Below are positions 1-64,000 of a DNA stretch of 64,000 nt, piece after piece. Made by a program: the position numbers and the translations under genes. The notes beneath the pieces were generated by a model, which worked only from the letters and a program-made list of their open reading frames with translations, was not told where the DNA came from and did no database searches. Where the stretch lies: positions 62,001 through 126,000 of the forward strand of contig NZ_JASCXX010000006.1 of assembly GCF_030012215.1 (NCBI RefSeq). Reading direction: 5' to 3'. Positions within the stretch are counted from its first letter, which is position 1; every line of letters begins with the position of its first letter. This stretch comes from Anaerobaca lacustris. Its GTDB lineage: Bacteria > Planctomycetota > Phycisphaerae > Sedimentisphaerales > Anaerobacaceae.

Positions 1-90
1 CAGCACTTTCACCCTGCATCTACCCCAGTGAAACGGTTCTGACCGACAATCATTGACGGCTCGGTCTCCGAGCACTACTCTTGTCTCCTG

Positions 91-144
91 TTAACACGAT
101 CCTAACGTGAAATTGATCTGCGCCTAACAATTCACGACTACGAC
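91..144 (+). promoter_or_regulatory. Pho-box-like direct repeats upstream of the porin
   Basis: TTAAC at 91-95, CTAAC at 102-106, a degenerate TTGAT at 113-117 and CTAAC at 124-128 lie on an exact 11-bp step. The sequence TAACACGATcCTAAC is shared, with one base changed, with the region before pstS. A possible -10 (TACGAC, 139-144) begins 10 bp after the last unit, the spacing expected when a PhoB/PhoP-type activator replaces the -35. The 11-bp periodicity is typical of Pho boxes in other bacteria; assignment to a Pho regulator here is inference. Confidence 0.6.
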
Positions 145-227
145 GTGGCACCAAGCTTCGGTTGAGGCGTTTCAGGATCGGCCTGATCGCGCCATGAGCA
201 TCCGAAGATCTGTACGGAGACGCTGAG

Positions 228-1595
228 ATGGGTATGGGAACATGGAGCATCTGTGGCAGCATTGCCGGGGGATTGTTGTTGACGTTCGGCTGGGCGACGG
301 TCTGCGGCGCCGACGAACTGGGCGACCTCAAACAGCAGCTTGAAGACCAGAAAACGCGGTCGGCTGAGCTTGAGGATCGGATCAACCAGCTCGAAGCCCG
401 GCAGAAACTCAAGGAACGGGCGATGGGCGAGGAAATCGCCGCCTTGAAGGACTCCCACGTTGAGAAATCACCTACGGATCTACAGGCGTATTGGAGGGAT
501 GGGCTTCGATTCAAGACGGCCGATGATATGTTCCAGTTGCGGATCGGCGGGCGCATGATGTTCGACTGGCTCTGGATCAGCGAAGACGACGACATCAAGG
601 CCGCCATTGGCGATCAGGAAGACGGTGTCGGGTTCCGGCGGGTGCGCTTCTATATGGCCGGCAGCATCTACGAGAACGTGGACTACATGCTGCAGCTCGA
701 TTTTGCCGGCGGGGCCACCGCTCTCAGGGATGCCTACATCGGCCTGACGGATTTCCCGGTAGGCAAGCTGCGTATGGGCCAGTTCAAGGAGCCCTTCAGC
801 CTGGAAGAGTTGACCAGCAGCAACTACATGACGTTCGTCGAGAGGGCGCTGCCCAACACGTTCTCTCCCAGCCGCAACGTTGGTTTCATGCTGCATGACG
901 CCGCTTTGGAGAACCGCATGACCTGGGCCGCCGGGCTGTTCCGCGACACCGACGATACCGGCCTGGCCATAGACGACGGCGGCTACAACCTTACGGGTCG
1001 CATCACCGGCCTGCCCTGGTACAACAACAAAGGCGAATCGTTGATACACCTCGGCGCCGCCTACAGCCACAGAAACCCGGATGAGACGCTGCGCTATCGC
1101 GCCCGCCCGGAAACGCCTCTGACGGACCGCTTCGTCGACACGGGCGCCATCCCTACTGATCGAGCGAATCTGCTCGGGCTGGAGGCCGCCTGGCTGGCCG
1201 GGCCGCTCTCCATCCAGGGCGAATACATCCGCGCGAACGTGGACCGAAGCGGGGCCTCCGACGTCGATTTCAGTGCGTATTACGCACAGGCCAGCTACCT
1301 TCTGACCGGCGAACGCCGTTCCTACAGCACCTCCTCCGGCACGTTCGGTCTGGTCAGGCCGAAGAAGAACTTCCGTTTCGGCGGCGGTCCCGGTGCCTGG
1401 GAGCTCAAGGCCCGCTACTCCGGCATCGATCTGAACCACAAGGACATCCGCGGCGGAGAGCTGGACAACTTCAGCGCCGGGGTGAACTGGTACCTCAACC
1501 CCAACATGCGGATCATGTGGGACTACATTCGTGCCGATCTCGACGATGTGGGGCAAGCCGATGTCCTGCTGATGCGGCTGCACGCCTTTTTCTGA
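228..1595 (+). CDS. Phosphate-selective-type outer-membrane porin (OprO/OprP family)
   Basis: A 455-residue protein. It has an N-terminal signal sequence (hydrophobic about 8-28, ending near CGA), a short heptad-rich coiled coil (about 32-75) of the kind that trimerises or tethers porins in planctomycetes, then a beta-barrel region with alternating aromatic strands ending in phenylalanine, the usual outer-membrane assembly signal. Family members are anion or phosphate channels in the outer membrane. A ribosome site GGAGA lies 7 bases before the ATG. The gene directly precedes the pst operon and shares its upstream repeat element, which supports a phosphate-starvation role. True substrate specificity cannot be read from the sequence. 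Confidence 0.88.
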   Translation: MGMGTWSICGSIAGGLLLTFGWATVCGADELGDLKQQLEDQKTRSAELEDRINQLEARQKLKERAMGEEIAALKDSHVEKSPTDLQAYWRDGLRFKTADDMFQLRIGGRMMFDWLWISEDDDIKAAIGDQEDGVGFRRVRFYMAGSIYENVDYMLQLDFAGGATALRDAYIGLTDFPVGKLRMGQFKEPFSLEELTSSNYMTFVERALPNTFSPSRNVGFMLHDAALENRMTWAAGLFRDTDDTGLAIDDGGYNLTGRITGLPWYNNKGESLIHLGAAYSHRNPDETLRYRARPETPLTDRFVDTGAIPTDRANLLGLEAAWLAGPLSIQGEYIRANVDRSGASDVDFSAYYAQASYLLTGERRSYSTSSGTFGLVRPKKNFRFGGGPGAWELKARYSGIDLNHKDIRGGELDNFSAGVNWYLNPNMRIMWDYIRADLDDVGQADVLLMRLHAFF

Positions 1596-1620
1596 GTGGT
1601 CTTCCGTTGCTCATGGGATA

Positions 1621-1663
1621 TTAACTGCGGTCTAACACGATGCTAACATTCTCTGCGTACAAA
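1621..1663 (+). promoter_or_regulatory. Pho-box-like direct repeats and -10 upstream of pstS
   Basis: TTAAC at 1621-1625, CTAAC at 1632-1636 and CTAAC at 1643-1647 are spaced by exactly 11 bp; CTCAT at 1610-1614 may be a degenerate fourth unit. A TACAAA -10 candidate (1658-1663) starts 10 bp after the last unit, as it does before the porin. Together the two sites suggest co-regulation by phosphate starvation. Confidence 0.65.
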
Positions 1664-1689
1664 GGGCAAAAAGTAAAGGAGATCAATGT

Positions 1690-2508
1690 ATGCAGAAGAT
1701 GCTGATAAGTGCCCTGTTGTTTTCCCTGTTGGTCGGTGGCTCGGTTCAGGCGCAGACCCTTCAGATCGAGGGCTCGACGACTGTCGGGCCGATCGCGGAT
1801 GCTTTCGCCGAGTACTTCAAGCGGGTCTATCCCGACCTCAACATCACCGTCAAGAAGACCGGCAGCGGCGACGGGGCGGCGGCCCTCGCCGATGGGCGTT
1901 GTGACATCGCGACGATGAGCCGGTTCATGAAGGACAAGGAGTTCAAGGACGCGGTGGGCAACGGGGTCTATCCGGTCGCCCACGTCGTGGCGATGGACGG
2001 CGTCTGCGTGGTGGTCCATCCGTCCAATCCGGTCGGCGCCCTGACGACGGCCCAGATCCGCGACATCTACGCCGGCAAGATCACCAACTGGAGCCAGGTC
2101 GGCGGGCCGAGCATGCCGATCGTTGTGATCAGCCGCGACACCTCGTCGGGGACCTACGAGACGTTCGACGAAATCGTGATGGCCAAGCAGCCGATGGGGC
2201 CGGGCGTCGAGTACGTCAATGCGAATCCGCAGGCCCACGCGAGAGTCAAGACGACCCAGGGAGCCATCGGCTACGTCGGCATCGGCTTTCTCGACAGAGA
2301 GGTCAAGGCGATCATGGTCGACCAGGTCGCGCCGAACCGGCAGACCATCGCCAGCGGCGTATACCCGGTGGCCCGGCCGCTGTTCCTGTTCACCAACGGC
2401 TATCCCAAGCTCGGTTCGATGGTTCACAGATTCTGTGCCTTCTATCTGACGGAGAAGGGACAGGAACTGGTTGAGGCCAAAGGCTTCGTGCCGTTGACCG
2501 CCTACTGA
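1690..2508 (+). CDS. pstS: Phosphate ABC transporter substrate-binding protein PstS
   Basis: A 272-residue periplasmic phosphate-binding protein. A signal peptide (about 1-22, cleavage near VQA-Q) is followed by the PstS-like fold: the GSTTV phosphate loop near 30, SGDGAAAL near 60 and SRDTSSGTYE near 150, all typical anion-contacting loops. Two ATGs compete at 1686 and 1690; only 1690 gives PstS, and it has GGAG 8 bases upstream. It is the first gene of pstSCAB-phoU, with pstC starting 22 bp after its stop. It delivers phosphate to the PstCA channel. Confidence 0.96.
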   Translation: MQKMLISALLFSLLVGGSVQAQTLQIEGSTTVGPIADAFAEYFKRVYPDLNITVKKTGSGDGAAALADGRCDIATMSRFMKDKEFKDAVGNGVYPVAHVVAMDGVCVVVHPSNPVGALTTAQIRDIYAGKITNWSQVGGPSMPIVVISRDTSSGTYETFDEIVMAKQPMGPGVEYVNANPQAHARVKTTQGAIGYVGIGFLDREVKAIMVDQVAPNRQTIASGVYPVARPLFLFTNGYPKLGSMVHRFCAFYLTEKGQELVEAKGFVPLTAY

Positions 2509-2530
2509 GCCAAGCAGAAGAGAGGTTCGG

Positions 2531-3505
2531 ATGGAGAGCAGAGGCCTGACTTTGACACTGGGGCCGTCGGACGACCGACGTCGGCCCCTGGCGCTGACCC
2601 CCCGTGAAGACCTCCTCGGCTTCATCGGGTCGTATCTGGGCCGGGCCGTGCTCTTTCTCATCACGGGCACGTCTGTTCTCGCCGTCCTGCTGATTCTGCT
2701 CTTCGTCATCCTGCGGTCGGTTCCGTTCCTTCGCGACTTTGGCGTCGGGGAGTTCCTCACAAGTCGGGCGTGGCGTCCGACGGCCGACGAGCCGGTCTTC
2801 GGCGCCTTGACGCTGATCGTCGGTTCGCTGTACGTTTCGATTGCGGCTCTGCTGTTCGCGGTGCCCGTGGGAATCCTCGCGGCGGTCTTCCTCAGCGACA
2901 TCGTCTCCTGGAAGATTCGCAACGTCGCCAAGCCCGTCGTGGAGATCCTCGCGGCGATCCCCTCGGTGGCCTACGGTTTCTTCGCCGTGCTCGTGCTGGC
3001 CCCGTGGATGCAGAGGCGGTTCGGCTTCTCGACGGGGACCAACGCGCTGAATGCGTCGGTGATCCTGGCGATCATGGCGCTGCCGACCATCATCAGCGTC
3101 GCCGAGGATGCGATCTCCGCACTGGGCCGGGAGCTTCGCGAGGCGTCGTACAGTCTGGGGGCCACGCGTCTGGAAACGATGACGAAGGTCGTGATTCCCG
3201 CGGCCCACAGCGGCATCATCGCCGCCGTGGTCCTCGGCATGATGCGGGCCATCGGTGAGACGATGGTGGTTTGGATGGCCTCGGGCAACGCCACGCAGAT
3301 TCCACATCCGTGGTGGGACCTGTCGCAGTCGATCCGAACGATGACGGCCACCATCGCCGGTGAGATGGGCGAGGCGCCGGAAGGTGGGGCCCACCGAAGC
3401 GCCTTGTTTGCCGTCGGTGTGGTGCTTCTGCTGATGACGTTCGTGTTGAATATCGTCAGTGAGTATTTCCTCTCTCGGGCCAAGAAAGCGGCGGGGAAGA
3501 GCTAA
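2531..3505 (+). CDS. pstC: Phosphate ABC transporter permease PstC
   Basis: A 324-residue inner-membrane permease. A cytoplasmic N-terminus of about 40 residues is followed by six predicted membrane segments; the EAA-type coupling loop reads ELREASYSLGATR (about 200-213) and is followed by IGETM, as in PstC/PstA. It pairs with PstA to form the phosphate channel driven by PstB. Its TAA stop directly abuts the pstA ATG, indicating translational coupling. Confidence 0.95.
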   Translation: MESRGLTLTLGPSDDRRRPLALTPREDLLGFIGSYLGRAVLFLITGTSVLAVLLILLFVILRSVPFLRDFGVGEFLTSRAWRPTADEPVFGALTLIVGSLYVSIAALLFAVPVGILAAVFLSDIVSWKIRNVAKPVVEILAAIPSVAYGFFAVLVLAPWMQRRFGFSTGTNALNASVILAIMALPTIISVAEDAISALGRELREASYSLGATRLETMTKVVIPAAHSGIIAAVVLGMMRAIGETMVVWMASGNATQIPHPWWDLSQSIRTMTATIAGEMGEAPEGGAHRSALFAVGVVLLLMTFVLNIVSEYFLSRAKKAAGKS

Positions 3506-5149
3506 ATGAATCTCGGCGTCCGACGCAGTCTCGATCGTCTCTTCACCGGCCTGACCGGCGCGTCCATCGTATTGCTGATGCTGGTCCTGATCGCGGTCCT
3601 GGGCCCCATGATCTATCGGGGCAGCGGGGCGGTGTTGTTCGGCGGGACCGTCGAGTTCCGCAAGATGCAGCGGGACCTGTTCAATCGCGCGGACCGAGAC
3701 GCTTTGGCGGCCGAGATTGCCGAGACCGACGAAGTCCGCCAGGTCGTCCACGAGATGGTCGACCGGTTCAAGAAAGGGATCGACATCGCCGCGATGTCGT
3801 CGCAGGCGCGGGAGATCAACCGGGAATACGGCAGGGAGCTGCGCTACAGAGACGCGACGCCCGAGGAATACACCGAGTCCAGAGAGGTGGCTCGGGCCAT
3901 TCGAGACAAGCTCGAAGAGGCGTTTGGCAGCCAGGATATCGAACTGATCCGCAAGAACATCGCAGAGGTGCTGGCCCACAAGGACGAGCCGAGATTCAAG
4001 GGTACGGTGGCGGAGCGATACTTCACCCTGGCGACCGACTTTCTGGACGCGGCCGAGCACATCGACCTGAGCCGCTATCACGACTACCTCGTTGCGCTCG
4101 ATGAGGTGGAGGTCATTCTCTTCGGGTCCATCGAGCATCCGGGTCTGCTGGGACCCCGCCCGAACCAGCCAGCCAGACCGTTGGCGATGACATCGTACGG
4201 GGCGACGCGATGGGACCAGGCCCAATCGCTGCTGGACCGGCTGGTCTGGGCCGAGAAGTGGGTCGAAAAGGAGCCGGGTCAGCCGCTGGTCAAAGAGCGA
4301 AGCCCGAGGGCCGAGCTGTTTCACGGTACTGCGCTGGAGCCCCTGTTCACCTACGTTCCCGAGCAGCTCGACGAGATGCTCCGGCCGCGATTCACGGTGT
4401 ACTGGCAGTTCTTCATCGACGACAATTTCGACAGCCACTACTTCGGCGGCGTCGGTCCGGAGATCATCGGAACCCTGCTGATCACCGTGGTGGGCATGTT
4501 GTTCGTGGTGCCTCTGGGGGTGATCTCAGCGGCGTATCTCGTCGAGTGTGCATCGGACGGCCCGGTCATGCGGATTCTCCGTATGTCGATCAACACGCTG
4601 GCCGGCGTGCCCAGCATCGTGTTCGGGCTCTTCGGCCTGGCCTTCTTCGTGCTCTTTCTGTTTCCACGACTGGGTTTCGAGCCCAAACCGTGCATTCTGG
4701 CGGCGTCCCTGACGCTGGCCGTCCTGACGCTGCCGGTGATGATTCGCGCCAGTGAAGAGGCCATCCGTACTGTGCCCCGGTCGTACAAGGAAGGTTCGCT
4801 GGCGCTGGGCGCCAGTCGGTTCCGCACGTTCGTTACGGTGACCTTCCCGGCGGCCCTGCCGGGGATTCTCACCGGGGTGATCCTGAGCCTCAGCCGGATT
4901 GCCGGAGAGACCGCCCCGATCCTTTTCACCGGCGCCGTATCGATGGGGCCCGTGCCCAAGTCGATCTTCGACCCGACCCGCACGTTGTCCTATGGCAGTT
5001 ACGATATGGCCGTGGGAGATCGCCTCGCCATGATGGTGCCGCACAATCAATACGGCATGGTGGTCACGCTCATCACGCTCATTCTGATCCTCAACGCCGT
5101 GGCCATCGTACTGCGTTCGAGGGTCTTCAAGAAACTCAAAGGACATTGA
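3506..5149 (+). CDS. pstA: Phosphate ABC transporter permease PstA with a large insertion
   Basis: A 547-residue permease, nearly twice the usual PstA length of about 280-300. The first membrane segment (about 16-38) is followed by a hydrophilic, mostly helical and charged region (about 45-305), then the conserved permease core ([37 protein letters not shown] coupling loop, [13 protein letters not shown]). The insertion should be periplasmic from the topology. The reading frame is open throughout, so the insertion is part of the protein. It starts at the base after the pstC stop, with GGGAAGAG just upstream inside pstC. Confidence 0.94.
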
Positions 5150-5184
5150 CCGGCTGTGGTATACCGCCGAGAGGTGACTGTCTG

Positions 5185-6069
5185 ATGCCGGAAAAGGAGA
5201 AGCCAATGCCAACGACCGCCGCCAGCAGCGAAGCGACGAGATCGGACGCCAGGATGAGGGTAACCTTCGCCAATCGGCCTGTGCCCGAATCGAAGACGCC
5301 GGCCGCCGAGTGTTCCTGCCCGGTGATCCGGTCCAACGGCTTCTCCCTGTACTACGGCGCCAAGATAGGTGTCAAAGACATCACGATGGAGATCTATCCG
5401 TGCAGCGTTACGTCGATCATCGGTCCCAGCGGCTGCGGCAAGAGCACGTTCCTGCGCAGCATCAATCGGATGAACGATCTGATCCCGCACGTGCGGGCCG
5501 AGGGTCTGCTCGAAGTGGACGGGCAGAACGTCTACGACAAGCGCACCAATCTGGTCAATCTGCGCCAGCAGGTGGGCATGGTGTTCCAGAAGCCCAACCC
5601 GTTTCCCAAGAGCATCTTCGACAATGTTGCCTACGGCCCTCGCCTTCAGGGGGTCAAGCGCAAGGATGCGCTGCAGCACGTCGTCGAGCAGAGCCTCAAG
5701 GCCGCTGCGATCTGGGATGAGGTGAAGGACGATTTGCGAAAGTCGGCCTTGGCGCTTTCCGGCGGACAACAGCAGCGCCTGTGCATCGCCCGCGCGCTGG
5801 CGACGCGTCCGAGAGTGCTGCTGATGGACGAGCCGTGCTCGGCCCTGGACCCCATTGCCACCGGGCGGATCGAGGACCTGATCGGCCAACTCCAGAGCAC
5901 CTATACGATCGTGATCGTGACGCACAACATGCAGCAGGCGGCCCGCGTCAGCGAGCGGGCGGCGTTCTTCTGCCTGGGCGAGTTGATCGAATACGATCGG
6001 ACCGAAAAGATCTTCAGCAACCCGGAAATGAAACAAACCGAGGACTACGTCACCGGACGATTCGGATAA
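5185..6069 (+). CDS. pstB: Phosphate ABC transporter ATP-binding protein PstB
   Basis: The cytoplasmic ATPase of the phosphate importer, 294 residues from this start. Walker A GPSGCGKS (about 80-87), PstB-specific INRMNDL, Q-loop [17 protein letters not shown], signature LSGGQQQR, Walker [13 protein letters not shown] and switch H in VTHNMQQA are all present. ATG 5185 has GAGGTG 8 bases upstream; an alternative ATG at 5206 also has AAGGAGA, so the first seven residues are uncertain. The first 40 residues are a nonconserved extension. It lies 35 bp after pstA in the same operon. Confidence 0.95.
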
Positions 6070-6116
6070 CAATGACATGCAAAGATCAACAATCAAGAAT
6101 CAAGAGTGAGGAGGTC

Positions 6117-6136
6117 ATCCCGATGTCCATCGGGAT
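6117..6136 (+). other. Hairpin in the pstB-phoU gap
   Basis: ATCCCGAT, loop GTCC, ATCGGGAT form a perfect 8-bp stem in the 126-bp gap between pstB and phoU. There is no U-tract immediately after it. It could be a processing or attenuation element that lowers phoU or protects the upstream message. The flanking ATCAA-rich sequence resembles the intergenic repeat near 56.3 kb. Confidence 0.35.
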
Positions 6137-6195
6137 TCCATCATTTTGCTTTTTGCGTTTTGCGCTTTGATTTATCCGAAAGGGAGCAGTTTCTT

Positions 6196-6849
6196 ATGCC
6201 TGCCCACTTGCTGCGAGATGTCGAGCTCCTCAAGAAGGAGATCCTGACGCTGGGGACGATGGCCGAGCAGGCCGTCCGCGAGGCGACGACCGCTGTCGAA
6301 ACGCGCGACGCCGCCCTGGCCAGGCGTATCATCGACAATGACTTCAAGCTCGACGAGATGGAGGTGCAGGTCGAGGAGAGCTGTCTGAAGATCCTGGCGC
6401 TGTATCAGCCCGTGGCGACCGACCTGCGGTTCATCATCGCGGCGCTGAAGATCAACAACGACCTGGAGCGGGTCGGCGACCTGGCGGTCAACGTCGCCGA
6501 GCGGGCGGCCTTCCTGGCTACGCAGCCGCCCGTCGATATCTCGTTCGATTTCGAGGCGATGGCCCGCAAGGCTCAGGCCATGCTCCAGAAGAGCCTCGAT
6601 GCGCTGGTCAACCTCCGCGCCGACTTGGCGCACGAGGTCTGCGCCGCCGACGACGAGGTCGATGCGATGAACCGCCAGATGTACCTGATCGTCAAGGACG
6701 CCATCCCCGTCCAGCCCCAGCACACCGAGTCGCTGATCCACATGTTCTCGGCGACGCGGCATCTCGAACGCATCGCCGACCACGCGACCAACATCGCCGA
6801 AGACGTCATCTATATGATCGAAGGCCGCATCATCCGCCACCGCCTGTAG
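6196..6849 (+). CDS. phoU: Phosphate signalling complex protein PhoU
   Basis: A 217-residue all-helical regulator made of two three-helix bundles, each carrying a metal-binding motif: NNDLERVGD (about 91-99) and RHLERIADHATNIAED (about 190-205). PhoU links the Pst transporter to the phosphate two-component system and restrains uptake. ATG 6196 has AGGGAG 9 bases upstream and gives the normal family length; a longer in-frame reading from 6106 runs through low-complexity intergenic sequence and is rejected. It is the last gene of the pst block. Confidence 0.95.
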   Translation: MPAHLLRDVELLKKEILTLGTMAEQAVREATTAVETRDAALARRIIDNDFKLDEMEVQVEESCLKILALYQPVATDLRFIIAALKINNDLERVGDLAVNVAERAAFLATQPPVDISFDFEAMARKAQAMLQKSLDALVNLRADLAHEVCAADDEVDAMNRQMYLIVKDAIPVQPQHTESLIHMFSATRHLERIADHATNIAEDVIYMIEGRIIRHRL

Positions 6850-6996
6850 GGCGAATCATCATTCGCCTCTACCTTTGTCGCCATGAGCGCAGCCGGGAGT
6901 TCGTAGTGGCGTCGTGAGACGCTACTGCCTGCGAATCGTATGCCCCTTCGGCAGGCTCTTACGGGCACACTACGAGCGACGGGGATGTGACCTGCT
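6850..6996. other. Intergenic region between convergent phoU and the pseudopilin operon
   Basis: These 147 bp separate two convergent genes. GGCGAAT-CATC-ATTCGCC (6850-6867) forms a 7-bp stem right after the phoU stop and is the best terminator candidate, although it lacks a clear U-tract. A second imperfect stem involves GGCGTC and GACGCTAC near 6910-6925. No coding sequence is evident. Confidence 0.4.
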
Positions 6997-7791
6997 TCAG
7001 TAGTCCTTGAATCCGCGCATCCACTGCGGCCAGTCGGCGGTCGTCACGCCGCCGGCTTTCGTCCAGGGCCCGGCGGTGTCGAATTGCCGATGCCACCTCA
7101 GTGTCCACAACTCCTTGAGACCCACCTTCCGCGCCGAGAAGTCCATGAACAGGAAGTTCACGGCGCCATTGTGCCGGTCGATACAGAACTGATTCATCTC
7201 GCTCGTCACATCGGCCCAGCCTCGATCGATTGGGACCGGGGCGGGCCAGTCCATCGGTTGCGGCCAGGCATCGTGCCAGATCGAATCGGCGAAGACCGGC
7301 ACACGGTGTGCATTCGGAATGTCCCTGGGAGATCTCCAAAACCACTCTGCCATGCGGTTTCCACGATTGGAGGTCATGTTGTTGGTCCAGGAGTTGATCC
7401 CGTAGCTGGAGACGTGAAGTTGTCTGTCACCACCGGGAAGGCGGATGGAGCGACTCCAGGCGATGAACGTGCCCGGATTGATGCCGGGTCCGCCCGCCCG
7501 CTTCGCTGTGGGGCAGAACAGCAGGGGCCACCGATCCTGATAATAGGGGCGTAGCGCATTCATCCATAATTCCGTCTCGCCCACTTGCCATCCGGGGTTG
7601 AAGTAGCCATCATGGTCGTCGATGTAGGATAGAAAGAACGATCCCCATTGCTGCAAGTGCGCCAGACACACGACCTCTTTCGCTCGTTTGCGACCCGTCT
7701 CGCCCGTCGCACCGAGACACGCGATTCCGATGGCGATACAGACAGCCAGCGCAAGCGCGTCGGCCTTGCGAATTTGTGAGGTTTCTGTCAT
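6997..7791 (-). CDS. Pseudopilin-like protein of the H-X9-DG type (third of three)
   Basis: A 264-residue protein with one N-terminal membrane helix (about 11-30) followed by GRKRAKEVVCLAHLQQWG, the helix continuation seen in planctomycete pseudopilin-like (DUF1559-type) proteins. The canonical GFTLIE cleavage motif is missing. RHNGAVNFLFMDF near the C-terminus matches H-X9-D but has F where family members have G. The last 40 residues (WTLRWHRQFDTAGPWTKAGG... to FKDY) are nearly identical in pattern to those of the protein at 8672-9478. It probably anchors a surface or periplasmic globular domain; function unknown. Last gene of a minus-strand operon. Confidence 0.85.
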   Translation of the reverse strand: MTETSQIRKADALALAVCIAIGIACLGATGETGRKRAKEVVCLAHLQQWGSFFLSYIDDHDGYFNPGWQVGETELWMNALRPYYQDRWPLLFCPTAKRAGGPGINPGTFIAWSRSIRLPGGDRQLHVSSYGINSWTNNMTSNRGNRMAEWFWRSPRDIPNAHRVPVFADSIWHDAWPQPMDWPAPVPIDRGWADVTSEMNQFCIDRHNGAVNFLFMDFSARKVGLKELWTLRWHRQFDTAGPWTKAGGVTTADWPQWMRGFKDY

Positions 7792-7807
7792 GGTCCTCTC
7801 CCTGGCG

Positions 7808-8641
7808 CTACTGCATCGGCTCGTATCCCAGACGTCCCCAGACCGCCCGCTGGAGCCGGTGCAGGTCTTCGAAGCCTTCGGCAGTCTGCGGAAGGCGGTT
7901 GTTGCTCACATGGCGTTGCTCGCTGAACCGGCCCCACTCGATGGTATCGATTCCTTTCCACTGCCAGTGTTCGGCGTGACCGTCGGCGAACGAGGCCGTC
8001 ATGCCGTCGTTGTGTCGGACCGGCGGATCGTCCCACCACGTTTCCTGACGGTAGTGGGTGTTGTAGCTGTCCGGCGTGATAAATCCCTCGTCGATGAAGA
8101 CCATGCGTTCGGCCGGTCCCGGCGAGAGGATCTCGCTGAGGTTCTGAATCCACACCACGGTGTCGCCGACTCGTACTCCCTGAGTCTTGCCTGCCACGAC
8201 AGTCGTTGTCCCAGTGCGGCTCAACCCGTTCATGCCGTCGACGATGGAATAGTTCAGCCTTTCGCCCGCATATCCACTTGGACAGCGATACAGATTCACT
8301 TGTCGGATGTAGGGCCAGAGCGCCCCTTCGCGAATCCCGTTGATCTGCTGGTCTTCGGGCAACTGGCCACCCGACTGGTAGTAGTTGGACCAACACTTGC
8401 CGACCCAAGGATTGCTCGCTGCCATGTAGATTCCGCCCGCCCCATTGACGAGGTTGCCGTCATGGTCGTCGGCGAACCGGCGCCAGGCCTGGGTGAGCTG
8501 CTTCAGATTGCTCAGGCAGACCGCCCGCTTGGCGCGCTCTCGGCCCTGGCGGCCAACGGCGCCGAGCGTCAGCAGAACGAGCGTGACGCAGATGGTCGCA
8601 ACGATGCAGTCGCTGACGGTGAACCCTCTTCGATGCCTCAT
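7808..8641 (-). CDS. Prepilin-like protein with GFTVSD leader and H-X9-DG motif (second of three)
   Basis: A 277-residue protein beginning MRHRRGFTVSD. A short basic leader then G/F-T-V-S resembles a type IV prepilin peptidase site, although the usual glutamate at mature position 5 is aspartate. A hydrophobic helix follows (about 11-31), then GRERAKRAVCLSNLKQLTQAW, the standard sequence of planctomycete pseudopilins. RHNDGMTASFADGHAEHW carries a full H-X9-DG motif. The ATG at 8641 is chosen because GGAGG lies 8 bases upstream. It starts 30 bp after the gene at 8672 ends and is 16 bp before the next gene. Confidence 0.88.
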   Translation of the reverse strand: MRHRRGFTVSDCIVATICVTLVLLTLGAVGRQGRERAKRAVCLSNLKQLTQAWRRFADDHDGNLVNGAGGIYMAASNPWVGKCWSNYYQSGGQLPEDQQINGIREGALWPYIRQVNLYRCPSGYAGERLNYSIVDGMNGLSRTGTTTVVAGKTQGVRVGDTVVWIQNLSEILSPGPAERMVFIDEGFITPDSYNTHYRQETWWDDPPVRHNDGMTASFADGHAEHWQWKGIDTIEWGRFSEQRHVSNNRLPQTAEGFEDLHRLQRAVWGRLGYEPMQ

Positions 8642-8671
8642 GTTCTGCCCTCCGGAAGTCCGCACAGCGGA

Positions 8672-9478
8672 TCAGTAGTCCTTGAAGTTGCGTATCCATT
8701 CGGGCCAGTCGGCGGTCGTTACACCGCCGGCCTTCGTCCAGGGCCCGGCGGTGTTGAAGGACTTGTGCCATTTGAGTGTCCACAACTCTTTCAGGCCCAC
8801 CTTCCGCACTGATCCGTCCAGGAACAAGCAGTTCACGGCGGCGTTGTGCCGATTGATGCAGCAACGAGCCATGTTGTTGCCCGACCAGGAGGCGAACTCG
8901 TTTGCGGCCGGCCCGTCCGTTTCCAGAGGCCACAGGTCGAAACGCAGAGCATCGACAAACAGTGGCACCTCGTCGGAATGGGGCACCGTGTCGAAATCTC
9001 GCCAACCTTCGCTGGCCCGCACGCCGCCCTCATAAGTGCCCCCCCAGGAGTCAACGGTATAACCATTAAGACCGTAGCTGCCCGCCATGCCCTCGGGTGC
9101 GTAATACGATCCTGCGCTGAGGCCCCAGGCAACGAAGACCGACGCCCTGTCGCGGATCTCCCCATTCTCGTCGAGTGAGGGCTTATCGGCCTCAGGACAG
9201 AGCCAGATTCTCGTCTTCCTATGGTCCAGATGCTCCGCATCCAGGTTGCTGATCCAATAGTATGCCGACCCGCCTTCTCCCGTGAAGAACTGGCCGTCAT
9301 TACGTTCGAGATAGTCCTGGAAGACCTCATGCCACTGGCGCAGGTTGTACTGACAGACGATTTCTCTCGCTCGTCGGCGCCCCGACGGCCCGATGGCCGA
9401 AAGGTTGCTCATCAGGACAATCACCGAGACGAGCAGGACCGCGACGTCGCTTCGATTGATCTGCCGAATGGTTCTCAT
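8672..9478 (-). CDS. Pseudopilin-like protein of the H-X9-DG type (first of three)
   Basis: A 268-residue protein with an N-terminal membrane helix (about 11-30), then GRRRAREIVCQYNLRQWHEVF. There is no prepilin GFTLIE site. RHNAAVNCLFLDGSVRKVG carries a full H-X9-DG motif, and the C-terminal 40 residues (WTLKWHKSFNTAGPWTKAGG... FKDY) match the paralogue at 6997-7791. WLCPEADKPS is the usual 'CP' segment of these proteins. It lies 48 bp downstream of the beta-propeller gene on the same strand, so the four probably share one transcript. Confidence 0.88.
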   Translation of the reverse strand: MRTIRQINRSDVAVLLVSVIVLMSNLSAIGPSGRRRAREIVCQYNLRQWHEVFQDYLERNDGQFFTGEGGSAYYWISNLDAEHLDHRKTRIWLCPEADKPSLDENGEIRDRASVFVAWGLSAGSYYAPEGMAGSYGLNGYTVDSWGGTYEGGVRASEGWRDFDTVPHSDEVPLFVDALRFDLWPLETDGPAANEFASWSGNNMARCCINRHNAAVNCLFLDGSVRKVGLKELWTLKWHKSFNTAGPWTKAGGVTTADWPEWIRNFKDY

Positions 9479-9526
9479 GTTTGATCTTCCTCCGCCTCGT
9501 CCCTTCGTTCAATGGTCTTCTTTGCG

Positions 9527-10873
9527 TCACTGCGCTGCAGCCGGCTCGGGCGCCGGCTCCTGGAGCGAATCGACGGACAGGGTTTGCACCGTGTTGGCCG
9601 CATCGGTGATCAGCATGGAGTCGTCCTGCGAGTTGGTGACGAGCACAGCGCCGTCGGCGGTGACAATCGGATAAGCGGGCCAGCCGGCCGTCTGCCAGCG
9701 GCCGATCTGCCGGCCGTCGGCATCGACGACGTACACGCATCCATCGTCGCAGGCGGCGTAGACCAGGCCGTTCGCATCGACCGTCAGCGTGAAGCCGCCG
9801 AGGTCGCCCAATCTGATAGTCCACTTGAGGATGCCACTCGGATCGACCGCTCGCAGATAGGGATCGTCCAGGCTCACGTAGATGGTGCCATCGGGCCCGA
9901 CGACCGGCTCAGACCAGCCGTCGGCATCGGGGTCGAAGTCCATTGCGGTCTTGTCAATGACCGGCGTTTCGAGCAGATCGACCGACCAGCGAATGGTCCC
10001 ATCGTCCGGCTCGATCGCATACAGATGGCTGTCGTAGAGCAATGTCTGATAGATCGTCCCATCGGGACCGACCACCGGCGACGTGAACGGCCAGCCGCCG
10101 GTCTTGGCGCTGTTGGGGTCGTTCGCGTTCTCCGGATACAGCGCAAAGCTGCACGCCCATTTGACGCTGCCGTCGGCCGGGTCCAGGGCGTAGAGAGTCG
10201 GATCGTAGAGACCCGCGATGTAGACCGTGCCGTCGGCGCCGATGGAGGGCGATGCGAAGACGGCGCCTTGGAGATTCGCCGAGGCTTCGGTCTGGAACGA
10301 CCATCGTTTGCCGCCGTCGGCCGTGAAGGCATGGAGTCTCCCGTGGGTCGATCCGAAGTAGACGTTGCCGTTCGACGCGACGGCCGGGGAGGAGTAGATC
10401 TCACCGCCGACGGCATAGGTCCATCCCGCGCGACCGTTTGGGTCGAAGCTGTAGAGTTTCCCGTCCCGTCCGCCGACGAACAGACGCCCATCGGGCCCGA
10501 TGCTCGGGGCGCTGAGCAGGGGTGTGTTGACGTCGGCGGTCCAGAGCGGCGTACCGCCGGCGTCGAGCGCGTAGAGTCTGCCGTCCTCGCAGGCGACGTG
10601 GACCCGGCCGTCATGGCCCACCGTGGCGCTGCCGACGACGGCCCCGCCGATTTCGCGAGTCCATTCGCCGGCCGGCTCGATCAGGCCCTCGTTGGGGCTC
10701 ATGCCGCTTCGTGTGTAGTCGCCCCCGAGCGATGGCCACTGGCCCGCCAGATCGAACTCCGGGTGGGCGGTGTTCGGGTCTGCCAATGCTGTTGGGACGA
10801 TGGGCAGTTGGGTCAGTGTGAAGGTCAGGACCCCTGCGCACGCCAAAAGAACGATCGATGTCTTGGTGTTCAT
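9527..10873 (-). CDS. PQQ-type beta-propeller repeat protein, secreted
   Basis: A 448-residue exported protein. The signal peptide (about 1-31) ends near TALA. The rest is WD/PQQ-like beta-propeller blades, each containing a GxDGxxYVG/A segment and L(Y/H)ALDP/D, e.g. GRVHVACEDGRLYALD, GTVYIAGLYDPTLYALDP and GLVYAACDDGCVYVVD. Blades of this kind resemble BamB and PQQ-dehydrogenases, but dehydrogenase catalytic residues are not evident, so a binding or scaffold role is more likely. The gene heads the pseudopilin-like cluster and has a near-consensus promoter 81-109 bp upstream. Confidence 0.87.
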   Translation of the reverse strand: MNTKTSIVLLACAGVLTFTLTQLPIVPTALADPNTAHPEFDLAGQWPSLGGDYTRSGMSPNEGLIEPAGEWTREIGGAVVGSATVGHDGRVHVACEDGRLYALDAGGTPLWTADVNTPLLSAPSIGPDGRLFVGGRDGKLYSFDPNGRAGWTYAVGGEIYSSPAVASNGNVYFGSTHGRLHAFTADGGKRWSFQTEASANLQGAVFASPSIGADGTVYIAGLYDPTLYALDPADGSVKWACSFALYPENANDPNSAKTGGWPFTSPVVGPDGTIYQTLLYDSHLYAIEPDDGTIRWSVDLLETPVIDKTAMDFDPDADGWSEPVVGPDGTIYVSLDDPYLRAVDPSGILKWTIRLGDLGGFTLTVDANGLVYAACDDGCVYVVDADGRQIGRWQTAGWPAYPIVTADGAVLVTNSQDDSMLITDAANTVQTLSVDSLQEPAPEPAAAQ

Positions 10874-10953
10874 GGTATGCTCCTCTTTCTCGCACCAGAA
10901 TCTCAGCCGCCTCTCCGGGCGCCTCCTTTCGCCGCAGAGCCGCTAACGATATG

Positions 10954-10982
10954 ATTATAGGGCCACAGGGCGCCGCCGTCAA
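10954..10982 (-). promoter_or_regulatory. Sigma70-type promoter of the beta-propeller/pseudopilin operon
   Basis: On the minus strand TTGACG (10982-10977), a 17-bp spacer and a perfect TATAAT (10959-10954) lie upstream of the gene starting at 10873. Expected transcript start is near 10947, giving a leader of about 74 nt. Confidence 0.75.
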
Positions 10983-11331
10983 GACTCCCGTCCCCTCGTG
11001 GGTTGCTCCGTCGGTCCCGATCCCGATGCACGTCGAGGTGGAATCTGTATCCTTATGACACGGATGGAGTCCGGCGATTACAACTTTCTTCTGGGTTTTT
11101 TCGCTGTCCGATAAGAAATCCGGTCACAGGTAGGGCCGTGCCGTCCCGCTGGGACGGCGGGAGTCTGTATTCTCCACTTTACCCTTGACGAGGCGCCCGA
11201 AATCCATTCTACTTACCATCGCTGTGGCCAGGGATGGACCCATCTGCCGCACGACGCGAGGTCCTACCACCCACACCTGACTTTCACGGGATGACACGTT
11301 AGGGATTCTTGATAATGGAAAGGATTGGGCA
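10983..11331. other. Intergenic region between divergent genes, with a hairpin
   Basis: No coding sequence is recognised in this gap. GCCGTCCC-GCT-GGGACGGC (11140-11158) forms an 8-bp stem without a U-tract. The promoter of the OmpA-like lipoprotein lies at 11185-11213. The rest shows nothing I can assign. Confidence 0.5.
11185..11213 (+). promoter_or_regulatory. Candidate promoter of the OmpA-like lipoprotein gene
   Basis: TTGACG (11185-11190), a 17-bp spacer and TCTACT (11208-11213) match the sigma70 pattern at 5 and 4 of 6 positions. The transcript would have a leader of about 110 nt. Confidence 0.45.
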
Positions 11332-12111
11332 ATGCGGAGTGTGAAGCTTTCGAGCATTTTCGTGGTGCTGGTTCTGTCGGTTGGGATGATGTTCGTCGGG
11401 GGGTGCGGGGGAACGGGCGACCTGAGACTTCAGAACGAGACCCAGCGCAAGCGGATCGCCGAGTTGGAGAGCGAGCTGCAGGCCAACCGCCTGGAGCTGG
11501 ATCGGCTTCGACGGCAACTGTCGGCCATCGAGCAAACGGGCGGGGTCGAGGTCGATGCGCTTCGCCAGAAGATCGCGGCGCTGGAGGAGGACCTGGCCAG
11601 GAAAGAGGAGCTGATCAAGAGCATGCAGGAGCGCCTGATGGGGGTCTCGGTGCTGCCGGTCGAACTCAACACGGCTTTGGAAGACTTCGCGGCCCAGAAC
11701 GATATGGTCGAGTACGACCCGGATCGGGGTCTGGTGAAATTCAAGAGCGATCTGCTGTTCGAACTGGGCAGCGACAAGGTGACCACCAGCGCCGCCGAGA
11801 CCGTTCGGACGCTGTGCACCATCCTCAACACGAGCGAGGCCAGGCAGTTCGATATCATCGTCGCCGGGCACACGGATGACGTTCCGATTCGTCGGCCGGA
11901 CACCTTGGCGGCCCATCCGACCAACCGCCATCTTTCCTCGCACCGCGCCATCTCGGTGGTCAGGGTGCTCGAAGGTTGCGGGCTGGACGCCAAGCGGATG
12001 AGCACACGCGGCTTCGGCGAGTATCGGCCCGTCGCGCCGAACGCGCCGGGCAATAAGGGCAACACCCAGAACCGCCGCGTCGAGATCTTCATCGTCCCCA
12101 GTGGATTGTAG
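11332..12111 (+). CDS. OmpA/MotB-domain lipoprotein with coiled coil
   Basis: A 259-residue lipoprotein. The signal has lipobox FVGGC (Cys about 25). A long heptad coiled coil follows (about 32-105), then an OmpA-like peptidoglycan-binding domain (about 125-255) with FKSDLLFELGSDKVT, VAGHTDDVPI, LSSHRAISVVRVL and NRRVEIFI, the standard OmpA-C signatures. It probably links the outer membrane to peptidoglycan, like Pal or planctomycete MotB-like lipoproteins. It is a single gene, closed by a strong terminator. Confidence 0.92.
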   Translation: MRSVKLSSIFVVLVLSVGMMFVGGCGGTGDLRLQNETQRKRIAELESELQANRLELDRLRRQLSAIEQTGGVEVDALRQKIAALEEDLARKEELIKSMQERLMGVSVLPVELNTALEDFAAQNDMVEYDPDRGLVKFKSDLLFELGSDKVTTSAAETVRTLCTILNTSEARQFDIIVAGHTDDVPIRRPDTLAAHPTNRHLSSHRAISVVRVLEGCGLDAKRMSTRGFGEYRPVAPNAPGNKGNTQNRRVEIFIVPSGL

Positions 12112-12150
12112 CTGACAGGAGAGCGGCGCGCGCGTCGCCCCTACGTGATG

Positions 12151-12190
12151 AATAGGTCCTGTGGGTCTCATGCGACCCGCAGGACCTATT
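12151..12190. terminator. Bidirectional terminator hairpin between convergent genes
   Basis: A 17-bp stem (12151-12167 paired with 12174-12190, one mismatch) with loop TCATGC separates the OmpA-like gene from the zinc-ribbon gene. It is followed by CGTTTTCT on the plus strand, and it overlaps the stop codon of the minus-strand gene. Confidence 0.8.
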
Positions 12191-13094
12191 CGTTTTCTCG
12201 CTCCATCGCACCCTCGCCTTTTCCGAACGCATCCGTGATCGCGTGATGCAGGCTCATCGTGTAACCGACGCAGATCGAGTAGGCGATGGCCCAGTGCAGT
12301 TCGAAGAGATGAAGGCACACCCCCAGTAGCACCGTCGTCGCAACCAGTGTGACAACCACCTGCCAGAACCGGACGGACGTATCGACGATCACTTCCGTGT
12401 CGAGCAGACCCGCGCGAAACAGCAGCAGCGGAACCGCCGCGTTGAGGATGTTCCACGCGGGGAACACCATCAGCCAGCTTCGCGTCGTTGTGAGCATGAC
12501 ATACCCGGCGTAGATGCCCGTGCCCGCCGTGACCACCACCGCGAAGCACAGCATCAGCCACTTGACCTCTTCGGGTTTGGGTTTCGGATAGAAGACACCC
12601 AGCAGCGACAGGACCATGCCGAGGCCCGCCAGAGGGACCAGGATGGCGAAGTGCTCGGCAAGGGACCACACGACCCTCGCCAGAGGTTCGCCCAATTCCT
12701 CCGAGATCGGTACGGCCAACGCCAACGGGTGGCGAGGCACCTTGGGCTCGAGAAGCAGCAGGAGGACGAATGCGGAACTCAGTGCGAACAGCGTCAGGCT
12801 GTCATAGCGCGGCAGCAGGGGAGACAGCGCGCGCGTCATCGCCTGCCGCTTCTCCTCATGCCCGGTCGTTGCCCTGTGCTTGCGCAGCTCCCTGGCGATC
12901 TGACGATCGCTCAGGCCCCGCCAGTCGGGGGTGTCGGTCGATACGCTGTCACGCAGCGCCTTCTCGTCCTTGGCCCTCGATGGCGTCCTGACGTGGACTA
13001 TGTGCCCGCACGCCGGACACGGGATCCGTGTCCCGGCCAGCCGGTCCTTCGCCCAAATCCTCCTGCCGCAATACATGCACGCAAATCGAATCAT
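12186..13094 (-). CDS. Zinc-ribbon membrane protein of unknown function
   Basis: A 302-residue protein. The N-terminus carries two CxxC knuckles (FACMYCGRR and IPCPACGHIVHV), a zinc ribbon often found in planctomycete membrane proteins. A charged linker follows, then about six hydrophobic segments in pairs (starting near 103, 147, 180, 215, 240 and 265). No enzymatic motif is seen. I chose ATG 13094 because GGTGA lies 7 bases upstream; an in-frame ATG at 13118 would add eight residues. The stop codon lies inside the shared terminator stem. Confidence 0.8.
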   Translation of the reverse strand: MIRFACMYCGRRIWAKDRLAGTRIPCPACGHIVHVRTPSRAKDEKALRDSVSTDTPDWRGLSDRQIARELRKHRATTGHEEKRQAMTRALSPLLPRYDSLTLFALSSAFVLLLLLEPKVPRHPLALAVPISEELGEPLARVVWSLAEHFAILVPLAGLGMVLSLLGVFYPKPKPEEVKWLMLCFAVVVTAGTGIYAGYVMLTTTRSWLMVFPAWNILNAAVPLLLFRAGLLDTEVIVDTSVRFWQVVVTLVATTVLLGVCLHLFELHWAIAYSICVGYTMSLHHAITDAFGKGEGAMERENE

Positions 13095-13167
13095 TGTCGC
13101 ATCACCGCTACGAATCATCCCTCTATCGGCATTCCTTCACCAGCATATCCTATCCGAGATGCCGCCC

Positions 13168-15267
13168 TCAATAGAAGGCGAGGTAACGCTCGTCGATACT
13201 GGCGACACTCCGGTTCTTGGCGTCGAAGATGACTCTCTTTGGGCTGGGACTTCCATCAGATTCCCACCTGAATCTCTCCTCATCGGGTGTTTCCGGGTAT
13301 GTCGTGATGAACATATTACAGAGTAGGTAGCTTCTGCCGTCGTAAATGAAGCCAATGTACTCACGGCAGTAGCAGCGAAGGTTGGCCAGGAGATGCTCGC
13401 GGTTGACCGACGTTCGGGTCCTGATGGCTGTATTCTCTGTAAGATGCGACTTCAGGACAGCGTCGAGGCCCTCGATGTCCGTCTGTGCGGGGATCCACAC
13501 ATCGTCGTACTCGCTCGGCGACAGAATCTGCCCGATAGCCGAAGGGTTGCGGATGATGGCCGTGTAGGGCCTTCGTTCGGCCAGCGACGGATCGTTGGCA
13601 TCGCCGCCCAGCAACGCGACGATGTCGGCGAACCCTCTCTCCCATGCGTAGAATAACGCGGAGTTGCCTTGCGTGTCCTCGGCATCCACATCGGCGCCGT
13701 TGGCTATCAGGAGCGCTACTGTTGCCGTATGGCCACAGCGAGCGGCGATTTGCAGCGATGTCTGGCCGCGACCCTGGTGGTTCTCTGCGACTGCGTTGAC
13801 ATCGGCACCGTGGGAGATCAGCACTTCTGCAACCTGCGCAAAGCCAAGATACGCCGCATCGTGCAGGGCTGTCTGCCCTGTATTCCCTTGCGCTGTGAGG
13901 TCCGCGCCGGCGCCAACGAGGAATTCGACGACATCTGTGTGTCCTCCCTGGACGGCCCGATGCAGCGGCGTGTCTGCGCGAGCCTCGCTCGGTCGGGGCG
14001 GAGCTTTCCGATAAACGGCCCAAAGTTCTGCGAGCATCGACGGGTCTACCTGCTCCCGACGCACATCGATATCTACGCCGCTGGCGAGGAGTTCCTTGAC
14101 CTTATCCCGACGTCCGATGTAAGCGGCCAGGTGCAGGTCGATAGCAGCCCCTCGGGCGATGAGGAGATCGACAACTTCTTTGTCCCCATGAAAGACGGCC
14201 TTCCGTAGCGGGGTCTCTCCAAGCCGGTCTTCTGTGTTGAGACCGGCGCCATGGTCCGCGAGCACCTTCGCTACCTCGACGTGCTCGATCGCGTAGTGCA
14301 GTGGAGTGCGTTTGTCGTTGTCGGTCGCATTGACTTCCGCGCCGTTGGCGATCAACAGTTCCGCGACTTCCTTCCGCCCTTGCCCGGCGGCATAATGCAG
14401 GGGGATGCGCTGGAGGTCGTCGCGGAGGTTGACGTCGGCGCCGGCTTTCATCAGGCGTTTTGCAGCGGCCATGTCGCCGAGATATGCCGCGAGGTGAATG
14501 GTCAGATCGGCGCCTGCCGCTGCCAAGGCTGCAACGACACGCTTCTGGTTCTTCTGCATGGCGCGGACCGCAGGGCTCCGGCCGAGCCGGTCTTTGGCGT
14601 CCACATCAGCACCGCTGTCGAGTAGAAGCTGCACCAGATGTCTGTGGTCGCACTCGATGGCGGCGTGCAACGGGTTCTGGAATTTCTCGCCACCCGGTAC
14701 GAGCGTTATCCCCCATGCATCGACGTCTGCGCCTTCGGCGATCAGGTGCTGGGCGATATCATGGTGTCCTTGCCGTGCCGCCCGGAGCAGAGGTGTGTCT
14801 CCGGTCTGGGTCGCAGCGTCGACTTCGGCGCCTCGACGGACCAGCAGCCGCACGATCTCCGTGTCACCAAGCTCAGAGGCCGTATGCAACGGCGTCTCAC
14901 CGTCGTGGCTTTGGGTGTGGACCTGGGCGCCTCTGCCGATCAGCAGTCTGGCCACATCGGAAGTGCGCGACCGAAGCGCGGTGTGCAGAGGGGTGAACCC
15001 CGAGCGGTCCTGCGCGTTGATGTCGGCGCCGTGAGTGAGAAGCAACTCAACGACTTCCCTGTTGCCCAATGCGTTGAACAGGACCGTCTTGCCCGTTGCG
15101 TCCCTCGCAGTGAGGTCGGCTCCCCTTGCGATCAGTGACTTGACCTCCGCGGCATTGCCCCGTCCAGCGGCTTGGCGCAGGGCCTCCGCTCTGTCTTCCG
15201 GAGGTCTTCCGCATCCGACCAGAGCAAACATCGTCAGGGCCGCGCACGACAACCCGGTTCGTCCCAT
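13168..15267 (-). CDS. Ankyrin-repeat lipoprotein with a unique C-terminal domain
   Basis: A 699-residue lipoprotein with lipobox ALVGC. About 15 ankyrin repeats follow (about 25-560; recurrent TPLHxAxxxGHxxxVxLLxxxGADV). One stretch reads SMLAELWAVYRKAPPRPSEAR, a break in the repeat pattern near 385-405. The last 135 residues, from ERRPYTAIIRNP to the end, are not ankyrin and I do not recognise them. ATG 15267 is used because GGAGG lies 9 bases before it; longer in-frame starts lack a ribosome site. A possible -10 TAGAAT lies at 15359-15354. It probably presents a protein-binding surface at the outer membrane or in the periplasm. Confidence 0.88.
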   Translation of the reverse strand: MGRTGLSCAALTMFALVGCGRPPEDRAEALRQAAGRGNAAEVKSLIARGADLTARDATGKTVLFNALGNREVVELLLTHGADINAQDRSGFTPLHTALRSRTSDVARLLIGRGAQVHTQSHDGETPLHTASELGDTEIVRLLVRRGAEVDAATQTGDTPLLRAARQGHHDIAQHLIAEGADVDAWGITLVPGGEKFQNPLHAAIECDHRHLVQLLLDSGADVDAKDRLGRSPAVRAMQKNQKRVVAALAAAGADLTIHLAAYLGDMAAAKRLMKAGADVNLRDDLQRIPLHYAAGQGRKEVAELLIANGAEVNATDNDKRTPLHYAIEHVEVAKVLADHGAGLNTEDRLGETPLRKAVFHGDKEVVDLLIARGAAIDLHLAAYIGRRDKVKELLASGVDIDVRREQVDPSMLAELWAVYRKAPPRPSEARADTPLHRAVQGGHTDVVEFLVGAGADLTAQGNTGQTALHDAAYLGFAQVAEVLISHGADVNAVAENHQGRGQTSLQIAARCGHTATVALLIANGADVDAEDTQGNSALFYAWERGFADIVALLGGDANDPSLAERRPYTAIIRNPSAIGQILSPSEYDDVWIPAQTDIEGLDAVLKSHLTENTAIRTRTSVNREHLLANLRCYCREYIGFIYDGRSYLLCNMFITTYPETPDEERFRWESDGSPSPKRVIFDAKNRSVASIDERYLAFY

Positions 15268-15436
15268 TCCGCACATCCTCCCACGCGAATACCATGCAGC
15301 GGTCTTCTCCCTCCCGATGGCCCACATCTGGGGCGACCGGAAGCAGCAACTCCATTCTACCAAGGCATCGCCCCGGCAGGAAGTCACGACTTCATCGGCA
15401 TTTCTTGGCAGATTGCAGCATCCGGGCGGAGCGGCT

Positions 15437-16894
15437 TCAGGGCAGGTGGGGCTGGATGGTTTGGGCGACCTGTTGGGCCTGGGCGCGGATTCCGTCGGCG
15501 TTGAAATGGACGCCGTCGGGGCTGTAGTATTCGGGGCGGTCGATCACGAGCGCGAACAGGTCGTTCACGGGCAGCCCGAGCGGCTCGACGAATTCGGCGG
15601 CGATGGCGTTTCGCTGCCGGACGCGGTCGGTGGTCTCCGACAGTTCGCCCAGGGCTTCGCGATGGCGTACGGGTGTGGTGGCTGTCCAGATGAGTTTGGC
15701 GCCACGGCCGTGTTGCTGCAACGCATCGAGCAGTCGCGGGAAGGCGGCCTTGTACTGGTCTTCGGTGTATCCCCAGCCGTGAAGACCGTTGTTGAAGTGA
15801 ATCACGTCGAATTGATACTGCGCCAGGACCAGCGTCAGCTCTTCGAAGAAGACGGGATCGCAGATGCAGCGGCTCGTTGTCAGCCGGGCGCAGTCGGCCT
15901 GGCCTTCGAGCGCCTGTTCAACACCTCTGAAATAGCCGCGTACGATCGAGTCGCCGATCAGCAAGACACGCGGCAGGTCAGTGTGCTCTGCGTTGGTGAT
16001 CCAGATGTCACACCATTCGATGCGCTCGCGGATCAGCGGCGTGCTGGTGTGGCTGAGGATGAACTGCACGATGGGGGTCGGGTCTTGCAGGCTGTGCGGA
16101 TGATGTCCGACGCCCGGCTTGTGAATGACCTGGATCGAGCCGCCGAGGGCCTTGTACCGCTTTTCGAGAATCGTGGTGTTCTCGGCCACCGGCACGACCT
16201 CGTCGGCGTCGCCCACGACGTGCAGCAGGGGGACGCCGGCCCTGGCCAGGGGTTCGAGATGGTCGATCGGATTGCACCGGGCCGTCAGGGCCTGCTCTTC
16301 GGTCATGCCATAGGCTTCGAGGCACTGCGCCCAGTCGGCGGCGTTGCCCGGTCCGGCTCCTTTGCCGCCGGGCCAGCTCTTGATATCGCAGACGGGGGCG
16401 TCGGCGTAGATGCAGGCGACCTTGTCGGGGTTCTTCGCCGCCCAGTTGTAGACGATCAGTCCGCCCCGGCTCATGCCCTCCAGGGCGGGCCTCGCTGCGA
16501 AGCCGTGCACCCGCGTCAGATAGGCGTAGAACCGGTCCCAGACGGCCACCGCCTTGGGCGAGCCGAACAAGCCGGCCACGTCGGTGTACGCGACGTGAAA
16601 TCCCTTCTCCAGCAGGGCGATATCGGTCTGCGGCTCGTGGCCGAAGAAGCGAGCCCGCCAGATCCACGGCTTGCCCGGCGCGACCGTCTTGGGCGCGACG
16701 ACGATGCACTCACGCCCGGCGTATGTGAAGTCGTAGCGATCGAAGGAATGGAACGACGATCTCTGTCCTGTGAAAGGCGGGGCTTCCACCGCCTCGATGT
16801 CGGCCCAGAGTGACGAGGCCAGGAGGATGGTCATCAGCGCGATGCTGAGTCTGCCGGCGAATGGATGCGAGTGTGTCGCTGTCTCTGTCGTCAC
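15437..16894 (-). CDS. Fusion of alpha/beta hydrolase and SGNH/GDSL hydrolase, secreted
   Basis: A 485-residue exported protein starting with GTG (AGGAG 9 bases upstream). After a signal peptide (about 14-32), residues about 50-290 form an alpha/beta hydrolase with nucleophile elbow GMSRGG, acid in GDADEVVP and histidine in GVGHHPHS. Residues about 310-485 form an SGNH hydrolase with block I LLIGDSIVRGY, block III FNNGLHGWG and block V DGVHFN. Both catalytic modules look intact. Two esterase modules suggest removal of acetyl or other acyl groups from polysaccharides; the substrate is unknown. It is 27 bp after the lipocalin gene and probably co-transcribed. Confidence 0.88.
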   Translation of the reverse strand: MTTETATHSHPFAGRLSIALMTILLASSLWADIEAVEAPPFTGQRSSFHSFDRYDFTYAGRECIVVAPKTVAPGKPWIWRARFFGHEPQTDIALLEKGFHVAYTDVAGLFGSPKAVAVWDRFYAYLTRVHGFAARPALEGMSRGGLIVYNWAAKNPDKVACIYADAPVCDIKSWPGGKGAGPGNAADWAQCLEAYGMTEEQALTARCNPIDHLEPLARAGVPLLHVVGDADEVVPVAENTTILEKRYKALGGSIQVIHKPGVGHHPHSLQDPTPIVQFILSHTSTPLIRERIEWCDIWITNAEHTDLPRVLLIGDSIVRGYFRGVEQALEGQADCARLTTSRCICDPVFFEELTLVLAQYQFDVIHFNNGLHGWGYTEDQYKAAFPRLLDALQQHGRGAKLIWTATTPVRHREALGELSETTDRVRQRNAIAAEFVEPLGLPVNDLFALVIDRPEYYSPDGVHFNADGIRAQAQQVAQTIQPHLP

Positions 16895-16921
16895 GGTATG
16901 GTTCTCCTGGCGGGAATGCGT

Positions 16922-17473
16922 TCAGCGGTCGGATTGGTCGTGCTCGACCCGAATCAGTGCGTCCGTGTCGAATCCCAGGTCTTTGGCCTGGGCCACGAGT
17001 TCGGCCATGACCGCCGGATCGAGCGATGTGTCACGGGCGAGGATCCACAGGTACGACCGGCTGGGCCCGCAGACCAGGGCGTAGGAGTACTGGTCCCGAT
17101 CCACGTCGATGACGACGTAACTGCCGTAAAAGGGCCCGAAGAATGACACCTTGAGATGCCCGATTGTCGGCTCATCGACGAAGTAGGCCTTGCCTTCGGC
17201 CTGTTTCCACCGGCCGTTCTTCCTGTCGTAACCTCTGTTGACCACGCCGACGCCACCGTCCTTGCGTATCGTGTACATGGCCGAGACGTTGCTCAGACCT
17301 CGCTCGAAGCTGTGATCCAGACGAGCGATCTCATACCAGACGCCGAGATAGCGATGGAGCTCGAAATCCCGGATGGGCTCGACGCCCGAGGGCGCGCCGG
17401 CACAGCCGACCAGGACGACGCAGGCCAACAGTGGAAGCCATCGGACGGCCCTTCGGAATCCATGCGCTCTCAT
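16922..17473 (-). CDS. blc: Bacterial lipocalin (Blc-like) lipoprotein
   Basis: A 183-residue lipocalin. Lipobox VLVGC is followed by the lipocalin signature YLGVWYEIARLDHSFERGLSNV, then YDRKNGRWKQAEGKAYF and FFGPFYGSYVVIDVD, typical of Blc. Blc-type proteins bind fatty acids or lysophospholipids at the outer membrane. ATG 17473 has GAGGA 8 bases upstream; a much longer open frame upstream is the shadow of the channel gene. It begins 32 bp after the channel gene ends. Confidence 0.92.
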   Translation of the reverse strand: MRAHGFRRAVRWLPLLACVVLVGCAGAPSGVEPIRDFELHRYLGVWYEIARLDHSFERGLSNVSAMYTIRKDGGVGVVNRGYDRKNGRWKQAEGKAYFVDEPTIGHLKVSFFGPFYGSYVVIDVDRDQYSYALVCGPSRSYLWILARDTSLDPAVMAELVAQAKDLGFDTDALIRVEHDQSDR

Positions 17474-17505
17474 TGCTCTGTCCTCGCTCTTTGTCGGCGA
17501 TGCGT

Positions 17506-20500
17506 CTACGCCGGGGGTTTGTTCGCCTGGATCGGGATTTCCCCATGGATTGTACGGATGTGGATGTCGCGCTGCGGGAAGGCGATCTCGATCCCGGCGG
17601 CGCGGAAGGCGTCGTCGATGGCGAAGTTGATGTCGTGCCAGACCGGAAGATTGTTCTCGATGCCTGCGAAACAAACGCGCAGCTCGAATTCGAGGCTGTT
17701 GTCGCCGAAGCCTTTGAACAGGACGATCGGCTTGGGTTCCTGCAAGACCAGCGGATGGTTGCGGGCGATGTCGTAGAGCAGTTGCTCGGCCTTGCGGATG
17801 TCGGAGCCGTAGACGATGCCGACGGGAAAGTCGCGTCGCAGGATGTTGTCCGACAGGGTCCAGTTGATCAGCCGGCCGGTGATGAATTCCTTGTTGGGCA
17901 CGATCAGCTCGCGCTGGTCCCACCGTCGGATCGTCGTGGCGCGAATGCGGATCATGGTGACGCGGCCGGTGACGTCCCCGACTGTCACGATGTCGTCGAC
18001 GCGAATGGGTTGCTCGAACAGCATGATCAGGCCGCTGATGAAGTTGGCGAAGATCTCCTGCAGGCCGAACCCCAGGCCCACCGTCATGGCCGCGATGAGC
18101 CATTGGACCTTGGCCCAGCCGATCCCGAGTTCGGTGAAGGCCAGCACCGTCCCGATCACGACGAGAAGGTAGCGACAAATGGTGATGATCGCGAAGCGAA
18201 CGCCCCGGTCCAGAGGCAGGTGCCTGAGAATCACGATCTCCAGCAGACCGGGGACATTGCGGGCGACCATCACGGTTATGACGATCACGACCAGCGCCGT
18301 GACCACCGCGCCGAGCGTGACGATCTCTTCGGGGCCGGCCTTGTAGAGCTCGAACGCTCCGAGCTTCGACAGTGCCGGCAGCACGTCCTTCCAGATGGTC
18401 CACACGCCGACCGCCAGCAGAATAGTGGTCCCGGCCGCGATCAGCTTCCGCGTCTGCTGCGACATCTCAAAGATGGTCTGTTCGGGTTTGACCTTGCCCT
18501 CGGGCATTTCGCCGGTGGGCGGGGCCTGGTCCTGCTGTGCCTTCTGCTCCGCAGCGGCCTGGCGTTTCTGCCGTTCGAGCAGAGCGAGCCGGCGTTGGGC
18601 GATGGTCAGCCCACGGACGAACAGGGCGCGAATCAGGGTGGCCGCCAGGATCAGGCCGATGGTGGATAGGAGTCTTTCGTTGAGATGGCGGGCGCCATAA
18701 AGGTACCCCATGCCTGCCAGGATGATGAACGACAGCGGCGCCAGAAGGCACGCCGGGTACCAGAGGAACCGAAGGCGATCCAGCCAGTCTCCGCGACGCG
18801 GCTTCAGGTAGAATTCCATCAGGGCGGAAGTCGGACGCAGCACGAGCAGCAAGAACACCGCCAGGCCGGCCAGGGCGACGATGAAGAAGAAACGGCCGGC
18901 GGTGCCGTACCACGCCTCGTCGGTCTGCTGCGTTCGCAGCACCTCGAACACGAAGACGATCGGGACGACGAGCAGGAGGAACCATCGCAAGTGCCGTCGA
19001 AGGAAGGCCAGCGGTTCTTCACGGACCCGGAAGTGATCCTGCGCCAGGCCGTGAGGCATGGCCAGATGCCGGAGAAAGCTCAGAGCGAAGACCGCCCAGG
19101 CCGTGCGAAGCAGACCTGCCGACGCGGCACGGGTGAAGTCGTCCGCAGCGGCCGCAGACAGCCGCCAATGTGCCAGGAGAAGAAATGTGGGCCAGGTCGC
19201 GGCCAGGACCACGGTCATCGCGAGCGCTTCGACCGTCAGGAGGAAGCAATCTGTCTGGATCTGTCGCACCTTCTCGGAGGAAGCGACGATCCGGGCGTGG
19301 ATCTTCCGGTGAAAGACAACCGTGGCGGCGATCAGGGCGGCGACGAGCATGTAGATCAAGGGGTTGGCGGTCAGATCGTTGCCGATTGTGCGGGCGGTCC
19401 GGTGCCAGTTCGCCGGCGCGACGAGCCAGAGCAGGGCCCTGCTGGTCTGCCTGATGTCTGCGAGCCCCGGCGTCCGACTGCTCTTGACCCAAAGAACGTT
19501 GGCGTCGATGAAGTCGGAGAAGTCTTCAGCGGTTCTGACCAGCAGACGCTCGTTGCTGTCGAGTCGGGCCAGACGTGTGGCGTAGTCCCAATAGAGGTCC
19601 GAGACGGCACGGAGGAGTTTGCGCTGGCTCTCATAGGAGTCGGCCGCTTCCTTCACGATGGCCTGACGCTCGGATTCGAGCAGGGCCGGGTCGAGTTGGG
19701 CCTCCAGGGCTTCCAGTTTGTCGCTCGGATCGCTCAACGCGGACCACTGCTTGTCGCGGGCCATTGCCTGAAGCTGGGCCGAGACGATCTCGGAGGGGCG
19801 ATCCCGCATGCGTCGCTGGCTCTCGCTGACGTTCGGGAGCTTGTCGCGCTCGCCGAGCAGGAGAATCCCCATCGCGTTGGTGACCCCGCCGGCGGTCCCG
19901 ATCTGACTGCGGATCTCGTCGAAGTTCTTCCGCACATTCGCCAGGGTGGCGTCGACGGTTTCGGAGTATCGGGTGATGCCCTGAATTCTCGCGACGAGTT
20001 CCGCCTGCTCCTGGGCCAGTTCGGCATTCTTCTGGAGGATCGGCTGGATTTCCGGACGGGCCGATAGGGTCTCCTGCCTGGCCCGGATCGCCTCGGTTCT
20101 CGCGGCCTGGGCCGCCTGCTGCCGCAAGGCGGCTACCTGACTCTGCCAGAAGTCCAGATGTTTCTGGGCCGTCGCCAACTGTCTTGCGGCCAGATCGCGT
20201 CGGGCCGCGAGGAAATCCCCGGTGGCGTCGTATCGCAACAGTTCCTTGGCGTTCGCGTCGAGCCGGTTCCGCAGCGCCTGCTGCTCGGCCGTAAGCAAGA
20301 GGCGGTTGGCCCGGTCCGGTTCCGTCGGGCTCTCCGGCGCACCGACCGCATCGAGTGTCTTCTGGATTTCTTCAAGTCGCTGCCCAGCGGTCTTCGATTC
20401 GTCGGGAATCCTGGCCCTTCGGTCGGCGCGCCTGCGGGGCTCTTCTTCGAGGTCTGCGGCTCTCTTCTTGGCTTCTTCCAGGGCGGCGGTGGCTTGAGCG

Positions 20501-20976
20501 AGGTTCTGTTCGGCCTGGGCCAGCGTCAGGTCGGCTGGAGCGGTGAGCGCCGCTGCGGCCGGCTGAGCCAAGGATTTCTGGACCTCTTCCATTGCGGCCG
20601 GGGCGTTGCGGGTCGCCTGCTCGTGCTGCCGGGCCCTCTCTGCGTGCTCCTCGGCCAGCTTCAACTGGGCCAAGGCTCGGTCATAGACTTCGGTCAGCCT
20701 GGCCTTGGCGTCGTCGGCCAGCTCCTGCGATTCAGCGACCTGTTTCTTTCGGGCGGCGATCGCCTCGGCAGTGATCGTGGGTGTGGCTGCGACTCTTTCG
20801 TCCGTCACGATGCCCTGGTTCGGCTCGTTGGCCTCGGCCGGACGGGCGGAGATGGCCTCCGGCGTCTGTGCGACCGACGGAGGTGAGGCAGACAACAGAA
20901 TGATTGCCGCGAGCAGAATCAGAACGGCCGTTACAGCCCTGGAACGGCCCAATTTCTTTTTGGTCATACGTATCAT
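17506..20976 (-). CDS. Large MscS-family mechanosensitive channel (MscK/KefA-like)
   Basis: An 1156-residue inner-membrane channel with a cleavable signal (about 1-37). A long periplasmic coiled-coil region (about 65-500) rich in Ala/Glu/Gln precedes about eleven membrane segments (from about 540) and the MscS core (about 930-1130): GLGFGLQEIFANFISGL in the pore helix and IRATTIRRWDQRELIVPNKEF in the beta domain. Length and layout match MscK/KefA (about 1120). It would gate on osmotic down-shock. A second in-frame ATG at 20967 is possible; neither start has a strong ribosome site. It heads a three-gene cluster with the lipocalin and hydrolase fusion, so the cluster may concern envelope integrity. 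Confidence 0.93.
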   Translation of the reverse strand: MIRMTKKKLGRSRAVTAVLILLAAIILLSASPPSVAQTPEAISARPAEANEPNQGIVTDERVAATPTITAEAIAARKKQVAESQELADDAKARLTEVYDRALAQLKLAEEHAERARQHEQATRNAPAAMEEVQKSLAQPAAAALTAPADLTLAQAEQNLAQATAALEEAKKRAADLEEEPRRRADRRARIPDESKTAGQRLEEIQKTLDAVGAPESPTEPDRANRLLLTAEQQALRNRLDANAKELLRYDATGDFLAARRDLAARQLATAQKHLDFWQSQVAALRQQAAQAARTEAIRARQETLSARPEIQPILQKNAELAQEQAELVARIQGITRYSETVDATLANVRKNFDEIRSQIGTAGGVTNAMGILLLGERDKLPNVSESQRRMRDRPSEIVSAQLQAMARDKQWSALSDPSDKLEALEAQLDPALLESERQAIVKEAADSYESQRKLLRAVSDLYWDYATRLARLDSNERLLVRTAEDFSDFIDANVLWVKSSRTPGLADIRQTSRALLWLVAPANWHRTARTIGNDLTANPLIYMLVAALIAATVVFHRKIHARIVASSEKVRQIQTDCFLLTVEALAMTVVLAATWPTFLLLAHWRLSAAAADDFTRAASAGLLRTAWAVFALSFLRHLAMPHGLAQDHFRVREEPLAFLRRHLRWFLLLVVPIVFVFEVLRTQQTDEAWYGTAGRFFFIVALAGLAVFLLLVLRPTSALMEFYLKPRRGDWLDRLRFLWYPACLLAPLSFIILAGMGYLYGARHLNERLLSTIGLILAATLIRALFVRGLTIAQRRLALLERQKRQAAAEQKAQQDQAPPTGEMPEGKVKPEQTIFEMSQQTRKLIAAGTTILLAVGVWTIWKDVLPALSKLGAFELYKAGPEEIVTLGAVVTALVVIVITVMVARNVPGLLEIVILRHLPLDRGVRFAIITICRYLLVVIGTVLAFTELGIGWAKVQWLIAAMTVGLGFGLQEIFANFISGLIMLFEQPIRVDDIVTVGDVTGRVTMIRIRATTIRRWDQRELIVPNKEFITGRLINWTLSDNILRRDFPVGIVYGSDIRKAEQLLYDIARNHPLVLQEPKPIVLFKGFGDNSLEFELRVCFAGIENNLPVWHDINFAIDDAFRAAGIEIAFPQRDIHIRTIHGEIPIQANKPPA

Positions 20977-21147
20977 GTCGGACGTCAGTGTACTTGCCCG
21001 TCTCTTGCATGGACAGCAAAAACCCGTCTCGTGCGTTGGTGTGGATCATCGCTGCCCAGGGATGGTTCGACGAGTTGGGGGGGCTATTCGCTGACCGTCG
21101 ACGGGAGACTGGGGTCGGCCGAGTAACGCGTAGCTGTGCCGCGAAGC

Positions 21148-21176
21148 TTGAACCGGATGGGGATTTCTGCTATCAT
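21148..21176 (+). promoter_or_regulatory. Promoter of the beta-helix/dockerin gene
   Basis: TTGAAC (21148-21153), a 17-bp spacer and TATCAT (21171-21176) match sigma70 elements. AGGAGGAAGG follows at about 21200, and the ATG is at 21218. Confidence 0.6.
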
Positions 21177-21217
21177 AGCGGTCTGTGAGATGAATCCACA
21201 GGAGGAAGGATTGTGGC

Positions 21218-23548
21218 ATGAATAGACTCGTTGTGTTGCTGATCGTTTCGGTTCTGACGATCCCCGCTGCGGCCGGGACGATTTACGTGGACGGCAACGG
21301 TGCGGCCGATCACCAGACCATTCAGCAGGCCATCGATGCGTCCTGGGATGGCGATGTCATCGTGGTCCGTCCGGGAACGTACGCCGAGCGGGTCACGTTC
21401 AACGGCCGAGCGGTGACGGTCCGCAGCGAAGACCCGGACGACCCCACCGTGGTCGAGGCGACCGTGATCGCCGGACCATCGGAGGCCAGCGTGATCTTCG
21501 ACTTCGGCGAAGGCAGCCAATCCGTTCTCACAGGCTTCACGATCACCGGTTATGGCATCTTGTGCGTGGCGTCGGCCCCGACGATCTCGAAGAACGTGAT
21601 ACGCGACTGCACAGGATCGGGAATCGCCGGCGAGAGTGACGCCGCGCCGACCATCGTGGGCAACACCATCGTCTTCAATGAGCTTGAGGGCGTCTTCGCG
21701 TGCAACGGCCTGATCCAGGGCAACACGATCTCCTACAACAGCGCCGGCGCCGCCTACTGCCACGGAACGATTCGCGACAACCTGATCTCCTACAACGTGG
21801 ACGCCGGCGGGCTGTATTTCTGCAACGGCCCGATCGTCGGCAATCGGATCGTCGGCAACGTCGCCTTCTCGGATGGTGGCGGGCTCTACATCTGCGATGG
21901 GCCGATCGAGAACAATGTCATCGCAGGCAATCGTGCCACGGGCGAAGGCGGCGGGCTGTACGGCTGCATGCAGCGGATCTGCAACAACACGATCGTCGGC
22001 AACATCGCTGGCACGTACGGCGGCGCCCTGAGCCGCTGCATGGGGACGGTCTGCAACAACATCCTTGCCTTCAACCAGGCCCCGTCCGCCGCCGGCATCT
22101 ATGGCCCGTGCACCAACTCCTACAACGCCTTCTGGATGAACGACGGTGGGAATTTCGGCGGCAACGCCACGCTGGGAGCCGGCGATTTCGTCGCGGACCC
22201 GTTGTTCGCCGTCGAAGGCCGCTGGGACGACAACGGCACGCCAGAGATCGACGACGACGTGTGGATCGACGGAGACTATCACCTGCGTTCGCAGATCGGT
22301 CGATGGGACCCGGCGGTGCGGCGATGGGTGGCCGACAGCGAGACAAGCCAATGCATTGATGCGGGCGCGCCGGACTCGGACTTCTCCGCCGAGTTGTGGC
22401 CGCACGGCCGGCACGTCAACGTGGGCGCCTACGGGGGCACCGCGCAGGCCAGCATGTCGCTTTCCGATACGGGGCATCCGGCGGACCTGAACCATGATGG
22501 CCGGATCGGCCCGGACGACCTCGCCCTGTTTGTGGACAAGTGGGTCCTGCAAGAAGACCTGCTCGCCGAAGATCTCGACCGCGACGGTTCTGTGGACTTC
22601 CGCGATTTCGTGACATTCGCCGACGCCTGGGGATCTACACCTCCGGCGCCGGCGCCTCCGACGCCCAACCCGATGACCTGGGCGACGCCGCCGTACGGGA
22701 CGGGGCCTTACTCGATTGCGATGGTGGCGACCGTTGCGACGTCCGTGGATGGCACCGAGGTCGAGTACTATTTCGAGAACACGCAGAGTCCCGAGTTCAA
22801 CAGCGGATGGGTGACGTTCCCTGCCGGGCAGGAGCCGCGATGGGAGCAAGCGGATCTCCAGCCCATGACCTTGTACTGGTATCGAGTCAAGGCCAGGAAT
22901 CGGGGCAACCGGCTGGAGACCGATTGGTCCGAGACCGCCCGCGCCAGCACGTTGCAGGACGACACCACGGCGCCGACGCCGACCCCGATGACGTGGGAGA
23001 CCGAGCCTTACGGCTCTTCATCGAACTCGATTCGTATGGTCGCCACCGAGGCGACGGATGCCAGCGGGGTCGAATACCAGTTCGAGTGCACGTCGCATCC
23101 GGCTTACAGCAGTGGCTGGCAAGACAGTCGGATCTATGAAGTGACTTCCGTGCCGCATGGACACTACACCTTCGAGGTCCGGGCCAGGGACAAGTCGCCC
23201 AACCAGAATACGACGCTCTTTTCGCTGTCGGCGACCGCCGACCTGCAACCACCGACGCCGGATCCGATGAGATGGCAGTCCGAGCCAAAGGAAGTCAATA
23301 TCGGTGGAGGAAGCCTCAATTACTACGCGACCATGACGGCGGTCGAGGCAGTGGATGAACGTGCGGACGTCGAGTACTTCTTCGAGTGCACGACGGAATC
23401 GGGTTTCAGCAGTAAGTGGCAGAGTTCCAGGGAGTATTCCGTTCTGATCGGGCGTTCCGGCCAGGGCCATCGGTTTCGTGTCAAGGCCAGAGACACCTCG
23501 CCCGGACGCAACGAAACCGGCTGGTCGTCCGTGGTGATGGCCCGGTAG
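21218..23548 (+). CDS. Secreted right-handed beta-helix protein with dockerin-like module
   Basis: A 776-residue exported protein. After the signal peptide (about 1-20) come parallel beta-helix repeats (about 22-400; GNxIxxNxA and GGGLYxC rungs, as in carbohydrate-active or surface proteins). Residues about 421-472 hold two EF-hand-like loops, DLNHDGRIGPDDL and DLDRDGSVDFRDF, a dockerin-type arrangement. Three imperfect repeats of about 95 residues follow (each starting P-T-P-x-P-M-T/R-W and containing VEYxFExT.S.FxSxW), fibronectin-III-like in style. No PEP-CTERM or LPXTG anchor is seen. It could be an adhesin or a polysaccharide lyase-like protein; no catalytic motif is clear. Confidence 0.88.
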   Translation: MNRLVVLLIVSVLTIPAAAGTIYVDGNGAADHQTIQQAIDASWDGDVIVVRPGTYAERVTFNGRAVTVRSEDPDDPTVVEATVIAGPSEASVIFDFGEGSQSVLTGFTITGYGILCVASAPTISKNVIRDCTGSGIAGESDAAPTIVGNTIVFNELEGVFACNGLIQGNTISYNSAGAAYCHGTIRDNLISYNVDAGGLYFCNGPIVGNRIVGNVAFSDGGGLYICDGPIENNVIAGNRATGEGGGLYGCMQRICNNTIVGNIAGTYGGALSRCMGTVCNNILAFNQAPSAAGIYGPCTNSYNAFWMNDGGNFGGNATLGAGDFVADPLFAVEGRWDDNGTPEIDDDVWIDGDYHLRSQIGRWDPAVRRWVADSETSQCIDAGAPDSDFSAELWPHGRHVNVGAYGGTAQASMSLSDTGHPADLNHDGRIGPDDLALFVDKWVLQEDLLAEDLDRDGSVDFRDFVTFADAWGSTPPAPAPPTPNPMTWATPPYGTGPYSIAMVATVATSVDGTEVEYYFENTQSPEFNSGWVTFPAGQEPRWEQADLQPMTLYWYRVKARNRGNRLETDWSETARASTLQDDTTAPTPTPMTWETEPYGSSSNSIRMVATEATDASGVEYQFECTSHPAYSSGWQDSRIYEVTSVPHGHYTFEVRARDKSPNQNTTLFSLSATADLQPPTPDPMRWQSEPKEVNIGGGSLNYYATMTAVEAVDERADVEYFFECTTESGFSSKWQSSREYSVLIGRSGQGHRFRVKARDTSPGRNETGWSSVVMAR

Positions 23549-23580
23549 GGTAACGTCCTGGTGTCTGTTGTGGATTCGCT

Positions 23581-24003
23581 ATGATCGAGCCTCACTGGGA
23601 ACACTACTCGCACCCCGCAGACATGGGGATTCGCGGCTTCGGCCGCACACGGGAAGAGGCCTTCGCCCAGGCGGCGCTGGCCTTGACCGCGATCGTCACC
23701 GACCCGGCCGGGATCGAGCCTCGAACAGCCGTCGAGATCGTCTCTGAAGAGGACGATGACGAGATGTTGTTCTGGTATTGGCTCAACGCCGTACTATACG
23801 AGATGGCGACGCGGAACATGCTGTTCGCCCGGTTCGAGGTCGCGCCCATCGATGGGGGCATTGGGGCCACCGCCTGGGGCGAGGCCGTGGATGTGGGCAG
23901 GCACCAGCCGGCGGTAGAGGTCAAGGCGGCCACCTACGCTGACCTGAAGGTGGAATGTGATTCCAGGGGTATGTGGGTCGCTCAGTGTATCGTGGACGTA
24001 TAG
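23581..24003 (+). CDS. Archease
   Basis: A 140-residue archease, the small acidic protein that stimulates RtcB guanylylation and turnover. HPADMGIRGFGRTREEAFAQAALALTAIV is the expected N-terminal region, DEMLFWYWLNAVLYEM the central helix, and EVKAATYADLKVE the conserved C-terminal strand. Acidic residues near the N- and C-termini (D14, D133 region) fit the metal sites of the family. The partner rtcB lies directly downstream, separated by a palindromic repeat element. Confidence 0.93.
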   Translation: MIEPHWEHYSHPADMGIRGFGRTREEAFAQAALALTAIVTDPAGIEPRTAVEIVSEEDDDEMLFWYWLNAVLYEMATRNMLFARFEVAPIDGGIGATAWGEAVDVGRHQPAVEVKAATYADLKVECDSRGMWVAQCIVDV

Positions 24004-24007
24004 AAGG

Positions 24008-24178
24008 AAGCACGAAACACGAGATCCGAGATTCGAAACAAATTCCAATACGCCAAACTCAAAATCCAAAAACCGTTCGCGCCCGCTCGAATGCACCAGG
24101 CGTGTTTCGAACATTTGGGCTTTGGTCATTCGATCTTGTTTCGAGTTTCGATATTCGGATTTCGAACCTGATCACGGA
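24008..24178. repeat. Long imperfect palindromic intergenic element (copy 1)
   Basis: Two arms of about 60 nt rich in CGAAAC/ATCCGA (left) and TTTCGGAT/GTTTCG (right) are reverse complements with mismatches, around a GC-rich centre near 24075-24105. The left arm contains GATTCGAAACAAATTCCAAT and the right arm CTTGTTTCGAGTTTCG. The same family occurs at 38841-38993. It is much more AT-rich than its surroundings and has no coding potential. Confidence 0.8.
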
Positions 24179-24186
24179 GGGCAATC

Positions 24187-25617
24187 ATGTATGCCGAGAA
24201 GCTCAAACGCCACAGTGATTGTGCATGGCGCATCGATCCGTTCGGCCCCATGCAGGTGCCCGTCGTTGTCTTTGCGGACAAGTCGCTGATCGATGCGATG
24301 GATGAACAGGTCTACGCGCAGGCGGCCCACGTGGCGGCGCTGCCGGGCGTGGTCCAGGCGTCGTATGCCATGCCGGATGCTCACTGGGGCTACGGTTTTC
24401 CCATCGGAGGCGTGGCCGGCTTCGATGCCGAGCAGGGCGGGGTGATCTCGGCCGGCGGCGTCGGTTTCGACATCGCCTGCGGCGTGCGGGCCCTGACGAC
24501 CGGCCTGACGTACGACGACGTCGAACGGTGCAAGGGCCCGCTCGCGACGATGCTGGCCCATCGCATCCCGGCCGGCGTGGGTAGCCGGGGCAAGATCGAA
24601 CTGTCGCCCGGCGAGATGGACGATATGCTGCGCGGCGGAGCGCATTGGGCGGTCTCGCGAGGCTACGGCACGCAGGAAGATATCGCTCGCATCGAGGAGA
24701 ACGGCCGGATGGCCGGCGCCGAGCCGCGATTCGTTTCCGATCATGCCAAGCAGCGACAGAAGGACCAGGTCGGCACGCTCGGTTCGGGCAACCACTACCT
24801 CGAAGTGCAGCGCATTTCGGCGATCTATGATGCGACGATTGCCGAAGTGTTCGGATTGCGTCTGAACGACATCGTCGTGCTGATCCATTGCGGCTCGCGC
24901 GGCCTGGGCCATCAGGTCGCCACCGATTTCCTGCCTCGCATGGTCAAGGCGGCCAAGAGCGAGGGGATCGAACTGCCGGAGAAGGAACTGGCCTGCGCGC
25001 CGATCAAGTCCGATCTCGGCAGGCAGTATTACGGTGCGATGAACGCGGGGATCAACTGCGCGGTGGCCAACCGGCAGGTTCTGACGCATCTGGTCCGCCG
25101 AGTGTTCTCCGATCTGCTGCCCGGGGCCGATGTGAGACTGCTCTACGACGTTTCGCACAATACCTGCAAGATCGAGGAGCACCTCGTCGACGGCAAGCCC
25201 AGAACGCTCTACATCCATCGCAAGGGCGCGACCCGCGCGTTTGGGCCGGGACACCCGGCGCTGCCGCCGGACCTGCAACAGACCGGCCAGCCCGTTCTGA
25301 TCGGTGGGACGATGGGGACATCGTCCTATGTGCTGGCAGGCACGCGAACGGGCATGGAGCTGTCGTTCGGCTCCTGCTGCCACGGGGCGGGCCGCGCCAT
25401 GAGCCGCAAGCAGGCCACCCAGCGATGGCACGGAAAGGATGTTGTCATGCACCTGGCGCAGAAGGGCATCGTGATCAAAGGCGCCTCGTTGCGAGGCGTC
25501 GCCGAGGAGGCCCCCGGCGCGTACAAGGACGTCACCGCCGTCGTCGACGCCAGCGAGAAGGCCGGTCTGGCCAGAAAGATCGCCCGCCTCGAACCGCTTA
25601 TCTGCGTCAAGGGATAG
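24187..25617 (+). CDS. rtcB: RNA-splicing ligase RtcB
   Basis: A 476-residue GTP-dependent RNA ligase that joins 3'-phosphate or 2',3'-cyclic phosphate to 5'-OH ends, acting in tRNA or RNA repair. Hallmarks: GVGFDIACGVRAL (metal-binding Asp and Cys), GSGNHYLEVQ, HCGSRGLGHQV, YDVSHNTCKIE, and the guanylylation histidine in SCCHGAGRAMSR. The length matches archaeal RtcB (about 480), and no intein is present. ATG 24187 is preceded by GGAGG with a 6-base gap. It pairs with archease as in many bacteria and archaea. Confidence 0.96.
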   Translation: MYAEKLKRHSDCAWRIDPFGPMQVPVVVFADKSLIDAMDEQVYAQAAHVAALPGVVQASYAMPDAHWGYGFPIGGVAGFDAEQGGVISAGGVGFDIACGVRALTTGLTYDDVERCKGPLATMLAHRIPAGVGSRGKIELSPGEMDDMLRGGAHWAVSRGYGTQEDIARIEENGRMAGAEPRFVSDHAKQRQKDQVGTLGSGNHYLEVQRISAIYDATIAEVFGLRLNDIVVLIHCGSRGLGHQVATDFLPRMVKAAKSEGIELPEKELACAPIKSDLGRQYYGAMNAGINCAVANRQVLTHLVRRVFSDLLPGADVRLLYDVSHNTCKIEEHLVDGKPRTLYIHRKGATRAFGPGHPALPPDLQQTGQPVLIGGTMGTSSYVLAGTRTGMELSFGSCCHGAGRAMSRKQATQRWHGKDVVMHLAQKGIVIKGASLRGVAEEAPGAYKDVTAVVDASEKAGLARKIARLEPLICVKG

Positions 25618-25619
25618 AC

Positions 25620-25648
25620 TTGTCCGGCAGGGGACTGCGTGGTAGAAT
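25620..25648 (+). promoter_or_regulatory. Promoter of the carbohydrate locus
   Basis: TTGTCC (25620-25625), a 17-bp spacer and TAGAAT (25643-25648) form a good sigma70-type promoter 64 bp before the first gene; the -35 starts just after the rtcB stop codon. Confidence 0.6.
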
Positions 25649-25711
25649 CTTTTCTTTCGCGGCCGGGAGGCATCGGGCCGCACATCGGCTTTGAAAGAAA
25701 GGAGCATCGCC

Positions 25712-27571
25712 ATGCAGACACGCCTGTCACTCAGAACCGCGATCCTTCCCCTCCTGGTGTTTCTCTGCGCCCTGGCGGGTGGCTGCGCATCGGCCGCCGA
25801 GCCGTTGGCGACGTTCACGGTCGCGGCAGGTGAGCACACCCGTGTGGACACGCCGGTATCGGCACGGCTGGTCGGGTTGACCGATGTCGCGTCGCTGCGT
25901 CTGGAAGAAGTCAAGGGGTCGCAGCGCATCGCCGTGCCGGCCCAGGTCGAGGCCGGTCCGACGGCGAGGCTGTGGTGGATTCTTAGCGGCACGACGCAGC
26001 CCGGGCAGAGCCGTGTGTTCGAACTGGTTCGAGGCAAACCTGCTGCAGACGGTCTCGTCACAGCGGTCAAAGGCGACAAGGCCCTCGACCTTCAGATGGG
26101 CGGCGCCAACGTCCTGCGCTACAACCACGCCGTTGTCCCGGCCCCGAAGGACATCGGACGGATTCCGGAGGAGCGACGTTCTCTCTACGATCGCAGCGGA
26201 TTCATTCACCCGCTCTGGTCGCCCGCCGGTTCGGTGCTGACCGAGATCCATCCGGCCGACCACATCCACCACATGGGGCTGTGGATGCCGTGGACGCATA
26301 CGCAGTTCGAAGGCAAGATGGTTGATTTCTGGAACGTCGGGGGCGGGACCGGGACCGTTCGCTTCGCGAAGTATCTTTCCACGACGGATGGGCCGGTCTT
26401 CGGCGGGTTCCAGGTCGAGCAGGAGCACGTGGCCCGCAAGACCAGCAAGGGCCAGCAGGTGATCCTCAACGAGGTCTGGGACGTTCGCGCCTACAACGTG
26501 GGCGGGCCGGAGCAGGGCTACTGGCTGATCGATTTCAAATCGACGCAGCGGTGCGTCGCGGATGAACCGCTCATCCAGGACGAATATCGTTACGGCGGGT
26601 TCGGCTTCCGCGCCACCTCAAAGTGGAAGGGCGAAACGGCGGCCTACCTGACCAGCGAAGGCAAAGGTCGCGACGGCCATGCTACCCGCGCCCGCTGGTG
26701 CGACACCTCCGGCAGGATCGACGAGTGGGAGGGCGTCACGTTCTACAGCCATCCGCAGAATTTCGAGCATCCCGAGCCGATGCGGATCTGGCCGGAGCCC
26801 GACAATTACGTCTTCTTCAACTTCTGCCCGTCGCAGGCGGGACCGTGGGAAATGAAACCCGGAGAGGACCACGTCTTCCGTTACCGGATGTACGTGCACC
26901 AGGGCAAGGTCGTGGTGGCCGATGCCGAGCGCATCTGGCAGGACTACGCTCATCCGCCGCAGGTGGACGCGAAGTTCAGCCGGCCGGACAACGCGGTCGT
27001 CCTGTTCGACGGGACCGATCTCTCGAAGTGGCAGCGTGATGGGGGTGGCGACGCCCCGTGGAAGTTGATCGACGGTGCGATGCAGATCGTTCCGGGCAGC
27101 GGCAGCATCGTGACGAAGAAGCCCGTCAGGGACTTCGCGATGCACATCGAGTTCAAGACGCCCAAGCTGCCGCCCGACGTGCGAGACCAGGCGCGCGGCA
27201 ACAGCGGGGTCTACATCCAGAGACGCTATGAGATCCAGATCCTCGATTCGTACGGCCTGGAACCGAAGTTCAACGAATGCGGGTCGATTTACCGCTTCAG
27301 GGCCCCCGACCGCAACGTCTGCAAAGAGCCGGAGCAGTGGCAGAGCTATGACATTCGTTTTCGCGAGGCCCGCTACGACGGCGACACGAAGGTGGCCGAT
27401 GCCCGCATCACGGTCTACCACAACGGCGTCCTGATCCACGACGACGTGGCGATCCCGAACAAGACGGGCGCCGGACGCCCCGAAGGCCCCGAGCCCCTGC
27501 CGATCCTTCTGCAGGACCACGGCAGCGCCGTGAGCTTCCGCAACATCTGGATCGTTCCGCTCGATTCGTAG
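25712..27571 (+). CDS. PmoA-like (DUF6807) protein fused to a 3-keto-disaccharide hydrolase (DUF1080) domain
   Basis: A 619-residue exported protein. The signal contains LAGGC near residue 23, so it may be a lipoprotein. Residues about 110-400 match planctomycete 'PmoA family' proteins (HPLWSPAGSVLTEIHPADHIHHMGLWMPWTHT); despite the name these are not methane monooxygenases. Residues about 425-615 form a DUF1080 domain (VVLFDGTDLSKWQRDGGG, GNSGVYIQRRYEIQILDSYG, NIWIVPLDS), a lectin-like fold linked to hydrolysis or elimination of 3-keto-glycosides. ATG 25712 has AAAGGAG 7 bases upstream. First gene of a four-gene plus-strand cluster. Confidence 0.88.
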   Translation: MQTRLSLRTAILPLLVFLCALAGGCASAAEPLATFTVAAGEHTRVDTPVSARLVGLTDVASLRLEEVKGSQRIAVPAQVEAGPTARLWWILSGTTQPGQSRVFELVRGKPAADGLVTAVKGDKALDLQMGGANVLRYNHAVVPAPKDIGRIPEERRSLYDRSGFIHPLWSPAGSVLTEIHPADHIHHMGLWMPWTHTQFEGKMVDFWNVGGGTGTVRFAKYLSTTDGPVFGGFQVEQEHVARKTSKGQQVILNEVWDVRAYNVGGPEQGYWLIDFKSTQRCVADEPLIQDEYRYGGFGFRATSKWKGETAAYLTSEGKGRDGHATRARWCDTSGRIDEWEGVTFYSHPQNFEHPEPMRIWPEPDNYVFFNFCPSQAGPWEMKPGEDHVFRYRMYVHQGKVVVADAERIWQDYAHPPQVDAKFSRPDNAVVLFDGTDLSKWQRDGGGDAPWKLIDGAMQIVPGSGSIVTKKPVRDFAMHIEFKTPKLPPDVRDQARGNSGVYIQRRYEIQILDSYGLEPKFNECGSIYRFRAPDRNVCKEPEQWQSYDIRFREARYDGDTKVADARITVYHNGVLIHDDVAIPNKTGAGRPEGPEPLPILLQDHGSAVSFRNIWIVPLDS

Positions 27572-27619
27572 GTTGTGTGACGGGGTCGGGAGATCTTGAT
27601 TGTGAACAGGAGCGAATGA

Positions 27620-28564
27620 ATGGTGAAGGGCCGGTTGGTGGCGGTGGCTTTGCTGTGTGCGATGATGAGCGCCGCGCTGTGTGCAGCGCCGGAACCGCCG
27701 GCCTTGCGGAGCCGCAGCGACGTGGAGGCGGTCCTTGCGCGGGCTCCGGTTTCTCTGAAGGCCTCGGCCCATCGTCCACTGCGGATTGTGCTGATCGCCG
27801 ACAAGAAGGACCATGCCGAGCATGAACACGATTACCCGCTGTGGCAGAAACGATGGGCGTTGCTTCTCGGCGGTCCGGCGGCCTCGTCGGAGCAGCAGTT
27901 GAATCTGTACGGCCCGCCCGCCTGTTCCCCGGAGGACCACGTGGGGGCTCCTGGTGTGGAGGTGCTTTGCGTTCAGGGTTGGCCCGGCGACGACGTGCTT
28001 CGATCCGCCGATGTTCTGGTAGCGTTCTGCTATCTCGAATGGGATGCCGAGAGCCGCAAACGGGTAGGGGACTACCTTCGCAGCGGCGGCGGCTTGGTCC
28101 TGCTTCATTCAGCGACGTGGACGAGGCCCGGCCCTTCGGCACAGGTGGCCGATCTTGTGGGAGTTGGCGGTTTCACCCGGTACCGCCACGGTCCGGTCGA
28201 GCTGGAGCTGACCGATTCCGGGCACCCGATCTCTTTGGGCTTGCCCCCGAAGATGTCGTTTCTCGACGAAACGTATTGGCCGCCCACGCCGACGATCGAC
28301 CCGAATCGGGTGACGGTGCTGGCGGTGTGCGCCGAGCGGCAGGGGGGGCCGGAATCTCCGGTCATGGCGCCGCAGCCGATCTTCTGGACGGTTGAGCCGG
28401 GTCGCGGCCGGGTCTTCGGATGCGTGCTTGGGCATTATACGTGGACGTTCGATGATCCCTTCTTCCGCATTCTTATCTTACGAGGGCTGGCCTGGGCGGC
28501 GGGCGAGTCGCCGTTTCGATTCGATTCGCTCGTCCTTCGTGGAGCGCGGGTCACTCGGCCGTGA
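27620..28564 (+). CDS. ThuA-like protein, secreted
   Basis: A 314-residue protein with a signal peptide (about 1-22). IADKKDHAEHEHDYPLWQKRWALLLGG, VAFCYLEWDAESRKRVGDYLRSGGGLVLLHSAT and GHYTWTFDDPFFRILILRGLAWAAGE are the pattern of the ThuA-like family, a glutamine-amidotransferase-like fold found with sugar 3-dehydrogenases. In other bacteria ThuA/ThuB act in 3-keto-trehalose metabolism. The position between a PmoA-DUF1080 protein and a Gfo/Idh oxidoreductase supports a role in 3-keto-sugar processing. Exact reaction unknown. Confidence 0.85.
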   Translation: MVKGRLVAVALLCAMMSAALCAAPEPPALRSRSDVEAVLARAPVSLKASAHRPLRIVLIADKKDHAEHEHDYPLWQKRWALLLGGPAASSEQQLNLYGPPACSPEDHVGAPGVEVLCVQGWPGDDVLRSADVLVAFCYLEWDAESRKRVGDYLRSGGGLVLLHSATWTRPGPSAQVADLVGVGGFTRYRHGPVELELTDSGHPISLGLPPKMSFLDETYWPPTPTIDPNRVTVLAVCAERQGGPESPVMAPQPIFWTVEPGRGRVFGCVLGHYTWTFDDPFFRILILRGLAWAAGESPFRFDSLVLRGARVTRP

Positions 28565-28605
28565 CGTGCTCGCCGACGCCGGCACTGTCTGCAGGAGTTG
28601 TGCCT

Positions 28606-29973
28606 ATGTTACAGAACGGAATGAATCGCCGACGCTTCCTGGGTCGCGCTGCCGGGGCGGTTTCGGCCGGTGTGGCGGTTCCCTGGTTCGTACCTTCTTC
28701 GGCCCTGGGCGGCGCGGGTCGTCCGGCCGCCAGCGAGCGCATTGCGATGGCCTGCATCGGGCTGGGCATCCAGGGCACGGGCAACATGCGGGCCTTCCTG
28801 GGGCAGGGCGATGTTCAGGTGAAGGCCGTCTGTGATGTCAGCGAGAGTCAGCGGCAGAAGGGCAAGGCCCTCGTCGATGGTCACTACGGAAACAAGGATT
28901 GCATTGCCTGTGTGGATTTTCGAGAGGTGTGCTCGCGGCCTGATATCGACGCCGTCTCGCTGGCGACACCCGACCACTGGCACGTTCTGATCGGCCTGGA
29001 GGCGGCCCGGCACGGCAAGCACATGTACTACGAGAAGCCCATCGGGTGGAGTTTTCGCGCGGGCCAGATGCTCCGGGATGCGGTGCATCGGCACGGCGTG
29101 GTCTTCCAGTTCGGCACGCAGCAGCGATCCGACCGGAACTTCCGCTTCGCCTGCGAACTGGTGCGCAACGGTCGGATCGGCGCTCTGCAGACGATCCTGG
29201 TCGGTGTGCCGGGGAGCGTGGCGGTCCCTGAGCTGCCGAGCGAACCGGTGCCGGATGATCTCGATTATCCGATGTGGCTCGGTCCGGCCCGGTGGGCGCC
29301 TTACAGCTTCGAGCGATGCCGACCCTACACGCACCGGCCCGACGAGTCCTGGACGCGGAACTACAGCACGTGGTACCACCTCTCGGACTATTGCATTGGC
29401 TTCATCGGCAACTGGGGCATCCACCACGTGGACATCGCCCAATGGGGCCACGGGACCGAGCACACGGGCCCCGTGGAGGTCGCCGGTCACGGCACGTTCC
29501 CCAGCCAAGGCGCCGCCGATTGCGCCCTGACGTGGCAGGTGGAGAATCGATTCGCCGACGGCGTGACGCTCGTGCACATGGACAACGCCACCAGCGCCAC
29601 GCACCCCGCCCAGATTCCGGGTTTCAGCCAGGGCGTCCTCTTCAAAGGCGCCGAGGGGTGGGTCTTTGTCAATCGCAGCAAGATCGATGCGGACCCGAAA
29701 TCGCTTCTACAATCGGAGATCGGGCCGAGCGAGGTCCGTCTGCACGAGAGCCGCAACCATCATCGTGATTTTCTCGACGCGATCCGCACGGGTAGGGCCC
29801 CCGCGAGCCCGATCGATGTGGCGCTACGCTCCGACACGATCTGCATGCTCGACGATATCGCGATTCGTCTGGGCCGCACGCTCCGCTGGGACCCGGCGAA
29901 AGAGGAAGTCATCGACGATGCCCAGGCCGCCCGCCTGCTGACCCGCCCGATGCGCGGGCCGTGGCACGTGTGA
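28606..29973 (+). CDS. Tat-exported Gfo/Idh/MocA-family oxidoreductase
   Basis: A 455-residue NAD(P)-dependent oxidoreductase. MNRRRFLGRAAGAVSAGVAVPWFV is split around a twin-arginine motif (RRRFLG), so a folded, cofactor-bearing enzyme is exported. The Rossmann segment IAMACIGLGIQGTGN (about 46-60) and the EKPIG motif (about 144-148, with the usual Lys) are present; GNWGIHHVDIAQWG carries the conserved His/Asp pair. Family members oxidise sugars, often at C3. ATG 28606 has AGGAG 8 bases upstream; a GTG at 28561 overlapping the previous stop and an ATG at 28621 are less likely. Confidence 0.92.
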   Translation: MLQNGMNRRRFLGRAAGAVSAGVAVPWFVPSSALGGAGRPAASERIAMACIGLGIQGTGNMRAFLGQGDVQVKAVCDVSESQRQKGKALVDGHYGNKDCIACVDFREVCSRPDIDAVSLATPDHWHVLIGLEAARHGKHMYYEKPIGWSFRAGQMLRDAVHRHGVVFQFGTQQRSDRNFRFACELVRNGRIGALQTILVGVPGSVAVPELPSEPVPDDLDYPMWLGPARWAPYSFERCRPYTHRPDESWTRNYSTWYHLSDYCIGFIGNWGIHHVDIAQWGHGTEHTGPVEVAGHGTFPSQGAADCALTWQVENRFADGVTLVHMDNATSATHPAQIPGFSQGVLFKGAEGWVFVNRSKIDADPKSLLQSEIGPSEVRLHESRNHHRDFLDAIRTGRAPASPIDVALRSDTICMLDDIAIRLGRTLRWDPAKEEVIDDAQAARLLTRPMRGPWHV

Positions 29974-30026
29974 GCGGCGCAGCCGGAAGACTGGAACAGT
30001 ACAAGGAACGAAAGAAGGGACTGGCT

Positions 30027-30983
30027 ATGAAGCATACAGGATACCTGGTTGTCGTGATCGCTTTGTCGCTCGGCGTTCTCAACTCGTCATGCCGTACGGA
30101 AGGTCTTCGGGTGCGGGATCATCAAGGACCGTACTATGATCTGCTCGTCGATGGGACGCGGCTGGTGCGGTACATGCAGGACTACGATCCGAATTCGCCG
30201 CAGAGGCGTTTCGAGACGTACAAGCCGTTCCACCACGTCTACGATGGTCCGCAACGATTGACCAACGGGCCGGACGGCGAGAGCCGGTACGTGGCAGACA
30301 ACATTCAGTACCCGCATCATCGCGGCATCTACATCGGCTGGAACAAGCTGGCGTGCGAGGGCAAGCGATACGACTTCTGGCACATGCCGAACGTGGCCCA
30401 GGTGCACCAGAAGCACGAGCGCATGTCATCGGGTCGCAGGCAGGCCGCGCACACCGCTGTGATTCACTGGAACGACCCGGATGGCGAGCCCGTCCTTGTG
30501 GAGCGGCGGCAGATCACCGTCCGCCGGCTCGACGACCCGGCGATTGTGCTGCTCGATTTCCGCAGCGACCTGACGGCCGTGCGCAGCGACGTGGAACTGG
30601 ACGGCGACCCGGAGCATGCCGGCGTGCAGTACCGTGCACACAACGACGTCGGAGCCGGACCGGAGGCGGGCAAGGCCCAGTACCTGTTCCACGCCGAGGG
30701 GATCGATCCGCGAACCGATAAGGACCTGCCGTGGGTGGCGATGTCGCACGGCCTGGCCGGCCGGCGATACTGGGTTCAGCAGATGAACCATCCGGACAAT
30801 CCCAAGGACACCGTCTACTCGGCCTACCGTGACTACGGGCGGTTCGGCGCGTTCTTCACGGGGACGATCGAAAAAGGCCAGACGCTGACCCTGCGCTACC
30901 GCTTCTGGATCGGCCGGGACCAGGCGCCGTCACGAAACGAATTCGCGACGCAGTATTCGGCCTACGCCGATGGCGCGCGCTGA
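30027..30983 (+). CDS. PmoA-like (DUF6807) lipoprotein
   Basis: A 318-residue lipoprotein (signal to about 21, LNSSC at the lipobox). FHHVYDGPQRLTNGPDGES, YPHHRGIYIGWNKLACEGKRYDFWHM and GPEAGKAQYLFHAEGIDP resemble the PmoA-like domain of the fusion protein at 25712-27571. ATG 30027 has AAGAAGGG upstream; a longer in-frame start at 29961 overlaps the preceding gene and puts 22 charged residues before the signal, so it is rejected. Last gene of the carbohydrate cluster, convergent with the DUF1080 lipoprotein. Confidence 0.86.
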   Translation: MKHTGYLVVVIALSLGVLNSSCRTEGLRVRDHQGPYYDLLVDGTRLVRYMQDYDPNSPQRRFETYKPFHHVYDGPQRLTNGPDGESRYVADNIQYPHHRGIYIGWNKLACEGKRYDFWHMPNVAQVHQKHERMSSGRRQAAHTAVIHWNDPDGEPVLVERRQITVRRLDDPAIVLLDFRSDLTAVRSDVELDGDPEHAGVQYRAHNDVGAGPEAGKAQYLFHAEGIDPRTDKDLPWVAMSHGLAGRRYWVQQMNHPDNPKDTVYSAYRDYGRFGAFFTGTIEKGQTLTLRYRFWIGRDQAPSRNEFATQYSAYADGAR

Positions 30984-31023
30984 GGCCACAGATACGCAAC
31001 AGCCGAACGATGGGACGCGGACG

Positions 31024-31680
31024 TCAGAGTTCTCTGAGCCGGATGTTTCGGTACCAGGCCTCGCTGGGCGGGCCGCCGTGGATCTGGAGCCCGATGATGC
31101 CGGTCTGCGGGATCGTGTCGTCCGGCTCGGTGTAATCGACCGTCTGAAAGCCGTTGACCCAGAGCTGGATCCGCTTGCCTTCGCAGCGAATGACGTAATC
31201 GTTCCAGTCGCCGGCGCGGATCACCTCGGCCATCGTCGCCTGGTCGGGGCCGGCCAGGATCTTGTTGCGCCGTGATTCGTCGTACAGGCACCCCCAGTAC
31301 TTCTGGCCCATGTCGGCCTGGTAGCCGCTGACCTCATAATGGTCGGGCACGCGCTGGCTGCGAATCTGGACACCCGCGTTGGCCTGCTCGCCGAGCAGCT
31401 TGAATTGCAGACGCAATTCGAAATCGTCGTACGACGCCAGCGTGCAGAGGAACTCGTTGTTGGCGATTCTCTCGTGCAACGTCCCGCCGACGACCGCGCC
31501 GTCCTCGATGCGAAAGGCCTCCTGCGAACCTTCCCAGCCCGCAAAGGTCTTCCCGTCGAACAGGGTCACGAAGCCCGGCTCTTTGGTTCCGCTCAGACCG
31601 GTGCAGCCGGCCAGCACCATCAGAGACAGTATCACGGCAACCGTCAGTCCTTTGTCCTTCAGCACAGTTCTCTCCTTCAT
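31024..31680 (-). CDS. DUF1080 (3-keto-disaccharide hydrolase family) lipoprotein
   Basis: A 218-residue lipoprotein with lipobox LMVLAGC. One DUF1080 domain covers the rest: FVTLFDGKTFAGWEGSQ, DFELRLQFKLLGEQANAGVQIRSQR, GCLYDESRRN, IRCEGKRIQLWVNG and GGPPSEAWYRNIRL. The ATG at 31680 overlaps the stop of the FtsK-like gene by four bases (ATGA), but a GTG at 31665 has AAGGAG 6 bases upstream and may be the real start. It is thus the last gene of the secretion-like operon by position, although its function matches the convergent carbohydrate cluster. Confidence 0.88.
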   Translation of the reverse strand: MKERTVLKDKGLTVAVILSLMVLAGCTGLSGTKEPGFVTLFDGKTFAGWEGSQEAFRIEDGAVVGGTLHERIANNEFLCTLASYDDFELRLQFKLLGEQANAGVQIRSQRVPDHYEVSGYQADMGQKYWGCLYDESRRNKILAGPDQATMAEVIRAGDWNDYVIRCEGKRIQLWVNGFQTVDYTEPDDTIPQTGIIGLQIHGGPPSEAWYRNIRLREL

Positions 31681-34600
31681 GAACGGGGTGGGTCGCCGGC
31701 CAGGTGTTTGGCGACATGAGCGAGCCAATCATCGGTCAGCGCCGCGTAGGGGCGGAACTTCTCCAGGCCCCCTTGCTCTTCGCTATAGAGCAGGGCGCGA
31801 TGGAAGCCGAGTTGGTTGGCGATGGGCGAATCGATCAGGGTGCTCGAATCGGAGGCGCTCATCTGGAACAGGATGCGATGGTCGAACTCGCGCAGGGTCT
31901 GGCGGTCGAAGGTCCGCTCGAGCGTGCCGAGCGTGTCGGCCCATGTGACCACGTGGATCCCCACGCCGGGGCCCTCGCGCAGCAGACCGGCGAACTGCAC
32001 CTCCGGACGCGGCGCCGCTTCTTCTTCGCCCATCGAGAAGCCGAAGGCGTCTTCGTTGCGGCGAAGCATGCGATAGCGCTGGAGTCCGTAAACGAGCAGG
32101 ACCACCGTTGCCGCATCATTCTGATCGGCCTGCACCCGCCGGTCCGCTTCCCGACTCAACTCGCCGATGACGCCAGGGACGTCGTTCCAGGCGACAATGC
32201 GGCTGGTGTGCGGCAGGGCCGAGGCCACCCGCTCGAAAGCGCCGGCGTGCGGCGAGTCGGGCGGGCTGCCGTCGAGGATCACGAATTCGAGCGACGAGGG
32301 CGGAAGCTGACTCGCCAGGGCGGCCATCGCGGCCGTCATCAGGTTCATCGCCACCTCATCGCGCTGCCCGACCATCAGAACGTTGCCCCCGCTCTGACGA
32401 CGCAGCGTCACGGCCGTCGGGTCCTTGATGGTGACGGGCGATCCGAGCCAGATCTTCGGGGCCGCAGGTCGTGCGTTCTCACATGACGAGGCGAGCGAGG
32501 ACGCTCGCTCTACGCAGACGGCCAGTTGGCGGTTCTCGCGGATGTCGGCGGCAACGTTGCCCTCGAAGACGATCAGCGGCTCGTGCGGCTGGAAGCCTCG
32601 CGCCGCCACACGGTCGAGGTACGAATCGCGGACCGAATCGCTCAGCCAGGCCACCTGGAACGGGCTGTTCCCCGCGACACTGCCGCCGGCGTCGTTGTAG
32701 ATCGCCTCGCCCGGTCGCGACAGAAGGCGAGCGGCCACGTTCTCGTCGTCCAGGATCAACTGCGAATCGACCTCCGAGCATTGCAGGGCGATTCGCACCG
32801 CCATCTGGCCCATCGTGCTGCGGGCCAGCCCGAACGCGCCGCCAAGCGTCTGCGAGCCGAGCACCACGTGGATGCCGAAGGCGCGGCCCTGGCGCACGAG
32901 CTGTTCCAGCAGGACGATGGCGTCCTGGGCGAGCTTGTCGTCCTCCGAGAAGAACACCTGGAACTCGTCGACGATCAGCACGGTGCGGGGCATGGTCTGG
33001 CCGGTGGCGCTGCGATAGGCGGCGATGTCCTGCACGCCGGCGGCGCGGAACAGGTTGCCCCGGTGGGCCATTTCGGCGTCGAGCCGCTGGAGGATGCTGA
33101 GCCCGAATTCGCGGTCACTTTCGATGGCGACGGCGCGGGCATGCGGCAGGCGGTTCGTGACGTACGTCTTGAATTCGACGCCCTGCTTGAAGTCGATCAG
33201 GTAGAGCTCGACCTGGTCGGGGGCGTACCACAGCGCCAGGTTGGTCACCATGACGTGCAGCAGCGTGGACTTGCCCGAGCCGGTCTTGCCCGCGATCAGT
33301 GCGTGTTGGGCGACCCCGTGGCCGAGGCGGAAGGATTGCAGCCGGGTCGCGCCCGTGCGGCCCAGAGGGACGCGAAGCTCGCGAGAGCTGTCAAGCGACC
33401 AGAGTTGCTCTTCGGTCGGTGCGATCGTCTGGAAGGGTACTTCGACGCGGGCGGAACTGGCCCCGGCCTTGCCGACCGTGTGCATGATGCTCGTCAGCAC
33501 GCTCTCGGAAGGGGGCTTGTCCGGGGTCAGAGGGAACTGCCTGAGGATGGGGTCGCGCCAGACGAATCGGTTCTCGTCGTAGACGAGGTGGATGCCGGCG
33601 GCGCTGATGTCCTCGATGTCGATGCCGCTCGGCAACTCTTGCCGGGCGTCGTAGGCGATCAGTGTGTGAACGCCGCAGCGCGGGCCGCTGTGGACGATGC
33701 TGCTCAGACGCCGGGCCGATTCCTCGTTGAAGTTCACCGGGAAGTCGGCGATGACGAGAAAGCGATAGGGCTCGGCCAATTCGCCCGCCTGCTCGTTGTA
33801 TTGCTCGATCGTCTCGAATTCGTTGCGGAGGTATTTCTGGATCACGTTCTCCATGTGACCTGTGAGGTCTTCCAGTTGCTGTCGGATCTGGGCGGCCTCG
33901 GTCCAGATGCGTCCGCCGACGAGCGATTCGAGGTAGTCACCGGCGTGCATGAAGCCCGCGAAGCTCTCCCCCAGCCCGACCGGGTCGAAGATGGTGAAGC
34001 GGACCCGGCCCGGCCGAAGCGATGTGAACACTCGCACCATGGTCGCACGCAGCGTCTCGATCGCCTCGGCTCGTCCCTCCCGTTGCGATTGGATCAGCAT
34101 CGAACAATGCCTCGGAAACTCCAGGACCGCCGGAATCTCCGCCGGGGCAGCGGTTTCCAGCGTCTCCGCCGCCCGAGCTCGAACCGATGCCGAAAGCGGC
34201 GCCAGATCCAGGCGAAGCTTGCCGAATCGAACGAGGGACGTCGATGTGCCGGAAGGCGTTCGTGATGGATCGAGCAACTGGTTCCAGTCCGTGACATATG
34301 TCCGGTCGAACTCCGAGGCCTTCGCCAGCAGCGCTCGAATGCGGGCCAGGCCCTCGTCCCATCGCTGTTCCAGATGCTGCCGGGAGGTTTCGTATTGGCT
34401 GCGGCATTCCTCCATCTGTCGGTCGTACTGTCGCTGAATCTCTCCCAGCTTCTGCTGGACCTCATGGTCCAGCGCCGACCGCTTCTGCTCGTATTCCTCC
34501 CGGGCCAGGTGCAGCGCCTCGTCGCGCTCTTTCTTGAGTTGGTCCAAGGCCTCTCGGCGGCGTTGTTCGATCTCTTTGAGCGACGTGCTGCGCTGCTTGG

Positions 34601-35621
34601 AGACATTGGCCCTGGCGGTCTCGAACGTCTCTTTCGCTCGCTTGAGTTCGGCGTCCTTCTTCTCGACGGAGGTGCGGAACTCGGTCTCGATCTCCTCCAG
34701 TTTCGACTGGTGTCGCTGCTCCAATGCCGCACGAGCGCCCGCCGCCGCCTCCTGGAACGCGGCATACGTCTGTTGCACCTGGGCCTTGGCCTTCTGCCAG
34801 AGGATGCGTTCCGCGAAGCCGGCGACGATCAAGGCGAGCCCGCCGGCGATCGGGTAGGCCACCCGTGCCGATGGCAACCCCGGCACTTTCGCGCCGTACA
34901 GAATCGCCAAGACCATGAGGACCACGCCCACCGCCCCTGCGGCCAGCAGGACGGGTCGTGCGCCGACGAAGATCTGGGCGGCCCAGAGACGCCGCAGCGC
35001 TATGAGGCGTTGCTCGGCCAAGGCCTGCTGCGAGGGATAGTCGCCGTCTGGAGGCAGGGGGGCTGGTTCACCCGCCCTGATGTCGCGTTGTCGGTAGAGC
35101 CGCAGAAGCCCTGCCGCCTGCTCCGAGAGACCGTCGAGGTACAAGCGGGCGTTCGTGACCGTCGATTCCGCCTCCTGGCGTCTCTGTTCGCTCCTGGCCA
35201 CGGCGCCTTCGGCCACGAATTCGGCGACCATGACGCGATCCTGGAAGTCCTTCTCGGCCTTTTGCTCCAGTTCGACGGCGGTCTGATTCACTCTCTTGCG
35301 CCGGTGCTGGATCTCGACCTTGATCTCGCTGAGCCGCTTCTCGAAGTCGGCGCGGATTTCCTCGACACGGGCGTCGCAGTGGTCTTGAATCTCCTTGCTC
35401 CGGGTCTGCTGGTGCAGCTCGACGCTGCCTTTGTCGGAGTCGTACCGATCCTGCGTTCTGCTCCTGGCGACCTCGTAGTCCGACTCGATCTGCGATTCGA
35501 CGGGCTCGACCACCTCGGCCGACAGGTGGATCGCCTCGGCCAGCGCCTGACGCTGAAGGTCGGTGTAGGTGTCGTTGCCCGGCGCCGGGCTGCGAAGATA
35601 GGCTTCCAAGTCAGCGTTCAT
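31677..35621 (-). CDS. FtsK/SpoIIIE-type ATPase resembling the type VII secretion motor (EccC/EssC-like)
   Basis: A 1314-residue membrane ATPase. Residues about 15-190 are charged coiled coil; two membrane helices lie at about 215-243 and 254-277; a second coiled coil spans about 280-420. Three ATPase-like modules follow: a first without Walker A (FTIFDPVGLG about 537, FLVIADFP about 620), a canonical second (GKTGSGKST about 778-786, VLIVDEFQVFF about 879) and a degenerate third (GQRDEVAMN about 1080, VVLLVYGLQ about 1169). Two membrane helices plus tandem FtsK modules is the EccC/EssC layout, whereas DNA translocases have one module. ATG 35621 overlaps the upstream stop (ATGA). It probably energises export of the WXG100-like proteins. 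Confidence 0.93.
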   Translation of the reverse strand: MNADLEAYLRSPAPGNDTYTDLQRQALAEAIHLSAEVVEPVESQIESDYEVARSRTQDRYDSDKGSVELHQQTRSKEIQDHCDARVEEIRADFEKRLSEIKVEIQHRRKRVNQTAVELEQKAEKDFQDRVMVAEFVAEGAVARSEQRRQEAESTVTNARLYLDGLSEQAAGLLRLYRQRDIRAGEPAPLPPDGDYPSQQALAEQRLIALRRLWAAQIFVGARPVLLAAGAVGVVLMVLAILYGAKVPGLPSARVAYPIAGGLALIVAGFAERILWQKAKAQVQQTYAAFQEAAAGARAALEQRHQSKLEEIETEFRTSVEKKDAELKRAKETFETARANVSKQRSTSLKEIEQRRREALDQLKKERDEALHLAREEYEQKRSALDHEVQQKLGEIQRQYDRQMEECRSQYETSRQHLEQRWDEGLARIRALLAKASEFDRTYVTDWNQLLDPSRTPSGTSTSLVRFGKLRLDLAPLSASVRARAAETLETAAPAEIPAVLEFPRHCSMLIQSQREGRAEAIETLRATMVRVFTSLRPGRVRFTIFDPVGLGESFAGFMHAGDYLESLVGGRIWTEAAQIRQQLEDLTGHMENVIQKYLRNEFETIEQYNEQAGELAEPYRFLVIADFPVNFNEESARRLSSIVHSGPRCGVHTLIAYDARQELPSGIDIEDISAAGIHLVYDENRFVWRDPILRQFPLTPDKPPSESVLTSIMHTVGKAGASSARVEVPFQTIAPTEEQLWSLDSSRELRVPLGRTGATRLQSFRLGHGVAQHALIAGKTGSGKSTLLHVMVTNLALWYAPDQVELYLIDFKQGVEFKTYVTNRLPHARAVAIESDREFGLSILQRLDAEMAHRGNLFRAAGVQDIAAYRSATGQTMPRTVLIVDEFQVFFSEDDKLAQDAIVLLEQLVRQGRAFGIHVVLGSQTLGGAFGLARSTMGQMAVRIALQCSEVDSQLILDDENVAARLLSRPGEAIYNDAGGSVAGNSPFQVAWLSDSVRDSYLDRVAARGFQPHEPLIVFEGNVAADIRENRQLAVCVERASSLASSCENARPAAPKIWLGSPVTIKDPTAVTLRRQSGGNVLMVGQRDEVAMNLMTAAMAALASQLPPSSLEFVILDGSPPDSPHAGAFERVASALPHTSRIVAWNDVPGVIGELSREADRRVQADQNDAATVVLLVYGLQRYRMLRRNEDAFGFSMGEEEAAPRPEVQFAGLLREGPGVGIHVVTWADTLGTLERTFDRQTLREFDHRILFQMSASDSSTLIDSPIANQLGFHRALLYSEEQGGLEKFRPYAALTDDWLAHVAKHLAGDPPRS

Positions 35622-35851
35622 AGACCGGGTCCCGAACTGTCCCTGCAATCGTGACGCGCCCCTTCGAGGGCGCTGTTCATCCGCTCCATCGCGAGAACGG
35701 CCCCGCGAATGCTCGCCTCCAGAGGCGCCATGTATTTCTGCTCGAAAGATCGGGCGTTTTCGTCGCGCCAGTTCTCCCGGGTCTGCTGCCAGTCGGACAG
35801 CAGCTTCTTGCCGGCTTGCACCAGTTTGGCGCGACCTTCAATGGCGCTCAT
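35618..35851 (-). CDS. WXG100-like small helical protein (77 aa)
   Basis: A 77-residue protein predicted to be two helices. The turn carries W28-R-D30 and F36 (NWRDENARSFEQKY), the spacing of the W-x-G plus aromatic at W+8 in ESAT-6-type proteins, but with Asp instead of Gly. No signal peptide, no cysteine pair. AGGAG lies 9 bases before the ATG, and the stop overlaps the ATPase start, so the two are translationally coupled. It is shorter than the usual 100 residues. Likely a secretion substrate or partner of the ATPase; this is inference from motif and context. Confidence 0.82.
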   Translation of the reverse strand: MSAIEGRAKLVQAGKKLLSDWQQTRENWRDENARSFEQKYMAPLEASIRGAVLAMERMNSALEGARHDCRDSSGPGL

Positions 35852-35870
35852 CTGAGAGTTCTCCTGAGAC

Positions 35871-36890
35871 TCATCTCTGTTGTCCCGTCGGCGCGGGGAT
35901 CTGTGACAGCACGTTGTTGTCCGCGTCGAAGACGGTCGCCGTTGCCTGCCGGCGGTCGATCCGCACCAGCGACCCTGCGGGCAGGCTCAAGGCGTCCTGA
36001 AGTTGTGCGGCCGCACGCACGAGGTCGGCGACGCGCACGGCGACGTACCCTTTCGTTTTCGTTTCGGCGCCGATGAACCAGCCCGAATCGCCATCGCCGC
36101 CGGCCGCCCGAACGAGAAAGGCCACATCCGGCACGCCTTCGACGCAGGCGACCAGGACCTTGTCGTCCGGGGCGGGAGCAGATCCATCATTTCGATGAAC
36201 ATCGGGATCGGCCCCCATGTCAGGCAGAGCAATGTCCGATATCCATTCCGGCGGTTTCGACACCAAAGGCGCTTCCGCCCAGACCTTCGGTGCCGGCGCT
36301 TTGTCCCGCAGCTTCTTCGGGGTGTTCTGCAGGTCCGGCTCGGGCTCAGGCCGTAACACGCTCTGAATTGCGGTCTTCTCGATATCCGCCGGTGTCTCGG
36401 GCGGCGCCAGGGCGATGTAGTCTTCCAGCGAGTCGATCATCTTGTCCAGCCGGGCGCGGGCGTTTGGGATGTCTGCGTCGATCGCGCTGACCAGGCCCTG
36501 AACGCCGCCGCGGTAGTCCGACTGCAGCTTCTCGATCTGCAGGATCCACGAGCGGGTCCGGGCCAGCTTGGACTCGGCTTCGTGCAGTCGCCGTTCGGCG
36601 ATCGCCAGCGCCTTTCGCTCCTCGACGGCCGAACTGGTCGTCCCGGACAGGGCCCGGTCCAGAACCTGCTTCTGTTTGAGGGCCAGCTTCGCCTGAACGG
36701 CCCGTTCGCGACAGACGCGAACCTGTTCGGTCCAGTATCGCCTGCGGTCCTCGGTCAGCCAGGCCAGGGTCCGCTGGATGTCGGTCGCCACCTCGTCGAG
36801 GGCCACCGCCGCCGTGTCGGAAAACGTGGCGAGCGAAGCTTTCAGAAGCTTCAGCAGGGCAACGGAGTTGATTCTGGCGTACTGGCTCAT
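35871..36890 (-). CDS. Helical protein of the secretion-like operon with a DUF2185/Imm33-like C-terminus
   Basis: A 339-residue soluble protein without signal or membrane segment. Residues about 1-175 are long helices (RINSVALLKLLKASLATFSD... ERRLHEAESKLARTRSW), like the helical substrates of type VII systems. A proline-rich linker follows (about 175-240). Residues about 245-330 form a compact domain in which DSGWFIGAE and LSLPAGSLVRID resemble DUF2185 (immunity family Imm33), by eye only. It starts 9 bp after the 90-aa gene ends and ends 19 bp before the 77-aa gene. Function unknown; possible effector, chaperone or structural subunit. Confidence 0.85.
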   Translation of the reverse strand: MSQYARINSVALLKLLKASLATFSDTAAVALDEVATDIQRTLAWLTEDRRRYWTEQVRVCRERAVQAKLALKQKQVLDRALSGTTSSAVEERKALAIAERRLHEAESKLARTRSWILQIEKLQSDYRGGVQGLVSAIDADIPNARARLDKMIDSLEDYIALAPPETPADIEKTAIQSVLRPEPEPDLQNTPKKLRDKAPAPKVWAEAPLVSKPPEWISDIALPDMGADPDVHRNDGSAPAPDDKVLVACVEGVPDVAFLVRAAGGDGDSGWFIGAETKTKGYVAVRVADLVRAAAQLQDALSLPAGSLVRIDRRQATATVFDADNNVLSQIPAPTGQQR

Positions 36891-36899
36891 CGGTCGCTC

Positions 36900-37172
36900 T
36901 TATCGCTGCTGGAGGTAGTCCTCGATGTGGCGGGCCTTCTTCATCAGAAACGATGCGTGTTGGGTCGAGGCTTCGAGAAAGCGGCTCAATGCCTTGACCG
37001 TCTGCTCGAACTCCTGGGTGAACCGTCTCTGCTCCTGGTCCATCCAGCTCTTTTCCAGCCCGTGCAGCCGGGTCTGCAACCCGCCCATCAGGGCCTCCAG
37101 ATCGGAATTGAAGCGGCTCAAATCGCGTGCGAACCGCCGCAACTCGGCCGGGTCAACGTTGGCTTTGGCCAT
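36900..37172 (-). CDS. WXG100-like small helical protein (90 aa)
   Basis: A 90-residue helical-hairpin protein. W43-M-D45 and F51 (KSWMDQEQRRFTQEF) sit at the same positions as W43, G45 and Y51 of ESAT-6. The residue after W-x is Asp rather than Gly, as in the 77-aa paralogue downstream (W-x-D-x(5)-F-x-Q in both). No signal peptide. GGAGG lies 6 bases before the ATG. First gene of the operon; a weak candidate promoter with -10 TATACT lies at 37267-37262. Probably a type VII-like secreted or structural protein. Confidence 0.87.
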   Translation of the reverse strand: MAKANVDPAELRRFARDLSRFNSDLEALMGGLQTRLHGLEKSWMDQEQRRFTQEFEQTVKALSRFLEASTQHASFLMKKARHIEDYLQQR

Positions 37173-37261
37173 GTTCGCCTCCGTGTCACGGGACCTCTTG
37201 TCCCTTCAGAATTCGGCGTCTGCCGGGCGGGCTGATCCGCCTGCGGCGGACACCCTACAAC

Positions 37262-37291
37262 AGTATACCCTATCCCACGGGACCTTGCCAC
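37262..37291 (-). promoter_or_regulatory. Weak candidate promoter of the type VII-like operon
   Basis: On the minus strand GTGGCA (37291-37286), an 18-bp spacer and TATACT (37267-37262) lie about 90 bp before the first operon gene. The -35 is imperfect. A small GC palindrome (CCGCC-TGC-GGCGG, about 37231-37243) lies between this site and the gene. Confidence 0.3.
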
Positions 37292-37309
37292 TGGTCGGGG
37301 ACCATCTGT

Positions 37310-37338
37310 TTGCAGTCTGGCTCCGGCGGGACTATAAT
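37310..37338 (+). promoter_or_regulatory. Consensus promoter driving the NtrC-type regulator, near-leaderless
   Basis: TTGCAG (37310-37315), a 17-bp spacer and a perfect TATAAT (37333-37338). The start codon at 37347 lies only nine bases after the -10, so transcription should start within a base or two of the ATG. No ribosome site is possible in such a leader. Confidence 0.75.
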
Positions 37339-37346
37339 GGGCCGCC

Positions 37347-38720
37347 ATGAGCGATTCACAGGCCGGCCATGCGAGAATCCTGATCGGCGACGACCAGCCC
37401 GACGTGCTGCGGGCGTTGCGCCTGCTGCTCAAGCCCGAGGGCTACGGCATCGAGGCGGCCGGATCGGTGGCCGAAGTCCTCGACGCCGTTCGGCAGCGCG
37501 ACTTCGACGTCGTTTTGATGGACATGAACTACGTTCGCGGCAGCACCTCCGGACAGGAGGGCCTGGATCTCCTGTTCAAGATCCATCAGACCGACAGTAC
37601 CCTGCCCGTTGTTGTCATGACCGCCTGGAGCAGCGTCGAGCTGGCGGTCGAGGCGATGCGGCGCGGGGCCCGGGACTTCGTGACCAAGCCCTGGAAGAAC
37701 GAGCGGCTTCTGACGGTCCTGCGGACGCAGGTCGAATTGGGACGCGCGCTGCGAAGGGGGCGGCAGCTCGAACAGGAGAACCTGCTGCTGCGAGACGACG
37801 CCAGACCGCTCCTGATCGCCCGGTCGCGGGCGATGCAGCCGGTGCTTGAGGTCATCGCTCGCGTCGGGCCGTCCGAGGCCAACGTGCTCATCACCGGCGA
37901 GAACGGCGCCGGCAAAGGAGTGGTCGCCCAGGCCCTTCATGCCGCCTCGGCCAGAAAGGACGCCACGCTGGTGACCGTCAACAGCGCCAGCATTGCCGAG
38001 ACGATCTTCGAGAGCGAGCTGTTCGGGCACGTCGCCGGGGCCTTCACCGACGCCAGGACCGACCGGATCGGACGCTTCAAACTGGCCGACGGGGGGACCT
38101 TGTTCCTCGATGAGATCGCCAGCATCCCGGTCAATCTTCAGTCGAAGCTCCTTCGCGTTCTGGAAAGCGGCCAGTTCGAGCCCGTCGGGTCTTCGAAGAC
38201 CCTTCACGTCGATGTTCGGATTCTCTCGGCGACCAACGCCGACATCGACGAAGAGGTGCGGGGCGGACGATTCCGGCAGGACCTGCTGTATCGCCTCCAA
38301 ACGATTCGCGTCCACGTGCCTCCGTTGAGGGAACGCCGGGAAGACATCCCGCTGCTGGCAGCGCATTATCTGCATCGGTACGCGGTTCGCTATCGCAAGG
38401 ACCTGACGGCTTTCGATGCGGCGTCGATGCAGGTGCTTCTGAACTACACCTGGCCGGGCAACGTGCGCCAGCTCGATCATACCGTCGAACGCGCGGTCCT
38501 GATGGCCCAGGGGCCGACGGTGCGGGCCGGCGATCTGGGACTTGAAGCGGCGTTTGACAACCGGCCGGCACTGGACGAGATGACGATCGAGCAGGCCGAG
38601 CAGATGCTCATCAGGAAGGCCCTGTCCCGATTCCAGGGCGACATCAGCCACGCGGCCGAGTCCCTCGGACTCAGTCGCGGGGCCCTGTACCGCCGCATGG
38701 AGAAATACGATATCGATTAA
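37347..38720 (+). CDS. NtrC-family sigma54 response regulator
   Basis: A 457-residue regulator with three domains. The receiver (about 9-125) has the acidic pair DD near 15, phospho-acceptor in VVLMDMNY near 58, and K in VTKPWKN. The AAA+ domain (about 150-375) has Walker A GENGAGKG near 185, Walker B GGTLFLDE, and the sigma54-contact loop as GAFTDA (about 231-236) instead of GAFTGA. A Fis-type HTH (about 415-457, [20 protein letters not shown]) ends it. The probable kinase lies 350 bp downstream. It is divergent from the type VII-like operon. No sigma54 promoter was found nearby, so its targets are unknown. Confidence 0.93.
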
Positions 38721-39070
38721 CCACTCTTTTTCTCTGTTTGTTCTTGGTTTCCAGGTGTGAGTTGGGGGTCCAGAGGAGCCTGAGATGGGAAGCGATTATC
38801 GTGATTTGGAGGTATGGATCGACGCATCGAGGAACAGGAGAAACTCGAAATTCGAATCTCGAAATCCGAAACAAGCACGAAAGCCCAAGACCCGAAGTTC
38901 GAAAGTGGCCTGCAGCCGTGAGTTTGGGACATTCGAGTTTGGGTTATTGGAATCTGTTTCGGATTTCGTGTTTCGAACTTCGGATTTAGGCGCCGCGCAG
39001 GATGGCAAGTTCCTGAAGTCCCGCCAACCCGCCACGCGCAACCAACAACCAGAAACCAACAACCTACGTT
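38721..39070 (+). other. Gap between regulator and kinase, filled by repeat sequence
   Basis: This 350-bp gap has no plausible gene. Most of it is the palindromic element at 38841-38993; the end (39030-39066) has short CAACAACC/AACCAACAAC runs. No obvious promoter or ribosome site precedes the kinase start. Confidence 0.55.
38841..38993. repeat. Long imperfect palindromic intergenic element (copy 2)
   Basis: The left arm (AAACTCGAAATTCGAATCTC then GAAATCCGAAACAAGCACG) and the right arm (TGTTTCGGATTTCGTGTTTC then GAACTTCGGATTT) are near reverse complements over about 60 nt, with a centre near 38905-38925. It is the same family as 24008-24178, with shared CGAAAC and ATTCCAAT/ATTGGAAT words. 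Confidence 0.8.
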
Positions 39071-40390
39071 ATGAGATACGAGCAGCGAATCTTCCTTCTG
39101 AGTCTCACCGCCGGGCTGATCGGCTCGGTGCCGGCCGTCGTTCTCCTTCTGGCCTCCGACTACAGCGCCGGGACGCAGGTGACGGTGATCGTGCTGCTCG
39201 TGCTCGTCGCGCTGGGCATCGCCTCCAGCATCGCCGGGAAGGTCGCCTTTCCGCTTCGGACCCTGTCCAATCTTATTGGGGCCCTGCGGGAGGGGGACTA
39301 TTCGATGCGGGCCAGGGGCGCCCGGCATGGCGATGCGCTGGGCGAGGCGATCTGGGAGGTCAACGCGCTGGCCGCATCGCTGCGTGAGCAGCGACTGGGG
39401 GCCATCGAGGCGACCGCGCTGCTGCGTAAGGTCCTGGCGCAGATCGACGTGGCGATGTTCGGCTTCGATAGCGACCGGAGGCTGCACCTGGTCAACGACA
39501 GCGGCCGGCGCCTGCTGGCGCGGACCGAGGAGGAGTTGATCGGTTGCCGCGCCGAGGAGCTCGGCTTGGCCGAGTGCCTCGAAGGCGCCACGCCTCGTCT
39601 GATCGACCTCGCCTGCCCGGGCGGCTCGGGGCGTTGGGAGCTGCGCCGAGGCAGCTATCGAGAGAGGGGTGTATCGCACCAACTGCTTTTTCTGTCGGAT
39701 CTTACGCGCACGCTGCACGAGGAGGAACGCCGGGCCTGGGAGCGGCTGATCCGCACTTTGCGTCACGAAGTCAACAACTCTCTGACCCCGATTCAATCGG
39801 TGGCCGAGAGCCTGCGGACGCTGATCGATCGCTGGCCGCGACCCGACGACTGGGATGTTGACCTCCAGGAAGGTCTGGCGATTATCGCCGAGCGGTCGGA
39901 GGCGCTGGACCGGTTCATTGGGGCCTATTCCCGGCTGGCCCGCCTGCCCCAGCCGCAATTTGGCGAGGTGGATGTGGCGGACCTGTTCCGCCGGGTGGTC
40001 GGCCTGGAGATGCGGATGCCGGTCGTCGTCGAAGGCGGGCCGGAGGTGAGCGTCCAGGGCGACCGCGACCAACTGGAGCAACTGCTCATCAACGTGATCT
40101 CCAACGCCGTTGAATCAAGCCTTCTGGCCCATCCCGCCGGAGACGGCCGGGTCGCGGTCAGTTGGCAGGCCGATGCGCACGAGCTTCGTGCCTGCATCGA
40201 CGACGATGGCGTCGGGCTGGAAAACGGCACGGACGCCTTCGTTCCGTTCTACACGAGCAAGGAGCACGGCTCGGGGATCGGCCTGACGCTGTGCCGCCAG
40301 ATCGCCGAGGCCCACGCCGGGACCCTGACCCTCGAAAACCACCTCGACCGCCCCGGCTGCCGGGCCACGCTCCGACTTCCGTTGACCTGA
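39071..40390 (+). CDS. NtrY-like sensor histidine kinase
   Basis: A 439-residue membrane kinase. Two membrane helices (about 8-28 and 36-56) flank a very short periplasmic loop, so the signal is probably sensed in the membrane or cytosol. HAMP (about 58-110), PAS (about 118-220), phospho-acceptor H in LRHEVNNSLTPIQSV (about 233) and an HATPase domain with N-box INVISNAVESS, G1 DDDGVG and G2 GSGIGLTLC complete it. The layout matches NtrY-type kinases partnered with NtrC-like regulators such as the one at 37347-38720. Confidence 0.92.
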   Translation: MRYEQRIFLLSLTAGLIGSVPAVVLLLASDYSAGTQVTVIVLLVLVALGIASSIAGKVAFPLRTLSNLIGALREGDYSMRARGARHGDALGEAIWEVNALAASLREQRLGAIEATALLRKVLAQIDVAMFGFDSDRRLHLVNDSGRRLLARTEEELIGCRAEELGLAECLEGATPRLIDLACPGGSGRWELRRGSYRERGVSHQLLFLSDLTRTLHEEERRAWERLIRTLRHEVNNSLTPIQSVAESLRTLIDRWPRPDDWDVDLQEGLAIIAERSEALDRFIGAYSRLARLPQPQFGEVDVADLFRRVVGLEMRMPVVVEGGPEVSVQGDRDQLEQLLINVISNAVESSLLAHPAGDGRVAVSWQADAHELRACIDDDGVGLENGTDAFVPFYTSKEHGSGIGLTLCRQIAEAHAGTLTLENHLDRPGCRATLRLPLT

Positions 40391-40767
40391 GCCATCGGGG
40401 GCAGATGTCACAGCAGAGGGGTTCGGCCTTCACGGATGTGTCCGAATCCGGGCGCGCCCGTCCAAAACCGGGCGCAGCCGCAGAGCCAACCCCCCATGGC
40501 GACCCCCACAGCGTGGCCCTCGCCTGGCACACTGTTTGCATCCCCTCCGTCCGAAGACGGTACAACTGCAAACGAGAACGAGTTGACAGTTCACACTCGG
40601 CCCGCCCGAGGCGGGTCAGCCGGCGAACCAGGAACCTGCGAACTGAGAACCGACAACCGGGAACTGAAGACCGGAGACCGAGCATCTTCTTGGCGCGACG
40701 CACATCGCTATAAGCAAGCGCTGTATGCCCCACAACCACCTGCCATCAGAGAAAGGATGGAGCAATC
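40391..40767 (+). other. Degenerate intergenic region upstream of the permease array
   Basis: No gene is supported. TGTCCGAATCCGGGCG (40439-40454) is repeated exactly at 41180-41195, each followed by a similar AACCGGG. At 40573-40672 there is a diverged copy of the hairpin spacer that separates the permeases further on. The region looks like the remains of an earlier duplication. Confidence 0.5.
40573..40672. repeat. Permease-spacer hairpin repeat, diverged copy (A0)
   Basis: GAGAACGAGTTGACAGTTCA and AACCAGGAACCTG then CGAACTGAGAAC match the spacers at 43869-43955 and 46466-46542. A small GC palindrome (GGCCCGCCCGAGGCGGGTC, 40599-40617) is inserted in the middle. Confidence 0.7.
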
Positions 40768-40980
40768 ATGCAGAACACCGATGGATTGACGCCGATGGAC
40801 CGAGAGCTGGAGGCGGCGCTGCGAAGCCTGCACGTCGCTCCGACGACGATTAACCGTGACAAAGTGCTGTTCGACGCTGGGCGCGCCTCAGCCCGCCGTC
40901 GCAGACACGCTGCCCAACCTCGACCGGCCCCTGACGCCGATGTTTCGGCGATTCGACCAAGGGGCGCCGGCTCAGTCTAA
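40768..40980 (+). CDS. Small protein, probable truncated remnant (70 aa)
   Basis: A 70-residue frame with GGAG 7 bases before its ATG. Its N-terminus (PMDRELEAALRSLHVAPTTINRDKVLFDAGRASARRRR) looks like the cytoplasmic part of small planctomycete membrane proteins that precede permease or sigma-factor genes, where a membrane helix would follow the arginine run. Here the frame ends after a Pro/Arg-rich stretch with no membrane segment, so a frameshift or truncation is likely. Confidence 0.45.
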   Translation: MQNTDGLTPMDRELEAALRSLHVAPTTINRDKVLFDAGRASARRRRHAAQPRPAPDADVSAIRPRGAGSV

Positions 40981-41460
40981 CAGCCGATGGCAACGTTCTC
41001 TGCCGTTCTCCACGGCCAGGAGAGACAGATCCGGGATCGGCCTGACGATTTGCCCGCCGAATCGCCGGGGCCCACGGCAGCATGTCGATTCTGAAGAGCC
41101 GGCCGGACTCCACAGGCTGCCAGCTCCGCCTGCGCCTGTTGCGGAAACGGTCGCCCGATGGACATTCAGCTTGAGTGGTTGTCCGAATCCGGGCGGGCCA
41201 ATCTCGAAACCGGGTATAGGAGATTAGAGCGATAAAGCAAATAGCTATCACGACAACGCTCCCCTCGGCGCGAATTCACGTCTTTCGCTGAAAGACGCAT
41301 ATGGCTATCACCCTCGTGCGTGACTGAGAGCCGATATAGTGTTGTCATATTAAGAGGTGTTGCTTGGCTGCTACGGGAGCTCAGGACGCAGAGTCTCTTT
41401 GGCATGCCGTTTGCCGTACAAATGAGGCGAAGATGGAAATCGCTTTGGCAGGAGAGACCG
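40981..41460 (+). other. Noncoding or decayed region before the first permease
   Basis: No intact gene is supported in these 480 bp. Contents: the second copy of TGTCCGAATCCGGGCG at 41180-41195 and an in-frame extension of the permease from 41320 that is not homologous to the starts of the other permeases. The frames present look random in composition. Confidence 0.45.
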
Positions 41461-43866
41461 ATGGGAACACTGTGGCAAGACATTCGATACGGCCTGCGAA
41501 TACTGAGGAAGAGCCCCTGTTTTACGGCGGTTGTCGTTCTGACGCTCGGGTTGGTTATCGGCGTGTGTTCGACACTATTCACGGCGGTCAACTACCAACT
41601 GTTCAGACCGCTGCCGATCGAAGCACCGGACCGCCTGGTTCGCCTCTGCCGGACAAACGAGCGCCGTGCGAAAGGACTGCTTCTGAACGCCGCTCGACTT
41701 GCCGAGTATCGCCGCCGAAGTACCGCCTTCATCGGACTGGCGGCCATGGATTCGAAGACCATGACGCTCACCGGCTCCGGCGAGGCACGGCACTTCCAGG
41801 TGGCGAGGGTCAGCCCGAGTCTCTTCGGCGTGTTCGGCTTCGAGCCACTGTTGGGACGTGGGTTCAGCGAGTCGGCAGCGGAAGGTCCACCGGCACAGGA
41901 GGTGGTCATCGGCTACGCCACATGGCGCGACGTGTTTGATCGGGATCCGAACGTCCTCGGTGCGACGCTGTCGCTGGATCAGCAGACGTATACCGTGATC
42001 GGCGTGATGCCCAAGGATCTGGCTCGTATCGAACTCGGCTGGGCCGGCGATTTGTGGATTCCGTGGGAGTTCACGCGACCGGCCGAAGGCGATTCGTGGT
42101 TCACCGTGGTGGGGCGGCTCAAGCCGTCGATCACGCCCGAACAGGCGCAGTCCGAATTGCTGGTACTCGGCCGGGCGATCGAGAACATGCACGATCCGAG
42201 AGGCACGTACGATCGAGCGACCGTGGTTCCCTATCTTCAGTCCCATACGAGTGCGGAGGAAATCGCCGGCGCGGTCTTTTTCATCATGACGGTGGTCTTT
42301 GTGCTGCTGATCGCTTGTGTGAACGTGACGAATCTCTTTATCGCGCGGACGCTGACCCGGCGACGCGAACTGGCTGTGAGACTGTCGCTGGGGGCCAGTC
42401 GCGCTCGGCTCGTACGTCAGTTGCTTGTCGAGTTCGGCATCTTTGCGGCACTCGGCGGTTTGCTGGGCCTGTTGTGGGCCAAATGGACTTCGGATGTCCT
42501 TGGCGCACGCGGCCTGGCCGACTTGACTTTCGACTGGCGCGTGGTCGTCTTCACGACGGGGATTTCATTGCTGGCGGGGGCGACCTCAGGGCTTGTACCA
42601 GCGCTGCGATTCTCCAAGCCCAACCTGACCGAGGGGTTGAAAGAGGGGGGGCTGGCGACCTCTTTCGGGCATGGACATCACCGCCTGCGCAGCGGTCTGG
42701 TGATTACACAGATGGCCATGGTGACGGTGCTTTTGATCACATCGGGCTTAATGATCCGCAGCTTCGTCAAACTCGGTCGTGTCCGTCCTGGTTATGATAC
42801 GCGAAATCTCGTCACCATGAATGTCAATCTCCGGGATCAGGATTATCCTGAGCAGGCGGCGAAACAACTGTTCCTTCGGCGGGTGCTGGAGAACCTCCGT
42901 GCGCTGCCCGCTGTGGAGGATGCGGGGCTGACCTCGCTGGCGGCCGTAGCACGCAATCCGGGAGGATTTCCGTTCCGGATTCAGGGACAGTCCGTGGCCG
43001 AGAGCCGCGAGCCTCGCCGTGGTGCCATCAATGCGGTCGACGCGAGCTTTCTCCGTATGGTGGAAGCTCAGGTGCTCAAAGGCAGGATCATCACCGATGC
43101 GGATGTCCGCCGCAGTGCGGGGGTGGCCGTCATCAATGAGACACTGGCCCGGCGGTACTTCTCGGGACAAGACCCGCTTGGCCGGTTTGTCGAATTGCAT
43201 GACTCCGCAGCCGCGCCGCGATGGTATGAGATTATCGGTGTCGTTGCGGATCTCAAGAACATTGCCTTCGACGAGACACCGTTTGCGGAGGTGTTCATTC
43301 CGTATATGCAGTTGGAGCGATTCCCGCTGAGCCATTATCTCATGATTCGGACGGCAACCGATCCCCTTGCGATGGCCGGCGCGCTGCGCGAGGCCGTGTT
43401 GTCGGTGAACCCGAATCAGCCCGTGGGCAACGTGAGTTCGGTTGAGTCCCAGATCCGGCAACTGCGAACCTGGAACGATGAGATTCGGAACCTCATGCTG
43501 CTGTTCGGAGCGCTGGGCTTCGTGTTGTCTACGATCGGAATGTACGGCGTCGTCTCCTACATGGTGACGGAACGGACGCGGGAGATGGGGGTCCGTATCG
43601 CGTTAGGGGCTGTCCAACACGATGTCCTGATGCTGGTCTTGCGTCAAAGTCTGCGGCTGGTTGCTATCGGCGGGGCCATCGGTGCGTGTTTGGCACTGGG
43701 CAGCACCTTCGTCCTGGACAGCTTGCTCTACGCCGTCAGTCCGGCCGACCCGCTGACCTACGGCGCCGTCTTTATGCTCGTGGGCAGCGCCGCTGTCCTC
43801 GCAAGTCTCCTTCCTGCCCGCCGGGCGGCGAAGGTCGATCCGATGGTGGCATTGCGGTGTGAATGA
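41461..43866 (+). CDS. ADOP-type MacB/FtsX permease, copy 1
   Basis: An 801-residue membrane protein of two tandem permease halves, each with a periplasmic MacB-type core domain and FtsX-like helices: eight membrane segments in all (near 22-42, about 270-395 three, 420-440, 685-795 three). MGTLWQDIRYGLRILRKSPCFT is the standard start of orphan duplicated permeases (ADOP). No ATPase domain. FtsX-type motif RRRELAVRLSLGASRARLVRQLLVE and final RRAAKVDPMVALRCE are shared with the three paralogues. ATG 41461 is chosen by homology with the other copies; a longer frame starts at 41320. Confidence 0.9.
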   Translation: MGTLWQDIRYGLRILRKSPCFTAVVVLTLGLVIGVCSTLFTAVNYQLFRPLPIEAPDRLVRLCRTNERRAKGLLLNAARLAEYRRRSTAFIGLAAMDSKTMTLTGSGEARHFQVARVSPSLFGVFGFEPLLGRGFSESAAEGPPAQEVVIGYATWRDVFDRDPNVLGATLSLDQQTYTVIGVMPKDLARIELGWAGDLWIPWEFTRPAEGDSWFTVVGRLKPSITPEQAQSELLVLGRAIENMHDPRGTYDRATVVPYLQSHTSAEEIAGAVFFIMTVVFVLLIACVNVTNLFIARTLTRRRELAVRLSLGASRARLVRQLLVEFGIFAALGGLLGLLWAKWTSDVLGARGLADLTFDWRVVVFTTGISLLAGATSGLVPALRFSKPNLTEGLKEGGLATSFGHGHHRLRSGLVITQMAMVTVLLITSGLMIRSFVKLGRVRPGYDTRNLVTMNVNLRDQDYPEQAAKQLFLRRVLENLRALPAVEDAGLTSLAAVARNPGGFPFRIQGQSVAESREPRRGAINAVDASFLRMVEAQVLKGRIITDADVRRSAGVAVINETLARRYFSGQDPLGRFVELHDSAAAPRWYEIIGVVADLKNIAFDETPFAEVFIPYMQLERFPLSHYLMIRTATDPLAMAGALREAVLSVNPNQPVGNVSSVESQIRQLRTWNDEIRNLMLLFGALGFVLSTIGMYGVVSYMVTERTREMGVRIALGAVQHDVLMLVLRQSLRLVAIGGAIGACLALGSTFVLDSLLYAVSPADPLTYGAVFMLVGSAAVLASLLPARRAAKVDPMVALRCE

Positions 43867-43868
43867 GA

Positions 43869-43955
43869 ACGCGTTGACAGTTCACGGTTGGCAGTTGTCG
43901 GCCAGGAACCAGAAACCTGTGAACTGAGAACTGGCAACCGGGAACTGTGAACGGG
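43869..43955. repeat. Permease-spacer hairpin repeat (A1)
   Basis: GTTGACAGTTCACGGTTGGC...GTT at the left pairs with AAC...GGCAACCGGGAACTGTGAAC at the right as an imperfect inverted repeat. It is nearly identical to the spacer at 46466-46542 and diverged from 40573-40672. Confidence 0.85.
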
Positions 43956-43964
43956 AGTCATGCA

Positions 43965-46463
43965 ATGACGACTTTGTGGCAAGATGTTCGGTATGGGGTG
44001 CGGATGCTGAGGAAGAACCCCGGCTTCACTGTAGTGGCGGTGGTTTCGCTTGCGCTGGGCATTGGTGCCAATACCGGGATCTTCACCATCTTCGAGCAGG
44101 TGTTGTTGCGCTCGCTGCCGGTCAAGGACGCCGGTGCGCTGGTGATCCTGACGCCCGAGGGCAAGTACATCGGATCGCAGTGGGGGGGCCATGTGCTGTC
44201 CTACCCGATGTTCAAGGACTTCCAGGCTGACGAAAAGCTCTTCGACGGGGTCCTGTGCCGGCGTAGTGAGATTGTTGTGATGAACGATGGACGCGGAGCC
44301 GAGCGGATCGAGATTGCGCTGGTTTCGGGCAACTATTTCGAGGTGCTCGGGGTGCCGCCGGCGCTGGGCCGCACGTTTGTGGCAGACGATGAGACTGCGC
44401 CGGGCACCAACCCGGTGATTGTGCTCAGTTGCGATTTTTGGCGGAGTCGTTTCGGGGGCGATCCCAATGTTGTCGGGCGTACGCTACGGATCAATGATAC
44501 GGCCATGGAAGTCGTCGGCGTTGCGGTCCACGGATTCAACGGTCTGAGCCTGGATTCCCGGCCCAGGCTCTTCCTTCCGATCACCATGAAGCCACAGGTC
44601 AGCGGTGGGTGGGAGCGGCGTATGGATGACCGGCGGACGCAGTGGGTGCAGGTCTTCAGTCGACTCAAACCGGGCCTCTCGTGCGAACGGGCGGAGGTGG
44701 CGATTCAGACGCCCTACAAGCAGATCATCCAGCGCGAAGTCGAGGACGCGAGTTTCGCAGGTGTGCCGGCGGAAGAACGCGAGCAGTTTCTTCAATCGCG
44801 CCTCGTGCTGCTGCCGGGACGCAGGGGACTGTCCTACCTGACCACCGGGCTCGGCCGCCAGTTTCTGCTGCTGATGGGCCTGGCGGGACTGGTCCTGCTG
44901 GTGACGTGCGCCAACGTTTCGAATCTCCTTGTCGCCCGGACGACCCGGCGTCAGAAGGAGATCATGGTCCGCCTGGCCATCGGGGCCGGACGCTGGCGCA
45001 TCATGCGACAAGTGCTCGTCGAAAGCCTGCTGCTGGCCTGCGCCGGTGGGGCGGCGGCCCTGTTGGTCGCTGCGCTGACCGCCCGTGCGATTCTCCGATT
45101 TGCGCCGGGTCAGTTGAGCCTCACCCTCTCTCCCGAGATCAACGAGACCATGCTCGCGTTCAACGTCATCCTCTCGGCGGTGGCCGCGCTACTGTGTGGA
45201 TTGGTGCCCGCCTGGCGCACGACGCAGGTCGATCTGGCTTCGACCCTCAAACAGCAGGCGACGTCCATCACCGGCGGCCGAGGGACGCGGTTGCGGCAGG
45301 GCATGGTCGTGACGCAGATATGTCTGTCCCTGATCCTGCTGGTCGCCTCGGGACTATTCATTCGCTCTCTGGCGGCGCTATATCGGATCGACCCAGGCTT
45401 TCGTCCGATGAACCTGGTGTGTTTCGGACTCGACCTGACCCGCAGTGGGCATGACGGGCCCCCGCGGGTCGATTTCTGCCGGCAGCTTCGGACCCAACTG
45501 CGTTCGATTCCAGGCGTCACATCGACCGCGTTTGCCAAGGTGCCGCTGCTGGAAAATGATTCCTGGTACAACGGGATCGTCGTCGAAGGCTACGAGCCGA
45601 AGCCGGGCGAGGACGTGGCGTCCTACTGCAATTCGATCTCGCCGGACTATTGCAGGACGGTGGGGATGACCATGAGACTGGGTCGGGAGTTCAATGAACG
45701 TGACGAGATGCCCGGCGCCGGAATGGTGATTCTCGTTAACGAGGCGTTCGTCCGCTGGTTTCTGCCCGACCGCCATCCTGTCGGCTGTCGTGTGGGCTTG
45801 CGATGGAGTACCGATGCCCAGCCGGACCGGGAGATCGTTGGCGTGGTGTGCGATTCAAGAAACGCCAATCTACGGTCGTCGGCCAATCCCCAGGTGTTCT
45901 TTCCGTACTCGCAAATCGGCATCGACCAGATGACCGTTTACGCACGAACCAGCTTGCCTTCCCAGGAGCTGTTCAGCGCGATTCGGCGGCAGGTGCGCCG
46001 CCTCGATGACACGATGCCGCTGCTCAATATGCGGACCATGGAAGATCAGTTGGATCGCTCTCTGGCGAACGAGCGGCTCATCGGGTTTCTCTCGAGCCTG
46101 TTTGGCATTCTTGCGACGGCGCTGGCCATGATCGGGCTTTACGGTGTCACGGCGTACAGCGTCGCCCAGCGCGTGCAGGAGATCGGCATCCGAATGGCCC
46201 TCGGCGCCCAGCGACCCAGCGTCGTCTCGCTGGTCCTGCGCGAAGGGATGACGCTGGCCGGCATCGGCGTCATGGTCGGCCTGGCGGGTGCGTTTGCCTT
46301 AACGCGTGTGCTGCGCAGTTGGCTCTTTGAAATCAGCCCGACCGATCCACTGACGTTTTCCGCCACGGCGCTGCTGCTGACCGCCGTGGCACTGCTCGCC
46401 TGCTACCTCCCCGCCCGCCGGGCGGCGAGGGTCGATCCGATGGTGGCGCTGCGGCATGAGTGA
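43965..46463 (+). CDS. ADOP-type MacB/FtsX permease, copy 2
   Basis: An 832-residue paralogue, start MTTLWQDVRYGVRMLRKNPG. Two MacB-type periplasmic domains and two FtsX permease regions; LVTCANVSNLLVARTTRRQKEIMVRLAIGAG is the conserved coupling region and QRVQEIGIRMALGAQRPSVV its second-half counterpart. It ends RRAARVDPMVALRHE. ATG 43965 has GGAG 8 bases upstream. Probably part of an exporter using an ATPase encoded elsewhere; substrate unknown. Confidence 0.92.
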   Translation: MTTLWQDVRYGVRMLRKNPGFTVVAVVSLALGIGANTGIFTIFEQVLLRSLPVKDAGALVILTPEGKYIGSQWGGHVLSYPMFKDFQADEKLFDGVLCRRSEIVVMNDGRGAERIEIALVSGNYFEVLGVPPALGRTFVADDETAPGTNPVIVLSCDFWRSRFGGDPNVVGRTLRINDTAMEVVGVAVHGFNGLSLDSRPRLFLPITMKPQVSGGWERRMDDRRTQWVQVFSRLKPGLSCERAEVAIQTPYKQIIQREVEDASFAGVPAEEREQFLQSRLVLLPGRRGLSYLTTGLGRQFLLLMGLAGLVLLVTCANVSNLLVARTTRRQKEIMVRLAIGAGRWRIMRQVLVESLLLACAGGAAALLVAALTARAILRFAPGQLSLTLSPEINETMLAFNVILSAVAALLCGLVPAWRTTQVDLASTLKQQATSITGGRGTRLRQGMVVTQICLSLILLVASGLFIRSLAALYRIDPGFRPMNLVCFGLDLTRSGHDGPPRVDFCRQLRTQLRSIPGVTSTAFAKVPLLENDSWYNGIVVEGYEPKPGEDVASYCNSISPDYCRTVGMTMRLGREFNERDEMPGAGMVILVNEAFVRWFLPDRHPVGCRVGLRWSTDAQPDREIVGVVCDSRNANLRSSANPQVFFPYSQIGIDQMTVYARTSLPSQELFSAIRRQVRRLDDTMPLLNMRTMEDQLDRSLANERLIGFLSSLFGILATALAMIGLYGVTAYSVAQRVQEIGIRMALGAQRPSVVSLVLREGMTLAGIGVMVGLAGAFALTRVLRSWLFEISPTDPLTFSATALLLTAVALLACYLPARRAARVDPMVALRHE

Positions 46464-46465
46464 GA

Positions 46466-46542
46466 ACGAGTTGACGGTTCACGGTTGGCAGTTGTCGGCC
46501 GGGGAACCAGGAACCTGTGGACTGACAACTGACAACTGGAGT
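46466..46542. repeat. Permease-spacer hairpin repeat (A2)
   Basis: GAGTTGACGGTTCACGGTTGG...GTTGTCGGCC and AACCAGGAACCTGTGGACTG...ACAACTGACAACTGG repeat the A1 spacer with a shorter right arm. Both A spacers end GGAGTCATGCA directly before a start codon, so the ribosome site is part of the repeat. Confidence 0.85.
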
Positions 46543-46548
46543 CATGCA

Positions 46549-48954
46549 ATGGCAACCATGTGGCAAGACATTCGATATGGCCTGCGGATGCTCGCGAAAA
46601 ATCCGGGGTTTACGGTGGTGGTGATTGTGATCCTGGCGGTGGGGATCGGCGCCAACACGGCGGTCTTCAGTATCGTCAATGCGGTGATGCTCCGGCCTTT
46701 ACCTTATGAGGACGCCGATCGGATCGTATGTATGTATAACCATTCGCAGTGGGGCGACTTTCCTCCACCACACGGCGGCTTTCTCCTGTGTCGCGAAGAC
46801 AACCCCGTTTTCGGACAGATGACCGCATGTGGCCCGATGCGTGCGGAGGTCTCCGGGATCGAGAATGCCCGGCGGGTTCGTGCGACGGCCGTCTCATCCG
46901 AGTTCTTCTCGTTTGTGCGTGCCAAGCCCTTGTTGGGCCGTGTTTTCCGCGCGGAAGAGGAACAGCCGGGCAAGGATCTGGTGATAGTTGTCAGCCACAG
47001 TTTCTGGCAGAACGATCTGGGTGGGACCGACGCCGCCATCGGCAAGACTGTGGGCGTGGACGACAAGAACTACACCGTCGTGGGTGTGATGCCGCGCGAT
47101 TTCAAGCCGATCTTCGGAGAACCCACCACCTTCTGGATTCCGCTGGTCTTTTCCGTGCCGGACCCCGCCTTGCCGCTGGGATACGCTGTGTTTGTTTATG
47201 CACGCCTGAAGGAGGGGGTCACACTGGAACAGGCCCGCGCGTTCATGCCCGCGCTCGCCGAACGGTTCAAACGGGCGGACCCGCAGGGAGAGGACTACAA
47301 TCTGGCGATTCAACGGCCGCTAGACAAACAACTGGAGGGCAAACGCACGCTGCCGCTGCTGCTTCTGGGAGCGGCGGGGTTCATCCTGTTGATCGCTTGC
47401 AGCAACGTGGCCAACCTGTTCCTGGTTCGCGCGACCATACGACAGCGCGAGCTGGCCATGCGTGCGGCCCTGGGTGCATCCCGAGGACGCATCCTGCGAC
47501 AAATGATCACGGAGGGTCTCCTGCTGAGCGCAGCCGGCGGCGCGGTCGGCCTGCTGATGACCGTCTGGACCCTCCAGGGTCTGGTCGGCCTGTGTCCGCG
47601 CGACATCCCGCGACTGGATGAGACGAGGGTTGATCTGCCGGTGTTGGCGTTCACATTGGGCATATCGGTCCTGACCGGTCTTTTGTTCGGTGCGATGCCG
47701 GCCTGGAAAGCCTCCGGCACGCGGATGGCGGAGATGCTCCAGGAAGGCGTGATGCGTCCGACCATCGGCAGGCGGGGCCGCCGTGTTCACAGCGGTCTCG
47801 TCGTGGCTCAGGTCGGGCTGTCCCTGATCCTGCTCATCGGAGCGGGCCTGCTGATTCGCAGCCTGATCGCATTGCAGCGACTCGATCTGGGGTTCCGTCC
47901 CAAAAATGTGCTGGCGATGACGGTGGTCTTGCCAGCCGACAAGTATGCCGAGCCTGCCCGCTGTCAGGCCTTCTTCGAGGGGCTCTTGCCGCGCGTGCGA
48001 GCCCTGCCCCACGTTCGGTCGGCCGGACTGAGCCTCAGCGAGTTGGGCCTTGGCTTTGCGGGATACGCGGCGGCTCGCATCTCCATCGCAGGCCGTGATC
48101 CTGTCCCCACGGAAGAGCAAGATGTTGCGCTGCTCTCGGTTGTGACGCCTGGCTTCTTCCAGGCTCTGGGCGTTCCGTTGTTGCGGGGGCGTACGTTCAC
48201 CGAAGAGGATCTTGTCACCGAGACGAGCCACATTGTGATCGACGAGCATTTGGCTCGCAGGCACTTCGGTGACGTCAATCCGATCGGTCGGCGGATCGAT
48301 TTTCCGGACAGCCATCATATCGTCATCGGCGTGGTGGATACGGTCAAGGATTTCGAGCATCTGGAACAGGCGTACAGCACGATCTATCTGCCGATGACGG
48401 CGGAGCACTGGGCCGAGCAGGTGGTATTCGTTGTCCGAAGTGATGGCGACCCGCTGCGCTTGGTCGACGCGATCACCGCGCAGGCGGCGGACCTGGAGAC
48501 GGACAAAATCACCTGGCGGATCGAGACGGTCGAGGCCAGGCTGGCTGGTATGCTGCGCCCAAGACGCGTCAACATGATTCTGCTGAGCCTCTTTGCGGGG
48601 ATTGCGTTGATCCTGGCAATGGTCGGCGTCTACGGCCTGCTGCAGTACAACGCGACGCAGCAGACCCGCGACATGGCGATTCGCATGGCGCTAGGCGCCC
48701 GGAAGAAGGACGTGCTCACGGCGATGGTCCGACAGGGGCTCACGCTCACGTTGATCGGGGTCGTGGTCGGACTGGCCGGTGCGATTGCGCTGACCCGGTT
48801 GCTCAGCAGTCTGCTCTACGGCGTGACGCCCACGGACCCACTGACGTTGACGGTCGTCTCGCTCGTGTTGATCGCCGTCGCGCTGCTGGCCAGCTACCTC
48901 CCCGCTCGCCGGGCCGCGAAGGTCGATCCGATGGTGGCGTTGCGGTATGAATGA
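46549..48954 (+). CDS. ADOP-type MacB/FtsX permease, copy 3
   Basis: An 801-residue paralogue, start MATMWQDIRYGLRMLAKNPG. Same two-half layout: IACSNVANLFLVRATIRQRELAMRAALGASRGRILRQM in the first half and QQTRDMAIRMALGARKKDVL in the second. It ends RRAAKVDPMVALRYE. ATG 46549 chosen because GGAG lies 8 bases upstream and the protein aligns with copies 1 and 2; the longer frame from 46456 translates the repeat spacer. Confidence 0.92.
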   Translation: MATMWQDIRYGLRMLAKNPGFTVVVIVILAVGIGANTAVFSIVNAVMLRPLPYEDADRIVCMYNHSQWGDFPPPHGGFLLCREDNPVFGQMTACGPMRAEVSGIENARRVRATAVSSEFFSFVRAKPLLGRVFRAEEEQPGKDLVIVVSHSFWQNDLGGTDAAIGKTVGVDDKNYTVVGVMPRDFKPIFGEPTTFWIPLVFSVPDPALPLGYAVFVYARLKEGVTLEQARAFMPALAERFKRADPQGEDYNLAIQRPLDKQLEGKRTLPLLLLGAAGFILLIACSNVANLFLVRATIRQRELAMRAALGASRGRILRQMITEGLLLSAAGGAVGLLMTVWTLQGLVGLCPRDIPRLDETRVDLPVLAFTLGISVLTGLLFGAMPAWKASGTRMAEMLQEGVMRPTIGRRGRRVHSGLVVAQVGLSLILLIGAGLLIRSLIALQRLDLGFRPKNVLAMTVVLPADKYAEPARCQAFFEGLLPRVRALPHVRSAGLSLSELGLGFAGYAAARISIAGRDPVPTEEQDVALLSVVTPGFFQALGVPLLRGRTFTEEDLVTETSHIVIDEHLARRHFGDVNPIGRRIDFPDSHHIVIGVVDTVKDFEHLEQAYSTIYLPMTAEHWAEQVVFVVRSDGDPLRLVDAITAQAADLETDKITWRIETVEARLAGMLRPRRVNMILLSLFAGIALILAMVGVYGLLQYNATQQTRDMAIRMALGARKKDVLTAMVRQGLTLTLIGVVVGLAGAIALTRLLSSLLYGVTPTDPLTLTVVSLVLIAVALLASYLPARRAAKVDPMVALRYE

Positions 48955-49032
48955 GACGGGGATCGGGGGTCGGGGTTCAGCGATCAGAAAAGACTGTCCC
49001 GCGACTTGTGGCCCGTGGAAAGGACGAACGAA
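48955..49032 (+). repeat. Permease spacer of second type (B1)
   Basis: GGGATCGGGGG, GGGGTTCAG, GACTGTCCC and GGAAAGGACGAACGAA occur in the same order in 51520-51604 (B2). It supplies the ribosome site for copy 4. Confidence 0.75.
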
Positions 49033-51519
49033 ATGAGTGCTCTGATTCACGATATCAAGTATGGAACACGACAACTGATCCGGTCGCCCGGCTTTACGGT
49101 TGTGGCGATCGTGTCACTGGCCTTGGGCATCGGGGTCAATACCGCGATCTTCAGTTTGCTCAATGCGGTGTGGATGCGGTCGTTGCCTGTGCCCGATCCG
49201 CATGCGTTGCGAGTGGTGAATTGGAGCGGCCACAATGCGCGCCTCTCCCACTATTCGGGGGGAGCCGGTGACGCCAAGAGGGACCGTACCGGAGCCATGG
49301 TATCGGGGTCCTTCCCGTATCCGGTGTATCGTGACTTCAAGGAGCGGGTCGAGGGATGTTCTGGCGTATTCGCCTTCTGCGAGTTGCAGGGACTGACCGT
49401 GGTGGGCCCCAAAGGGGCGGCCACGGCCGCCGCGATGATGGTCTCGGGCGATTTCTTCGAGGGATATGGGGCCCGCGCCGCGCTCGGGCGCACGTTGAGG
49501 CCCAGTGATGAATCTTCGGATGCCGAGCCCGTCGCGGTGATCACCTATCGCTGGTGGGAAAAGGAATACGATCTCGATCCCGAGGTCATCGGCCGAATGA
49601 TAATCGTCAACGGTCATCCGTTCACCATCGTCGGCGTCATGCCTCGCACCTATTGCGGCCCGCAGGTCGGCGACATGGCCCAGATGTATGTGACGATGTC
49701 CGCCCAGTCCTCGCTGAGCCCGGACCATCCTCTGGACGCGCGGGATCACTGGTGGGCCACCATCATGATGCGTCTGGAGCCTGAGGCCGACGAGACGCAA
49801 CTCCGGGCCGCCATGGAGGGTCTCTTTCTCCAGACCTTGTCCGTGCCGGGGCAGGGAACGCAGATGGAGGACCCACGTATTCATCTGGTCGACGGTAGCC
49901 GGGGACTTCTGGGGATGCGCAGGCAAATGGCCATGGGGCTCGCTGTCCTGATGGGCGCTGTGGGACTGGTCCTGATGATCGCCTGCGCCAACCTGGCGGG
50001 GCTGCTGTTGGCGCGGGGGGCGGCGCGCCGACAGGAATTGACCGTGCGGGCAGCTCTGGGCGCCGGGCGCGGCCGGCTGGTCCGCCAGTTGCTCACCGAG
50101 AGCCTCGTCCTGTCTCTGGTCGGAGCCGGACTCGGGTTGCTCGCAGCGATTTGGATCAAGGCCGCCGTGTTGGGCCTAATCCCGGATAGCCTGGAGAGTT
50201 TCCATCTCGATGTGGGCATCGATCTGCGCGTGTTGCTGTTCACGCTGAGCGCCGCGATGGCGACGTCCCTGTTCTTCGGTCTGCTCCCGGCCCTGCGTGT
50301 CACGCGGGTGGATCTGTGTTCGGGGCTCAAGAGCCACAAGACGTTGGGTGTCCCTGGTCTGCGTCTGGGCAAGGTTCTGGTGGCGGCCCAAGTGGGTCTT
50401 TCGGTTCTGCTGTTGGTGGGCGCCGGCCTGTTGATACAGACGCTGGTCAATCTGTACCGGACCGATCTCGGATTCAGCACCGACAGGATACTGGTCTTCG
50501 GTCTGAATCCCGGCCAGGCCGGATACGAAGGCGATGACTCCGTCCGGTTCTACGATCAGATCGAGGCTGATATCGCGAGTCTTCCCGGTGTCCGAAGCGT
50601 CGCATTGTCCGGCGACGGTCTGTTGGCAGGCCGCCGCGCCAGCAATGCTTTCTCGATCCCCCGACGCCTGCAGCAGACAGATCAAGATCTTCAGGCCGAT
50701 GTGCTCGACGTTAGCGAGGCCTTCTTCCAGACGATGGGCATTCCACTACGACGCGGCCGGACCTTTGAAAGAACGGACACACCGTCGCAGCCCGGAGTGG
50801 TCATCGTTAACGAGGTCTTCGCGCGTACTTTCTTTGCTCATGAGGACCCCGTTGGTCAGTTGATTCGGATGAACAACAAGGACTATCGGATTGTGGGCCT
50901 GTGTGGAGATGCCAAGTACGATCGAGTCCAACGCGAAATCGAGCCCACCCTGTATTTCTCGCACAGGCAAGCCCGCCCAGGAGCGATGGTCTTTGAAGTC
51001 CGTGCCGCAAGCGACCCCCTCGCCCTGGTTCCTGCCGTCCGCAGGATTGTGGCCGACCTGGATCGCACCATCCCTTTGGAACAGATCTCCACGCAGTTGC
51101 AACTCTTAAAAGCCTCCATTACGCCGGAGCGGATCTTCACCTATTTGTGCAGTGCTCTGGCCTTGCTTGGCGTTCTATTGTCCTGTATCGGACTCTACGG
51201 TCTGCTGGCCTTCATGGTGACCCGCCGCACCGGCGAGATCGGCGTGCGCATGGCCCTCGGTGCTGCGCCGCGCGACATTGCCTGGCCTGTGATGCGCAGT
51301 GCCCTCTGGATGGCGGCTTGTGGCCTATTGGTCGGCGTCCCCGTCGCACTGGCGCTGACGCGAGTTCTGCGAAGCGTCCTCTATGGCGTCACACCCCATG
51401 ACCCGATCGCCATCGTAGCCGCCGTCGTGTTGGTACTCTCCGTGGCGGCTCTGGCCGCCTGGATTCCCGCCCGTCGGGCGGCGAAGGTCGATCCGATGGA
51501 GGCGCTAAGATATGAATGA
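49033..51519 (+). CDS. ADOP-type MacB/FtsX permease, copy 4
   Basis: An 828-residue paralogue, start MSALIHDIKYGTRQLIRSPG, slightly different from the MxTLWQDIRYG start of copies 1-3. IACANLAGLLLARGAARRQELTVRAALGAGRGRLVRQLLTE and RRTGEIGVRMALGAAPRDIA are the FtsX coupling motifs. It ends RRAAKVDPMEALRYE. The ribosome site is AAAGGA 9-11 bases upstream. It is followed by a B-type spacer and the TolC-like gene, so it may have been captured by a duplication separate from copies 1-3. Confidence 0.92.
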   Translation: MSALIHDIKYGTRQLIRSPGFTVVAIVSLALGIGVNTAIFSLLNAVWMRSLPVPDPHALRVVNWSGHNARLSHYSGGAGDAKRDRTGAMVSGSFPYPVYRDFKERVEGCSGVFAFCELQGLTVVGPKGAATAAAMMVSGDFFEGYGARAALGRTLRPSDESSDAEPVAVITYRWWEKEYDLDPEVIGRMIIVNGHPFTIVGVMPRTYCGPQVGDMAQMYVTMSAQSSLSPDHPLDARDHWWATIMMRLEPEADETQLRAAMEGLFLQTLSVPGQGTQMEDPRIHLVDGSRGLLGMRRQMAMGLAVLMGAVGLVLMIACANLAGLLLARGAARRQELTVRAALGAGRGRLVRQLLTESLVLSLVGAGLGLLAAIWIKAAVLGLIPDSLESFHLDVGIDLRVLLFTLSAAMATSLFFGLLPALRVTRVDLCSGLKSHKTLGVPGLRLGKVLVAAQVGLSVLLLVGAGLLIQTLVNLYRTDLGFSTDRILVFGLNPGQAGYEGDDSVRFYDQIEADIASLPGVRSVALSGDGLLAGRRASNAFSIPRRLQQTDQDLQADVLDVSEAFFQTMGIPLRRGRTFERTDTPSQPGVVIVNEVFARTFFAHEDPVGQLIRMNNKDYRIVGLCGDAKYDRVQREIEPTLYFSHRQARPGAMVFEVRAASDPLALVPAVRRIVADLDRTIPLEQISTQLQLLKASITPERIFTYLCSALALLGVLLSCIGLYGLLAFMVTRRTGEIGVRMALGAAPRDIAWPVMRSALWMAACGLLVGVPVALALTRVLRSVLYGVTPHDPIAIVAAVVLVLSVAALAAWIPARRAAKVDPMEALRYE

Positions 51520-51604
51520 AACAGGGATCGGGGTTCAGGGTTCAGAGGAGAATGTCCCTTGGCTGCTGACCCTCAACTGCCGACCCTTGGAAGGAACGAA
51601 TGAG
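51520..51604 (+). repeat. Permease spacer of second type (B2) before the TolC-like gene
   Basis: GGGATCGGGGTTCAGGGTTC, AATGTCCC and CCTTGGAAGGAACGAA follow the B1 spacer in order. It leads into a start codon context almost identical to that of permease copy 4. Confidence 0.75.
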
Positions 51605-53263
51605 ATGAGCACCCTGATCCATGATGGCAAATGCGCTGAGAAGAATGAATCGATTCACGTTCGCAGAGGACGGACGGAATGCCTGCTGCTGGCCCTGCTG
51701 CTGGCCGGCTGCGGGCGCCCGCAGGTTCAGCGGACGGCGGAGCTGGAGGCGTTGGCGGCGCGGTCGGGCGAGATCGAGAGGGTGCAGCTCAAGGACCAAT
51801 CGCGGTCGGAGCCGGTGTCGATCGAGCGGGCAACCGAAGAGCTGGCGGCCCGAGTGGTTGAACCCAACGCCGTGCCGCATGGGGCGGTTGAACTGACGCT
51901 CGAAGAGGCTCGTGCGGCCGCGCTGACGAACAACCTGGACCTGAAGTTCCATCTGGTCGGCCCCTCGATTGCCGAGCAGTCGGTGGATGAAGAGCGGGCG
52001 AAATTCGAGTGGACGTTCTTCGGATCGGCCGGATACAGCCGCAGCGAACTGGGCGACGAGGGCAACACCGTCTCCATGCAGTCCTACGACACGGGTGTCG
52101 CGATCCCGCTTCAGACGGGCGGTTCGCTGCAGGCCGGCCTCCCGTTCAGTCGCGCCGATTACGACGCCGACGACATCGGGGGCGTCTCCAGCGCCGCCGT
52201 GAGTGTCTCTTACATTCAGTCTCTGCTCCGGGGCGCCGGCACGCGGATCAACACGCATTCGATTCGGATCGCGGTGTACGAGAAGGATATCGTAGACGTT
52301 CGAACGAAGCTCCTGGCCATTGCCATTCTCGGGAACGTCGATATCGTCTACTGGCAACTCTACGCGGCCCGCCGCGAGCTGGACGTACGCCGCGAGCAGT
52401 ACAAGCTCGCCGAGGACCAGTTGGACCACGCACGGCGAAAAGTCGAAGCCGGCTCGGCCCCCAAGATCGAAATCGTCCGCGCCGAGGCCGGTCTGGCCGG
52501 CCGGCTCGAAGACGTGATCAACGCCGAGACATCGGTCCGCGACCGCGAGCGGGAACTCAAGCGGATCCTGAACCGCGACGACCTGCCGCTGGGCGTCGAG
52601 ATCGACATCCTCCCGACGAGCGAGCCGGAGCCGATCGGATTGGATCTGGACGCCGAGGCGATCGTCGCCGCGGCCCTGGACAACCGGATGGAGACGGCCG
52701 AACTCGAACTGCGTCTGGCCGTGGACGAACTGAATGTGGAGCTGGCGCGCAATCGCACGCTGCCGGATGTGACCTTCGACTACAGATACGCCGCCACGGC
52801 TCGGTCGGGCAGCTTGGGCGGCGCCCTGGGAGACATCGGCGGCGATTCCCTGCAAGATCACGCCGTGGGCATCTCAGCGGTGATTCCGCTGGGCAACCGA
52901 GCGGCGCAGGCTCGGCTGCAAAGGGCCCGTTTGGAGAAGGTTCGCGACCAGATCGACCGCGACCGCCTGCGCCAGAGCATTCGCCAGGAGGTCTACAACG
53001 CGGTCGACGAGTTGCGGCAGAACTGGCGGCGTATTCTCGCGGCCGAGCAGGGCGTGGTCACGGCGTATCGCGACTACAAGGTCGAACAGTCGCAGTTCCA
53101 GTTGGGCAAGCGCACCAGTACGGACGTGTTGTTGAGCGCCTCGCGACTGGCCGACGCCCAGTCGCGGCGGATTCGTGCCTTCGCCGAATACGAGATCGCC
53201 CAGGTCCGCCTGGCCCGCGCCAGCGGCACGCTTCTCGGCTTGGGGCGATTGCAGATCCGATGA
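51605..53263 (+). CDS. TolC-like outer-membrane efflux lipoprotein
   Basis: A 552-residue outer-membrane factor. A leader ends in lipobox LLAGC (Cys about 36). Two OEP repeats follow: TLEEARAAALTNNLDLKFHLV (about 98), the periplasmic helices VREQYKLAEDQLDHARRKVEAGSAPKIEIVRAEAGLA, and the second repeat with RQSIRQEVYNAVDELRQNWRRI. The first 10 residues (MSTLIHDGKC) and the ribosome site copy the start of permease copy 4 (MSALIHDIKY), so the original 5' end appears to have been replaced. The hydrophobic core of the leader is short. It may pair with the permeases as the outer channel. Confidence 0.9.
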   Translation: MSTLIHDGKCAEKNESIHVRRGRTECLLLALLLAGCGRPQVQRTAELEALAARSGEIERVQLKDQSRSEPVSIERATEELAARVVEPNAVPHGAVELTLEEARAAALTNNLDLKFHLVGPSIAEQSVDEERAKFEWTFFGSAGYSRSELGDEGNTVSMQSYDTGVAIPLQTGGSLQAGLPFSRADYDADDIGGVSSAAVSVSYIQSLLRGAGTRINTHSIRIAVYEKDIVDVRTKLLAIAILGNVDIVYWQLYAARRELDVRREQYKLAEDQLDHARRKVEAGSAPKIEIVRAEAGLAGRLEDVINAETSVRDRERELKRILNRDDLPLGVEIDILPTSEPEPIGLDLDAEAIVAAALDNRMETAELELRLAVDELNVELARNRTLPDVTFDYRYAATARSGSLGGALGDIGGDSLQDHAVGISAVIPLGNRAAQARLQRARLEKVRDQIDRDRLRQSIRQEVYNAVDELRQNWRRILAAEQGVVTAYRDYKVEQSQFQLGKRTSTDVLLSASRLADAQSRRIRAFAEYEIAQVRLARASGTLLGLGRLQIR

Positions 53264-53264
53264 A

Positions 53265-54635
53265 CTATGGTTGGCTCGGGTCTTCCCGATCCGAACGTGC
53301 ATCGGGATCGGGTTCCGATCCGTCGGCCCAGTCGCCGGGTCGGGCGTTGCCGGCTGGCCGACCCGTTGGTGTGGAGTGGCGGTACTCGATCATATCGGCG
53401 ATCTCCCGATAGGGCCGCCCCTGGGTTGAGATGGTGGGCGTCAGGATCACGAGGACCTCCACGACGTTCTCCTCGGCGTCGCGTCCGGAGAACAGCAGAT
53501 TGAGCAGGGGGATGTCCTTGAGGATCGGCACGCCGCGGATCACGTCGCGTTTCTCCGTCCTGCGAAGACCTCCAATGACCAGGCTCTGTCCAAGCCGGAT
53601 ACGGCTGTTCTTGCTGGTGAGAACCCGCTCGGTGACGATCTGTGTTTGCGTGACGCCCTGCGGCGCGAGATAGGACGCCATCTGGACACGGGTTTCCAGG
53701 CTGACCGATCCGTCGGCGAACACCTGCGGCGTCACCTGAAGCGAGTCGATGACATCGTAATATTCCGTTTCCGTTCGGAGGATCGTGTCCTCGCCAAAAC
53801 CGCCAGTCTGGACCTCGATGCTCTGTATGGGCACGTGCTGCTTCGACTCGATCCGGGCGGTCTGTCCGTTCAGGACCTCCAGCGTGGGGTTCAGCAGGAC
53901 CTTGAGATAGCCTCGTGAGACCAGCAGATCGACCAGGACCTGGACCTGGTGCCCGGTCAGAGGCTCACTGACGCCGATCTTCAGGCCGAACTTCTCCCTG
54001 GCCGGACTCCTCAGCGACGCGCCGGGAAAGGCCGGCAGCATGCCGCTGGCGCCCTCCTTGCCGCTGAGCGTGATCTGCTCGCCGAACAGATTCTCGATGA
54101 GCATGGTGGTCTCGCGGTCCATCGTCATGCTGGCGGACAACTCCGAGACGATGCAGTCGAGCCGGACCTGGATCGGTGGAAGATCGGTTGCATCGAGGAT
54201 CTCGAGGACGGCGTCGACGTCCTGTTCGGCCGCACATCGGACAACCAGTTGGTTGGTAGCGGGTTCAGCCGTAACGGTGTAGTTCTGAATGGCGGTGGAT
54301 TGGCCCGCCTGATTGAACAATCTCGCCGCAAACTGTTCGTGAACGATCTGCTTCAATTGTTCGGCCTTGTGGTGCTGACAGAAATAGATCAGCTTCCACT
54401 CCTCGACCCCGCCGACGATCTGCATGCTCTTGAGAGGAGGCCGCCTGTAGGCCGCCGGCCACGGCTCGACGGTGTCCGAGGGGGGCTCTATCCTGCTGAC
54501 CTCGTCGAAGACCCTCTCGGTCTCGATGGCCGCATCCCGTTCCTCAGGCCAGCTATGGCAGCCCTGAAGAACGACCGATGCGACGGCAAGAATCGCCACG
54601 AGCAGCCGGATTCGGATGCGGCTGGTCCCGCGCAT
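53265..54635 (-). CDS. Orphan secretin-domain lipoprotein (GspD/PilQ-like)
   Basis: A 456-residue lipoprotein (lipobox VLQGC, about residue 26). Residues about 80-160 form a secretin N-domain (YFCQHHKAEQLKQIVHEQF). The secretin barrel domain (about 165-425) contains LDCIVSELSASM, LKVLLNPTLEVLNGQTARI and the signature LVIGGLRRTEKRD...VPILKDIPLLNLLFSG. No other type II or IV secretion gene is adjacent. Its stop codon is one base from the stop of the convergent TolC-like gene. The ATG at 54635 puts a normal lipoprotein signal first. Confidence 0.9.
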   Translation of the reverse strand: MRGTSRIRIRLLVAILAVASVVLQGCHSWPEERDAAIETERVFDEVSRIEPPSDTVEPWPAAYRRPPLKSMQIVGGVEEWKLIYFCQHHKAEQLKQIVHEQFAARLFNQAGQSTAIQNYTVTAEPATNQLVVRCAAEQDVDAVLEILDATDLPPIQVRLDCIVSELSASMTMDRETTMLIENLFGEQITLSGKEGASGMLPAFPGASLRSPAREKFGLKIGVSEPLTGHQVQVLVDLLVSRGYLKVLLNPTLEVLNGQTARIESKQHVPIQSIEVQTGGFGEDTILRTETEYYDVIDSLQVTPQVFADGSVSLETRVQMASYLAPQGVTQTQIVTERVLTSKNSRIRLGQSLVIGGLRRTEKRDVIRGVPILKDIPLLNLLFSGRDAEENVVEVLVILTPTISTQGRPYREIADMIEYRHSTPTGRPAGNARPGDWADGSEPDPDARSDREDPSQP

Positions 54636-54717
54636 GCGGTCCACCCGGAATGTGATCGCTGGATTACACACCGTTGTCGTTGTCCTTGCCATTGGCCTTC
54701 TACTGTTGCTATCGGCT

Positions 54718-54746
54718 ATTCTACCGGCAGATCATGACTGTGCCAA
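54718..54746 (-). promoter_or_regulatory. Promoter of the secretin gene
   Basis: On the minus strand TTGGCA (54746-54741), a 17-bp spacer and TAGAAT (54723-54718). The leader would be about 76 nt. Confidence 0.65.
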
Positions 54747-54797
54747 TGAGAATCCCCGCCGCCGCGATCGAGCGATCGACGTCTATCCTCTCGGTCC

Positions 54798-54826
54798 TTG
54801 TCGGCACAGGGTGATTGCGATACGAT
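54798..54826 (+). promoter_or_regulatory. Promoter of the GH28 gene
   Basis: TTGTCG (54798-54803), a 17-bp spacer and TACGAT (54821-54826), about 130 bp before the chosen start codon. Confidence 0.5.
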
Positions 54827-54957
54827 TGTGCCGGCTGTGAATGTTACGCCAGGACCGGGCGGTGCGCGGTGTGTTTCCCGTCTCGGTGGGCATGCCGTCT
54901 CGGTCTCGAAACGCGGGGGGAGGGCCGTCAGGTGAATGCGCGATACGGAAGAAGGCG

Positions 54958-56328
54958 ATGCCGATGCAGGAATGGACCAGGCGAGTGGGCGCTCGGATGA
55001 GGCCCGAAAGGACAGAGGCGTTCCACGTGAATGGCTACGGCGCCGTCGGCGACGGCCGGACGCTCGACACCCGGGCGATTCAGGCCGCAATCGATGCCTG
55101 TGCCGGCCAGGGCGGGGGCATTGTCTGCTTCGATCCGGGGGCCTACCTGACCGGCTCGGTCTTCGTCAAGGAAGGCGTGATACTTCGCATTGACGAGGGC
55201 GTCGAGATTCTCGGCAGCCAGGACCTTGCGGATTATCCCGAAATCGCCACCCGCGTGGCGGGCATCGAGATGCGTTGGCCGGCGGCGCTGATCAACATCT
55301 GCGATCAGGACAACGTCGCCGTCGTCGGCAAGGGGCTCGTCAACGGGAAGGGAAGACCGTTCCGGGAGAGGTACTGGACGCTGCGGCGCGAGGAGTACGA
55401 ACCCCAGGGACTTCGCTGGGTCGTGGATTACGATTGCCGGCGGCCTCGCACGCTTCTCGTGTCGGGCTGCTCGAACGTTACGGTCCAGGGCCTTGCGCTC
55501 CACGAGGCCGCGTTTCGGACGGTTCACATCCTCTATTCGAAACACGTCACGATCGATGCTCTGACGATCCGCAATAACACGGACGGCCACGGGCCGGGCA
55601 TCGACGGGATCGATGTTGACTCTTCGTCGTTCGTGCTGATCGAGAAGTGCGACATCGAGGGCGGCGACGATCACGTCTGCCTCAAGGCCGGCCGGGACGC
55701 CGATGGGCTGAGAGTGAACCGTCCCACCGAATACGTGGTCGTCCGCAACGGCATCTCCCGCGCGGGCGGGGGGCTGATCGCCTGCGGCAGCGAAACGTCC
55801 GGCGGCATTCGTCACGTGCTGGCCCACCACCTCAACGCTAGCGGTATGGGCGCCGGATTGCGGTTCAAATCGGCCCGGACCTGCGGGGGGACGGTGGAGG
55901 AGATCCATCTGGAAGATATCGAGATCGACGGGGTCGGCGCGGTTCTCGATGTGGCTGTGAACTGGAATCCGAGCTACAGTTACTGCACGCTGCCGCAGGG
56001 GTACACGCACCAGACGCTCCCGCCGCACTGGAAGATTCTGCTTCAGAAGGTCGAACCGCCCGAGCGGGGGATTCCCGAGATCAAGGATGTGCACATTGCA
56101 CGGCTTCAGGCATCCGGAGCCAGACGAGCCATCTCCGCTTCCGGAATGCGCACATCGATTCTGAAGGACTTCCATCTTAAAGACGTCCGCATCGAAGCCG
56201 AAACGGCCGGACAGATCATGTTCGCAAAGGGCTGGCGATTCGACAACGTCTCGATCCGAACCCGGGAAGACCGAAAACTGGACGTCCAGGGCTGCGAGGA
56301 CATGCAGCTCCTGGAGAAGGATGATTGA
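54958..56328 (+). CDS. Glycoside hydrolase family 28 (polygalacturonase-like)
   Basis: A 456-residue right-handed beta-helix enzyme of the pectin-degrading GH28 family. VNGYGAVGDGRTLDTRAIQAAIDAC is the usual N-terminal segment (about 22). Catalytic region: IDGIDVDSS (position of the NTD motif), GGDDHVCLKAG with the DD pair, CGSETSGGIRHV in place of GHG as in exo-type members, and LRFKSA for RIK. No signal peptide is seen with this start (GGAAGAAGG just upstream; ATG 54964 is an alternative), so the enzyme may be cytoplasmic and act on imported oligogalacturonides. Confidence 0.88.
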   Translation: MPMQEWTRRVGARMRPERTEAFHVNGYGAVGDGRTLDTRAIQAAIDACAGQGGGIVCFDPGAYLTGSVFVKEGVILRIDEGVEILGSQDLADYPEIATRVAGIEMRWPAALINICDQDNVAVVGKGLVNGKGRPFRERYWTLRREEYEPQGLRWVVDYDCRRPRTLLVSGCSNVTVQGLALHEAAFRTVHILYSKHVTIDALTIRNNTDGHGPGIDGIDVDSSSFVLIEKCDIEGGDDHVCLKAGRDADGLRVNRPTEYVVVRNGISRAGGGLIACGSETSGGIRHVLAHHLNASGMGAGLRFKSARTCGGTVEEIHLEDIEIDGVGAVLDVAVNWNPSYSYCTLPQGYTHQTLPPHWKILLQKVEPPERGIPEIKDVHIARLQASGARRAISASGMRTSILKDFHLKDVRIEAETAGQIMFAKGWRFDNVSIRTREDRKLDVQGCEDMQLLEKDD

Positions 56329-56430
56329 TTACTGATTATTGATGATTGACCGTCAGGACTGTGCGACGCCCCTGGAATCGTCAGTTCCCAGCAATCAGTA
56401 ATCAATAATCAATCATCAATACTCAATGGC
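56320..56430. repeat. AT-rich inverted repeat between convergent GH28 and GH51 genes
   Basis: Runs of ATTGATTACTGATTATTG on the left and CAATCAGTAATCAATAATC on the right form an imperfect inverted repeat around a GC-rich centre. It probably forms a hairpin that serves as terminator for both genes. Related ATCAA words occur near 6075-6100. Confidence 0.65.
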
Positions 56431-56437
56431 TCCCGGC

Positions 56438-58438
56438 CTACCGGCTCTGGCACATCAGTCGAACGATCGTCATCGAGTACGGCCGGAAATCGTAGCGGAA
56501 CTCGGCGGAGCGCAGCGGAACCTTCGACTCGACGGGAGCGATCTTTCGCGGCGTTTCGAACGAGTTCTCATCGTTCAGATCGTCGCTCGCAAGGACCGTC
56601 ACGTTCGCCTGAAGTCCCACCGCTTTGGCGCCCTTGGTCTGGATGATCGCCCGGACGGGCTCACCCGTCGCGTTGACGACCTTGAGGATCATCTCGTTCG
56701 ATTTCTCGTCGTAGACCGATGAGGCATAGAATCGCGGCTTGCCGTTCGGGGCGGTCGCGGGCTCGGCCACCGCTACGGGCAGAACGCGATCGCCTCGGTT
56801 CAGGCTGAAGAGCTTCTGTACATAGTAGTTCGGCGTTCCGAAAACGCGGAGGTTGTCGAACCAGATCAGATCGGGCCGCCATTGCCAGCCGTCCACGTGG
56901 CAGAACAGCGGGGCATAGCAGCTCATCGTCACCAGGTCCGCGTTGCGTTCGAGCCCGGTCATGAAAGCCGCCTCGGCCAGGGCGGTGTGCCAGTTGTTGC
57001 GGTTGTCGGGGCTGGCAACGCCGATGCTCTGGGCCCCGTATTCCCCGACGAACACCTCCGATCCGTCGCGCGGGTAGTCGTCATAGAGATGGGCGTTGTC
57101 GAGGAACCAGTCAGGCCGGCGATAGAAGTGCTCGTCGACGATATCGGCCTTGAGCTGGCGGAACTGCGACCAGAGGTACTCGATTTCCTGCGGGCCGTTG
57201 GGGAAAATCGTCGCGTCCGACCCGGTTGCGGCGATCAACTGGATGTCCGGATACTTGTCCTGAATCGCTTTGGCGATGACTTTGTAGCGTTCGATGTACT
57301 GCGGCCCCCATTGCTCGTTGCCGATGCCGAGCAGCTTGAGGCCGAACGGTTCGGGGTGGCCCATTTCCGCTCGCTTGCGGCCCCAGCCCCGGTCGGCGGG
57401 ACCGTTGGCGAACTCGATCAGGTCGAGCGCATCCTGCACGTACGGGCCCAGCTCGTCCATCGGCGCCAGCTCGCCCGTGTTGAACTGGCAGGCCATGCCG
57501 CAGTTGAGGATCGGCATCGGCTCGGCCCCGAGGTCTTTGCTGAGCAGGAAGTACTCATAGAAGCCCACCCCGAAGCTTTGGTAGTAGTCGGGGGTCAGGC
57601 GGTGGTTGAACTCGGTGTTCCAGCGGTTGACGATGAGCGTGCGGTCGGCCGGATCGCCGATGGTGGTCTTCCACTGATATCGCTCGTCGAGCGTGCGGCC
57701 TTCCACGATGCACCCGCCCGGAAACCGCAGGAAGCCCGGCTTCATGTCGGCCAGCATCTGGACCAGATCGGCCCGCAGGCCATCTTCCCGACCCTTCCAC
57801 GTATCGACGGGAAACAGCGACACCATATCCAGATCGAGCGTGCCCGAGCCCTCGACGAGCAGGTTCAGGCGGGCCCTTGCGTCGGTGCCTCCGGCTCGCA
57901 CCACCACTGTGAGCTTCTGCCACTGCGAGGTGAAGCCTTCCAGCTTGGCCTCCGCCAGCGGCCGCCTGCCCTGGCCCGCCAGTTGGATGCGCAGCGCCAT
58001 CGGGCCTCCGTCCGTCAGGCGGGCTTGGACGCTGAACCGGTACTCCTTGCCCTCTTGAATGCCCATGCCCCGAAATCCCCCATTGGAGACCCCGAAGCCC
58101 TGTCCGGTCTTGCCGACCTTCATCCGCAGAAAGTGTGCGTTGGTCTGTTCCTGCGGATACCGCTCGATGTAGATGTAGCCCTCGGAGCCCGATCGCAGGA
58201 TTCGGCTCCACCCCATGATGTTGTCGGGAAACTCGAAGGAGCGATTCTTCACCAGTTCGGCGTACAGGCCGCCGTCGGCCCCGAAGTTGATGTCCTCGAA
58301 GAAGACGCCCCACATGGTCGGCCGGATCGCGGCCCCCGGCTGATCGACCTGAACGGTGATCCGCGTCTGCCCCGGCGAGACCGTCGCCAGCCCCAACGTC
58401 AGAGAACATAGAGCGAGAATCATCGAACCCGTTTTCAT
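56438..58438 (-). CDS. GH51 alpha-L-arabinofuranosidase, secreted
   Basis: A 666-residue exported enzyme. Signal peptide about 1-24. A carbohydrate-binding-like domain (about 60-215) precedes the GH51 core: PTMWGVFFEDINFGADGGLYAEL, GFLRFPGGCIVEG, acid/base Glu in LKLLGIGNEQWG (about 368) and nucleophile Glu in VFVGEYGAQS (about 465); a C-terminal beta-sandwich ends it. It releases arabinose from arabinan or arabinoxylan side chains. GGAG lies about 8 bases before the ATG. It is convergent with the GH28 gene, so the pair would act on pectin. Confidence 0.93.
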   Translation of the reverse strand: MKTGSMILALCSLTLGLATVSPGQTRITVQVDQPGAAIRPTMWGVFFEDINFGADGGLYAELVKNRSFEFPDNIMGWSRILRSGSEGYIYIERYPQEQTNAHFLRMKVGKTGQGFGVSNGGFRGMGIQEGKEYRFSVQARLTDGGPMALRIQLAGQGRRPLAEAKLEGFTSQWQKLTVVVRAGGTDARARLNLLVEGSGTLDLDMVSLFPVDTWKGREDGLRADLVQMLADMKPGFLRFPGGCIVEGRTLDERYQWKTTIGDPADRTLIVNRWNTEFNHRLTPDYYQSFGVGFYEYFLLSKDLGAEPMPILNCGMACQFNTGELAPMDELGPYVQDALDLIEFANGPADRGWGRKRAEMGHPEPFGLKLLGIGNEQWGPQYIERYKVIAKAIQDKYPDIQLIAATGSDATIFPNGPQEIEYLWSQFRQLKADIVDEHFYRRPDWFLDNAHLYDDYPRDGSEVFVGEYGAQSIGVASPDNRNNWHTALAEAAFMTGLERNADLVTMSCYAPLFCHVDGWQWRPDLIWFDNLRVFGTPNYYVQKLFSLNRGDRVLPVAVAEPATAPNGKPRFYASSVYDEKSNEMILKVVNATGEPVRAIIQTKGAKAVGLQANVTVLASDDLNDENSFETPRKIAPVESKVPLRSAEFRYDFRPYSMTIVRLMCQSR

Positions 58439-58493
58439 GCCACCATCTCCTTAACAAGGCAGTGCACGCTTTCAGCTTCCCGACACACCGATG

Positions 58494-58522
58494 TTGTTAC
58501 ACGAAGACCGGCCGTTTGTCAA
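58494..58522 (-). promoter_or_regulatory. Candidate promoter of the GH51 gene
   Basis: A perfect TTGACA on the minus strand (58522-58517) with TAACAA 17 bp downstream (58499-58494). The -10 is poor. Confidence 0.35.
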
Positions 58523-58698
58523 TCTGTCTGGCTGTCGTGACAGACTCCATAGGAACGGGGCATCGGCCGGCGGAAACGGCCGAATCGGCGATTCGCCGGA
58601 AATATTCTTGTGGCTGCCTCGTCTGTCCCTATAGGGTGGTGCTGCGTTCGCGGAAGGCACGAACGGGGCCGATGAAAAGCAAAGGGTGAGGTGGAGCG

Positions 58699-60642
58699 AT
58701 GGCGACAGTGTTATGGGGCATCTTGATTGCGTACCTTCTCTTCTGGGCGGCCCTTCTGATCGGTTGCCTGCGCCGGCGGGAATTCTGCCCGCTCTTCCTG
58801 GATTCGCGCAGGACCCGATTGTTCTGGCTGGCCACGTTCGTCTTCGTCAATCCGCTCCTGACGCTGCTGTATCTGATCTTCGGCCGGATGCGTTCGCCCC
58901 AGGCCCGCCCGGTCCGGCTCGTGCGCGACTTGGTCCTGGTACTCGCCATTCTGGGCTTCTTCGTCAACATCCCCGGCCTGACACATCTTTGGATGCAGCC
59001 ATTCCTGGGACGGGCGAGCGTTGCCGACCGCCCGGCCGAGGCGCACCTGGCGGTCATCGAGGCATCGAACAACACCAACACCTTCAGCTCGACCAGCAGC
59101 GGCGACAACAGCCGGTTGGCATGCCGACACATGGCGGTGATCGTCGAAGGCGATCATCCCCTCCTGCACCGCATCGGCGCCAAGCTGACCGAGCGGCTCG
59201 GCGAGATCCCGGCCGTCGAGACGGTCGAACTCCATCGCGACGGCGCCTTTCCCACGGATGGTCGGCGGGCGCCCGATGTCTTCGTTCGACTGGTTGTCGG
59301 CAACCTCAAGGAGACAGCCCTTCCCTATTCGCTCAAGCTCTCCGCCGAGATCGGCGCCGAGATCGGCCGGGCGCCGCTGCACAGCACGCACTACTACCAG
59401 GATACGCACACACCTCCACGGCTGAATTTCAGCCTGCGGATTGAGATGAGGCACACCAGTTCGACAACCGGCTACGAATCGGTACGGTACACCATGGCCG
59501 CCGGCAACATCGCCAAGGACCTCGGCGAACAGATCGCCAAGACCCTCGGCCAATGGCGCGACAAACACGGCCTTCTGCCCGAGCTTCCGGACGATTTTTA
59601 CGGATCGTACGGCGCGAACGAGCTGCCGGAACCGCTCAAGGCGCTGGCGCCCGTGCCGTTATGCTCGTACAGCGGCCTGCTCACACACAACGAGACGTTC
59701 TACCAGTTCGCTCTTGCCGGTGAGGTCGTCGAGACAATCAAGGATATGCGTGACGCGATGGTCGCCTCCGGCTGGAAGGAACTGACCAGCGATCTGGAAT
59801 CCTCGTCGATCAACCTGCGATTTCGCAAAGACGATCGGCAGATGCAGATCTTTCAGCTTCGCCGGCGCGAGCCGTCCCGTGGAACGGTGGTGAGAACCAC
59901 CTCATCACGGGAGAACAGCACCACCCTGTTTGGCGTCGCGGACGTCCTGCACTTTGGCTACGACGAGCGGCGGGCGGTCCTCGACGGCCTGCTGGTGGCG
60001 CCTGTGTCGATGGAACGGCTGATGCTTTTCGAGCGCATGTTCGACAAGGAACAGCAGGAGCGCTGGCTCGACATTCTCGAAGAACAGCCGCCCCGTGACG
60101 CCCTCACGCAGATCCGACTGGCGGAGATGTACGAGCACCGCGATCGCAAGGAGCAGGCGGCGGCCGCCCTTGTTCGCGCCAAGGCCCTGCTCTGGGCCGC
60201 GCGCGACGACAGCACTTTGAAAGGTCGCATCAAGCGTCTGGCCAAGAAACTGGGGGACGAAAGCCTCATCGACGATCCGCCTGCCCCCGGAGACTTCCGC
60301 GACGCGGGTTTCGTCGAGGTCCTGCCCGGCGAGACCGTTGAGCTGGAAGCCGGGATCGATGAGCCCATGGTGGTCTTCTGCTTCGACGGCGAAGGCGAGC
60401 CCGTCGTTTCGGCGGTGACTGTCCGTCGTTCGGACAACGAGGACGACCGGTTCATCGTTGAACACTTCCAACGGCAGAAGCACGGCAGTGGATGGGGCTC
60501 GCACGGGGGATTCGGCGTACATGGCGGACCCTGGCAGGGGCTTGTACGCCAGAGCAGGCAGAACGTATCGGTGGTCTGGAAGATCGGACAGATCGCTACA
60601 CAGGAGCGCTTCACGATGAACGTGGCGATCGAGGAGCGTTGA
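58699..60642 (+). CDS. Unknown membrane protein (647 aa)
   Basis: Not recognised. Three hydrophobic segments at the N-terminus (about 3-23, 41-62, 75-95) anchor a large soluble part of about 550 residues. Visible features: a Ser/Thr/Asn-rich stretch (ASNNTNTFSSTSSGDNS, about 115-131), an acidic/helical repeat region (about 440-530, LAEMYEHRDRKEQAAAALVRAKALL, TPR-like) and a Gly/His-rich C-terminal segment (QKHGSGWGSHGGFGVHGGPW). No catalytic motif found. GGTGGAG lies just before the ATG. It stands alone between GH51 and shikimate kinase. Confidence 0.82.
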   Translation: MATVLWGILIAYLLFWAALLIGCLRRREFCPLFLDSRRTRLFWLATFVFVNPLLTLLYLIFGRMRSPQARPVRLVRDLVLVLAILGFFVNIPGLTHLWMQPFLGRASVADRPAEAHLAVIEASNNTNTFSSTSSGDNSRLACRHMAVIVEGDHPLLHRIGAKLTERLGEIPAVETVELHRDGAFPTDGRRAPDVFVRLVVGNLKETALPYSLKLSAEIGAEIGRAPLHSTHYYQDTHTPPRLNFSLRIEMRHTSSTTGYESVRYTMAAGNIAKDLGEQIAKTLGQWRDKHGLLPELPDDFYGSYGANELPEPLKALAPVPLCSYSGLLTHNETFYQFALAGEVVETIKDMRDAMVASGWKELTSDLESSSINLRFRKDDRQMQIFQLRRREPSRGTVVRTTSSRENSTTLFGVADVLHFGYDERRAVLDGLLVAPVSMERLMLFERMFDKEQQERWLDILEEQPPRDALTQIRLAEMYEHRDRKEQAAAALVRAKALLWAARDDSTLKGRIKRLAKKLGDESLIDDPPAPGDFRDAGFVEVLPGETVELEAGIDEPMVVFCFDGEGEPVVSAVTVRRSDNEDDRFIVEHFQRQKHGSGWGSHGGFGVHGGPWQGLVRQSRQNVSVVWKIGQIATQERFTMNVAIEER

Positions 60643-60695
60643 GGGCCCTTTTCCTGTTGCTCTGTTTCCACGATGCCATTAGGCTTTGGCACACC

Positions 60696-61205
60696 ATGGA
60701 ACAGAGTGACCGCAATATCGTGTTGATCGGGATGCCGGGCGTGGGCAAGAGCACCATCGGCGTGCTGCTGGCCAAGGCGCTGGGCTGTCACTTTCTAGAT
60801 ACGGACGTCTTCATGCAGGCGATGCAGGGCCGCTCGTTGCAGGAGATGATCGACCGCGACGGGCTGGCGGCGTTCTGCGAGGCCGAGGAGGATTACATCC
60901 TCTATCTCGACGCGTCCAAAACGGTCATCGCCACCGGCGGCAGCGTCGTCTACAGCGAGCACGCCATGCGCCACCTGGCCGAGCATGGCGTCATCGTGCA
61001 CCTCGACCTGCCCGTCGAGCGGATCGAAGAACGCCTCCGCAACCTCCAGACGCGAGGCGTGGTCATGGAGAAGGGCCAGACCATCCGCTCGCTGTTCGCC
61101 GAACGCGAGCCCCTCTACCGCCGATACGCCCAGATCACCATCGACTGCACCAACAAAAACCACGACGATCTCGTCACCGAAATCATCACCATCCTTCAAC
61201 GGTAA
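60696..61205 (+). CDS. aroK: Shikimate kinase
   Basis: A 169-residue P-loop kinase of the aromatic amino acid pathway, converting shikimate to shikimate-3-phosphate. Walker A GMPGVGKST (about 12-20), the DTD motif in FLDTDVFM (about 34-38), the shikimate-binding GGS in ATGGSVV, and LxxRxPLYxxYA as FAEREPLYRRYAQI near 140 are present. The length is normal for AroK. A longer open frame upstream belongs to the preceding gene's shadow. The start is 53 bp after the membrane protein gene. Confidence 0.93.
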   Translation: MEQSDRNIVLIGMPGVGKSTIGVLLAKALGCHFLDTDVFMQAMQGRSLQEMIDRDGLAAFCEAEEDYILYLDASKTVIATGGSVVYSEHAMRHLAEHGVIVHLDLPVERIEERLRNLQTRGVVMEKGQTIRSLFAEREPLYRRYAQITIDCTNKNHDDLVTEIITILQR

Positions 61206-61248
61206 AATTTTGATGCTGACCGGCCTAAAGCACGGCCGGCTGTCTGGT

Positions 61249-61257
61249 TGTTATATT
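61249..61257 (+). promoter_or_regulatory. Extended -10 candidate before the ECF sigma gene
   Basis: TGTTATATT matches an extended -10 (TGnTATAAT with one mismatch); there is no good -35. A CCGGCC/GGCCGG stem (61220-61239) just upstream may terminate aroK. Confidence 0.35.
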
Positions 61258-61295
61258 GGTGAGACGTCAATGGTCTCGACGAAAGGGCGCTTTCG

Positions 61296-61844
61296 GTGAA
61301 GTGGGAAGAGAGGTTGCTGGTCTGGCGGCTGAATCGTGGCGACGCGACGGCTCTGTCGGAGGTGTACGAGCGGTGCCGGGACGATCTGCTCCGTCTGGCC
61401 GGCTCGATGCTGCATGACGGCCCGGCGGCCGAGGACATCGTGCAGGACGTCTTCGTCGCCTTCGCCGGCGCGGCACGGACCTTTCGCCTGACCGGCCGTC
61501 TCAAGGGCTATCTGGCCACATGTGTGGCCAACGCCGCCCGCAACCGGCTCAAGGCGGCCGCAAGGCGCAGAACAACGGACCTCGACGAGGCGGCCAGTCT
61601 GGCCTCGCCGGGCGAGCCGCCGGACCGCTGGATGGCGATCAGCGAGCAGTTCGAGCGCGTCAGCGGCGCGATGGCGGAGCTGCCCGCCGAGCAGCGCGAG
61701 GTCATCACGCTGCACGTGTATGGCGATATGACGTTTCGCCAGATCGCCGAGTGGCAGCAGGCGTCGATCAAGACGGTGCAGAGCCGCTATCGTTACGGCC
61801 TGGACAAACTCCGGTCGGCTCTGAATGACGAGGTAGTGCGATGA
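61296..61844 (+). CDS. ECF-type RNA polymerase sigma factor
   Basis: A 182-residue sigma factor starting with GTG (AAGGG 9 bases upstream). Region 2 (about 22-90) with DLLRLAGSMLHDGPAAEDIVQDVFVAFAGAAR, and region 4 (about 125-175) with AELPAEQREVITLHVYGDMTFRQIAEWQQASIKTVQSRYRYGLDKLR, are intact. Its stop overlaps the next ATG (ATGA), so it is translationally coupled to a membrane protein that probably acts as its anti-sigma factor. Confidence 0.92.
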   Translation: MKWEERLLVWRLNRGDATALSEVYERCRDDLLRLAGSMLHDGPAAEDIVQDVFVAFAGAARTFRLTGRLKGYLATCVANAARNRLKAAARRRTTDLDEAASLASPGEPPDRWMAISEQFERVSGAMAELPAEQREVITLHVYGDMTFRQIAEWQQASIKTVQSRYRYGLDKLRSALNDEVVR

Positions 61845-62731
61845 AACCCAATGAGGATATCGAGAGAGTGTTGAAAGAGGCGTCGATCGACGTCGATGGT
61901 GCGGCGGACCGGCGCGTCCGGGAGCGGATGCGCGAGGCATACGATCGCTCGGCCGCGCCGCGCCGTCCGGACTACTGGGGCCTGGCCTTCGAGAGCCGAC
62001 CGGTCCGATGGGCGGCCGCCGCCGTCATCCTCCTGGCGCTGGGCGTTCTCGTCGGCCAATTCGGCGCGATGCTCTCCGGCGGCGGCGTCGCCTGGGCCGA
62101 GGTCACCCAACGTTTTCAGTCGGTCCCGTTCTTCTATGCCTCCATCTACATGCGGGACGGCGCGCTGGCCGAGCCCCGGCAGTTCGAGTTGTGGATGGGC
62201 AAAGGCGGCCACGCCCGGATGCGCGTGGGGCCGCAGGTTCTCTTCGGTCGTGAGGGGCGGGTGACCCATGCGTTCGACGTGCGAAGCCGCACGGAAGTGG
62301 AGGCGGACCGGACCGCCGCCGACATCATCGGTATTCTGGCCAGTTCCGAGGAGTTCTCGCTGGAGACGGTGATTCGCAGTTTGTCCGAAGGCAAGCTGCT
62401 GGAGGTGACGCCGGCGATGAACGCCGAGGCGGCTATCGGCGAAGACCTCGTCGTATTCGATGCCCAGTCGGTGGTCAGTCCGGGGTGGGTGCGGATCTAC
62501 GCGCTGCGCGAAAGCCGGCTGCCGGTGGGCCTGCGGATCTGGGACCCGGCCGAGGGGTTCTGCGTCGATGCGCTGATCACCTATGCGAAGGAGCCGCCGG
62601 AGGTGTTTTTCGATGCCGAAGCCTTTGCGGCCCATCTCCACGACTCCGATCGCAGTGAGACGAGTCTGGCCTACATGTTCCTTAAGGACCCTGGCGGCCA
62701 GATCGTGACGCCATATCACGAAGACCCGTAG
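61841..62731 (+). CDS. Probable membrane anti-sigma or sensor protein
   Basis: A 296-residue protein with a cytoplasmic N-terminus (about 1-62), one membrane helix (about 63-82, WAAAAVILLALGVLVGQFG) and an outside domain (about 90-296). The type II topology directly behind an ECF sigma gene, with a 4-base overlap, fits an anti-sigma factor; however, I see no zinc HxxxCxxC motif. The outside domain has TAADIIGILASSEEF and AYMFLKDPGG, not recognised. Confidence 0.8.
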   Translation: MKPNEDIERVLKEASIDVDGAADRRVRERMREAYDRSAAPRRPDYWGLAFESRPVRWAAAAVILLALGVLVGQFGAMLSGGGVAWAEVTQRFQSVPFFYASIYMRDGALAEPRQFELWMGKGGHARMRVGPQVLFGREGRVTHAFDVRSRTEVEADRTAADIIGILASSEEFSLETVIRSLSEGKLLEVTPAMNAEAAIGEDLVVFDAQSVVSPGWVRIYALRESRLPVGLRIWDPAEGFCVDALITYAKEPPEVFFDAEAFAAHLHDSDRSETSLAYMFLKDPGGQIVTPYHEDP

Positions 62732-62777
62732 ACCCGCAGGGCGGGCCACGCCCACCATCTGCCTTTAGAGGGAATCG

Positions 62778-63773
62778 ATGATGCAGAACGGCAATCCAAC
62801 GAAGCCAATGGCACGACCGGCGATGCTTGGCGTCTTCATGCTGATGCTGATTTCAGGAGGATCGACGGTGACGCACGGCCAGGAACGGACGTATGCCGAG
62901 CGGCTCGGATGGCCGGCGGGGACGAAGGTCGTCATCTTCCACGTGGACGACGCGGGCATGTCCCATGATTCCAACGTCGGGGCGCGCAAGGCCGTCGAGG
63001 AGGGCGTCGCCACGTCGCTGAGCGTCATGATGCCGTGCTCGTGGGTTCCCGAATGCGCCGCCTGGCTCAGAGACAATCCGCAGGTCGATGCGGGCGTGCA
63101 TCTGACGCTGACGAGCGAGTGGAAGAACTACCGATGGGGGCCCGTCGCGGGTGCATCGGTCGTGCCGGGACTGGTCGACGAACATGGCTACCTCTGGCGC
63201 GGTGTGGCCGACGTCGCAGCCCACGCCGGCGCCGATGAAGTCGAGGCCGAGATGCGCGCCCAGGTCGATAAGGCCATCGCGGTGGGCCTTCGCCCGACGC
63301 ATCTCGACAGTCACATGGGGACGTGCTTTCTTCCTCAGTTCGTCGAGCGCTATATGAAGGTCGGCATCGAGAAGAACATCCCGATCCTCATGTTCGGCGG
63401 GCACATGCAGCACATCGGCGCTGAGGCCGGCCTGTTCAAGCCTCTGCTGCGGTCTCTCTCTGAGCAATTGTGGAACGCCGGACTGCCCGTGATCGACGAC
63501 CTCGTGACGCAGCCGACGAAAGGCCCCCAGTACGAGCAGCGAAAGAGCGAGTTGATCGCTCTGTTGCGCGAGATGCAGCCGGGCGTCACACAGATCATCG
63601 TCCACTGCACCGAGCCGACGGAGGTCTTTTCGTACATCAGTGGCTCCGGCCCTGCGCGTCAGGCGGAATTGCGTCTGATGACCGATCCTGACGTCAAGGC
63701 GTTCATCGAATCCGAGGGCATCGTCCTGACGACCTGGCGCGAATTGGCCGAGCGCCGCCAGCGAGTTCGGTAG
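62778..63773 (+). CDS. ChbG/YdjC-like carbohydrate deacetylase, secreted
   Basis: A 331-residue protein with a signal peptide (about 16-34). FHVDDAGMSHDSN (metal-binding Asp pair), GVHLTLTSEWKNYRWGPV, and PTHLDSHMGTCFLPQF (two metal histidines) are the YdjC/ChbG signature. Family members remove acetyl groups from oligosaccharides such as diacetylchitobiose, normally in the cytoplasm, so export is unusual. GAGGGAAT lies before the paired ATGs. It is 46 bp downstream of the anti-sigma-like gene and could be its target. Confidence 0.9.
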   Translation: MMQNGNPTKPMARPAMLGVFMLMLISGGSTVTHGQERTYAERLGWPAGTKVVIFHVDDAGMSHDSNVGARKAVEEGVATSLSVMMPCSWVPECAAWLRDNPQVDAGVHLTLTSEWKNYRWGPVAGASVVPGLVDEHGYLWRGVADVAAHAGADEVEAEMRAQVDKAIAVGLRPTHLDSHMGTCFLPQFVERYMKVGIEKNIPILMFGGHMQHIGAEAGLFKPLLRSLSEQLWNAGLPVIDDLVTQPTKGPQYEQRKSELIALLREMQPGVTQIIVHCTEPTEVFSYISGSGPARQAELRLMTDPDVKAFIESEGIVLTTWRELAERRQRVR

Positions 63774-63795
63774 GGGCGGGCCCCTGTGCCCGCCC
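63774..63795. terminator. GC-rich hairpin after the deacetylase
   Basis: GGGCGGGC, loop CCCTGT, GCCCGCCC: a perfect 8-bp stem three bases after the stop codon, without a U-tract. It could also be a copy of a small GC palindrome (a similar GGGCG/CGCCC occurs near 62741-62755). Confidence 0.4.
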
Positions 63796-63856
63796 GGCCC
63801 GCGGAGTGCCGGCGGCATCGTTATAACCGACCTGAAGATTGGAAAGAGGGCACGGA

Positions 63857-64000
63857 ATGTCTATCCACAGAACCACGCAGCCACGCCGTCCGGGGTTCAC
63901 GCTCATCGAGTTGCTGGTGGTCATCTCGATCATCGCGCTGCTGATGGCGATCATGGTCCCGGTTCTGGGCCGGGCCAGGGAGCAGGCCCGCCGGGTGGCC
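63857..64000 (+). CDS. Prepilin-type N-terminal protein, truncated by the window edge
   Basis: Only the first 48 residues are in the window. The leader [13 protein letters not shown] is followed by [19 protein letters not shown], a textbook type IV prepilin cleavage site and N-terminal helix, then [10 protein letters not shown], the usual continuation of planctomycete pseudopilins. GGAAAGAGGG lies upstream. By family it probably ends in an H-X9-DG domain, which cannot be seen here. Confidence 0.9.

Follow-up and report, generated by a model that had tools for sequence, protein, structure and literature searches.

The TolC-like outer-membrane lipoprotein gene that closes a tandem array of ADOP permease genes in Anaerobaca lacustris is probably (roughly 0.8) a chimera, in which the 5' cassette of an ADOP permease, acquired by recurrent exchange, precedes the original TolC hydrophobic core, lipobox and mature protein. 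That this gene had inherited a permease start was proposed in a first-pass annotation of the window (the whole 64,000-nucleotide stretch analyzed). The proposal was supported here; two relatives, whose TolC-like genes carry usual ADOP starts behind the spacers of their respective arrays, lend it more support than the window does.

Gene layout of the array

All array features described here lie on the forward strand. Permease copies 1 (41461..43866), 2 (43965..46463) and 3 (46549..48954) begin with A-type starts (MGTLWQDIRYG, MTTLWQDVRYG and MATMWQDIRYG, respectively) and copy 4 (49033..51519) begins with a B-type start (MSALIHDIKYG). All four were assigned to the ADOP permeases by TIGR03434 (790.7, 923.8, 858.8 and 860.3 bits for copies 1 to 4; cut-off 622.3). 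The TolC-like gene (51605..53263, 552 aa) was identified by its orthologues and by PF02321 (outer membrane efflux protein, OEP; two stretches, 123.8 bits against a gathering cut-off of 22), and scored below the curated cut-off of the NCBIfam TolC subfamily TIGR01844 (104.3 against 225.15 bits). Beyond it in the window lies a convergent secretin-domain gene, and 5' of the array are a probable sigma-54-type response regulator and a probable histidine kinase, whose family matches are below curated cut-offs. The interval from the histidine kinase to permease copy 1 (40571-41300) contains a short open stretch and copies of A-spacer pieces (families D5 and D7), possibly remnants of lost array units.

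Neither an adaptor (HlyD-like) gene nor a MacB-type ATPase gene was found in the array (40391-51604). Both genes are present in the arrays of the relatives G005, G001 or G002. When the G005 adaptor was used as query, no match was obtained in the window and only partial matches of 30% and 26% in the whole assembly; the top window match to the G005 ATPase was 32%, at 5371-5943. Judged by an adaptor and an ATPase encoded with the permeases, the window array does not qualify as a MacAB-TolC-type pump.

The leader of the TolC-like gene comprises 36 codons (51605..51712), with an n-region (~51605-51679) that includes the putative permease-derived start (first 12 codons, 51605..51640), a hydrophobic core delimited by hydropathy (~51680-51700) and the closing lipobox LAGC (51701-51712). 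No in-frame ATG, GTG or TTG was found between 51605 and the lipobox; an ATG at 51512, in frame with the gene, overlaps the 3' end of the permease gene and lacks an evident ribosome site.

Match between the TolC-like start and permease copy 4

The first-pass annotation had noted that the TolC-like gene resembles permease copy 4 in its ribosome site and first codons and that a B spacer precedes both genes; each observation held when compared with dinucleotide shuffles (n = 2000). MSTLIHDGKC is encoded from ATG 51605 and MSALIHDIKY from ATG 49033. The B spacer before the TolC-like gene (51520..51604, ribosome site GGAAGGA at 51589-51595) was homologous to the spacer and ribosome site before copy 4 (48955..49032), and spacer, ribosome site and codons were collinear from the permease stop to codon 12. 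Over this whole length the alignment scored 28.5, compared with a mean of -12.4 for the shuffles (z 9.2, 0/2000). The spacer alone gave z 5.6 (0/2000), the ribosome site with the 12 start codons z 6.3 (0/2000), and codons 2-11 alone z 4.4 (1/2000).

In a start-anchored comparison with 1320 in-frame start codons of the longer window ORFs, copy 4 ranked top with 36/56 identical positions (runner-up, 29), and its start was also the top match of the TolC-like cassette among 31 other starts. Likeness over the codons only was moderate (21/39 nt, codons 1-13), and the B-type match ranked 220 of 496 among all start pairs. Because the ribosome site is homologous, the TolC-like gene would take its translation signals from the permease array, its translation presumably driven by a permease-derived ribosome site.

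Start types of the orthologues

Orthologues were sought in 80 genomes (the window's own included) and in named genome contigs. Close orthologues were found in G005 (LVBB01000158), G001 (JAAYBA010000443) and G002 (JAAYBV010000042), with the leaders MATLWQDVRYGLRRLPCWVLASLLLAGC (G005), MTTLWQDIRYGLRLLRCWVLASLVLAGC (G001) and VSVVIHDIHRVEKNQLVCVRTWRAAWLLAGLVLAGC (G002), compared with MSTLIHDGKCAEKNESIHVRRGRTECLLLALLLAGC in the window. Tandem ADOP permease arrays ending in a TolC-like gene are likewise present in the relatives examined, and the permease adjoining this gene differs in each of the four genomes (identity of the other three to copy 4, 32-37%). Permease-type starts of two kinds were present on the TolC-like gene in 4 of the 6 genus genomes compared. 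The window and G002 have the MSTLIHD-like (B-type) start; G005 and G001 have MxTLWQD(V/I)RYGLR (A-type), the usual start of ADOP permeases in these arrays, together with spacers of their own arrays. Ordinary TolC leaders were found in the remaining two, G003 and G004, and in more distant orthologues.

Leaders were read by eye at 36 loci, including orthologues and paralogues. After exclusion of four same-genome duplicates (L003/L032, L004/L034, L005/L033 and L011/L036) and of L013, which is cut before the leader, a permease-type start was counted at 4 of 31 distinct readable loci and was lacking at the other 27. A codon pattern combining the ADOP start with a lipobox, which is blind to B-type starts, was matched in 2 of 89 family genomes (G005 and G001). 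A relaxed version, equally blind to B-type starts, was matched in 1 of 392 phylum genomes (G434), and this match was judged from its sequence to be due to chance.

An orthologue sharing the MSTLIHDGK start had been named beforehand as an outcome that would speak against inheritance from a permease. One such orthologue exists, in G002, and the capture is not undone by it; judged from this shared start, the capture appears to predate the window species.

The lipobox LAGC was present in 4/4 close orthologues, following a hydrophobic core (hydropathy 2.44-3.21) as in bacterial lipoproteins; the charge was +1 to +2. The earlier statement that the sequence turns into a lipoprotein leader after the permease-like codons thus stands, the core and lipobox having stayed TolC's own. 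By these simple measures a permease N-terminus joined to the TolC core and lipobox is predicted to be an acceptable lipoprotein signal, and the leader would be exported and lipidated.

Joins between cassette and leader

In G005 the TolC-like gene is identical to the adjoining permease from about -15 to +36 (37/39 nt over codons 1-13), so that ~50 identical bases end abruptly: beyond +38 the match to this permease fell to 3-8/18, whereas that to the G001 TolC leader was 13-18/18. A high-identity tract with a sharp end, as expected of gene conversion or recombination, was thus found between these two genes. Over the whole G005 cassette another permease of the same array scored 0.5 higher than the adjoining one (87.0 against 86.5). 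The whole G001 cassette matched its own adjoining permease best among 31 starts (108.0; next 106.0, a G005 permease; z 20.2), with a spacer of a different kind from that of G005. The ribosome site and start of the G002 TolC-like gene matched window permease copy 4 with z 7.0, and copy 4 was the top match of both B-type TolC starts among the permease starts compared (ribosome site and codons). The G002 TolC start does not match its adjoining permease, and its spacer resembles that of another permease. All four leaders are alike over ~30 nt upstream of the lipobox Cys and farther upstream the A and B types diverge, which places the join close to where the n-region meets the hydrophobic core.

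In the tree of the TolC bodies the window sequence was outermost, followed by G001 and then by G005 with G002. Monophyly was rejected both for the A-type pair (G005 and G001, p-AU 0.0163) and for the B-type pair (window and G002, p-AU 0.0023), each with four ingroup sequences. Since neither start type is united by this tree, the start type must have changed at least twice; accordingly, the four ingroup sequences show disagreement between start type and flanking-gene tree, a further mark of gene conversion or recombination.

Cassette exchange among the permeases

Ten permease pairs whose bodies are 60% or more alike were compared, and in all ten neither member had the other as its best cassette partner. 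Copy 4 and its G002 orthologue are 81% identical in body and match at 30/65 nt in the cassette, the orthologue having an A-type start and a different spacer. The upstream region of the G005 permease at 78300 matched that of the G002 permease at 9678 (27-30/30 nt per 30-nt segment, up to the start region), and its body follows another permease. At these loci (L101, G005 77494-78300; L102, G002 8872-9678) a spacer beginning like the window B spacer precedes an ATPase gene; the spacer end and the start of the next permease are common to both genomes and the permease bodies differ. The G002 orthologue of copy 4 is in two pieces (80% and 87% identical) at contig ends (end of L104 and start of L102; contigs C3 and C15), so the G002 array is probably a single longer array split in assembly.

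The array unit boundaries (permease end, spacer, ribosome site and start) are direct repeats. Spacers of the A and C types consist of degenerate short repeats and their inverse. Four of seven spacers, all A or C type, folded better than shuffles (z -2.6, -4.2, -5.1 and -6.2; window 43867-43964 and 46464-46548, L032 5860-5979, L034 5815-5952). Both B spacers of the window, like the spacer before the G002 TolC gene, folded no better than shuffles (z -0.8, -0.9 and -0.2), and a hairpin as a general spacer feature was ruled out on these three of seven. Stretches similar to array spacers also match elsewhere in G002 and G001.

Proposed route of exchange

The exchanged cassette would comprise the intergenic spacer, the ribosome site and approximately the first 12-16 codons, derived from the start region of one of the array's ADOP permeases; the hydrophobic core, lipobox and mature protein would be those of the original TolC lipoprotein. 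We infer recombination or gene conversion at array unit boundaries as the route. The TolC gene would first gain such a boundary, which crossover or gene conversion would then re-exchange, often with the neighbour, and exchange between the repeated boundaries would tend to place a nearby permease's start on the TolC gene. The short positively charged stretch that precedes the first membrane helix in the permease would now provide a lipoprotein signal peptide with its n-region. To the wider proposal we give even odds: that the 5' cassette is an interchangeable part among the permeases and the end lipoprotein gene, recurrently replacing the n-region, and that it may keep translation of the outer channel in step with that of the array.

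Alternative explanations

Transfer in the opposite direction within the window, with the B-type start of copy 4 taken from TolC by unequal crossing-over at the array end and only the A-type TolC starts of G005 and G001 being permease-derived, was considered unlikely. B-type starts occur on TolC in two species yet on only 1 of the 28 permeases listed, and the A-type start of the G002 copy 4 orthologue also fits such a transfer. However, copy 4 retains the ADOP pattern D-I-K-Y-G beyond the part common with TolC, and its start agrees with those of two G003 relatives (MSTFANDVKYGIRQL and MSVLVNDIKYAFRQL) and so fits its own lineage, which makes a permease origin of the B-type start the better reading. 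Similarity without homology, through selection favouring membrane targeting or an effective initiation region, could draw on the shortness of the sequences and on the ATG and purine-rich ribosome site common to all starts, but it is very improbable: the match extends beyond the codons to spacers and upstream bases, the identity in G005 runs for ~50 bases and stops abruptly, and more distant orthologues do well with unrelated leaders.

The first-pass annotation had further suggested that the original leader was lost by a frameshift, and one may suppose that a permease start then restored the open frame. The alternative +1-frame beginning MNRFTFAEDGRNAC does exist (ATG 51645, inside an ORF at 51621..51896) and is out of frame with the lipobox; an out-of-frame start has the same location (offset +16) in both the window and G002. 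In the frame test this ORF did not qualify as a gene. Leader length (36 codons) and reading frame are shared by the G002 orthologue, and the two leaders gave a BLOSUM score of 75 in frame 0 against 19 and 9 in the other frames. Their changes numbered 12, 9 and 17 at codon positions 1, 2 and 3 (17/38 at the third; p 0.05), the same test being non-significant for the G005/G001 pair alone (p 0.16). The +1 frame of the leader carries a stop in G002, and the +1 reading is used by 0 orthologues among the leaders read. With frame 0 conserved, a third-position excess and the +1 stop in G002, loss by frameshift is not supported and was given very little weight. Least probable of all is an assembly error at the spacers, although these are repetitive and the named genomes are metagenome assemblies: four separate assemblies with four different permease neighbours nevertheless place a permease-type start in frame with the same leader core, and downstream of the start codon the G005 and G001 leaders show no break in frame despite differences at 12/81 nt. 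A permease-derived cassette on an original TolC lipoprotein remains the preferred reading.

On this reading, the gene represents a replicated bacterial case of a signal peptide half-built from the start of a neighbouring gene, in which permeases of the donor kind still adjoin the TolC-like gene and sister species retain several exchange states. Should the leaders prove functional, a membrane-protein anchor and a lipoprotein signal would have mutually replaceable n-regions. Start regions in tandem arrays may, to judge from this case, evolve apart from the proteins they begin, and this can mislead both start-codon annotation and trees that include N-termini.

Comparison with known systems

The four window permeases are members of the ADOP family (TIGR03434), for which tandem arrays with a terminal TolC-like gene are also found in relatives; the TolC-like gene is itself no permease, and its likeness to the family is limited to the 5' cassette. 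With the lipoprotein branch of TolC (PF02321) this gene shares two OEP stretches and a lipobox leader, but the first part of that leader is permease-like in four of the six genus genomes. MacA-MacB-TolC systems are tripartite pumps. The window permeases match MacB-like models, having MacB-type periplasmic and FtsX domains with a TolC-like exit channel nearby, but their array is without the adaptor and ATPase carried by the arrays of relatives.

Neither chimeric genes nor homogenised tandem repeats are new as kinds; a literature search of titles and abstract openings found no recurrently exchanged start cassette that supplies a non-paralogous gene with part of its signal peptide. Concerted evolution, or gene conversion, of tandem repeats produces local homogenisation, sharp boundaries and conflicting trees. 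The cassettes described here show the same local homogenisation, sharp boundaries and tree conflict; the difference is that the receiving TolC-like gene is non-paralogous, sharing with the permeases the 5' cassette alone, which supplies part of its signal peptide.
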